Origin: Nodosilinea sp. LEGE 07298
GTDB lineage: Bacteria; Cyanobacteriota; Cyanobacteriia; Phormidesmidales; Phormidesmidaceae
Direction: 5' to 3'
Length of the DNA: 35,942 nt
NCBI RefSeq assembly: GCF_015207265.1
Contig: NZ_JADEXE010000035.1
Location: 1 to 35,942 of the forward strand
A model generated the notes under the pieces. It was not told the origin of the DNA, did no database searches, and was given only the letters and a program-made list of their open reading frames with translations. Position 1 is the stretch's first letter. The number at the start of each line of letters is the position of its first letter. Positions 1 to 35,942 of the stretch are shown one piece after another. Position numbers and translations under genes: made by a program.

Positions 1-120
1 ATTGCCGGTCAGATGTTTGATAACGAATATGACTTGGCCATGACCGTCATTGACGGCATGGAAGCGCGTAGTAAAGCTGGAAATTATCAGCTAGAACGTT
101 TTATGTTTAAATGCGCCTAG
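1..120 (+). CDS. C-terminal fragment of an unidentified protein
   Basis: An open frame runs from the window's first base to a TAG at 118-120 and gives 39 residues ending ...FMFKCA. The start lies outside the window. The tail is acidic and amphipathic with a Cys two residues from the end, and I do not recognise the family. It ends 42 bases before the stop of the convergent minus-strand gene. The reading is supported only by an uninterrupted frame with ordinary codon use, so it could be the last part of almost any cytosolic protein. Confidence 0.45.
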   Translation: MAGQMFDNEYDLAMTVIDGMEARSKAGNYQLERFMFKCA

Positions 121-162
121 CTACTTAATGTCGTGATGAATGGGCATGGTCACCTCGTGCCG

Positions 163-2835
163 TCAGATCAGCAGCATAAAGAATAGAAGACTGAGCCCAG
201 CCATCAGGACTAGATGGGGAAGATTGCTGAGTAGGGAGCGCTGGGTAATGCGCAGGAGCGGATAGGGGCTAAAGACCAGCGCTGACAGCAGCGTCACCCC
301 CTGAAGAAACTGCGCCACATCGGCACTCCAGGTAAGGGTGGGCAAACCCGCCCCGCTGTAGCCCAGGGTGCGGGCTAGAACGGGGAGAATCTGACCAGCC
401 TCAGTCATGGCGGCAGGAATGTAGTGGGCCAGGTTGGCCGCCAGGGTAAAGGGCAGATAGGCATAGATGACCGTGAGATAGGCAGGCTGAGCCGGATCAA
501 GGCGGCGGGCGATCGCGTGGGTTAAGTACGTTAGCCCCGCCGGAATACTCAGGAGAGCCAGGGCGATCGGGGTACTGATTCCCAGGTGGCCAGCATCCAT
601 CGCCACACCGCTGAACCCTAGCCACCCTAAAATTTGCTGGCTGTGGTGCATGAACACGCCCCCCAGTAGGAGCAGGAGCAGCGCCGCTTCGGCCCCATTG
701 CCCTGATGGTTGTCCAACAGGTCCGAGGCGGGGAAGCGCAGGTTGAGTTGCACCGAACGATGGGGGCACGCCTTGAGGCAGGTCATGCACAGTACACAGT
801 CGCGGTTATCTGGCAGCTGCGCCGGGTGCGAATAGAGCGGACAGCCCCCGGTCGCCTGCCCTTCGGTGGGCAGGGCATCGGCAAAGGTGACGGGGGTCGC
901 ATCACTGCCCTTGTAACAACCAAAGGTGCTGCACTGGCTACCGCACACCTGCTGGGTCGATCGCAGCTCTACCATGGAGAGCTTGGCAAACATGCCGTTC
1001 ATGCCGCCGATGGGGCAGAGGTAGCGGCACCACAGCCGCCGCTCGTAGATCAGGCTAAAAATCACGGCCCCTGCGGTAATCGCCAGCAGTAGCCAGGCCG
1101 AAAGATAGGCGTGGTGAGGCAAGTCCCACAGCTTCTCCCAGAGATAAATCACCACAAAGCCGCCAAAGAGCACCCACGCTCCCCAGCGGTTGAGCCACCG
1201 AGTCGGCCAGGGGAGCTGCTGGCGAGGAAACAGCCAGAGGGAGAACCGGCGCAGCCATTCCGCCGTAATCATAAAGGGACAGACGGCACACCACAGCCGC
1301 CCAATAAAGGCAAACAGCAGCAGATAACCGGGCCACCACCAGGCCCAAAAGAAATTGAGCGTGACGCTGCTGTCTCGGGTCTGCGGCCCCAGGAACCCGG
1401 CCAAGGTGACGGGCACAAACACCGCCATCATCACGATCCATAGTCCTTCGGGGTACCAGCGGCTGAGCAAGATTCGCCGCAGCCAGGGCAACTGGGTCAG
1501 CAAATCGACCCGGAAGGCATTTTTGGCCGACTGCACCGACCACAGCGCCTGCTCGGGAATCACCGTCTGGCCAGGGGGCGTCATGATCACCGCCCGATGC
1601 AAAATCTCCGCTAGTTCGCCTAGGTTGCCGGGATAATCGTAGCTAATCAGACGGCGCAGATCGGCCTGGTCGAGGCTTAGCGGGGGGCGGCTTTGCTCCT
1701 GGCAAAAGCGGGCCAGAAAAAATTGGGCAAAGTCGGGAATGTCGGCCTTGCGCTGAGGCAGGCTGAACAGCTTGATGGCAACAGCCTTTACCCCTGGTAG
1801 CACCAGCTTTTCAGGAGATGCCAATATTAAGCGCACCCAAGACTGGACTGCTTTAGGGGGTTCACTAGACGCGGCATTGAGCAGAATAGTCCTGGTGTTG
1901 CAGTAGTGAGCTAGGCGATCGCGATCTTCTCCACTGAGCACCTGAAGATTGCTCAGTAGCAACGTCCCTCGCTCCAGCAGTTCGATCAGCCCCGGTGCGC
2001 TACCGAGTCGGCCAAAAAGGAGGTCGGTATCCAGGCTACCGTCCCCTGTGCGAGGGAGTTGAGCGCAATCTAGCTTCGCAAAAGGTTGGTCGGCCAGGCC
2101 AGAGCGGCTGTGGATCAGACCGGCTAAAAAGATCTTGCCGGTGCCCGGTGGCCCCTGCAGGATGACGGGTTGGATCGTCGCGGTAGCCTGATCAACGCTG
2201 TCCTTCAGCTTCTGGCTGAACTTGCTGCTGCCGAGGATTGCTTCTCCAGTGGGCACCGCATGGATGTAATCTCGCAACCCCTGAATGCGGCGTTGTTCTT
2301 GGGCAATGCGGGCACTAAAAGCATTGAGATCCTGAGCCAGCAGGCCATTAAACAAATGCTCAATTTCGGCATACTGCTGCATCAACTGTCGAAACTGAGC
2401 TTGGGGCAAAAACCACAGCTCACAGGCCGTCAGGGCGATCGCCTGGGTCTGGTGCTGGCCGCGATCGCCCTGGGCCATCAGCGACACATAGCCAAACAAA
2501 TCCCCAGCACTGCGCTGGCGAATCAGCGATTTACCAATGGGGGAGAGCCGATAAATCTCCACCGCTCCCCATTTGAGGATGTAGAGCCCCGTGGCGGGAT
2601 GGCCTTCCTGGTAGATCAGGGTTTGAGCTTCTGCGCGAAAGGGATGCAGGGCCTGGGCGATCGCCGCCAGAGCCTCGGCAGGTAACTGCCCCCACAGGCG
2701 ATGGAAACTGAGCCAGGTTTGGCAATCTGCAATCTCCTCAGCACTCTGAACCTTGCCTGCGATCAGTGGCAAGGTCTCATCTGAGCTGGTCGGCTCAGGC
2801 TGAAATGGGTTTTGGGAATCTGTTTCACAATCCAT
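163..2835 (-). CDS. Cyclic-nucleotide-binding / degenerate sigma-54-type ATPase / membrane polyferredoxin fusion
   Basis: An 890-residue three-part protein. Residues about 42-155 form a Crp-like cyclic-nucleotide-binding fold. Residues about 198-430 resemble the AAA+ domain of NtrC-type activators, with a Walker A GPPGTGK (228-234) and the C-terminal YPGNLGEL signature (401-408). The GAFTGA loop that contacts sigma-54 is absent after LLFG (272-275), and the Walker B position reads LLLSNLQ with no Asp-Glu. From about 463 the protein is a NapH/NosR-like membrane part: helices, two CxxxCP-type pairs (C516/C519 and C603/C607), extra cysteines at 631, 635, 640 and 665, a 4Fe-4S motif C680-x2-C683-x2-C686-x3-C690-P, then further helices to the end. 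I infer a membrane redox sensor or electron-transfer protein whose ATPase domain is structural rather than a transcription activator. The ATG at 2835 gives the full N-terminus. Confidence 0.85.
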   Translation of the reverse strand: MDCETDSQNPFQPEPTSSDETLPLIAGKVQSAEEIADCQTWLSFHRLWGQLPAEALAAIAQALHPFRAEAQTLIYQEGHPATGLYILKWGAVEIYRLSPIGKSLIRQRSAGDLFGYVSLMAQGDRGQHQTQAIALTACELWFLPQAQFRQLMQQYAEIEHLFNGLLAQDLNAFSARIAQEQRRIQGLRDYIHAVPTGEAILGSSKFSQKLKDSVDQATATIQPVILQGPPGTGKIFLAGLIHSRSGLADQPFAKLDCAQLPRTGDGSLDTDLLFGRLGSAPGLIELLERGTLLLSNLQVLSGEDRDRLAHYCNTRTILLNAASSEPPKAVQSWVRLILASPEKLVLPGVKAVAIKLFSLPQRKADIPDFAQFFLARFCQEQSRPPLSLDQADLRRLISYDYPGNLGELAEILHRAVIMTPPGQTVIPEQALWSVQSAKNAFRVDLLTQLPWLRRILLSRWYPEGLWIVMMAVFVPVTLAGFLGPQTRDSSVTLNFFWAWWWPGYLLLFAFIGRLWCAVCPFMITAEWLRRFSLWLFPRQQLPWPTRWLNRWGAWVLFGGFVVIYLWEKLWDLPHHAYLSAWLLLAITAGAVIFSLIYERRLWCRYLCPIGGMNGMFAKLSMVELRSTQQVCGSQCSTFGCYKGSDATPVTFADALPTEGQATGGCPLYSHPAQLPDNRDCVLCMTCLKACPHRSVQLNLRFPASDLLDNHQGNGAEAALLLLLLGGVFMHHSQQILGWLGFSGVAMDAGHLGISTPIALALLSIPAGLTYLTHAIARRLDPAQPAYLTVIYAYLPFTLAANLAHYIPAAMTEAGQILPVLARTLGYSGAGLPTLTWSADVAQFLQGVTLLSALVFSPYPLLRITQRSLLSNLPHLVLMAGLSLLFFMLLI

Positions 2836-3065
2836 AGTGCCAACTTCGGCTGCCTCAATGCGGCCAGGATCGACATCTCCCTACCGCTATATCCCCACTG
2901 GCTCAGCCATAGTCTATTTTCTCTCTTGTCTACTTATGCCGCGCTAGCCTCAACATAAAAGACAACATTTAGCCCCAATTTCCCGCGATTCTGGCAGTTT
3001 ATGAGCTGTCCGGAACTCTACCAAGTTAGTCAATGGGGGCTTTGCTGTAGGTGTAAGTTGGACGA
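2836..3065. other. Intergenic gap between the rhodanese gene and the fusion gene
   Basis: This 230-base gap between two genes on the same (minus) strand should hold the promoter of the 890-residue fusion protein. I see AT-rich stretches around 2915-2975 but no convincing -35/-10 pair and no strong hairpin. One half-site TATGAG occurs near 3000 without its partner, so I do not call an operator here. Confidence 0.3.
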
Positions 3066-3593
3066 TTACTTGGCAATCCTTTCCCCAGCCTTTTTCCACC
3101 CGGCAAAGCTAGGCGGAAAACCCTGGACATTGTCGTAGCCCAGCAGGTGAAGACTCACCACGCCCATGGCCGAGCGATAGCCCGAGGAGCAGTAGAGTAC
3201 CACGGGGCGATCGCGCTCAATTTCATCGAGGTGCTGGGCCAAGGTGCGCAGCGGCATGTTGATCGCCCCAGGGATGTGGCCGGCCCCGTACTCCGCCGGT
3301 TCGCGCACATCCACCAGGAGGGCTTTGGAGTTGGCCTGCAAGCGCTTTAGCCCCGCCACATCGTCGATCTTGTAGTAGCCAGCGGGTATGGCGGTCAGGG
3401 TGCGATCGACTGCCGCCTTGAGGTCAAGAGATGCGTCAGAAACTGAAGGTTCGACCACCTGAGCGATCGCCCTTGGGCCGGTCAGGGGTGCTGCTATAGC
3501 GAGGTTGTGCCCTACCCCCAGCAGCAGAGAGACTGACAGAAAAAATTCGAGAAATAGACTTTGAAAAACTCGATTTAGTTGCTTGAACACCAT
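3066..3593 (-). CDS. Exported single-domain rhodanese
   Basis: A 175-residue protein with a hydrophobic N-terminus (about 10-35, ending near AIAAP) that looks like a signal peptide or anchor, followed by one rhodanese domain (about 75-172). The domain shows LLVDVREPAEYGAGHIPGAINMP and the active-site loop C135-SSGYRS. Single-domain rhodaneses carry sulfane sulfur as a persulfide on the catalytic Cys. The envelope location suggests work on periplasmic or lumenal sulfur species. It starts 37 bases after the stop of the permease gene on the same strand and is probably the last gene of the merR operon. The sulfur donor and acceptor cannot be read from the sequence. Confidence 0.9.
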   Translation of the reverse strand: MVFKQLNRVFQSLFLEFFLSVSLLLGVGHNLAIAAPLTGPRAIAQVVEPSVSDASLDLKAAVDRTLTAIPAGYYKIDDVAGLKRLQANSKALLVDVREPAEYGAGHIPGAINMPLRTLAQHLDEIERDRPVVLYCSSGYRSAMGVVSLHLLGYDNVQGFPPSFAGWKKAGERIAK

Positions 3594-3630
3594 AATTTTT
3601 CCTACCTATACAAGCCTGTCAAACCAATGC

Positions 3631-4947
3631 TCATCCCCAAATTGCACCAAAGAATATGCCGGAGATTGTCGCCATCACCACCACCAAAGCCACAAACACG
3701 GCGGTCTTTTTGGTACCCATAATGCTGCGAATCACCAGCATATTCGGCAGCGACAGGGCTGGCCCCGCCAGCAGCAGCGATAGCGCTGGCCCCTGCCCCA
3801 TGCCATTGCCAATCAGCCCCTGCAAAATCGGCACCTCGGTCAAAGTGGCAAAATACATAAACGCCCCCGCCAGCGCCGCAAAGAAATTGGAGAACATCGA
3901 ATTGCCGCCCACCGCCCAGACAATCCACTGGGAGGGAATCAGCGCTTCATGGCCGGGACGACCGAGCAAAGCCCCCGCCACCACTACGCCAAAAAAGAGC
4001 AGCGGCAAAATTTGCTTGGCATAGTCCCAGGAGGTCTCAAACCATTCGCCAGCCTCGTCTTTGTTGGTGCTGGTCAGCCACGAAAGGCCAATCACCCCTG
4101 CCGCAAAGGCAATCATCGGCTGGGCGGCAAACTGAAAAGCCAGCACGGCGGTGACGCTAGTAACGAGCACAACCTTGCCCACAGTCAGCTCAAACCAATG
4201 CACTAGAATGACTGCCAGGGCAATACCCAAGGCTCCAGTAATCCACCATTTGGCAGCGTAGATGGCGGCCCAGGTGCCCACCATCTCAGCGGGTTTAGCC
4301 CAGTTGGCGAATACCAAAATACCCACCATCACCCCGAAGAACAGGGCGTTTTGCCACAGCGGGCGGGCCACCTCCGGCTCGGGCAATCCGGCCTGGGCTT
4401 CAATCTTCTCCAGCTCCTCCTTGCGGAAAATAAAGGCCATCAGCAGCCCAATCACCACGCTAAAGAGAATCGCCCCAATGGCCCGAGCGATGCCCAACTG
4501 TAGGCCCAAAACCCGCGCCGTGAGAATAATCGCCAGCACGTTGATCGCTGGGCCAGAGTAGAGAAAGGCCGTCGCTGGTCCCAGGCCCGCCCCCATGCGA
4601 TAAATGCCCGCAAATAGGGGCAGCACAGTGCAAGAACACACCGCCAGAATGGTGCCCGACACCGAGGCCACACTGTAGGCGAGCACTTTGTTCGCGTTGG
4701 CCCCCAGGTATTTCATCACCGAGTCTTGGGAGATGAAAACTGCGATCGCGCCGGCAATAAAGAATGCTGGAATCAGGCACAGCAACACATGCTCCTGGGC
4801 ATACCAGCGCACCAAATAGAGTGATTCAAAGACGGCATTGCGCAACCGCTCAGAGGTTTGAATCGCCTCCACCGGCAGATAAAAGCACACCAGAAACCCC
4901 GCCACAATCCACAGCAGCGGTTTCCATTCCGACTTCCAAAAATGCAT
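3631..4947 (-). CDS. ArsP/YraQ-type membrane permease (DUF318 family)
   Basis: A 438-residue integral membrane protein with about ten hydrophobic segments in two halves and a charged central loop (EELEKIEAQ, around 175-185). The first half has the family signature with paired cysteines C104-S-C106 followed by TVLPLFAGIYRMGAGLGPATAFLYSGPAIN. The second half has the pseudo-repeat ILQGLIGNGMGQGPALSLLLAGPALS. Characterised relatives (ArsP) export trivalent organoarsenicals through such cysteines; the substrate here is unproven. The ATG at 4947 follows an excellent AGGAGG seven bases upstream. It lies between a CxxC thioredoxin-like gene and a rhodanese gene, under a MerR promoter, which suggests thiol-reactive metal(loid) or sulfur export. 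Confidence 0.88.
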   Translation of the reverse strand: MHFWKSEWKPLLWIVAGFLVCFYLPVEAIQTSERLRNAVFESLYLVRWYAQEHVLLCLIPAFFIAGAIAVFISQDSVMKYLGANANKVLAYSVASVSGTILAVCSCTVLPLFAGIYRMGAGLGPATAFLYSGPAINVLAIILTARVLGLQLGIARAIGAILFSVVIGLLMAFIFRKEELEKIEAQAGLPEPEVARPLWQNALFFGVMVGILVFANWAKPAEMVGTWAAIYAAKWWITGALGIALAVILVHWFELTVGKVVLVTSVTAVLAFQFAAQPMIAFAAGVIGLSWLTSTNKDEAGEWFETSWDYAKQILPLLFFGVVVAGALLGRPGHEALIPSQWIVWAVGGNSMFSNFFAALAGAFMYFATLTEVPILQGLIGNGMGQGPALSLLLAGPALSLPNMLVIRSIMGTKKTAVFVALVVVMATISGIFFGAIWG

Positions 4948-5016
4948 AAACTACCCTCCTCTCCGATGCGATCGGGGAGATGTAATGGGAATAAAACTAA
5001 GCCGTCATGCCCGGTC

Positions 5017-5082
5017 AGACCTCCGAGTTCTTTATTGCTAACCTAGGATGCCTTTGCATCCCCGAAAAGAACTCAGAGGTCT
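5017..5082. promoter_or_regulatory. Nested stem-loop between the thioredoxin-like and permease genes
   Basis: Two 16-base arms, AGACCTCCGAGTTCTT (5017-5032) and AAGAACTCAGAGGTCT (5067-5082), pair with one mismatch. The 34-base loop contains a second perfect hairpin, GGATGC (5046-5051) / GCATCC (5056-5061), with a four-base loop. No clear T-run follows in the direction of transcription. It fills most of the 149-base gap between two operon genes, so an attenuator, mRNA processing site or partial terminator is possible. A miniature repeat insertion is an alternative. Confidence 0.6.
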
Positions 5083-5096
5083 AGTGCCCAGGTATC

Positions 5097-5339
5097 CTAG
5101 ACGGGCAAGAGAGCCGCAATGTCAGCGGGTTCTAGCACCTTGCCCTGGCTCAACACTTTGCCATCGACCACCAGGGCTGGGGTTTTCATCACCCCGCGTT
5201 TGACAATTTCCATCGTGTCGGTGATGTGGGCCACGTCAGCATCTAGGTGGCGGGTGGCGATCGCCGTTTTCGCGTTGGCCTCTAGCTGGTGGCATTTTTT
5301 GCAGCCGGTGCCCAAAATCTCAACCTTAAGTGTCGTCAT
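5097..5339 (-). CDS. Small CxxC thioredoxin-like protein (redox-active disulfide protein 2 family)
   Basis: About 80 residues with the core LKVEILGTGCKKCHQLEANAKTAI and TPALVVDGKVLSQGKVL, a minimal thioredoxin fold of the TM0996/MTH895 family. The redox pair is C-K-K-C at residues 13 and 16 counted from the chosen start. An in-frame ATG three codons upstream (5348) touches the AAGG at 5349-5352, whereas the ATG at 5339 sits nine bases from it, so I prefer 5339. Such proteins often sit next to DUF318 permeases and may carry thiol-bound metal(loid) or supply reducing power, but this is context-based. It lies 39 bases after merR and 149 bases before the permease gene. Confidence 0.85.
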   Translation of the reverse strand: MTTLKVEILGTGCKKCHQLEANAKTAIATRHLDADVAHITDTMEIVKRGVMKTPALVVDGKVLSQGKVLEPADIAALLPV

Positions 5340-5378
5340 CGTTGTCATCCTTGTTTGAAGCGGTAGGGTATGGAACGG

Positions 5379-5795
5379 TTATGCCGAAGCCGTGATCGGG
5401 TTGGTGTCAAACACCACGCACTGCTGCCCCGGCTGCGCGGCGGCGGTACCCGCCTGACACTGGTCAAGCAAGGGCGCTAACTGGGCACGCAGGGTTTGCA
5501 GCTTTGCGATGGTTTCGTCAATGTGCTCGACCTTTTTGAGCAGGCGGCTGTGGACCTGTTGGCATGAAAGCTGCTGCCCATCTTGCAGGGCCAGCAGGTC
5601 TTTAATGTCATCCAGGCTGAGCCCCAGGGCTTTGGCTTGGGTAATAAAGGTCAGGCGATCGAGGGCGGGCTGGTCATAGAGGCGATAGCCCGCCGCCGTG
5701 CGCTGGGGGCTGGGCATCAGCCCAATGCGCTCGTAGAAATAGAGCGTTTGCGGGTTTAGCCCTAATCGTTGCGAGACTTCACCGACTTGGAACAT
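5379..5795 (-). CDS. MerR-family metal(loid)/thiol-stress regulator
   Basis: A 138-residue MerR protein: winged HTH FQVGEVSQRLGLNPQTLYFYERIGLMP (2-28), the wing RTAAGYRLYD, a dimerisation coiled coil (about 79-110), and cysteines at 78, 113 and 126. The cysteine layout resembles the ligands of MerR/ZntR-type metal sensors, so a soft metal, arsenical or reactive sulfur signal is likely; the ligand cannot be fixed. A longer frame extends to 5858, but that would place the start inside the promoter's -35 box, so the ATG at 5795 is preferred. It heads the merR - thioredoxin-like - permease - rhodanese operon and should regulate its own promoter. Confidence 0.9.
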   Translation of the reverse strand: MFQVGEVSQRLGLNPQTLYFYERIGLMPSPQRTAAGYRLYDQPALDRLTFITQAKALGLSLDDIKDLLALQDGQQLSCQQVHSRLLKKVEHIDETIAKLQTLRAQLAPLLDQCQAGTAAAQPGQQCVVFDTNPITASA

Positions 5796-5826
5796 CGCCC
5801 TGGCTCCACTACATTGACCTGGTCGA

Positions 5827-5858
5827 ATCTTACTGCTTATACCCAGGTATAAGGTCAA
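5827..5858 (-). promoter_or_regulatory. MerR-type promoter with operator in a 20-base spacer
   Basis: Read on the minus strand: -35 TTGACC (5858-5853), a 20-base spacer, and -10 TAAGAT (5832-5827). The spacer is largely filled by a perfect dyad, CTTATACC-N2-GGTATAAG (5836-5853). An over-long spacer with a dyad between the boxes is the hallmark of MerR-controlled promoters, which are untwisted by the activated regulator. Transcription would begin about 25 bases before the ATG at 5795. The -35 box lies just past the stop of the upstream DUF3122 gene. Confidence 0.8.
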
Positions 5859-5861
5859 GGG

Positions 5862-6386
5862 TTAAGTCTGACTGGCCACCGTTTGCCATTCTGCAATCAG
5901 GGCCGAGGGCACCTTCAGGACAATGGTATCGCCGTCCATCGTGGGCAGGGTCAACCGGAGCGGGATCTCGGCCTGGAGTTGGGGCAAGATCGGCTGCAAG
6001 TCGTACTGGCCAACATTGGGTTCTGGGGCAGCTGCATCGGTAAAGATTTGGCCGGAGTCATCCGCCGCCGTCAGGGTTTTACCGAGGGAATCGGTCAGGG
6101 TCAGGGGTTGGCTGCGGTCAATCGCCGCTACGCCGGGAAAGCCCACCAGGCGCAGAGCAACGCTGGTACTGCCGTCGGAGAGAATGCGTTTGAAGGCGAT
6201 CGCCTGCCAGCTATTCCCATGCTGATCTTTCAAGGTTTGCCGCGACTGATAGACCACCTGCCCTGGGGCTTCCTCCAGTTGGCGAATCGCCGCCGCTGCG
6301 CTGGGAGGGTTGAAGAGTCCTAATCCGAGCCAGATTCCGAGGATTAAGGCTGCCAACCATAACAACCAGGAAAACGCTTTTTTCAT
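5862..6386 (-). CDS. DUF3122 family membrane-anchored protein
   Basis: A 174-residue protein with an N-terminal hydrophobic segment (about 5-27, LLWLAALILGIWLGLGLF) serving as signal or anchor, then a soluble domain beginning IRQLEEAPGQVVYQSRQTLKDQHGNSWQAIAFKR, which is typical of DUF3122. That family is largely cyanobacterial and has no established function that I know of. No cysteines or obvious catalytic residues are seen. An AGGGTG lies upstream of the ATG. It starts 26 bases after the channel gene's stop and ends next to the merR promoter, so it may be the last gene of the upstream operon rather than part of the merR operon. Confidence 0.8.
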   Translation of the reverse strand: MKKAFSWLLWLAALILGIWLGLGLFNPPSAAAAIRQLEEAPGQVVYQSRQTLKDQHGNSWQAIAFKRILSDGSTSVALRLVGFPGVAAIDRSQPLTLTDSLGKTLTAADDSGQIFTDAAAPEPNVGQYDLQPILPQLQAEIPLRLTLPTMDGDTIVLKVPSALIAEWQTVASQT

Positions 6387-6412
6387 AAAACACCCTATTG
6401 ATGGGCCTTACA

Positions 6413-7333
6413 TTAAGAACTGGCGACTACGTCGTGAAAATGACTAAAGTCAATGTAGCGATCGCCCCCTTGGATCTCATGGATGATATCGATGAAGCGA
6501 TGATCCCAGAGGATGTCGTGGGCCTGGTAAACATGGCGGGCATGCACCGCCTGGGTTACGGTTTCATCAATGCCGCTGAGAGACACAATCATTTGTGCCC
6601 TGAGCTGAGCTAACGATTCGGTGGTTTGCTGCCACAACGGGCTGTCAGCATCAATCGGATGAATGGCCGTCCAGGTCAGCGGGAAGCTCGGTGTTTCGCC
6701 TCGCAACAGATTCAAGGGATACAGGCGTCGCATCACCTGACCTTCCAGGCTAACTTCATCCCTCAGCAGATAGACCCGCATTTGCGCCTCTATCACCGGG
6801 TTTCCCCGCTGGTTGGCCGACCGAAACATCAGGGCTGGAACACCGTTATAGGGGGTAACTACCACTACCCGACTAAACAGAATCCGGGCAGTCGATTGGG
6901 CAAACCGAGTAAACACCAGCCCGGTGACCACGGCGAGCCCCAGTAACCCCACCAGGGCTTCAACGGTGACCACCGCATTGGCATACAGGGTTTGGGGGTA
7001 CATGGCCCCGTAACCAATGGAGGCCAGGGTTTGCACACTAAAAAAGAAGGCATCCCAAAACGATCCGGGCTGAGCCTGGGCAATGCCATCGCCCCCCGCC
7101 AAATAAGCCAGGGCAAACAGGGCATTTAAGAGGCCATAGACCAGCACCATCAGCAGGAAAAACCCCGGCCAGGGAATGGTCAGCAGCAGGTGGTATGGAT
7201 CGCGCCAGTAGGAGTGCCAAGCGCCAGCATTGGACAATTGCAAAACTCCTTGGGGAACCAGTCCTCGCCGCGAGTAGGGCGATTGTCCACGGTGTGAAAG
7301 TTGCACGGCGATGTCTATCCCCCAGGAAATCAA
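6413..7333 (-). CDS. KirBac-like inward-rectifier potassium channel
   Basis: Up to 306 residues: a slide-helix region with DPYHLLLTIPWPGFFLLMVLVYGLLNALFALAYL (45-78), a pore helix, the filter LASIGYG (103-109), a second membrane helix (about 120-142), and a cytoplasmic beta-rich domain beginning RVVVVTPYNGVPALMFRSANQRGN. This is the bacterial Kir architecture. The filter reads S-I-G-Y-G where T-V/I-G-Y-G is usual, and the residue after GYG is Ala rather than the common Asp. The frame begins at a TTG three bases after the rhodanese stop. A GTG nine codons in (7306), with GGGGGA about 11 bases upstream, is an equally plausible start. Location beside rhodanese and Rieske genes suggests co-expression in stress. 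Confidence 0.85.
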   Translation of the reverse strand: MISWGIDIAVQLSHRGQSPYSRRGLVPQGVLQLSNAGAWHSYWRDPYHLLLTIPWPGFFLLMVLVYGLLNALFALAYLAGGDGIAQAQPGSFWDAFFFSVQTLASIGYGAMYPQTLYANAVVTVEALVGLLGLAVVTGLVFTRFAQSTARILFSRVVVVTPYNGVPALMFRSANQRGNPVIEAQMRVYLLRDEVSLEGQVMRRLYPLNLLRGETPSFPLTWTAIHPIDADSPLWQQTTESLAQLRAQMIVSLSGIDETVTQAVHARHVYQAHDILWDHRFIDIIHEIQGGDRYIDFSHFHDVVASS

Positions 7334-7336
7334 AGG

Positions 7337-7717
7337 TTAACCCGCTTGGGCCTTCGCCGCGATCGCCAAACCCAAGCGACGCCATTCGACCATGCCGCCG
7401 GTCACGTTATAAATCGCTGTGAAGCCCAATTTCACCAGTTGCTGAGCGGCAATGGGGCTACGGTGGGCGGTTAAGCAAACCACCGCAATGGGCTGATCCG
7501 GCGGCAGGTCTCGAAACCATGGCGGTAAAACCCAGCGCGCTATCCCCAAGCCCAGCAGCAGGCGCGGTAGGCTCAGATTCCTGGCTCCTGGGGCGTGGCC
7601 AGTGCGGTACTCAAGCCCGCTGCGAACATCGATCAGCAGGGGTGTATTTGGCAACTGGACTAGCTCTGTGGGGGAGAGATTGACCACAGTTTGGTCTAAG
7701 GGAGATGGGATAGGCAT
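7337..7717 (-). CDS. Single-domain rhodanese, cytosolic
   Basis: About 126 residues from the ATG at 7717: VNLSPTELVQLPNTPLLIDVRSGLEYRTGHAPGARNLSLPR, a short hydrophobic insert (LLLGLGIARWVLPPW), then the active loop C-LTAHRS (Cys 81 from this start) and GFTAIYNVTGGMVEWRRLG. The frame is open further upstream to 7801, but that would overlap the NifX-like gene by 53 bases and adds unconserved-looking sequence. No secretion signal is evident, so this is probably the cytosolic counterpart of the exported rhodanese at 3066-3593. The channel gene follows after only three bases, so the two are surely co-transcribed. Confidence 0.85.
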   Translation of the reverse strand: MPIPSPLDQTVVNLSPTELVQLPNTPLLIDVRSGLEYRTGHAPGARNLSLPRLLLGLGIARWVLPPWFRDLPPDQPIAVVCLTAHRSPIAAQQLVKLGFTAIYNVTGGMVEWRRLGLAIAAKAQAG

Positions 7718-7748
7718 AGAAATAGGGTCGAGGGAAATAGGCTGGACG

Positions 7749-8150
7749 TTATGCAGGATCGGGGTGACCGTTGCCGTGATGATGATCAGGGTCATCGCCA
7801 TGTTCTCGCTGGTGATGCTCCTCAGGGGTGAGGGTGGCGAGGGTACCGGCCAGGTAGGCTATGACCGCCGCATCGAGATCGGTTTCGGGGGTAATCAGCG
7901 GCTGAATGCCTTTAGACTCCAGACGACGGGCTAATCCCCGTCCCATGCCTCCACTAATCAGCACCTGCACCGTATCTAGGGGGTGAGAATCTTTCGGCGA
8001 ACTCTCGTGAAAGCTTTGGTCTTTGGTAATTTGGAGGGGCTTTTTTCCCTGGATGGTATTGTCCTCCACGTCATAGATCCAGAATTTTTGACAGCGCCCC
8101 AGGTGGCCAGTCACCTGGGTTTGATTTTGGCTGGAAACCGCAATTTTCAT
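7749..8150 (-). CDS. NifX/NafY-like protein with a His/Asp-rich tail
   Basis: About 133 residues from the ATG at 8150: MKIAVSSQNQTQVTGHLGRCQKFWIYDVED, then VQVLISGGMGRGLARRLESKGIQPLIT and the end of the dinitrogenase iron-molybdenum cofactor domain. The family binds metal-sulfur clusters or precursors, and many members occur in organisms or operons without nitrogenase. No nif gene is present here. The C-terminus is unusual, with about eight His and several Asp/Glu in the last 25 residues (EEHHQREHGDDPDHHH...), which looks like a metal-binding tail. An upstream open frame to 8234 would overlap the Rieske gene, so I reject it. I infer metal or Fe-S handling alongside the rhodaneses. Confidence 0.85.
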   Translation of the reverse strand: MKIAVSSQNQTQVTGHLGRCQKFWIYDVEDNTIQGKKPLQITKDQSFHESSPKDSHPLDTVQVLISGGMGRGLARRLESKGIQPLITPETDLDAAVIAYLAGTLATLTPEEHHQREHGDDPDHHHGNGHPDPA

Positions 8151-8224
8151 GAGATTTAAGCTTTGTGTAAGTTTGAAATGATAGGCGAGCGAAACCTTGG
8201 AGTAGGGTGCTTTTGAGCTTGCAG

Positions 8225-8761
8225 CTAAACCCACCAGGGCTTTGCGCCGGTGCGCGGATCGGTCGCGCTCCAGGGGGAGATCAAAATGTTGTTATCACTG
8301 ACGTTGACCTGCACAATCTTGAGCGGTAAAGGCGCAGGCCCCCGCACCACCGAGCCGTCGGGGGCATAGAGCGACCCATGGCAAGGACACTGAAACTCTT
8401 GATCCAGCGGGTTCCAGGGAAAGGTGCAGCCCAGGTGGGTGCAGTTATCGACAATGCCGATACTGTCTAGAGTTCTGTCTTCAGTGACGATTAAGTAGGT
8501 CGGCTCTCCAGCCAAACCGGCGACTAGGGCACGCGTTCCCGGTGGCTCTACCAGAAGCTGAGAGGCGGGAATGAGATTTCCCAACGCATCTCTAGCCAGA
8601 ATTGCTCCTCCCGGCCCTGTTTTCTCGGCTGGGGGAACCAAGACGTTACCCGCGACATACAGGGCAGAGCCAGCGGTGGCGGCAACGGTGGCTCCGGTTA
8701 GAAAGTTAAGCAACTGTCGCCGCGATAGGGATGGCCCTTCGATTGGAAGACTTGTGTCCAT
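8225..8761 (-). CDS. petC: Cytochrome b6f-type Rieske iron-sulfur protein (extra PetC-like copy)
   Basis: A 178-residue protein with an N-terminal twin-arginine anchor (SRRQLLNFLTGATVAATAGSALYVAG, 13-38) and the two cluster motifs C107-THLG-C112 and C125-P-C127-HGS. In Rieske centres C107/H109 and C125/H128 bind the [2Fe-2S] cluster and C112/C127 form a disulfide. The ending (RGPAPLPLKIV...TGAKPWWV) is PetC-like. No petA/petB/petD is adjacent. Cyanobacteria commonly carry several petC paralogues, and this looks like an accessory one used under special redox conditions. AAGGA precedes the ATG. It lies 18 bases from the DUF302 gene. Confidence 0.93.
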   Translation of the reverse strand: MDTSLPIEGPSLSRRQLLNFLTGATVAATAGSALYVAGNVLVPPAEKTGPGGAILARDALGNLIPASQLLVEPPGTRALVAGLAGEPTYLIVTEDRTLDSIGIVDNCTHLGCTFPWNPLDQEFQCPCHGSLYAPDGSVVRGPAPLPLKIVQVNVSDNNILISPWSATDPRTGAKPWWV

Positions 8762-8779
8762 TGGAAAAATCCTTGCAAT

Positions 8780-9196
8780 CTAGATGGCGTGCTCATGGAT
8801 CTGGGCGGCGGGGAGGCGATCGATCACCCGCTGCATTTTCTCGCTGGCGGCGATCGCAATTTCCTTTGCCTTCGGACTATCGACCGGCAAAAACATACTC
8901 AGTGGATCAATGGCGGAGACTTCGACCCGGCCATCGGCGTGCTCTTGAACCACTACATTGCAGGGGTATAGCACCCCAGCTTTGTCGTCGAGGTGCAGCA
9001 TGTCGTAGGCAATTTGCGGGTGGCAGGCCCCCAAGATTTTGTAGGGGCGGAACTCGGCGTTGAGTTTTTTCTTAAAAGCGGCCTGGGCGTCAATTTCGGT
9101 CAATATGCCAAAGCCGTCCTGCTGGAGCGATTCGGTCACTTGGGCGATCGCCTGATCAAAGGAGGCGTCAACAACTTTGCTGAAGTGGTAAGTCAT
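8780..9196 (-). CDS. DUF302 domain protein
   Basis: A 138-residue soluble protein, MTYHFSKVVDASFDQAIAQVTESLQQDGFGILTEIDAQAAFKKKL..., with the DUF302 signature around RPYKILGACHPQIAYDMLHLDDKAGVLYPCNVVV. Two cysteines (GAC58HPQ and YPC79NV) sit at the positions commonly conserved in the family. DUF302 proteins are often found in sulfur-oxidation and heavy-metal or redox-stress loci, but no biochemical role is firmly known to me. It is upstream of, and almost joined to, the Rieske gene, and 135 bases downstream of the DUF2892 gene. Confidence 0.88.
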   Translation of the reverse strand: MTYHFSKVVDASFDQAIAQVTESLQQDGFGILTEIDAQAAFKKKLNAEFRPYKILGACHPQIAYDMLHLDDKAGVLYPCNVVVQEHADGRVEVSAIDPLSMFLPVDSPKAKEIAIAASEKMQRVIDRLPAAQIHEHAI

Positions 9197-9331
9197 GGTG
9201 ATTTTTCAACGTAAATGAATAAGCAAGGCAATTTCTGGAAAACAGTTTCTCCAGTGGTGGGCATTGCCCAATCTAAGGCAGCTACAAACGCTGAATAGCG
9301 CAGGCGGGGAATCTCCCAATGAATGCGTCTA

Positions 9332-9541
9332 CTACAATTTTTGGGACTGGTTCGTGTGCAGCCCCAGCAGGCTATATAGACCGCAGAAGCCCACCAGCCC
9401 GGTGACCAGCAACACGGCCCCCGCCACCACCAGGCCCACGCCCAGGGCAGAGCCGCTGTAGAGCACCAGACCCAAGTAGAAGAGCACTGCGGCCAAGACC
9501 AGGCGCACGGCGCGATCGACGGCACCAACATTCGTTTGCAT
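9332..9541 (-). CDS. DUF2892 small membrane protein
   Basis: 69 residues from the ATG at 9541: MQTNVGAVDRAVRLVLAAVLFYLGLVLYSG, then a second helix and the family ending GFCGLYSLLGLHTNQS. It has two transmembrane helices with a conserved Cys before LYSLLG. DUF2892 is the module fused to rhodanese in YgaP, so its presence next to two free rhodaneses fits sulfane-sulfur traffic at the membrane. An upstream in-frame start (9634) adds unrelated sequence and is rejected. It is probably the first gene of the minus-strand run, transcribed divergently from dps. Confidence 0.85.
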   Translation of the reverse strand: MQTNVGAVDRAVRLVLAAVLFYLGLVLYSGSALGVGLVVAGAVLLVTGLVGFCGLYSLLGLHTNQSQKL

Positions 9542-9826
9542 AGCAATTATCTCCAAGAATGAATGAATGGATGTCAACTCCTGGCTCAGCCTCTCTGTCA
9601 GGGATTGCGGTGGCAGGAGTGTAATCTCCCTCAATAATATAACTTAATAGCTATTGAGTGGTAAAGTGATTTATAGGAGCGAATTCCTTTGCCAGATCTG
9701 GTTGGCAGACAGGTCTAGGCAAAAGCGCAAACCATGGAAGGCCTCCAGGCGATGAAGCCTGGCGCAGCATCAGAGGCCCCCCATCACACAAGTAGCCATT
9801 CACCAGCTTTTTAGGAGACCACCGCT
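9542..9826. promoter_or_regulatory. Divergent control region between the DUF2892 and dps genes
   Basis: 285 bases between divergent operons. They contain a near-perfect dyad, CTTAATAG / CTATTGAG (9643-9658, one mismatched pair, core AATAGCTATT), in an AT-rich stretch about 100 bases before the DUF2892 start. Closer to dps is a hairpin, CCAGGC-N6-GCCTGG (9745-9762). An AT-rich dyad of this form suits an ArsR-type or similar repressor, but no such regulator is encoded in the window. No certain -35/-10 pair can be chosen for either direction. Confidence 0.4.
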
Positions 9827-10306
9827 ATGCAGACGATGCCCATCAATATTGGCATGGCCGAACCCGATCGCCACGCGATCGCCCAGGGGCTGTCTAAGCT
9901 GTTGGCCGACACCTACACCCTGTATCTCAAGACCCACAACTTCCACTGGAACGTCACCGGCCCCATGTTTCGCACCCTGCACCTGATGTTTGAAGAGCAG
10001 TACAACGAGCTGGCGCTGGCGGTAGACCTAATTGCTGAACGCATTCGAGCGCTGGGGTTTCCGGCCCCTGGCACCTACCGGGAGTTTGTAGCACTGTCGT
10101 CCATTGGCGAAGAAGAGGGCGTGCCCAGTGCAGAAGACATGATTCGCAAGCTGGTGGAGGGGCAAGAGGCAGTGGTGCGCACGGCGCGATCGCTCTTTGC
10201 CACAGTGGATCAAGCCCATGATGAACCCACCGCAGACCTGCTCACCCAACGCATGCAGGTGCATGAAAAAACCGCCTGGATGCTGAGAAGCCTGCTGGGA
10301 AATTAG
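9827..10306 (+). CDS. dps: Dps-family DNA-binding ferritin
   Basis: A 159-residue four-helix protein with the Dps ferroxidase signature [27 protein letters not shown] (36-62), including H37/H40, H52 and E56/E57, and the C-terminal [12 protein letters not shown]. Dps dodecamers oxidise and store iron using peroxide and protect DNA. The ATG at 9827 follows AGGAG at good spacing; an ATG three codons later is an alternative. It leads the plus-strand run dps - sqr - DUF3365 - transporter, which places iron and peroxide control together with sulfide oxidation. Confidence 0.93.
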
Positions 10307-10364
10307 GCAGAGACATTTGCTGCCGTCGCACAAATTAATCAGAAATCGCATTGAGGCTTTTTCT

Positions 10365-11669
10365 ATGGCTCACGTTGTTGTGATTGGTGCAGGATTGGGC
10401 GGGCTGCCCACCGCCTACGAGCTGCGGCAGTTGTTGCCGCCTCAGCACCAGGTGACGCTGATTTCTGACCAGCCCAAATTCACCTTTATTCCGGGGCTGG
10501 TGCGCGTCGGGCTGGATGTCGATCCGCTCGACCATTTTCAGCTCGACCTAGTGCCCCTGGCCCAGCGCCACAATGTCGCCCTAGTGAAGAGCAAAGTCAC
10601 TGCCCTCGATCCCCAGGCCCGGCGCATCACCCTGGAAAATGGTGAAACGCTTGACTACGACTATGTGGCGATCGCCACTGGGCCTAGCTTTGCCTTTGAC
10701 GCCATACCAGGCCTTGGCCCCCACGGCGGCTACACTCACTCCATCTGCTCTCCCAGCCATGCGCTCCATGCCAGAGAGGCGTGGCTCCAGTTTTTAGAAA
10801 CCCCTGGCTCGTTAGTGGTGGGGGCCGCCCCTGGCGCAGGCTGTTTTGGCCCAGCCTACGAATTTATTCTGATGGCGGAGCAGATTTTGCGGAAGAAAGG
10901 ATTACGCGATCGCGCTACCCTCACCTTGGTCACCCCCGAACCCTACGTGGGACATCTGGGCGTCAGCGGCGTTAAAAATGCCGAACGACTCACCACAGCC
11001 CTACTACGGAAACGCGGCGTTGACGTGATCGCCAACGCCGCGATTACCGCCATCTCCCCCGACAGCATTACCCTCGACGATGGCCGTGCCCTGTCCCAGC
11101 AGTACGCCATGGTGCTCCCCGCCTTTCGAGGCGCGTCGTTCATTCAAAATACTCCGGGGCTAGGCAACGAAAGGGGGTTCATTCCGGTATTGCCCTCCTA
11201 CCAGCACCCCGACTTTCCCTCGGTTTATGCCTTAGGAGTTGGCGTCAGTCTTTCTCAGCCCGAGCAGTTCCGCGTGCCGATTGGCCTGCCCAAAAGCGGG
11301 CAAATGACCGAAGCCATGGGTATGGCCGTTTCCCACAATATTGCCGTGCAGTTAGGAGCCCTGCAAAAGCCGCTGCAAACCCCAACCCTGGAAGCCATTT
11401 GCTTTGCCGAATTTGGCGACACCGGCATTCTCTACGTGGCCGCTCCAGTCTTGCCCGACCCGGCTACAGGCAAACGCCGCTACTCCTATGCCGTGCAGGG
11501 GAAATGGGTGGTCTGGGGTAAGGCCCTGTTTGAGCAATACTTCATGACCAAAATGCGCCTGGGGGCCGCCGTGCCCTGGTACGAGCGGCTGGGACTGCGG
11601 GCAATCTTTGGCGTCGATTTAGTCAAACCGATCGCTGCCTCTCCCCAAGAGACTCCGGTTAGTGCGTAA
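10365..11669 (+). CDS. sqr: Sulfide:quinone oxidoreductase
   Basis: A 434-residue flavoprotein. The FAD-binding motif VVVIGAGLGGLPTAYEL (4-20) opens the chain, with the second ATG..P motif VAIATGP at 101-107. Cysteines C128 (SICSPSHA), C160 (GAGCFGPAYEF) and C346 (AICFAEFGDTG) match the three redox cysteines of type I SQR (C124, C156 and C347 in Aquifex aeolicus). The segment LGVGVSLSQPE...GLPKSGQMTEAMGMAVSHNI is characteristic. The enzyme oxidises sulfide to sulfane sulfur or polysulfide and passes electrons to plastoquinone at the membrane. A TTG-initiated extension to 10317 is possible, but the ATG at 10365 begins directly at the nucleotide-binding strand. It sits 58 bases after dps. Confidence 0.92.
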   Translation: MAHVVVIGAGLGGLPTAYELRQLLPPQHQVTLISDQPKFTFIPGLVRVGLDVDPLDHFQLDLVPLAQRHNVALVKSKVTALDPQARRITLENGETLDYDYVAIATGPSFAFDAIPGLGPHGGYTHSICSPSHALHAREAWLQFLETPGSLVVGAAPGAGCFGPAYEFILMAEQILRKKGLRDRATLTLVTPEPYVGHLGVSGVKNAERLTTALLRKRGVDVIANAAITAISPDSITLDDGRALSQQYAMVLPAFRGASFIQNTPGLGNERGFIPVLPSYQHPDFPSVYALGVGVSLSQPEQFRVPIGLPKSGQMTEAMGMAVSHNIAVQLGALQKPLQTPTLEAICFAEFGDTGILYVAAPVLPDPATGKRRYSYAVQGKWVVWGKALFEQYFMTKMRLGAAVPWYERLGLRAIFGVDLVKPIAASPQETPVSA

Positions 11670-11684
11670 GTCTAAACCCGATTC

Positions 11685-11700
11685 AGGAGATTAACCCGTG
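11685..11700 (+). promoter_or_regulatory. Shine-Dalgarno and GTG start of the DUF3365 gene
   Basis: AGGAGA at 11685-11690 stands seven bases ahead of a GTG at 11698-11700. No ATG lies at a comparable distance, and the signal peptide begins directly after this codon, so a GTG start is the best reading. Confidence 0.7.
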
Positions 11701-12300
11701 ACGCAACTTTATCGAATGGCGGTTTGTATTGGCATGGCGATCGCGCTGATCCTCCTCCAGCCCACCTCCGCCTGGGCCGACGTCAACCCCACTGAACTGG
11801 CCAAAGCTGTCCAAGCGATCGAACAGTTAGACATGCTCCGCTCCGGCCTGGCGTCAACCTTAGAAGGCCAGACCGAAGTGCCCACGAAGGAGACCATGAA
11901 AGAAGTCTGCCGCCCTGTGGGCATGAAAGCGATGGAGCTGAGTAAAGAAAACGGTTGGCAGGTCAAACAAATTGCCACCAAATATCGCAATCCAGCCCAT
12001 TCTCCTGACACGCCCCACTCCCGTATGGCCCTCGCTCAATTTGAGCAACAACCCGAACTCATGGGCTTTTGGGAAAAAGCGACCATTGATGACCAAGTTG
12101 GCAATCGCTACTACCGCCGCATCAATGTCGAGGCCAGTTGCCTTGCCTGTCATGGCCAGCAAAATCGGCGTCCCCAGTTTGTTAAAGATGGCTATCCCCA
12201 AGATTTAGCCTACGACTTTAACGTCGGCGATCTGCGCGGCATGTACGCCGTCTTTATTCCCGAAGTGCAGCAATCTATTCAATCGGCCATCAGTCCCTAG
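11698..12300 (+). CDS. DUF3365 (Tll0287-like) exported heme protein
   Basis: A 200-residue protein with a clear signal peptide (VCIGMAIALILLQPTSAWA, cleavage after about residue 27) and a mature domain ending in C148-LA-C151-H152-G, a c-type heme attachment site. The fold family is DUF3365, known from the cyanobacterial Tll0287 structure as a PAS-like heme-binding domain. A periplasmic or lumenal gas/redox sensor or electron carrier is likely; whether it binds NO, CO or sulfide cannot be told. It lies 28 bases after sqr and 37 bases before the transporter gene, so the three are one operon. Confidence 0.9.
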   Translation: MTQLYRMAVCIGMAIALILLQPTSAWADVNPTELAKAVQAIEQLDMLRSGLASTLEGQTEVPTKETMKEVCRPVGMKAMELSKENGWQVKQIATKYRNPAHSPDTPHSRMALAQFEQQPELMGFWEKATIDDQVGNRYYRRINVEASCLACHGQQNRRPQFVKDGYPQDLAYDFNVGDLRGMYAVFIPEVQQSIQSAISP

Positions 12301-12337
12301 GTTCCTATTTTTTTACCTTTTATAAGGATGTTTTTTG

Positions 12338-13321
12338 ATGTGGAAGCTGTTGGAGCTAATTCAGAAAAACTTGACCTGGGCAATCCCAGCCTCAATGATT
12401 TTAGGCATTGTCGTCGGGTACAGCACTAATCCCGCGCCGCTGAAAGCGCTGATCATTCCGCTCACCTTTCTCATGGTGTACCCCATGATGATTAACCTAC
12501 AAGTTCAGAAAGTCTTTTCTGGGCAGGATTACAAACTCCAATTAGTCACTCAGCTAATCAATTTTGCGATTGTTCCCTTCTTTGCCTTTGGTATGGGGAA
12601 GCTGTTTTTTGCCGATCAACCCCTGGTCGCCCTGGGTTTATTACTGGCCTCACTCTTGCCCACCAGCGGTATGACCATTTCTTGGACAGGCTTTGCCAAA
12701 GGCAACCTTAACGCAGCAGTTAAGATGACCGTAATCGGCCTGATTTTGGGGTCAATTGCTACCCCTTTCTATGCCAAATGGCTTATGGGTGCGGCGATTG
12801 AGATTCCTCTAGCCGATATTTTTCGACAGATCATTGTGATTGTGTTTCTGCCTATGCTGTTGGGCATAGCCACTCGCCTGCTGCTGATTCGCGTCGTGGG
12901 CGCAGACAAATATAACAAGAGTCTGAAGCAAAAGTTCCCCGCATTTTCGACCCTAGGGGTTTTGGGAGTGGTGTTTGTGGCGATGGCGCTGAAGGCTGAG
13001 GCCATTGTGAGCAAACCCATGATTTTGGTGTCATTTTTGGTGCCGCTGGCAATTTTGTACATCGGCAATTTTGCCCTGAGCACGCTGGTAGGCAAGCTGT
13101 TGTTTAAGCGGGGAGATGCGATCGCCCTCGTCTACGGCACCGTCATGCGTAATCTGTCTATCGCGCTGGCGATCGCCATCACCGCATTTGGGGGCGAACA
13201 GGGGTCAGAAATCGCCCTGATCATCGCTATGGCCTATATCATTCAAGTGCAGGCCGCCGCCTGGTACGTGAAATTTACTGATAGAATCTTCGGCCCCGCC
13301 GAACAGCCCCAGACGGTCTAG
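12338..13321 (+). CDS. Bile acid:sodium symporter / Acr3-superfamily transporter
   Basis: A 327-residue protein with about ten hydrophobic helices. The second-half motif LGLLLASLLPTSGMTISWTGFAKGNLNAAVKMTVIG (about 100-135) is typical of the BASS/Acr3 superfamily. The functional Cys of genuine Acr3 arsenite exporters (in a PC motif) is not seen at this point, so arsenite export is not supported; an organic or sulfur anion is more likely. The ATG at 12338 has AAGGA nine bases upstream, while the TTG three bases earlier is less likely. As last gene of the sqr operon it may move a product or substrate of sulfide oxidation, which is inference. Confidence 0.85.
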   Translation: MWKLLELIQKNLTWAIPASMILGIVVGYSTNPAPLKALIIPLTFLMVYPMMINLQVQKVFSGQDYKLQLVTQLINFAIVPFFAFGMGKLFFADQPLVALGLLLASLLPTSGMTISWTGFAKGNLNAAVKMTVIGLILGSIATPFYAKWLMGAAIEIPLADIFRQIIVIVFLPMLLGIATRLLLIRVVGADKYNKSLKQKFPAFSTLGVLGVVFVAMALKAEAIVSKPMILVSFLVPLAILYIGNFALSTLVGKLLFKRGDAIALVYGTVMRNLSIALAIAITAFGGEQGSEIALIIAMAYIIQVQAAAWYVKFTDRIFGPAEQPQTV

Positions 13322-13346
13322 GGATAAACCTCTAGCGAATCCGAGA

Positions 13347-13376
13347 GATAGGCTAGAGCGATTGCCCCAGCCTATC
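13347..13376 (+). terminator. Possible hairpin terminator after the sqr operon
   Basis: Perfect eight-base arms, GATAGGCT (13347-13354) and AGCCTATC (13369-13376), with a 14-base loop, lie 26 bases after the transporter stop. No T-run follows, so this could be a factor-dependent or weak terminator. Confidence 0.35.
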
Positions 13377-13524
13377 AATCAGCTCATGCTCATCGCACAT
13401 TGGCTTTAGGCCAGCGAAATCCGGGTTTGCTAGAAGGGTTCCACCGGGCCGCTGACTATCATCGCTTCTACGGAGGCAGCGGTCTGCAGAGGACTTAAGC
13501 GCGTTGAGGGCAGGGTGGGTTGAA

Positions 13525-13546
13525 TAGTTGCCTGCGCGCGCAACTA
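13525..13546. repeat. Hairpin repeat, copy 1
   Basis: TAGTTGC (13525-13531) and GCAACTA (13540-13546) pair around the loop CTGCGCGC. The surrounding 26 bases (13521-13546, beginning TGAATAGTTGCCTGCGCGC) recur at 28317-28342 with one base different. This could be a small dispersed palindromic repeat or the end of a lost mobile element. Confidence 0.6.
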
Positions 13547-13621
13547 TCACGACAATACAAGAGAACTAAATGGGCCGAAATAGCAGCTTCGCCAGTTTAA
13601 GGCCTGGTAACGTAGAGCACC

Positions 13622-13769
13622 TCAGCTTCCCCAGCTACTTTCACCCCAAATTCGAGCGTCACTAACTAAGACCGGTATCTTGAGATTCTGCCGGTTGGTT
13701 AGGATAGTTTTGCCGCTGCCCAAAAAGCCCTTGATGATTGTGACTGGCAGGTCACGATTAGGGATAGGT
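13622..13769 (-). pseudogene. Relic of a CobW/COG0523 G3E GTPase N-terminus
   Basis: On the minus strand this stretch reads PPIPNRDLPVTIIKGFLGSG then KTILTNRQNLKIPVLV. This is the start of a CobW-family GTPase (usual form: LPVTII-T-GFLGSGKTTLLN...LK-AVLVNEFG) with the Walker A GFLGSGKT intact. The residues between GKT and NLK are shortened, the following NEFG and CxCC regions are missing, and the frame stops at 13622-13624. The recognisable part is 13663-13769. COG0523 proteins are metal chaperones, so the relic may once have belonged to the metal-handling cluster next door. The call rests on a short match. Confidence 0.55.
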
Positions 13770-13925
13770 GGGGAAGTTAGAAGTTATAGGGGGAGGGGTA
13801 TTGGTTGTAAGGGTGGTGGTGGTCAAGTGTTAGGTATCAGGTCGATATCCGATACCCATTTCCCACTACCCAAAACTATTCCCAGCTAGCGTTTGTCCCC
13901 ATACCAGCTGTGAGATCAGCTCGGC

Positions 13926-15764
13926 TTAGGTTGGCACCGTTGGGGCCTCCAACAGTGACACCGCCAAGTCGGCATAGGATGGAGGCCGTTTTAGCGAAAT
14001 TTCTGAGGCGGGTTGAGGTTTGTCAAACAGGTAGCCCTGGCCAAATTCACATCCCAACACTTGTAGAAACTGGAGTTGTTCTGAGGTTTCGATGCCTTCG
14101 GCAATCACGGACAGCGATAGCTGACTGCTAAGGGCAATGATGGTGTTAATTACCTGGTGGTTGCGGTGACCGGTGTGGATCTGCTGCACGAAGGAGCGGT
14201 CGATTTTTAAGGTGTCGATGGGAAAGCGATGCAGGTAGCCCAGGGAAGAGTAACCCGTGCCAAAGTCATCTAGGCTGATTTGAATCTGGCGCGATCGCAG
14301 TTGTTCCATCACCGCAATCGCTGCTTCGGCATCTTGCATCAGGGCGCTCTCTGTAATTTCCAGCTTCAGGCAAGCCGGATTCACCCCGGTGGCGGCCAAC
14401 ACCTGGTCAATGTCGGCCAGCAGGGTGGGGCTGTCAAACTGTCGCACCGAGAGGTTAACGCTCACCGTTAAGTCGGGGGCACCCTGCTGGTGCCAGGTCT
14501 GCAGTTGCTCGCAGGCTTGCTGCAACACCACCAGCCCCACCTGCACTACCAGCCCGGTCTCTTCCATACAGGGAATGAATTCCGCCGGTGACACCAACTG
14601 CCGTTCGGGGTGCCGCCAACGCACCAAGGCTTCAAAGCCGACCACCTGGCCGGTGGCCAGCCGAACAATCGGTTGATAGTAAGTGACAAATTCTTGATGT
14701 TCCAACGCCCGTTGCAGGTCGGTTTCTAGGGCAAGACGATCGCGAGTGGCGGTAGTCAACTGGGCATCAAATAGCTGGTAGCTGCCCTTGCCCTGCTGCT
14801 TAGCCCGATGCATGGCAGTATCTGCCGCCTGGAGCAGAGTCTCTGGCTGGGCCGTGGCCGTATCGGTCAGCGCCACCCCCATACAAACCGACACAAAAAA
14901 GTCACAGTTGGCCACCCGAAAGGGTTTAGCAAAGCTATCAAATACAGTTTGGGTCCAGCTTTCTAGCATGGCTGGGCGATCGAGATGATGCAAGAGAAAG
15001 CAAAACTCATCGCCTCCCATCCGGGCCAGCATATCCCCAGGGCGCAGCTGCTGCTGTAGCCGCTGGGCAATGGCTTTGAGTAGGTCATTGCCGACGTCAT
15101 AGCCAAAGGCTCCATTCACCAACTTAAAGTGGTCGCAGTCTAGATGGGCGAGAGCAACGTTATAGGAAGAGGCAGGGGTATCGATCGCCCTCTCTTCGGC
15201 CCCCTCTTTAGAGCTTTTCGCAGACTGCAACGCCATCGACGTCGCTTGCAACAACCGGGTGCGACTGGGCAGCTGGGTCAGGGCATCTCTGTCAATCATT
15301 GCCTGGAGCTGAGCGGTGCGCTGCTGCACCAGGGTTTCAAGCTCAGCATTGAAGTTCATCAGCTGTTGGTATTGCTGGCGAATGCGCAGCATGGAGCGAA
15401 CTCGGGCCAATAGTTCTACCCAGTTGATGGGCTTGCTGAGAAAGTCATCGGCTCCGGCCTCCAGGCAGCGGCTGAGATCTTGCTTAGAGTCGAGAGCCGT
15501 CACCATGATGATGGGCACCCCGAGCCCCTGGGGTAAGGCTTTGATCTGCCGACACACCGCCATACCGTCGAGCCCAGGCATCATCACGTCCAGCAAAATC
15601 AGATCGGGCCGTACGGTGTTGAGGCAGTCTAGGGCAGTCTGGCCGTTGGCAACGTAGTGCAGGGTGTAGCCCTGATTCCGGAGCATGCTCTCAATCACAT
15701 CGAAATTGTCGGGTTCATCATCCACTACTAGGAGAGTGTGAGATTCAGGGGGAAGTAAGTCCAT
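13926..15764 (-). CDS. REC-GGDEF-EAL response regulator (c-di-GMP turnover)
   Basis: A 612-residue protein. It has a receiver domain (9-125) with the acidic pair D15/D16, phospho-acceptor D59 (LILLDVMMPG) and K111; a coiled linker (130-155); a GGDEF domain (158-335) with an intact GGDEF at 250-254; and an EAL domain (345-590) with EAL at 378-380, NLSVRQF (437-443) and DDFGTGYSS (499-507). Both catalytic signatures are intact, so it could make or break c-di-GMP depending on phosphorylation. It starts 101 bases after the stop of the giant hybrid kinase on the same strand, which makes it a probable output of that kinase. Confidence 0.93.
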   Translation of the reverse strand: MDLLPPESHTLLVVDDEPDNFDVIESMLRNQGYTLHYVANGQTALDCLNTVRPDLILLDVMMPGLDGMAVCRQIKALPQGLGVPIIMVTALDSKQDLSRCLEAGADDFLSKPINWVELLARVRSMLRIRQQYQQLMNFNAELETLVQQRTAQLQAMIDRDALTQLPSRTRLLQATSMALQSAKSSKEGAEERAIDTPASSYNVALAHLDCDHFKLVNGAFGYDVGNDLLKAIAQRLQQQLRPGDMLARMGGDEFCFLLHHLDRPAMLESWTQTVFDSFAKPFRVANCDFFVSVCMGVALTDTATAQPETLLQAADTAMHRAKQQGKGSYQLFDAQLTTATRDRLALETDLQRALEHQEFVTYYQPIVRLATGQVVGFEALVRWRHPERQLVSPAEFIPCMEETGLVVQVGLVVLQQACEQLQTWHQQGAPDLTVSVNLSVRQFDSPTLLADIDQVLAATGVNPACLKLEITESALMQDAEAAIAVMEQLRSRQIQISLDDFGTGYSSLGYLHRFPIDTLKIDRSFVQQIHTGHRNHQVINTIIALSSQLSLSVIAEGIETSEQLQFLQVLGCEFGQGYLFDKPQPASEISLKRPPSYADLAVSLLEAPTVPT

Positions 15765-15865
15765 GGGATTTTACTAAGTGGGTGACCAAGGGATTGAGCG
15801 TAATTGCGGCATCGATACGGCGACCCTGCTGGGGGCTTTAGGGGCTAGGTTTCGGCTGCGGGCTG

Positions 15866-18800
15866 TCAGTTATCGGGAATGCTTGGGTGGCGATCCGGCA
15901 GGATTAGCGTCTGAATGCTCTCGACCAGTTGCTTCAGCCGGACCGGCTTACTCAAATATTCGGTCGCACCAGCGGCTAGGCAGCGATCGCGATCACCGGG
16001 CATGGCCAACGAGGTCAGGGCAATTATCGGTACCTCATTGAATCTCGGGTCACGGCGAATATGGCCGATCGCCTCCAAGCCATCCATCCCCGGCATTTGG
16101 ATATCCATCAAAATCAGATCGGGGGTCAAGTGCTGGAGGCAGTCAATGGCTTCCTGGCCGTTATGGGCGATATCAACCCGGTAACCCTTGGCCTGTAGAT
16201 AGCTCACTATGGTGCTGATGTTGGCTTCATTGTCTTCGGCCAGCAAAATCAGCGGTGCTGTGGCGGGGGTGGTCGCCACCGTCGATGAAGGTATCGCCGG
16301 GGAAGAAATGGGGGTAGTGGCCATCCCTTTGGCGTAAGGAAGATCAAAGGTAAAGCAGCTGCCTACCCCGACCTCGCTCGTCAGCCCTACCTGCCCGCCG
16401 TGCAACTCAACAATGCGCTTGACCAGGGCCAGCCCCAACCCGGTGCCCTGGTATTGACGGTTGAGGGCACTGTCTACCTGCACAAAGGGTTGAAACAGAC
16501 GCTGCTGCTCTGCGGGGGTGATGCCAATGCCGGTGTCGGTTACCGCAAACCGCAGGTAGGGGGTTTCCTTGCTGCCCAGCGAGGACGCTAGGGGAATAAT
16601 TTCAAGGGTGATCTGCCCCTCCTGGGGGGTAAATTTCACCGCGTTGTTAAGCAGATTGATCAGCACCTGCCGGATGCGCCGTTCATCTAGGAGTATGGTC
16701 GGCAAATCAGCGGGCAGATTGACGGTGAGCTGAATGTCCTTTTTCAGGGCAGACTGTTTGACAAAGGCAAGGCTAGATTGACAGAGAGGGGCAATCGCCG
16801 TAGGCGCTAGGTCCAGCTCTACCTGACCGGCTTCAATCTTGGCCACATCTAGCACGTCGTTGATTAGCTCTAGCAGGTGTGAACCGCTGCGTTCAACGGT
16901 TTTAAGCGCTTTGAGTTGTTGGGGGTTGATCGCGCCAAATACGTCTGCCTCTTGCAGCATCTCTGTCATGCCCAAAATGGCATTGAGGGGAGTGCGCAGT
17001 TCGTGGCTCATGTTAGCCAAAAACTCATCCTTGAGGTGGGTAGCGCGGATCAGTTCCTGATTCATGCGGGTGAGTTGCGCTTGGGCCTGCTGGCGCTCGG
17101 TCAATTCTTGTTGCAGTTGTTCAAACAGGCTGGCCTGCTGAATGGCGATCGCCAACTGGTTGGCAATCTGCTGCAACAGCTGGGCTTCTTCTGGCTGCCA
17201 AACGCGATGACTGCGGCAGGCATGAACCACCAGCACCCCCCACAGCTTATTGCTGCCATTGGCGCTTACCCAGCGGTGGGCTTCGGCGGCATTCAATTCT
17301 TGAAGAATGGGGGCTACAATCTTGGACTGAATCTGCCCCGCCTGAGAATAGTCCACCAAACAGTCGGTCCAAATGTCATCCATCACATCGGGCACAATTC
17401 GGGGTTGCCCCTGCCAATAGTGTTCCAGAATATCCTGAGACCAGGTTTCATCTTCCCAGTGCATAGCTTTGAGGCGGGGGAGATCGGGAGCGACGGCTTC
17501 TTCAACAATGTGGCTTTGGCCATCGTGGCAAACTTGAAACACAATCACCCGCTCGCCCTGGAGCAGCTCCTGCACCTGCTGGGTGGCGATCGCCAAAATT
17601 TCTGGCAGGTCAAGGGATTGTCGAATCTGTTGCAGAATCAGCTCTAGGGCCGTTTGCTGCCGCAGTTGCCGCGCAATTGTTGCCTCGGCCTGTTGCCGCT
17701 CTAGCAACTCTGTCTGAACCTGCTCATACAGGCTGGCCTGCTGAATAGCAATGGCTAGCTGGTTGGCCAATTGTTGCCCCAGGTCAATTTCAGACTGCTG
17801 CCAATGGCGGGGGGCATCACACTGGTGAATGCACAGTAGCCCCCATAGCTCGTGGTTACAGAGCAACGGCATCACTAAGTTGGCCTGCACCTGAAATTGA
17901 GCCAGAACATCGCTATGGCAGGGTGTGAGACCATTGCGGTAGATGTCGTCCACTACTTGGTAGCGCCCTTGGGCATAAAGACTGGCATAGTTTTCGCCAA
18001 AGCAGTGGTCGTGGATGCGGATAGCCATTGCCGAGGAAAACCCAATCACCACCGACTCTGCTACAAATTCACCATCGTCGTAGCCAGAGTCGGGATAGAA
18101 CTTGAAAATGCCTACCCGATCGGCCCGGAGGCAGGCGCGAATTTCGTCACAGGCAGTATTAAAAATAGTCTGGAGGTCGAGGGATTCCCGAATGTGCTGG
18201 GTGATTTCGCGCAAGACCATTTCTCGCTCAGCCTGTTGGCGAATAATGTCTTCACTACGTTTGCGCTCAGTAATATCTTCAGCAATGCCGGCTAGACGGT
18301 AAACCTGGCCCTGGGCATTGCGAATGGGGAAGGCCCGATCGTGAATCCAGCGATGGGTGCCATCGGGGCGAACAATCCGATATTCTTCGTCGAAGGTACC
18401 TTCGATTTGTTTGGGAATCGCCGCTAACACCTGCTCTCGGTCGTCGGCATGAATCCTGTCAATCCAGGCATCTGGGGTAATGTAGAGTTCGGAGCAGGGG
18501 CGACCCCAAATCCGCTCGTAGGCGGGGCTGACGTAGACGCGATCGGTACGGTTGAGATGCAAGATCCAAAAGACTGCATCGACCACCTCGGCAAGTTGGC
18601 GAAACTTTTCTTCGCTTTCCCGCATGGCATTTTCCGATTGCTTGCGATCGCTAATATCAGTCAGGGTGCCCACGTACCCGAGCGTCTTTCCATTGGCGTC
18701 GGTTTCGAGCAGCATCTGGCAGTAGAACCAGACAATACTGCCGTCATCGCGCAAAATTCGGGCTTCGTTTTGAAACGGTGCAACCGCACCGGTCTGCAAC

Positions 18801-21800
18801 CATTGCTGGGTTTCTGTCTGGCTGCGGTCCCGATCATCGGGATGAATGGTTTCTAGCCAGCGATCGCCCAGGGCAAAGGCAATCGGTTTCCCGGTCATTT
18901 CGGACCAGCGCTCGTTGACATAGGTGCAGTGCCCTTCAAGATCAAAGCGAAAAATGGCCACAGGTACCGCCTGAGCCAGCGTGACATAGCGCCGTTCGCT
19001 CTTCTGCAAGGCCGCTTCTGCCTGTTTGCGTTCGGCGTCTAGCCGTGCCCTTTCGCTGATATCTTGGCAAACACAAATTAGCAAGTTATCTGTCGAAAGG
19101 GTCAGCGACAACTGCTCTGGGAAGGTGGTGCCATCCTTACGGGTAGCCGTGACTTCCCCCTGCCAAGACTTTTGTGCTACCAAAACTGGAAGTATTTCCC
19201 GATCGAATCGCTCTAGCTGCTCAGGGGAATACAACATCCGCCAACTTTGACCGATCAGTTCTTCTCCCTGCTCGTAGCCAAACATCTTGGCATGGGAGGA
19301 GTTGAAATACAGGTAACGCTCATTCTCAAGAATAGCGATGCCGTTGACTGCTGCTTCGATCGCGGCTAACTGGCGCTGTAAGGCAATTTCGGCATTTTTA
19401 CGTTCGGTAATATCCTGATAGGTTCCCAAAACACCTACCACCTCCCCCTCCAGGTTACGCAGTGGTAATTTGTTGGTTTCTAACCAGATCACCGCCCCAT
19501 CCTGCTGGTGTTGGGGTTCGAGGATGCCGAGTTTTGCCTCGCCACTCTCCATGACAATGCGATCGTCGGCTCGATAGGCTTCCGCCTCAGTCATGCCCCA
19601 GGGCATTGCAGAGTCGTTTGTACCTACCAACTCTGACACAGAGCCAAGGAAGGCATCCTGGAGAAAGCGTTGGTTAGCTCCTAGATACACAGAGTTTCGA
19701 TCTTTCCAAAACACCGAGAGTGGTACTGTATCCAACACCGTTTGCAGAAATTGCTGGGATTCTTGCAGGGCGGTTTCGTAGCGTTTGCGATCGGTGATGT
19801 CACGAAGAATCCCCTGCACCAGAATTTCTTCATCAATGCTGATTACACTAGCTGTAATATCTACGGGTACTACGCTGCCATCTATCCGACGACAATTCAC
19901 ATCCAACACTTGAGTGCGTTGTCTTTGCACCACTTCAGCAAATGTCACCATTACCCTAGGTAACTCTTCGCTGGTATGCAGTTGAGTGAAATGCAGGGTA
20001 GACAATTCTGCTAGGGAATAGCCCAACAGTGCTTCTGCTTTCTGATTAGCTTCCAGAATGTTCCCTTGTAGATCGGCCAACACAATGGCATCAGCAGCAC
20101 CCTCCATCAACCCTCGATATCGGGCTTCTCGCCGCTGTAGCTCCTGCTCCGTCGCTTTTCTAGTGGTGACGTTTCGAAAAATGCCTCGGGTAGAGACAGG
20201 TCGTTGGCTACCATCGGCCTCGGTGGCAAACCGACAGTTGATATTTCCCTCTACCACAACCCGTTGTCCTGACTTGCAGATAAAGGTTAATTCCATCTGC
20301 TCCACAGGGGTAATGTCCCCCGATCGCATTTGCGCCAACATAGCTTGACAATGGGGCAGGCAATCCGGTGCTAACACATCAAAAAGGGTCAACTGTGCCA
20401 CTTCGGCGGGGGTGTACCCCAGCACATTTTGCCAAGCACGATTCACAAACTCAAAACGCCCAGTGTTAATGTCCACCATTTGAATCAGGTCATTGGCGTT
20501 GTCTAAAAAGTCTTGAAGGATCGCTTCCCGCTCCGCTAGTTCGGTAGTGCGTTGCGTGACTCGCGCTTCTAATTCAGCATTCAAGGTCTCTAGGGCTTGT
20601 ACTGTGAGGAGCCGCTCTAGTTCAGCCCCTGCACGGGCAGCAAAAATAGAGAGCAGGGTTTGTGCCCAGGTTGGGTCAGCTAAGGGAGCATCATGGAAAA
20701 TGCAGAGATTACCAATGGGATCACCCGCAGCATTCTGTAGCCTGACCCCCAGATAACTGTCTACCTGTAGGTCAGTAAACAGGGCATTGCCAGGGTAGAG
20801 AGCGAGAATATCCGCAGGATGGCAACAACTCCCAGTTTGGAGTGTCTGATGACAACAGGGAACTAAGTCGTAGGGTAGAAATGCTGAGGGACAACGCTCA
20901 CCATCAGCAAAAAATGCCAGGACTTGAAACCCCTCTGGTGTGGCTTGGGAAACTGAGGCATAGCGGACGCCCAGCGCTTCAGCAATGTGGCGTGCCAAGG
21001 CCGGAAAGAATTCTTCTCCAGTGAAGGCGACTGTGCCCTCGATGATCTGGCGGAGAGCGGCTTCGGCGCGATCTCGGCGCATTTCGGCTACGTGCTGTTG
21101 GGTAATATCCTGCACCGTGCCCCGCGATATTAAGGGAGTACCGTCGGCACTGTAGGTGGTTTCAAACTGCTCTTGCACATACTTAACTTGAGCTCCGGGC
21201 ACTTGCAGGCGATGCACTAAGCGATAAGGCTGGCGATCGCGCAGATGGCTCGCATAAGCTTCATTAACGAGGGTGCGATCGTCTGGATGGACTAAATCTA
21301 GAAAGGCTTCGTAGGAAGCACCAAATTGCTGCGGATCGATCTCAAAGAGGCGAAAAACTTCCTCTGACCAGTAGAGGGTGTTGTGCTGAAGATCTAGTTC
21401 CCAGCTGCCGATGTGGGCAATGCGCTGGGCTTCCTGCAAGCGTTCTGTACTCTGGCGCAGTTGCCGCTCCGCTTGCTGGCGCTCTTGCAATTCGGACTGT
21501 AATTGTTCATAGGTGGAGGCTTGATTGAGGGCGATCGCCAACTGGATAGAGAGCGATCGCACAAAGTCAATCTCTGCCGGTTGCCAGTCGCGGGGCTGGG
21601 CTTCGGTCACATTCAGCAGGCCCCAGAGTTCATCTCCACAGAGCAAAGGCACCAAAATTTTGGCCCGAGTCTGAAGCCGAATCAGCATGTCGCGGTGGCA
21701 ATCAGCCATTTCGATGGCGTAGATATCGGGCATCACTCGAATGCGCCCCTGGCGGTAGACCTCTGCTTGGGTCTCTAAAAACCAGGCGTCGCCAATGCGC

Positions 21801-22999
21801 TCGCCAACTAAAGAGAGGTCGGCATCGGTGGACTCCGCCACCACCACGGCGGTCCCGGCCTCAAATCGCCAGATGTTGACGCGATCGCAGCTTAGAATTT
21901 GCCGCGCCTGCTGCACAGTGGTATCTAAAATCACCTGAACATCTAGAGAGGCCAAAATTTGTGAGGCCAACTCAGCCATCAGGCGATCGCGTTCCGCCTG
22001 CACCTGAAGGGTGTGAGTGCGCTCCTGCACCTGCCGCTCCAGCTCCGCCGCTCGGATTTCCAACAGCGAAACGCGCTCCGTCTCCAGCCGCGTCACCTTT
22101 TTCTCTAGCGCCTCTGCCAGGGTATAGAGATCTATGGGGTTAAAAGCTTGTAACAAGCTGGTTTGGGTGACAATGCCCAGCAACTCCCCCTGCTCACCGG
22201 CCACAACCACCCGGTGAATCCAGCGCTGCTCCATGATTTGCTGTACCTCCCACAGGGACGTATCTGGGGCAACGGTAAACACAGGACTACTCATCACTGT
22301 CTGGGCTGTGGTTGCCTCCAAACTCAGCCCCACAGACTGGAACTGCACCAGATCTCGCTCTGTCAGCAGCCCTACTGCGCGCTGCCAAGGGGTCTCAGCA
22401 CTGCCACCAGGCACGGCAATTACCACCGAACTCACCCGGCGATCGGCCATCAGCCGGGCAATTTTTAGCATGGAGTCGTCGGGCGACGCCCAGAGGACAT
22501 CTGCGGTCATCACCTCCTGCACTAGCCGTAACCGGAGTAGGTCTACAGGGCGAGTCAACTGCCGCAGGCTTTCGTGGGTGATCAGACCCACCAGGCGATT
22601 GTGCTCATCTACAATCGGCAGATGGCGAATGTGATGATGTTGTAACAGATCAATGGTGCTGAATATATCAGTGAGGTCAGCTTGACGGCAGGTGATCACC
22701 GGTTGGGCCATCGCCTCCGCCACCAAAAGCTGATTGAGGGGCTGCTGCTGGGCACTGAGGCGCACGACATCTCGCTCAGTCAAAATGCCCACCACCTGGT
22801 CGTTGTCTACCACCACCACACAGCTAGAGCGAATCTCTGGGTGCAGGCCACCCTCGGGGGTATGGTCGCGGTCAATCGGGCAAAGGGTGCGAATGCCGCT
22901 CATCAGGGCGATCGCACCCATCACCGAGGTATCTGGCCCGATGGTTAGAGGATCGTGAATAATGGCAGCCGTAAGATCAGCGGGCTTGAGGGTAGCCAT
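15866..22999 (-). CDS. Giant CBS/GAF/PAS hybrid sensor histidine kinase
   Basis: 2377 residues. The N-terminus has four CBS motifs (about 8-80, 94-150, 160-220 and 233-290), then a coiled coil (292-335) and GAF 1 (340-495). PAS 1 spans 520-635 and GAF 2 spans 645-800, the latter Cys-rich (CCHQTLQTGSCC, 715-726). Six further PAS domains follow between 825 and 1580, then GAF 3 (1592-1758) and GAF 4 (1780-1960). The kinase core comprises HisKA with H1999 (ANMSHELRTP) and HATPase with N2119, DTGIGI (2155-2160) and GTGLGL (2185-2190). The C-terminal receiver (2249-2365) has D2299. No transmembrane segment is evident, so it is cytosolic. GAF 1, 3 and 4 resemble phytochrome-type GAFs but lack an obvious chromophore cysteine context. 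CBS domains suggest adenylate sensing. Confidence 0.93.
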   Translation of the reverse strand: MATLKPADLTAAIIHDPLTIGPDTSVMGAIALMSGIRTLCPIDRDHTPEGGLHPEIRSSCVVVVDNDQVVGILTERDVVRLSAQQQPLNQLLVAEAMAQPVITCRQADLTDIFSTIDLLQHHHIRHLPIVDEHNRLVGLITHESLRQLTRPVDLLRLRLVQEVMTADVLWASPDDSMLKIARLMADRRVSSVVIAVPGGSAETPWQRAVGLLTERDLVQFQSVGLSLEATTAQTVMSSPVFTVAPDTSLWEVQQIMEQRWIHRVVVAGEQGELLGIVTQTSLLQAFNPIDLYTLAEALEKKVTRLETERVSLLEIRAAELERQVQERTHTLQVQAERDRLMAELASQILASLDVQVILDTTVQQARQILSCDRVNIWRFEAGTAVVVAESTDADLSLVGERIGDAWFLETQAEVYRQGRIRVMPDIYAIEMADCHRDMLIRLQTRAKILVPLLCGDELWGLLNVTEAQPRDWQPAEIDFVRSLSIQLAIALNQASTYEQLQSELQERQQAERQLRQSTERLQEAQRIAHIGSWELDLQHNTLYWSEEVFRLFEIDPQQFGASYEAFLDLVHPDDRTLVNEAYASHLRDRQPYRLVHRLQVPGAQVKYVQEQFETTYSADGTPLISRGTVQDITQQHVAEMRRDRAEAALRQIIEGTVAFTGEEFFPALARHIAEALGVRYASVSQATPEGFQVLAFFADGERCPSAFLPYDLVPCCHQTLQTGSCCHPADILALYPGNALFTDLQVDSYLGVRLQNAAGDPIGNLCIFHDAPLADPTWAQTLLSIFAARAGAELERLLTVQALETLNAELEARVTQRTTELAEREAILQDFLDNANDLIQMVDINTGRFEFVNRAWQNVLGYTPAEVAQLTLFDVLAPDCLPHCQAMLAQMRSGDITPVEQMELTFICKSGQRVVVEGNINCRFATEADGSQRPVSTRGIFRNVTTRKATEQELQRREARYRGLMEGAADAIVLADLQGNILEANQKAEALLGYSLAELSTLHFTQLHTSEELPRVMVTFAEVVQRQRTQVLDVNCRRIDGSVVPVDITASVISIDEEILVQGILRDITDRKRYETALQESQQFLQTVLDTVPLSVFWKDRNSVYLGANQRFLQDAFLGSVSELVGTNDSAMPWGMTEAEAYRADDRIVMESGEAKLGILEPQHQQDGAVIWLETNKLPLRNLEGEVVGVLGTYQDITERKNAEIALQRQLAAIEAAVNGIAILENERYLYFNSSHAKMFGYEQGEELIGQSWRMLYSPEQLERFDREILPVLVAQKSWQGEVTATRKDGTTFPEQLSLTLSTDNLLICVCQDISERARLDAERKQAEAALQKSERRYVTLAQAVPVAIFRFDLEGHCTYVNERWSEMTGKPIAFALGDRWLETIHPDDRDRSQTETQQWLQTGAVAPFQNEARILRDDGSIVWFYCQMLLETDANGKTLGYVGTLTDISDRKQSENAMRESEEKFRQLAEVVDAVFWILHLNRTDRVYVSPAYERIWGRPCSELYITPDAWIDRIHADDREQVLAAIPKQIEGTFDEEYRIVRPDGTHRWIHDRAFPIRNAQGQVYRLAGIAEDITERKRSEDIIRQQAEREMVLREITQHIRESLDLQTIFNTACDEIRACLRADRVGIFKFYPDSGYDDGEFVAESVVIGFSSAMAIRIHDHCFGENYASLYAQGRYQVVDDIYRNGLTPCHSDVLAQFQVQANLVMPLLCNHELWGLLCIHQCDAPRHWQQSEIDLGQQLANQLAIAIQQASLYEQVQTELLERQQAEATIARQLRQQTALELILQQIRQSLDLPEILAIATQQVQELLQGERVIVFQVCHDGQSHIVEEAVAPDLPRLKAMHWEDETWSQDILEHYWQGQPRIVPDVMDDIWTDCLVDYSQAGQIQSKIVAPILQELNAAEAHRWVSANGSNKLWGVLVVHACRSHRVWQPEEAQLLQQIANQLAIAIQQASLFEQLQQELTERQQAQAQLTRMNQELIRATHLKDEFLANMSHELRTPLNAILGMTEMLQEADVFGAINPQQLKALKTVERSGSHLLELINDVLDVAKIEAGQVELDLAPTAIAPLCQSSLAFVKQSALKKDIQLTVNLPADLPTILLDERRIRQVLINLLNNAVKFTPQEGQITLEIIPLASSLGSKETPYLRFAVTDTGIGITPAEQQRLFQPFVQVDSALNRQYQGTGLGLALVKRIVELHGGQVGLTSEVGVGSCFTFDLPYAKGMATTPISSPAIPSSTVATTPATAPLILLAEDNEANISTIVSYLQAKGYRVDIAHNGQEAIDCLQHLTPDLILMDIQMPGMDGLEAIGHIRRDPRFNEVPIIALTSLAMPGDRDRCLAAGATEYLSKPVRLKQLVESIQTLILPDRHPSIPDN

Positions 23000-23619
23000 G
23001 GGTTTAGCTCACTTTGACGATAAACATACTGATATGTCCATTTGCCCGGTCTTCTCAATCGACCAAATTCCTTATTCATTGTGCCCGCCTATCTCCCAGT
23101 ATCCCTACACAAACGCCCTGTATAAAAATTTCAGCTAAAAGGGGTATGGCACCGATTCGTGTAAAAATGGGCCACATCTCCTGAAAGTCTTGTGAACAAA
23201 CAGATTCAGAGGTTGGAAATAGCCTATGTCAGGGCAGCGTGAGGACTTTTGGTTGAGATCAGGACAATGCCCTGTGGATAAGGTTGGCTGATGGTCTTGA
23301 AGGGGGCCAAAAGTTGTCGGGTCAGCAACTACTCAACGACAACTATGGACTCTCAGCACTCGATTTTGTAGTTCAGCAGTGCCTGCGAGAACTCTACTCG
23401 TCACATTTAGTCCAATTACAGTTCACTACGGTGATCTGGCTAATTTTCCGATATAGGCTCAGTTTATTAGTAAGGGGCTTAGTTTTAGCAACGGAAAAAT
23501 TTTGGTCGTTAAGGCTGAAAATATTATGGAGTATAAGTTGTGACCGTTAAGTCTGCCTGTGCTGATTCAGACATGGAACGAAAGGAAGCAACAACAGAAA
23601 TTTAGATCACCGTGGCTAC
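23000..23619. other. 620-base gap between the two hybrid kinase genes
   Basis: Both flanking genes are on the minus strand, so this stretch should contain the promoter of the giant kinase. On the minus strand a TATACA-like -10 is visible near 23120 in an AT-rich patch. I see no convincing gene. Short open frames here lack family resemblance and ribosome-binding sites. Confidence 0.5.
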
Positions 23620-26600
23620 CTATTCGGCAGAGGGTTTTGCCAGCAGGGTTGGAATCATCTGGGCCAGTTGTTTGAGGCGAATGGGTTTGCTGATATAGTC
23701 GTCTGCTCCGGCAGCCAGGCAGCGCTCTCGATCGGCGGGCATGGCCAGGGCCGTGAGGGCCACAATGGGCACGTTAGCCAGGGCTGGATTTTGGCGAATC
23801 TGACGGATAGCTTCTAACCCGTCGAGCTGGGGCATTTGAATGTCCATCAAAATTAAATCTGGGTTGGCGCTAGTAGCCAGGTTAACCGCTTCCAGGCCGT
23901 TTTGGGCGACGATTAGAGCGTAGCCCTTGGCGGTTAGATAGGCGGTGATGGTGCTGACATTGGCGGCGTTGTCTTCGGCCAGCAAAATTAGGGGAGCGGT
24001 GGTGGGATCTAAGGGCGCAATAGCCTCAATGGAGCTTGGGATAGCTGTTGCCGAGACATGGCCGGTGGGGATGGGAATGATGGGCAGTTGCAGGGTGAAA
24101 CAACTGCCGCTGCCGACTGCGCTGGTCAGTGTCACTTTGCCGCCATGGATTTCGGCAATCCGTTTCACCAGGGCTAACCCTAACCCGGTGCCCTGGTACT
24201 GGCGGTTGAGGGCGCTATCAATCTGGATAAAGGGTTGAAACAGCTTTTTCGCGTTCTCAGGGCTGATGCCGATGCCTGTATCGGCAACCGACAGGGTCAA
24301 AATCCCCACCGTGGCGGCGAGATCTACTTCGGGATGAATGAGGTCTCGATTGCTGGCGATCGCTTCTGGAGACAGAGCTGTGTAAGCGGCTGTAACCGTG
24401 ATGCGGCCCCCTGCGGGGGTAAACTTAACGGCGTTGCTGAGCAAGTTAACGAGCATCTGGCGCAGGCGACGCTCATCTCCATAGATCTCGGGTAGGGTGC
24501 TGGGAACGTGCGTTTCCAGGTGCAGACCTTTCTTGTGGGCCTGTTGTTTGACCAAGGTAAGGCTGGAATTACAGAGCAGACACACATTAACCGCAGCATA
24601 GTCGAGTTCGAACTGTCCCGACTCAATCTTGGCCACATCTAGAACATCGTTGATCAGCGATAACAGATGGTTGCCGCTGGTTTCAATGGTGGTCAGGCTG
24701 CGGCGCTGGCGGTCGGTGAGGGGGCCAAAGACTGCTTCTTGCAGGCCCTCGGTCATGCCCAGGATGGCATTGAGAGGAGTGCGCAGCTCGTGGCTCATAT
24801 TGGCGAGAAATTCGTCTTTGAGGCGGGTGGCGCGGGCCAGTTCGGCGTTGGTGTGCTGCAAGTCTAGTTCGGCCCGTTTGCGATCGCTAATATCGCTAGC
24901 AGCCCCAAACCATTCGAGAATGTCGCCCTGCTCATTGAGCACCGGAATGGCGCGCGAAAAAGTCCAGCCGACGGTGCCGTCCTGCCGTAGGACCTGGTGT
25001 TCTAACTCAAACGGACTTTTTGTTTGAATGGCATGCTGAATAGCGGCCCATACTCGGGCCTGTTCTACCGGGGGAATATAGGGATCTAACCACGACTTGC
25101 TGGCGCTGTCGGTACTGACCAAGAACTCTTTGCCATCCAGCGGTTTCATTTCCTGCCAGTCGGCGCTCATTCTATAGACAATATCTGAGCTGGCATTGAT
25201 AAATAAGCGGAGTTCTTCTTCGCTCTTCCGCAGGGCGGTTTCGGCCTGTTTGCGATCGGTAATATCGCGGTTAATGCCCACCATGCGGGCGGGGTTACCT
25301 TGGGCATCGTGCTGCACCTGGGCAAACGACTGAATCCATCGCAATTCGCCATCAGTGCGCCAGATGCGAAACTCGACCCCGGTGAAAGGTGCGCCCTCAA
25401 TGGCGGCCTGCCGCAGCGCCTCAACCCGCTCAATATCGTCGTGGTGAACCTGGCTGCGCCAAGCTTGCCAAGGCACAAACTGGCTGCTTTCAGGGATGCC
25501 ATACATGCGACATAGCGCCGCATCCCAATACAGTTGCCGGTCTAAGTCCCAACTCCAAACGCCCAGTTGGCCTGCCTCCAGGACGAGGGAGAGACGATCA
25601 CTTAGGTTTTGCAGGGCAATTTCGGCCTGTTTGCGATCGCCTACATCTGCAAAGAGAACGAAAACCTGATGGGGCGCATCTTCGCCAACGGGGCAAACCA
25701 TCACTTCAAACCAGCAATCCAACACATCTGATCGAATGTCTTGACGAATGGGTTTACCCGTTGAGAGTACCTGGGCGTAGAGGTCGTTCCAAAATGACGC
25801 GATTCCCGGTATGAGTTCGCTAGCAGTTTTACCCACCGGATCAACAGAAGCAAGGCTACAATGCCGACTAAAGGCGGGGTTGGTTTCTAAGAAGCGGTGC
25901 TCGTAGGGAGTGCCTGCGTCATCAAACAATACCTCAGCGATGCAGAACCCGTCCTCAATGGAATTGAACAGTTGGCGGTATCTTGCTTCTGATTTCCGCA
26001 AGGCAAATTCGGCCTGTTTGCGATCGGTGATGTCGCGGATAACGAACAAAACTTCGTTCGGGCCACAGGGAGCTACCCGCACCTCCCTGACCAGCAGCGC
26101 ACCGTCAACCTCCACCTGCTGCTCGCTAACATGGATAGTCTTGGTAGTCAGCGCTTGCTCTATCCGATGCCGGTGAGCTTGGGCAACTTCAGGGGGCAAC
26201 ACGTCTGCCATCGTGCGCCCAACTAATGTAGCGAGGCCAGTAATCTCTAGCGTGGAGTCGGAGGGGTAGAAGTCAAGGTAGACCCCGTCACGGTTGACCC
26301 GGAAGACGTGATCGGGCAGGGCCGCCAGCATCGCTTGCAGGTAATCGCGGCTCTCTTTCAGGGCTACTTCTACAGCTTTGCGATCGGTAATGTCGGTAGA
26401 CATGCCGCAGAGGGCGTAGACCTCACCCTGCTCATCCCGCAGCAAAAACTTATTGGATAAAAAGACCCGATCTTCACCATTGACTCGAACGATTTCTTCA
26501 AACTGCTGCACACCACCCTGTTCTAACAACAGCAGGTCATTCGCCCGCAAGGTATCGGCAATCTCAGGTGGGAAAAACTCGTGAATCGTTTTGCCAATAA

Positions 26601-28152
26601 CGTCTTCAGGCTGGCAGTTAAAGAGCCTCAGAAATGTTTGATTGACAAAGATGTATCGCCCTTCGAGATCTTCAACATAAATTTTGGCTGGAGAGTTATT
26701 GAGGATGGCTCGCACCTCGGCCTGGCTTCTGTAAAGATCTGCGGTGCGTTCTGCAACTTTTTGCTCTAAAGAGTGATTCAAGTCTTGCAGGGCGAATTCG
26801 GCCTGTTTGCGATCATGAATGTCCGTAGCCATCCCCAGCCACTGTATCTCTTGATCAGACTGAACACGAATAGCTTGGCTCAGATGCCAGCGATAGTCGC
26901 CATTGGCTCGGCGCATCCGGTACTCGGTTTCATAGGGCATCCCTGTTTGCACCGACTCTATCCAGCGATCGCGCACTCGCCCTAAGTCATCGGGATGCAC
27001 AATGAATTGCCAATCAAAATCCATGAGTTGCTCTGTGGCCAAGCCGACATACTCACCCATGCGCTTGCTGACGTAAATATGACGCCCTGCCATATCAGCA
27101 CTCCAGACAATCTGAGGAGCCAGTTCGACTAACAAACGGTAACGTTCTTCGCTATGGCGTAAAGCTCGTTCCACTCGGATACGCTCAGTGACATCCTGAG
27201 CCATCACCAGTTCAGCCCGTCGCCCCGCAAACTCCAGGGCATACGACACAATCTCAACTTGAATGATCTGGCCATCTTGCAGGCAATGCTGCCAGACACC
27301 AGCTATATCTAACCCAGATGCAACCTGGGCCACATTTTCCAGTAGTCGGGGCACGTCTTCTGACGGGCGAATATCGGCAATAGTCATGGCTAAAAATTCT
27401 GCCCTGGCATAGCCATATTTGGCGATCGCGGCATCATTCACGGCCAAAAACCGCAGGGTTTCCAGGTCGTATACCCACATGGGTTGAGGGTTACAGTCAA
27501 ACAGGTGGCGGTAGGTAGCCTCCTGGGCTATCAAGGTCTCGCGAAACTGGCGATTTTCCTGGGCAATCCGCTGGAGTTCTTGCTCGATACGTTGTTCGCT
27601 CTGTTCGCGTTCGGCGTCAAGCCGTTTCTGCTCGCTGATATCGGTAAAATAACCCACTACCTCCTGGGGCAATCCCTGGGCATCCCGAAAGAGCACGAGG
27701 GTGTCACGGATCCACAAGTAATGCCCATCCCGATGGCGAAGCCGGTAATCATGTTGCAGCTTGCTCTGCTCAAACAGCTGAGGAATGGCCGCAAACACAC
27801 CGGGGGCATCTTCCGGGTGCAGGCGCTGCTCCCAAAAATCCGGTTCTGCTTTGAACTCGTCTGGGGTATAGCCCAAAACCGTCTCAAGGCTTTGGCTGAT
27901 GTAGGTGCAGGAGTAGGGAGGGTCAACCTCGCAACTGTAGGTGGTCGCTGGGCTGGTGTTGGCCATCCACTGCAGCCGATGGGTCTGGGCCTCAAGTTGG
28001 GCAATGTGTCGCTGCTGTTGCTCAAGCTGCCCTTGCTGCTGAGCGTAAGCCTGGCGAGCAGCATCACGCTCAGCCGCTAGCTGGTGGGCGTAATGCTGAA
28101 TCTGGGCCTGAGCTGCCTCTAGTTGCTGTTGGACCTGGTGATCTCGGGACAT
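23620..28152 (-). CDS. Eight-PAS hybrid sensor histidine kinase
   Basis: 1510 residues from the ATG at 28152; an upstream TTG at 28200 adds 16 residues without support. After a Gln-rich coiled coil there are eight consecutive PAS/PAC units (about 64-174, 212-324, 334-449, 479-589, 601-709, 722-839, 849-964 and 979-1089) joined by near-identical DRKQAE-ALRKSE linkers. The kinase core follows, with H1121 (ANMSHELRTP), N-box LLSNAVKF, DTGIGI and GTGLGL, and then a receiver with D1437 (LILMDIQMP). It has no membrane segments. The kinase and receiver modules closely resemble those of the neighbouring giant kinase, so the two are paralogues. Its own output partner is not evident. Confidence 0.93.
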   Translation of the reverse strand: MSRDHQVQQQLEAAQAQIQHYAHQLAAERDAARQAYAQQQGQLEQQQRHIAQLEAQTHRLQWMANTSPATTYSCEVDPPYSCTYISQSLETVLGYTPDEFKAEPDFWEQRLHPEDAPGVFAAIPQLFEQSKLQHDYRLRHRDGHYLWIRDTLVLFRDAQGLPQEVVGYFTDISEQKRLDAEREQSEQRIEQELQRIAQENRQFRETLIAQEATYRHLFDCNPQPMWVYDLETLRFLAVNDAAIAKYGYARAEFLAMTIADIRPSEDVPRLLENVAQVASGLDIAGVWQHCLQDGQIIQVEIVSYALEFAGRRAELVMAQDVTERIRVERALRHSEERYRLLVELAPQIVWSADMAGRHIYVSKRMGEYVGLATEQLMDFDWQFIVHPDDLGRVRDRWIESVQTGMPYETEYRMRRANGDYRWHLSQAIRVQSDQEIQWLGMATDIHDRKQAEFALQDLNHSLEQKVAERTADLYRSQAEVRAILNNSPAKIYVEDLEGRYIFVNQTFLRLFNCQPEDVIGKTIHEFFPPEIADTLRANDLLLLEQGGVQQFEEIVRVNGEDRVFLSNKFLLRDEQGEVYALCGMSTDITDRKAVEVALKESRDYLQAMLAALPDHVFRVNRDGVYLDFYPSDSTLEITGLATLVGRTMADVLPPEVAQAHRHRIEQALTTKTIHVSEQQVEVDGALLVREVRVAPCGPNEVLFVIRDITDRKQAEFALRKSEARYRQLFNSIEDGFCIAEVLFDDAGTPYEHRFLETNPAFSRHCSLASVDPVGKTASELIPGIASFWNDLYAQVLSTGKPIRQDIRSDVLDCWFEVMVCPVGEDAPHQVFVLFADVGDRKQAEIALQNLSDRLSLVLEAGQLGVWSWDLDRQLYWDAALCRMYGIPESSQFVPWQAWRSQVHHDDIERVEALRQAAIEGAPFTGVEFRIWRTDGELRWIQSFAQVQHDAQGNPARMVGINRDITDRKQAETALRKSEEELRLFINASSDIVYRMSADWQEMKPLDGKEFLVSTDSASKSWLDPYIPPVEQARVWAAIQHAIQTKSPFELEHQVLRQDGTVGWTFSRAIPVLNEQGDILEWFGAASDISDRKRAELDLQHTNAELARATRLKDEFLANMSHELRTPLNAILGMTEGLQEAVFGPLTDRQRRSLTTIETSGNHLLSLINDVLDVAKIESGQFELDYAAVNVCLLCNSSLTLVKQQAHKKGLHLETHVPSTLPEIYGDERRLRQMLVNLLSNAVKFTPAGGRITVTAAYTALSPEAIASNRDLIHPEVDLAATVGILTLSVADTGIGISPENAKKLFQPFIQIDSALNRQYQGTGLGLALVKRIAEIHGGKVTLTSAVGSGSCFTLQLPIIPIPTGHVSATAIPSSIEAIAPLDPTTAPLILLAEDNAANVSTITAYLTAKGYALIVAQNGLEAVNLATSANPDLILMDIQMPQLDGLEAIRQIRQNPALANVPIVALTALAMPADRERCLAAGADDYISKPIRLKQLAQMIPTLLAKPSAE

Positions 28153-28316
28153 TGTAAATGTATTCCCTGAAAACCTTGGTGTTTGGTGGCTGAAGTACAA
28201 ATTAGTCTACAAGGATATTTGAAAGAGTTAGCCTAAAAGCTAAATCGGAGTTGTTCGATGTTACTTAGAGACCATCTGCGTTTTGTAGAAATGGTTTCCG
28301 TGAGAGATTCAGCTGC

Positions 28317-28342
28317 TGAATAGTTGCCTGCGCGCACAACTA
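28317..28342. repeat. Hairpin repeat, copy 2
   Basis: The 26 bases beginning TGAATAGTTGCCTGCGCGC match copy 1 (13521-13546) except for one base, leaving a six-base stem TAGTTG / CAACTA. It abuts the methyltransferase relic and supplies the only candidate start codon (TTG at 28324) of that relic, as though it replaced the original 5' end. Confidence 0.6.
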
Positions 28343-28977
28343 GCCGAGCTGGCTTGCCCCACACTTATACAGAACGGTTGTTACAGTGGGCCGATTTTCA
28401 GCCGGGAGACACGGTTCTGGAACTGGCGGCCAGCTTTGGCTATAGCGCGATCGCCCTGGCCCAGCGCTACGGTGTCCGGGTCGTAGGGGTCGAGAAAAAT
28501 TCGGAAAGCGTAGCCCGAGCCCAGGCCAACATTCGGGCGGCGGGGCTAACCAGTCAAGTGGAGGTGATCGAAGGCGATGTGTTTCACCTGGAGCGCATTC
28601 CAGAACAGTTTGACTATGTGCTGGCAGAGGCGATTTTGACAATGCAATCGGTGCCGGGCAAGGTGAAGATCTTGCCCGGCGTAGGCGATCGCCTCAAGCC
28701 AGGCGGGAAATTCCTCTCCCATGAGCTGATCGCCCGTGACCGGGAAGACGAGATCCATCAAGCCCTCGCCGCCACCCTGCGGGTAAACTCCACGCCCCTA
28801 TCCGCCGCCAACTGGCAAAAAGCCCTGGAAGAGGCAGGCTTAACTCTGGTTAAACAGCAGACCGGCCCAATGGGATTGCTCACCCCTGCCCGCGTGATTC
28901 AAGACGAAGGGGTAGTCGATGCGGCTAAGTTTGCCTGGAATGTACTGACCCATCCCCCCATTTATCAGCGTCTGCTA
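28324..28977 (+). pseudogene. Truncated class I SAM-dependent methyltransferase
   Basis: The frame encodes a Rossmann methyltransferase: RAGLPHTYTERLLQWADF, the SAM motif VLELAASFGYSAIALAQRYG (31-50), the acidic motif VVGVEKN (53-59), VIEGDVFHLE (81-90) and QFDYVLAEAIL. The family-like sequence stops after THPPIYQRLL (residue 218). From there the frame reads 23 unrelated residues to a stop at 29047-29049, because the DNA has become cupin-coding sequence in another frame. The 5' end also looks damaged: no ATG or ribosome-binding site is present, and the first seven codons fall in the dispersed repeat. Its original job in the NO cluster is unknown. Confidence 0.75.
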
Positions 28978-29204
28978 TTTTCTGTCTGGCCAGGGGCACC
29001 GATATTGCAGAACACACCTCCACCCGTAATGCTGTGGTGCAGGTGTTAGAGGGGCAGGGGACCCTGACCTTGAACGGTGAGGACGTTGAGTTGGTGCCGG
29101 GGCGGTTTGTCTTCATGCCCGCCAATGCTCCCCATGCCTTGAAGGCGACCGAGAATCTGGCGTTTCTGCTGACTCTAAGCGATCCTGTACCGTCAGAGAA
29201 TTAA
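28977..29204 (+). pseudogene. Cupin fragment fused to the methyltransferase relic by deletion
   Basis: In a frame different from the methyltransferase, codons from 28977 read IFCLARGTDIAEHTSTRNAV, then VVQVLEGQGTLTLNGEDVEL and VPGRFVFMPANAPHALKATE, ending at TAA 29202-29204. This is the larger, C-terminal part of a small single-domain cupin with its metal-ligand region (EHTSTRN, PHALKA). The N-terminal part and start codon are missing, so an out-of-frame deletion joined two neighbouring genes. Its stop overlaps the stop of the convergent Crp/Fnr gene. Confidence 0.75.
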
Positions 29205-29962
29205 GGTTTGCTGGGGATAGTTGGGGATTTAGCCGCCGGTTTTCTGGGGGCAGAGGGTTCCGGCTCTTCTTCCCCCAGGGCAATGGCCTCTAACTTTTGC
29301 CAGTTCAAAACGGTAATTTTGCCGCCGCGACTGTAAGCTACAACGCCTTGGAGCTGTTTGAACAACCGCACACATTCTTCGTAGGTGATGCCAATGCTGC
29401 GGGCTAGTTCGTAGTAGGAGAGGTGCGATCGCAAACACAACGCCCCAGGCTGGCCAAAATTGCCCCTTTCCTGTTGAGCTGCCGCCTGAATAAAGCGAGC
29501 TAGGCGCACAATGGCCCGTTCTGAAACCAGCCCGTGGATACGATCGTGGAGCCGCTGCAAGCGCTGGTTATAAACACTCATCATGTCCAGAGCGATCGCT
29601 GGATTGGCCTGAATAATCTGTAACAGCGCCTCCCGATCAACGGTGAGCACTTGAACAGCACTTCCGGCGGTGACGGTGGCTGGAGCAATACTATTACCAA
29701 ATAGGGCCGGGGCGGCAAAGATATCGCCCTGGGATAGGGTCCGCAAAATGGTCTCTTTACCGGTGGTGGCGGTTTTAGACACCCGCAGTAGGCCATCGAG
29801 CAGAGCATACAGCCGAGCCGCCAGAGTATCCCCCTCATGCATGACCGTTTCACCCTGTTGATAGGTATGCACCTGCGCATGGGTTTGCAGACTGGCCAAT
29901 TGTTCCGGCTGCAAATGAGCGAAGACCGAAATAGAAGCCAGTTGGCTAATGGTTGCTTTCAT
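29201..29962 (-). CDS. Crp/Fnr-family transcription regulator (DNR-like, probable NO sensor)
   Basis: 253 residues. A cyclic-nucleotide-binding-type sensor fold (about 13-125) is followed by a dimerisation helix (MMSVYNQRLQRLHDRIHGLVSERAIVRLARFI, 127-158) and an HTH (181-204). The recognition helix is T193-Y-E195-E-C-V-R199-LFKQL, and E195 and R199 correspond to FNR E209 and R213, which read the TGA core. The N-terminal cysteine cluster of FNR is absent, so it is not an O2-labile Fe-S protein. The overall build is nearer to DNR/NnrR-type NO regulators. A Pro/Lys-rich tail (232-253) is unusual. It sits next to the NO reductase operon, whose promoters carry matching dyads. Confidence 0.88.
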   Translation of the reverse strand: MKATISQLASISVFAHLQPEQLASLQTHAQVHTYQQGETVMHEGDTLAARLYALLDGLLRVSKTATTGKETILRTLSQGDIFAAPALFGNSIAPATVTAGSAVQVLTVDREALLQIIQANPAIALDMMSVYNQRLQRLHDRIHGLVSERAIVRLARFIQAAAQQERGNFGQPGALCLRSHLSYYELARSIGITYEECVRLFKQLQGVVAYSRGGKITVLNWQKLEAIALGEEEPEPSAPRKPAAKSPTIPSKP

Positions 29963-30069
29963 ACCTGAGGGAAAAATAAGGTCGCATCTGCACCGACTGA
30001 TCCTAACGAATGGAATTATGAACCCGCTGACCCCATATGGGGAATCTACTTTCAGTCAGGGTTTCTCAT

Positions 30070-30099
30070 GTCGAATTTCGTCTTACTGCTTATAGGTAT
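30070..30099 (-). promoter_or_regulatory. MerR-promoter-like sequence upstream of the Crp/Fnr gene
   Basis: On the minus strand this reads ATACC, then TATAAGCAGTAAGA (30094-30081), then four extra bases, then TTCGAC. The merR promoter at 5822-5847 reads ATACCTGGG-TATAAGCAGTAAGA-TTCGAC. The two share three blocks in the same order, but here the dyad has lost its centre and no TTGACC -35 is present. It may be the crp promoter, derived from the same ancestral sequence. Confidence 0.45.
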
Positions 30100-30116
30100 C
30101 TACCGACGTCAGCGTA

Positions 30117-30132
30117 CATGAGCTACCTCATA
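30117..30132 (+). promoter_or_regulatory. Crp/Fnr-type operator upstream of the YwiC-like gene
   Basis: CATGAG-CTAC-CTCATA forms a dyad ATGAG-N4-CTCAT (30118-30131) with FNR spacing. Nineteen bases after position 30132 comes GGCAGAGTA (30152-30160), identical in sequence and distance to the norB promoter. The dyad centre would lie at about -41.5 with CAGAGT as the -10 hexamer. Confidence 0.7.
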
Positions 30133-30190
30133 CAGGCTGCGGCTGTGATTTGGCAGAGTAAACCTATCCCTTGCATCAGGAGACTGGGCA

Positions 30191-31036
30191 ATGCAATCTT
30201 CATCCCTCAATTTGCAACCCTCTTTGAGCACCGTTAAAAAGCGGAATCCCCAGGCCTGGTATCGTCCCATCTTTTCCCCAGAGCATGGGGTTTACGTGGT
30301 GCTGCTGGTCGCCTTCAGCACCGGAGCCGCTGCCGCCCAGGCCTGGACCTGGACCACCACTCTGGCCCTGCTCGGTGCCTTTGCTGGATTTCAGGCAGAA
30401 CATCCCTGGATGCTGCAAATTAAGCAGCGCAGCAGTATTAAACCTCGCTTCTGGGTCTGGGGTGGTCTGTATTCCCTGGTGGCGGGCGGTATTGCCCTTT
30501 ACCTGCTGTGGCATCAGGGTTGGTGGCTGTCCCCCTTGTGGATCATTTATGTAGGAGCCTTCGCTGCCTTTTGTGTGGATGGTATGGCGGTGTTTCGCCG
30601 GGGGCAAAAGTCGGTCGCCAATGAGCTGATCACCTTTGCGGCGGTCTGCCTATCGGCACCCTTTGCCTACATTGTCACTACAGGCACACTCGTTCCTGAG
30701 CTCTGGGGGCTCTGGGCGTTGAACACGCTGTTTTTCTCCAGCGCTATTTTTACAGTGAAGTTTCGGAAATCGAAGACCCACTCGGCGGTGCCGGGCGAGG
30801 TGTTTCATGCGATCGCCACCCTGCTCATTCTCACCCTGGCTTGCTTCGGTCTGTTGACCCCTCTCACCGCCAGCGCTTTTAGTGTGGCCCTGCTCAAGTT
30901 CGGCATTATTCTCTGGCAGCGCGACTGGTATTGCACCACCAAAATTCAGCGGGTAGCCCTGCTTGAAACCAGCATGGCGCTGTTGTTCTTGGTGGTTACA
31001 GCCCTGTCGCTATTGCCTGCGCGCTGGCCTGCTTAA
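30191..31036 (+). CDS. ywiC: YwiC-like membrane protein
   Basis: 281 residues with about nine hydrophobic helices. The family opening PIFSPEHGVYVVLLVAF (26-42) contains the P-x-EHG motif, and a conserved-looking H-x-I in GEVFHAIATLLILTLAC lies near 203-219. The function is not established. In Bacillus subtilis ywiC lies in the fnr/nar anaerobic region, which agrees with its position here between a Crp/Fnr gene and an NO reductase gene. AGGAGA (30178-30183) stands seven bases ahead of the ATG. It is preceded by its own Crp/Fnr-type dyad and followed by a second one, so it is a separate transcription unit from norB. Confidence 0.85.
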   Translation: MQSSSLNLQPSLSTVKKRNPQAWYRPIFSPEHGVYVVLLVAFSTGAAAAQAWTWTTTLALLGAFAGFQAEHPWMLQIKQRSSIKPRFWVWGGLYSLVAGGIALYLLWHQGWWLSPLWIIYVGAFAAFCVDGMAVFRRGQKSVANELITFAAVCLSAPFAYIVTTGTLVPELWGLWALNTLFFSSAIFTVKFRKSKTHSAVPGEVFHAIATLLILTLACFGLLTPLTASAFSVALLKFGIILWQRDWYCTTKIQRVALLETSMALLFLVVTALSLLPARWPA

Positions 31037-31436
31037 GCAGTAGCCCGATAAAAAGCTCGATTCGATTCGACTCGAATTGTTTCAATTAATTTTGCAAAGA
31101 TTGCTTCAATCAGTGGGGATTTTTCGTTAAGGGGAATCTCAACGGATTGAGGCATTTTTGTTAGCTACAGACTCAATTCATGGGATCTCAAAATGTTACA
31201 AAAGCCTTTAAGTTTTCATCTCCGAAAGACCGTTGCAATCATAACATTTTGCAACAATAAACGATTCGATCGAAAGGCGTAAAACGGAGATTTAGCAAGG
31301 CTTTTAGACGTTTATTCTCTATCTCTATGAGCTATCTCATAGAGGTCGCTATTCCTTTTGGGCAGAGTAGGAACTGAACTTAGACGCAGGGTTAATCAGT
31401 CGTTCTATTTTCTGCCTATTTAAGCGAGATGTAACG
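31037..31436. promoter_or_regulatory. 400-base norB upstream region
   Basis: This stretch has no gene. It is AT-rich compared with its neighbours and contains nested inverted repeats: AAAATGTTA (31190-31198) / TAACATTTT (31242-31250), and GTTGCA (31232-31237) / TGCAAC (31250-31255). The Crp/Fnr-type dyad at 31323-31344 follows. The upstream repeats may be a terminator for the YwiC-like gene or additional regulator sites. Confidence 0.5.
31323..31344 (+). promoter_or_regulatory. Crp/Fnr-type operator upstream of norB
   Basis: A perfect dyad: arms CTCTATGAG (31323-31331) and CTCATAGAG (31336-31344) around CTAT. The core ATGAG-N4-CTCAT has FNR geometry with the TGA read by E/R of the recognition helix. 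GGCAGAGTA (31361-31369) follows 19 bases after position 31341, so class II activation with a start near 31375 is expected, giving a leader of about 60 bases before the ATG. Confidence 0.78.
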
Positions 31437-33752
31437 ATGACAAGTCCATCGATTGGTATAAAAGGCACCCCAACAGCAACTCAGCGGTGGCGGTTGAGCT
31501 TACCCGCCTGGCTAGTGCTAATGTGTGTCGTCATGTTCTCGGTGCTGTTGGGCGCAGGGGCCGCCATCTGGAAAAATGCGCCCCCTGTCCCCGCCACGGT
31601 AGAGTCGCCCCAGCATGAGGTGATCTGGACCCAGGCCCAGATTCAGTCAGGCCAGGAAACCTACCTGGCTCGCGGCGGACAGCACATCGGTAGCGTGTGG
31701 GGCCACGGCAGCTACCTGGCCCCCGACTGGTCTGCTGACTTTCTGCACAAGTGGGGGCTGGCCACCGCTGGAGTGCTCTACAGCGGCAATCCTGATTTTG
31801 GCCAGGCCGATTTAGAAGCCCTGCCCGTGGGCGATCGCGCCAGTCTGGAAGCCCAGGTCAAAGAACAGTTCAAGACCAACCGCTACGATCCGCAAACGGA
31901 TGTCTTGACCCTGACCAATGCCCAGACCCAGGCGCTGCCCCAGGTCTTTGACAGCTATCAAACTCTGCTAACCCAAGGCTCGCGGGAGCACTCCATCCCC
32001 AGCGGCTGGTTCACCAACGATGAGCAGGTGCGAGATGTCACCAGCTTCTTTGCCTGGACAGCCTGGGCTGCCTCCGCCAACCGCTTCAACGCGCCCTTCT
32101 CCTACACGGCCAACTTCCCCCACGATCCGCTGATTAGCAATACCGCCCCGCCCCAGTTTCTGGTCTGGTCGATTGTGTCGGTGATTTTGCTGATTGGTGG
32201 CATTGGCCTGTTTCTCTTCGTCAATCTGACCCAGGAAGATGTTGAAGACGTGCAAACCGTGACGGCCCTTCCGGCGGTGCGCCTGGCGACCCCCAGCCAA
32301 AAGGTCACCACTCTGTTCTTTGGCGTGGCTATGGCCCTGTTCCTGGTGCAAATTGCCATGGGCATGGTGACGGCTCACTACGCCGTTGAGGGCGATGGCT
32401 TTTACGGGGTACCGCTCGATCGCTTCCTGCCCTACGCCGCGTCTCGCACCTGGCACCTGCAACTGGCGGTGTTCTGGATTGCCACTTGTTGGTTGGCCGC
32501 AGGGCTGTACTTTGCCCCCCGATTCGGCAAGCACGAACCCAAGGGACAGGCGATCGGCAATGGCGTGCTGTTGGGCGCACTGACGGTCGTCGTCGTCGGC
32601 TCGATGATTGGCTCCTGGGCTGCCGTGCAAGGCATTCTTGGCAATAGTTTGAGCTTTTTGCTGGGCCACCAGGGCTATGAATATGTAGAACTGGGCCGCA
32701 TTTGGCAAATTCTTTTGATTGGCGGCATGGTGCTCTGGCTAGGCCTGATGTTCCGTGCCCTGCGTCCGGCCCTCAAGCAGGAAGGTTCGAAAACGGGCCT
32801 GAACCACTTCTTTCTCTATAGCGCCATTACCATTCCCCTGTTCTACTCAGCGGGATTGATGTACAACAACCACACCTCTCTCAGCCTGGCGGAATACTGG
32901 CGTTGGTGGGTAGTGCACCTGTGGGTAGAAGGCTTCTTTGAAGTGTTTGCGACGGTGGCGATCGCCTACCTCTGTAGCGAACTCGGCTTCCTGAAGCGGG
33001 CAGCGGCGCTGCGGGCCACCTACCTGACCACGATTCTGTTTTTGGGCAGTGGCATCATCGGCACCCTGCACCACCTATACTTTGCCGGCACCCCCGTCTT
33101 CATTACCGCCATGGGGTCGGTCGCTTCCGCCCTGGAAGTGGTGCCCCTGACCCTGATCGGCTTTGAAGTGGTCAAATCCCTGAAGCTGTCGCAAAATGCC
33201 CAGGGTTTCTACCGCATGCCCCTGCGATTCTTTATCGCCACCTGTGTGTGGAACCTGGTGGGTGCTGGCATCTTCGGCTTTCTGATCAACCCACCGATTG
33301 TGCTCTATTACTCACAAGGGTTAAATACCACGCCCATTCATGCCCACTCGGCCCTGTTTGGGGTGTATGGCTCCTTAGCTCTGGCCCTGATGCTGTTCGC
33401 CCTGCGGGAAATCACCCCTGAAAAAGCCTGGAACGAGAAGCTGCTGAAGTTCTCCTTCTGGCACATCAACGGCGGTCTGGCAGTGATGATGGTCTTTGGC
33501 CTGATTCCCAACGGCTTCTACCAGTTTGTGCAGTCCGTTAACCACGGCACCTGGTACGCCCGCAGCGCTGAGGTGATCCATTCGCCCTTCATGGAATGGA
33601 CGGTGTGGCTGCGCATTCCCGGCGATGTCATCTTCACTGTGGGTGCCCTGGCGATGATGGCGTTCGTGGTGCAGGCCATCTGGGCCATTCTGCACCAACC
33701 CACCCTGCAGACACCGCCCAAGCCTGTGCAGCCCATTGTTGAAGCCCAGTAA
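31437..33752 (+). CDS. norB: Quinol-dependent nitric oxide reductase (qNOR)
   Basis: 771 residues. An N-terminal helix (24-46) precedes a periplasmic cytochrome-c-like domain without any CxxCH (about 50-235), which marks the single-subunit quinol-fed type. The catalytic core of about a dozen helices follows. Expected ligands are visible: H340 (RTWHLQL) and H637 for heme b, H635 (THAHS region) for heme b3, and H494, H545 and H546 for FeB, with E498 and E502 in HLWVEGFFEVF. It reduces 2 NO to N2O with electrons from the quinone pool. No nirK/nirS is in the window, so NO detoxification rather than denitrification is likely. It is controlled by the dyad at 31323-31344. Confidence 0.95.
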   Translation: MTSPSIGIKGTPTATQRWRLSLPAWLVLMCVVMFSVLLGAGAAIWKNAPPVPATVESPQHEVIWTQAQIQSGQETYLARGGQHIGSVWGHGSYLAPDWSADFLHKWGLATAGVLYSGNPDFGQADLEALPVGDRASLEAQVKEQFKTNRYDPQTDVLTLTNAQTQALPQVFDSYQTLLTQGSREHSIPSGWFTNDEQVRDVTSFFAWTAWAASANRFNAPFSYTANFPHDPLISNTAPPQFLVWSIVSVILLIGGIGLFLFVNLTQEDVEDVQTVTALPAVRLATPSQKVTTLFFGVAMALFLVQIAMGMVTAHYAVEGDGFYGVPLDRFLPYAASRTWHLQLAVFWIATCWLAAGLYFAPRFGKHEPKGQAIGNGVLLGALTVVVVGSMIGSWAAVQGILGNSLSFLLGHQGYEYVELGRIWQILLIGGMVLWLGLMFRALRPALKQEGSKTGLNHFFLYSAITIPLFYSAGLMYNNHTSLSLAEYWRWWVVHLWVEGFFEVFATVAIAYLCSELGFLKRAAALRATYLTTILFLGSGIIGTLHHLYFAGTPVFITAMGSVASALEVVPLTLIGFEVVKSLKLSQNAQGFYRMPLRFFIATCVWNLVGAGIFGFLINPPIVLYYSQGLNTTPIHAHSALFGVYGSLALALMLFALREITPEKAWNEKLLKFSFWHINGGLAVMMVFGLIPNGFYQFVQSVNHGTWYARSAEVIHSPFMEWTVWLRIPGDVIFTVGALAMMAFVVQAIWAILHQPTLQTPPKPVQPIVEAQ

Positions 33753-33761
33753 ATAGTCTTA

Positions 33762-33791
33762 GGTTCTCGGTTTCTGAAGAAATCGAGAACC
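33762..33791 (+). terminator. Strong intercistronic hairpin between norB and the oxidase gene
   Basis: GGTTCTCG (33762-33769) pairs with CGAGAACC (33784-33791). The stem continues inward as GTTTC/GAAAT with one G-U pair around a TGAA loop, giving 13 pairs. No T-run follows. It may be a 3' stabiliser for norB mRNA or a partial terminator that lowers expression of the downstream oxidase. Confidence 0.5.
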
Positions 33792-33837
33792 CCTCAACCG
33801 ACGTATCGACTAATCTCCCTAACTAACAGGTCTACCT

Positions 33838-34557
33838 ATGACTCGCTTACTCGTCGGCATTCTAGTGTTTGTGATTAACACTGTGTACGCTAATCGTCCT
33901 TACCCCCGATTCTATGTGCTCGAAACCGTCGCCCGCGTTCCCTATTTTTCCTATCTGTCGGTGCTGCACCTGTACGAAACCCTGGGACTCTGGCGCAAGG
34001 CCGACTGGCTGAAAATTCACTTTGCAGAATCTTGGAACGAACTGCACCACCTGCTGATTATGGAAGAACTGGGCGGGGCCAACTTTTGGGGCGATCGCCT
34101 GCTCGCCAGAACCGCCGCCTTGGTCTACTACTGGGTGATTGCCGTCCTCTACCTGGTTGACGCCCGCTCGGCCTACCACTTTATGGAATTGGTGGAAGGC
34201 CACGCCTACGCCACCTACGACAAATTCCTCAAAACCGAAGCCGCCACCCTCAAGACTCAGCCCGCTCCCGCCGTGGCCGTGAAGTACTACCGCGACGGCG
34301 ACCTCTATATGTTTGATGAGTTTCAAACGGCGCAGGTGGCCGCCGATCGCCGCCCCCAGGTCAACACCCTCTATGACGTGTTTGTCGCGATTCGTGACGA
34401 TGAAATGGAGCATGTCAAAACCATGGTGGCCTGCCAGCATCCCAACGCTCAGCAGGAACTCCTCAGCCCTCACACCGCTGCCGTTGAACTTACCCTTCTC
34501 CCGATTGACGAAGAAATCGCCACTCAAGACAAAGTCCTCGCTGGCGAAGGCTCATAA
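33838..34557 (+). CDS. PTOX/AOX-family plastoquinol terminal oxidase
   Basis: A 239-residue di-iron membrane oxidase. All six di-iron ligands of the alternative oxidase family are in place: E29 (LETVARVPYFSY), E68 and H71 (NELHHLLIMEELGG), E120 (LVEGHAYATYDKF), E189 and H192 (RDDEMEHVKTM). A hydrophobic helix lies at about 92-108. The short N-terminus and the -GDLYMFDEFQ- segment resemble plastid terminal oxidase and its cyanobacterial relatives. It oxidises plastoquinol with O2 without pumping protons and, as a heme-free enzyme, should resist NO and sulfide. It sits 85 bases after norB, probably in the same transcript. Confidence 0.93.
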   Translation: MTRLLVGILVFVINTVYANRPYPRFYVLETVARVPYFSYLSVLHLYETLGLWRKADWLKIHFAESWNELHHLLIMEELGGANFWGDRLLARTAALVYYWVIAVLYLVDARSAYHFMELVEGHAYATYDKFLKTEAATLKTQPAPAVAVKYYRDGDLYMFDEFQTAQVAADRRPQVNTLYDVFVAIRDDEMEHVKTMVACQHPNAQQELLSPHTAAVELTLLPIDEEIATQDKVLAGEGS

Positions 34558-34597
34558 TCCCCTCACTTACCCATCTCCTCAAAACCGGAGAACAACC

Positions 34598-34955
34598 ATG
34601 GCAACTTTCCCCATCGACACCACCGTAGGCGCGATCGTGCGCGACTATCCGGACCTGTCGCGATTGTTTGAGCAGGTCCAAGGTCGATTACTGCTGTGGC
34701 GGCAACAAGACCTTGACCGAAGCCTGCCAGCAAAAAGGCCTTGACCCCCAGGTGTTTCTGGCCCAGCTAGAGGATTATGCCGCCACCACCGATGTGCCGG
34801 AGATAAACGTCGCCGCCCTGTCCTTAACCGAACTAACCGGCCATATCGAACGCATTCACCACGCTTACCTCCATGAGGAATTGCCCCGTCTGGAGAAAAT
34901 GGTGACTAAGGTAGGGCTTGCTGAAAAAGTGCCTAAAGCTAAGTGTACAGAGTGA
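34598..34955 (+). pseudogene. Frameshifted and truncated RIC/ScdA/YtfE iron-sulfur repair protein
   Basis: The ATG at 34598, with GGAG seven bases upstream, opens MATFPIDTTVGAIVRDYPDL then SRLFEQVQ, the N-terminus of the RIC/DUF542 domain. The expected continuation VDYCCGGNKTLTEACQQKGL then DPQVFLAQL lies in another frame, and removing one base near 34680-34684 restores a perfect join. The second frame runs LTELTGHIERIHHAYLHEEL, the start of the hemerythrin-like di-iron domain, but stops at 34953-34955, so most of that domain (roughly half of a usual 220-residue protein) is gone. RIC proteins repair NO-damaged Fe-S clusters, which fits the norB context. The gene appears dead unless frameshifting yields a short CCGG-domain protein. 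Confidence 0.82.
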
Positions 34956-35030
34956 TTCAGCGGGGTTAAGAGCTGCTAAAGTGCAAGGAAAATAGTGCGT
35001 TGCCGCTGAAATCCTTGGACGCCGAGACCG

Positions 35031-35372
35031 ATATACCGCCAAACGAGCCCAGGACAACTGAGTTTTGAGAACGTTTACTTGCCGTTTGGAGGCAAGCTGT
35101 CGGGGAAGAATCGCTGGGTGAAACTGGCGGCGATGATTCCGTGGGAGAGGTTTGAATCGAGGTATGCGGCGCAGTTCAGCGAGGGGCAATGGGCACCGGC
35201 CAAGCCGTTTCGACTGGCACTGGGGGCGTTGATTAATAAAGAGCGGCTAGGGGTGAGTGATGGGGAGACGGTAGCGCGAAAACAACATAGATACCTTGAA
35301 GGGGTCAACACAGAGCAGCCATCGCCAACGAGCCTGATCGGTTTAAAGAACGGGCAAGTTTGGCGCAGCTAA
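35031..35372 (+). pseudogene. IS5-type transposase N-terminal relic
   Basis: The frame reads IYRQTSPGQLSFENVYLPFG, GKLSGKNRWVKLAAMIPWER, then FESRYAAQFSEGQWAPAKPF and RLALGALINKERLGVSDGET. This is the N-terminal region of cyanobacterial IS5-family transposases. The first codon is ATA where ATG would be expected, the frame drifts into unrelated sequence after SDGETV (a shift near 35275), and the DDE catalytic part is absent. It is a decayed, immobile fragment marking the edge of the NO module, immediately after the truncated ric. Confidence 0.8.
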
Positions 35373-35512
35373 CGCGAAAGAAAAGCTTTCCCAAGCCGCG
35401 ATCGCGCTTGGGCGCAACGCAAAATCTCCTTGCCTCCCAGTTAACTATTTTTGTAATTGCTCAACTAGGTTGACGGGTAGCGGCGAATAAGAGAGGGTGG
35501 TAAACTTTTGCC

Positions 35513-35942
35513 ATGCAAGACCTGCCGCCGTTAGAAGGCCTCAGTTCTGGGGAGAAAGACGCTCTGATACGAGAGCTGTGGCAGAGGGTGCAAGCGTTGC
35601 AGGCAGAAGCCGAGAAGCGTCAACGAAAAGGCGTCAAGAAAACGTCACGCAATTCAAGTTTGCCACCAGCGAAGGGATTTAAGCCCAATTCAGAGGGTTC
35701 CAAGGCCAGCCAAAGCCAGCGAACCGCGAGTGTTGGCCGAGCGGGAGGTGGGCGTGAGTTGACCCCGTCGCCCGACCAGGTGGTTGTGGCGCGAGCGAGT
35801 CGTTGCCCTCACTGCGGCAGCGAGGTAGAGCGTGCTCGTCAACAACTCAAAGCGGTCTATGAGCGAATTGAACTGCCCCAAGTTCGGCCTCAGGTGACCC
35901 GTGTCGAGCGCTACGGTGGGCAGTGTTCGTGCTGTCAGCAGA
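35513..35942 (+). CDS. IS66-type transposase, 5' part
   Basis: 143 residues run to the window end without a stop: MQDLPPLEGLSSGEKDALIR, a coiled coil (ELWQRVQALQAEAEKRQ), the family block KKTSRNSSLPPAKGFKPN (44-61), and a zinc-finger CPHCGSEVERARQQLKAVYE, then ...YGGQCSCCQQ. This is the N-terminal DNA-binding part of an IS66 TnpC-type DDE transposase; the catalytic domain would lie beyond the window. The sequence GGTAGCGGCGAATAAGAG just upstream (about 35474-35493) may include the left end of the element, but its inverted repeat cannot be verified here. It appears intact so far, unlike the neighbouring IS5 relic. Confidence 0.88.
   Translation, partial: MQDLPPLEGLSSGEKDALIRELWQRVQALQAEAEKRQRKGVKKTSRNSSLPPAKGFKPNSEGSKASQSQRTASVGRAGGGRELTPSPDQVVVARASRCPHCGSEVERARQQLKAVYERIELPQVRPQVTRVERYGGQCSCCQQ

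Follow-up and report, generated by a model that had tools for sequence, protein, structure and literature searches.

Introduction

Cyanobacteria make and meet nitric oxide (NO). Among the regulators of the Crp/Fnr superfamily, DNR and NnrR have NO-linked targets such as norB and the operator TTGAT-N4-ATCAA, and DNR senses NO through heme. Enterobacterial FNR has TTGAT-N4-ATCAA sites as well; it carries an N-terminal cysteine cluster for [4Fe-4S] and the residues E209 and R213 in its recognition helix. The operators of CRP (TGTGA-N6-TCACA) and NtcA (GTA-N8-TAC) both differ from the one described below.

For cyanobacteria, HcpR sites of the form TTGAC-N4-GTCAA were predicted in Synechocystis (slr0449) and Anabaena variabilis, and the slr0449-type regulator was assigned to nitrogen-oxide metabolism (Rodionov et al., 2005; PMC1274295). 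This two-species prediction is the only described cyanobacterial NO regulon in the open-licence papers searched. Transcription of norB in Synechocystis is raised in far-red light, with no regulator named in the accessible portion of the report (PMC10830646). In the open-licence literature, no description of the Crp/Fnr subfamily or of the motif presented here was found, and among the matches listed for the motif strings none was on cyanobacteria by title.

Results

A Crp/Fnr-Type Regulator Beside ywiC and norB in Nodosilinea

The window, i.e., the whole stretch of 35,942 nucleotides of Nodosilinea sp. LEGE 07298 that was analyzed, contains a decayed methyltransferase-cupin cassette, a regulator gene on the minus strand, a ywiC-like gene, norB, an alternative oxidase gene (AOX) and a broken ric gene in this order (Table 1). 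The methyltransferase has no N-terminus, as its match covers residues 38-243 of 273 alone, and it continues, in a different frame, into the cupin's C-terminal half. The start and the body of ric lie in separate frames, and its C-terminal part or half is absent. The frames beyond the ric remnant resemble pieces of mobile elements by eye.

Table 1. Genes and predicted promoter elements in the window, with positions counted from its first letter.
Feature	Position	Strand	Description
Decayed methyltransferase-cupin cassette	28324..29204	+	Methyltransferase match; cupin part read by eye
Crp/Fnr-family regulator, 253 aa	29201..29962	-	ORF; Pfam cNMP_binding and HTH_Crp_2; recognition helix GITYEECVRLFK; orthologues and alignments
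ywiC operator, ATGAG-CTAC-CTCAT	30118..30131	+	Dyad centre 30124.5, at -41.5 from the predicted start; composite score 40.2
ywiC extended -10, TGG-CAGAGT	30151..30159	+	Predicted +1 at 30166 (A, with T at -1), from the 66-site consensus
ywiC-like gene, 281 aa	30191..31036	+	PF14256
norB operator, perfect 9-4-9 dyad CTCTATGAG-CTAT-CTCATAGAG	31323..31344	+	Dyad centre 31333.5; composite score 37.0
norB -10, CAGAGT	31363..31368	+	GGG in front, so that the T of the extended -10 is missing; +1 predicted at 31375 (T, after C)
norB, quinol-type nitric oxide reductase, 771 aa	31437..33752	+	Pfam NorB_cytochrome_c-like and COX1
AOX, alternative oxidase, 239 aa	33838..34557	+	PF01786; downstream neighbor of norB on the same strand
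ric/ytfE remnant	34598..34955	+	ORFs with ScdA_N and RIC matches; start of frame read by eye

The regulator belongs to the Crp/Fnr superfamily, with matches above cut-off to PF00027 (70.1 bits) and PF13545 (38.2 bits). Its monomer model (mean pLDDT 87, pTM 0.59) has structural matches to CRP, GlxR, DNR (3dkw) and HcpR, among others, and CRP-type regulators are its best PDB sequence matches. Apart from this fold, the protein differs from the described groups. In the alignment with CRP, the cAMP pocket corresponds to FAAPALFGNSIAPATV and is not kept; the NCBIfam equivalog for CRP scored 55.9 bits against a cut-off of 266, and TIGR03697 for NtcA 28.6 bits against 244.95. With FNR it shares the class II position of -41.5 and the E and R of the recognition helix, but it lacks the N-terminal cysteine cluster and has just two cysteines, 176 and 197, one of them in the recognition helix.

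Among 386 genomes of the phylum, 35 had relatives, comprising the window's own protein, 28 long matches with 46-71% identity and six partial matches (genomes G385, G278, G042, G382, G195, and G199). The next full-length matches below this set had 36% identity or less. A scan of one genome per species yielded 80 named loci, which represent the best 80 of 199 relatives and include Nostoc, Microcoleus, Tychonema, Leptolyngbya, Fischerella, Chlorogloeopsis, and Gloeocapsopsis. The orthologues are spread across many cyanobacterial families; they were assigned from percent identity and from a quick tree whose branches are long. In the genus of the window the regulator is present in 8 of 26 genomes. 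Six of the seven congeners besides the window have a dyad by the methyltransferase or ywiC, and none was seen in the stretch read of the seventh (G397). Identity to the window regulator reaches 72% in other families (among the best 80 of 199 relatives) and is 50-54% within the genus, a hint of transfer or an old duplication.

In the recognition helix, Y194, E195, E196, C197, and R199 are invariant in all 16 aligned orthologues (motif Y-E-E-C-x-R-L), in agreement with the initial annotation, which had noted that the E and R reading TGA are kept. The annotation had also pointed to Val at the position of Ser212 of FNR; as a specificity feature this residue did not hold, because V, I, L, or T occur there in orthologues sharing the operator. 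Ser stands at this position in G060, and no composite site was found in that genome. One of the invariant residues, C197, is a cysteine within the DNA-recognition helix; the protein of locus L082, which lies outside the 16 aligned sequences, has Gly instead. H139 and H143 are also invariant and lie on the long dimerization helix. By eye, H139 aligns with position 128 of CRP, where the residue contacts cAMP across the dimer, and H143 follows one turn further; a heme or metal site at this pair would be a guess.

Two Composite Promoter Sites in the Window

The two dyads reported upstream of ywiC and norB were confirmed by direct reading. ATGAGCTACCTCAT forms the ywiC operator, and ATGAGCTATCTCAT (31327-31340) is enclosed by the perfect dyad of norB. 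At both promoters exactly 19 bases separate CTCATA from GGCAGAGTA, which begins at 30152 and 31361. With one mismatch tolerated, the dyad alone matched the window twice against 1.16 expected matches, and at least two matches occurred in 34 of 100 shuffles; by itself, the dyad is weak evidence for a non-chance origin. When dyad, spacer and GGCAGAGTA were searched together with up to three mismatches, two matches were obtained, both exact, with a shuffle mean of 0.07 and two matches in none of the 100 shuffles. In the whole 7.25 Mb genome, TGAG-N4-CTCA-N18..24-CAGAGT is found exclusively at the two window sites, and the reversed control gave no match.

The two -10 regions had been called identical. 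This is true of GGCAGAGTA, but the wider element is an extended -10 (TGn-CAnnnT), which is present for ywiC, whereas GGG replaces TGG at norB. The norB site of the window is among the 5 of 66 sites described below that deviate from the four-mark promoter layout.

Three other readings were considered. An assembly artifact in the window is disfavored by the same operator and layout in congeners. A candidate third target in the Nodosilinea genome (G000:C595, TATGAGCTACCTCAAA) was rejected, as it has no -10 at the fixed distance and sits at the end of an unlabeled frame. A sigma-54 promoter, suggested by the likeness of TGGCA to its -24 box, is not supported, as no -12 box is present; to our knowledge, sigma-54 is absent from cyanobacteria.

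A Common Operator and Promoter Layout

In the 80 named loci, TGAG-NTAN-CTCA is the commonest dyad of the type NNNN-NTAN-NNNN (40 copies in 35 loci), and the half-sites TGAC, TGAT, and TGAA occur around this center 0, 1, and 9 times. With a free center, TGAA-N4-TTCA has 101 copies, TGAG-N4-CTCA 48, TGAT-N4-ATCA 43, and TGAC 14. The NTAN center is found in 40 of the 48 TGAG dyads compared to 10 of the 158 TGAA, TGAC, and TGAT dyads. As TGAA is commoner than TGAG once the center is free, the specificity of the operator rests on the NTAN center, the longer palindrome and the promoter. The operator consensus is approximately wCTATGAGSTASCTCATAGA, in a form of about TATGAGCTAGCTCATA; a conserved STAS center is unusual among Crp/Fnr sites. 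In the remaining 45 loci, the flanks examined contain no exact TGAG-NTAN-CTCA, and some of them have one-base variants such as TGAGCTAGATCA 5′ of the methyltransferase.

The distinction from FNR sites drawn in the initial annotation proved correct, with 20 copies of ATGAG-N4-CTCAT in the 80 loci against 4 of TTGAT-N4-ATCAA; TTGAC-N4-GTCAA occurs once. The same counts separate the regulator from DNR and NnrR, from which it differs also in targets that include the methyltransferase-cupin cassette. A DNR-like way of working is conceivable for the regulator.

Dyads were counted as oriented sites when a listed target gene sits 20-450 bases downstream. After removal of 9 duplicate or cut sites from 75, 66 distinct sites remained, which come from 57 loci and do not stand for 66 independent genomes. 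With the dyad center at -41.5, T-15 and G-14 are each present in 62 sites, A-11 and T-7 each in 64, T-1 in 50, and A+1 in 52; the four marks T-15, G-14, A-11, and T-7 occur jointly in 61 of the 66. The sites had been chosen by dyad and target gene and not by the -10, which is therefore independent evidence. The consensus shows an extended -10 (TGn-CAnnnT), a probable start at T/A and no recognizable -35 box. The proposed class II geometry was thus borne out, with the dyad at -41.5 from a start read from the consensus. Exceptions to the spacing are the globin-like gene of L191, where the promoter box is 4 bases closer, and sites in L046 and L048.

Two dyads have the layout on both sides. At L157:8941 a single dyad separates AOX-ywiC from ric and has the complete set of promoter marks in each direction, and another at L045:12339 (G289) lies between PPOX and methyltransferase genes. 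Apparently, one predicted site can serve two divergent promoters.

Distant homologues with 36% identity in G041 and G021, which belong to the same phylum outside the class, also have TGAG-N4-CTCA in nearby loci (5 copies in 19.9 kb of L087, 3 in 14 kb of L249, 1 in 10 kb of L256, 0 in 19.9 kb of L088). The dyads of L087, L249, and L256 mostly have a free center and no fixed -10.

Coupling of the Operator to the Regulator

The initial annotation had proposed a scan of related genomes to see whether the operator tracks orthologues of the regulator, which it does. The exact composite site was found in 27 of the 35 genomes with the regulator and in 9 of the 351 without it (Fisher p = 7e-27, kinship ignored), while the reversed pattern occurred in 4 of the 386; many of these genomes are related, and the counts are not independent events. 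Comparison between genomes thus establishes the predicted operator, its near-fixed promoter layout and its coupling to the regulator.

Among the nine regulator-minus genomes, G093 (norB) and G121 (globin-like gene) have good operators 5′ of regulon genes (L241:6732 and L247:8580), and no regulator was detected in either, profile search included; these operators may reflect a recent loss of the regulator or another reader of the site. G021 carries the 36% homologue, the matches in G030 and G058 look like chance from the surrounding frames, and G061, G154, G226, and G299 make up the rest of the count. Variant sites are present in three (G172, G376, and G131) of the eight regulator-plus genomes that lack the exact composite. 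No site was found in the stretches read of G060, G080, G278, and G382; the eighth genome is G199.

A separate search for the methyltransferase alone, in 175 genomes of the class, yielded 34 with the gene. In nine the regulator was known beforehand, eight of them with the site and the window's decayed copy without it. In the other 25 genomes, the site precedes the gene in 15 of 18 with the regulator, counting fragments or split genes (G409, G505, G514, G517, and G521), and in 0 of 7 without it (Fisher p = 0.0002). As to the three misses, G415 has the dyad TGAGCTAGCTCA and a -10 displaced by one position, G421 has TGAGCTAGCGCA, and G505 has TGAGGTAGATCA and an N within its spacer.

After training on 37 sites, a matrix recovered 29 of 30 testable methyltransferase promoters, with 0 of 30 in the reversed control. 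These loci are not identical to the training genomes, although near relatives remain; 2 loci were not testable and 7 identical ones were left out. Three promoters (G455, G497, and G500) are shared with the 25-genome comparison. A looser tally (56 of 59 methyltransferase promoters) combines training sites with test sites, repeats genomes and uses background windows that contain real sites.

For norB, the initial annotation had named promoters lacking the dyad beside the same regulator as evidence against its proposal. Both genes occur together in 6 of the 386 genomes. In four of them the dyad lies over the norB transcription unit, as expected, but G334 has a TTGAC site there and G070 has neither. 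In part, this counts against the proposal.

Target Genes

The 66 sites precede the methyltransferase (42), the globin-like gene (11), norB (3), C36, a 160-residue family of no known role (3), cupin (2), and ywiC, AOX, ric, PPOX and an OsmC-like gene (one each). The loci were taken around the regulator, and distant targets are under-counted in these numbers. Operator sites distant from the regulator lie 5′ of the globin-like gene in, e.g., G039, G099, G203, G336, and G354. The predicted core target is the methyltransferase-cupin cassette, often together with the small globin-like protein, which norB, ywiC, ric, and AOX join in some species. Now and then the targets include AOX, the OsmC-like protein (named by eye), the PPOX protein or a gene resembling thioredoxin reductase.

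The prominence given to norB in the initial annotation was not sustained, as it is a minority target and 29 of the 35 regulator genomes have no norB match. A site directly at norB was found in three cases, namely the window, Nostocales HT-58-2 (L163) and G093. Elsewhere norB is reached through operons, namely globin-like gene-norB in G172, methyltransferase-cupin-globin-like gene-norB in G027, C36-thioredoxin-reductase-like gene-small protein-norB in G005, and methyltransferase-cupin-ywiC-norB in Petrachloros (L181) and the congener G386.

Pfam and NCBIfam give no NO-related name to the core methyltransferase or cupin, and we know of no NO role for either. Genomes that lack the regulator account for 7 of 25 with the methyltransferase and for 15 of 35 with the globin-like gene. 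No operator was found 5′ of the decayed cassette of the window, with a best matrix score of -29.8 in 28100-28330. Here, the core target has been lost along with its operator, and norB and ywiC retain theirs.

Autoregulation is not a general rule, as seven dyads near regulator starts scored above 5 and none above 15.

A Small Protein of Predicted Globin-Like Fold

The globin-like gene encodes a protein of 160 residues (e.g., L049:6201-6692), which is present in 35 of the 386 genomes. It has no relative by sequence in Pfam or PDB. Its model (mean pLDDT 83, pTM 0.82) is structurally closest to the globin domain of Thermosynechococcus elongatus (Z 9.9, rmsd 2.9, 131 residues). The 50 entries listed, at 7-19% identity, comprise 49 globins or flavohemoglobins and a single nitric oxide synthase with a globin domain (syNOS). 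This VIA-align list is a re-examination of Foldseek matches with E-values of 0.18 or worse; among helical proteins, chance matches can occur up to a Z of about 13. By helix order, the invariant H108 stands at the end of helix F and the invariant H86 in helix E. The protein would resemble globin-coupled-sensor globins and single-domain globins in predicted fold and in a fitting invariant His, but no globin match by sequence was obtained. The globin-like fold is taken as a lead from the model.

A Second Operator in Front of the Same Genes

In G014, G207, G229, G247, G286, and G334, all genomes with another Crp/Fnr protein, the sequence TTGACYTAAGTCAA was found 5′ of norB, in agreement with the predicted HcpR sites, and in G014, G229, G247, and G334 a Crp/Fnr gene with the helix GT(I/V)(P/S)ATLSRAFY adjoins norB. 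From operator and position, these four norB-linked proteins are presumably slr0449 orthologues. In a quick tree with long branches, whose deep forks are open, they fall into a group of 8 (support 91) apart from the rows of the window-type regulator.

Like the window regulator, the HcpR/slr0449 type belongs to the Crp/Fnr family, stands beside norB and has an N4-spaced dyad with a TGA core and a small norB regulon. It differs in the operator (TTGACYTAAGTCAA versus TATGAGSTASCTCATA), in the recognition helix (GT(I/V)(P/S)ATLSRAFY versus GITYEECVRL) and in overall sequence (24-29% identity). In G334 both proteins coexist, each with its own operator, TTGAC over norB and TGAG over methyltransferase-cupin-ywiC.

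The order norB-ric-ywiC is found under the TTGAC operator in G247 and G286, and the same genes are, with AOX, direct or operon targets of the TGAG operator. In G002, which has a methyltransferase and no regulator, TTGACTTAAATCAA occupies the same promoter position. This site and the TTGACYTAAGTCAA sites of norB would represent an operator swap.

Discussion

The best explanation of these data, which we consider probable, is a Crp/Fnr activator with its own operator that works from class II promoters on an NO-linked regulon. A dimer of the regulator would bind the TGAG-STAS-CTCA dyad centered at -41.5 and contact RNA polymerase at promoters with an extended -10 and no -35 box. Such a contact would explain both the kept spacing and the missing -35 box. 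In Nodosilinea, the regulator would control ywiC and norB, the latter followed by AOX and once also by ric. NO, or something that follows closely from NO, would switch it on; the regulon would remove NO and shield respiration. Class II activation is very likely from the layout, a dyad at -41.5 being compatible with activation but not proof of it. Binding by the window regulator itself, activation rather than repression, and the manner of signal sensing are what we infer from sequence. Of the self-contained NO regulon with its own operator code suggested at the outset, the subfamily with its own operator stands, as the operator tracks the regulator; NO is the likely signal because of the target genes norB, ric, AOX and ywiC and the globin-like protein.

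The signal is where the most serious competitor differs. The same regulator, operator and class II promoters might answer to low oxygen, over-reduction of quinones, sulfide or an organic hydroperoxide, and norB, AOX and ric would then have been recruited late. The rarity of norB in regulator genomes, the occasional AOX, OsmC-like, PPOX and thioredoxin-reductase-like targets and the neutral database names of methyltransferase and cupin fit this reading. It is nevertheless unlikely, as norB, ric and ywiC are also found together under the TTGAC operator, the regulator of which has been placed in nitrogen-oxide metabolism (PMC1274295), and as the core globin-like protein fits NO. An activator responding to NO thus remains preferred, also over a repressor that blocks polymerase from -41.5 until NO or another signal frees it. 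A promoter with an extended -10 can function when no activator is present, and the geometry alone would permit such a block, but in 61 of 66 sites the distance from the dyad to the -10 is exact, which contact activation demands and repression does not. As the consensus has no -35 box either, a repressor appears quite improbable.

That the dyad is read by another protein, with the neighboring regulator linked by chance, is suggested by the operators of G093 and G121, and it is more improbable still. Against it speak the contrast at one orthologous gene (15 of 18 versus 0 of 7), the genome-wide counts for regulator-plus and regulator-minus genomes, and the sites far from the regulator, as at the globin-like gene. 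Mere chance resemblance of two promoters has a negligible probability. The dyad alone at one mismatch is close to expectation, but none of the 100 shuffles reproduced the composite pair, and the comparative data refute it.

Beyond the window, we regard as evenly balanced the broader proposal of a Crp/Fnr subfamily that has not been described before. It would govern a TATGAG-STAS-CTCATA NO-defense regulon with a core of an uncharacterized methyltransferase, a cupin and a new divergent globin. The targets norB, ric, ywiC and methyltransferase would have been exchanged with an HcpR-type regulator by operator swapping within otherwise similar class II promoters.

For cyanobacteria, this would mean a second regulator, and the regularity of its operator allows the promoters to be listed from sequence; sites occur in Nostoc, Microcoleus, and Leptolyngbya loci. 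Protein families of no known role would gain a testable place in one stress response. The two operators may further provide a natural case in which two regulators hold the same targets through different half-sites.
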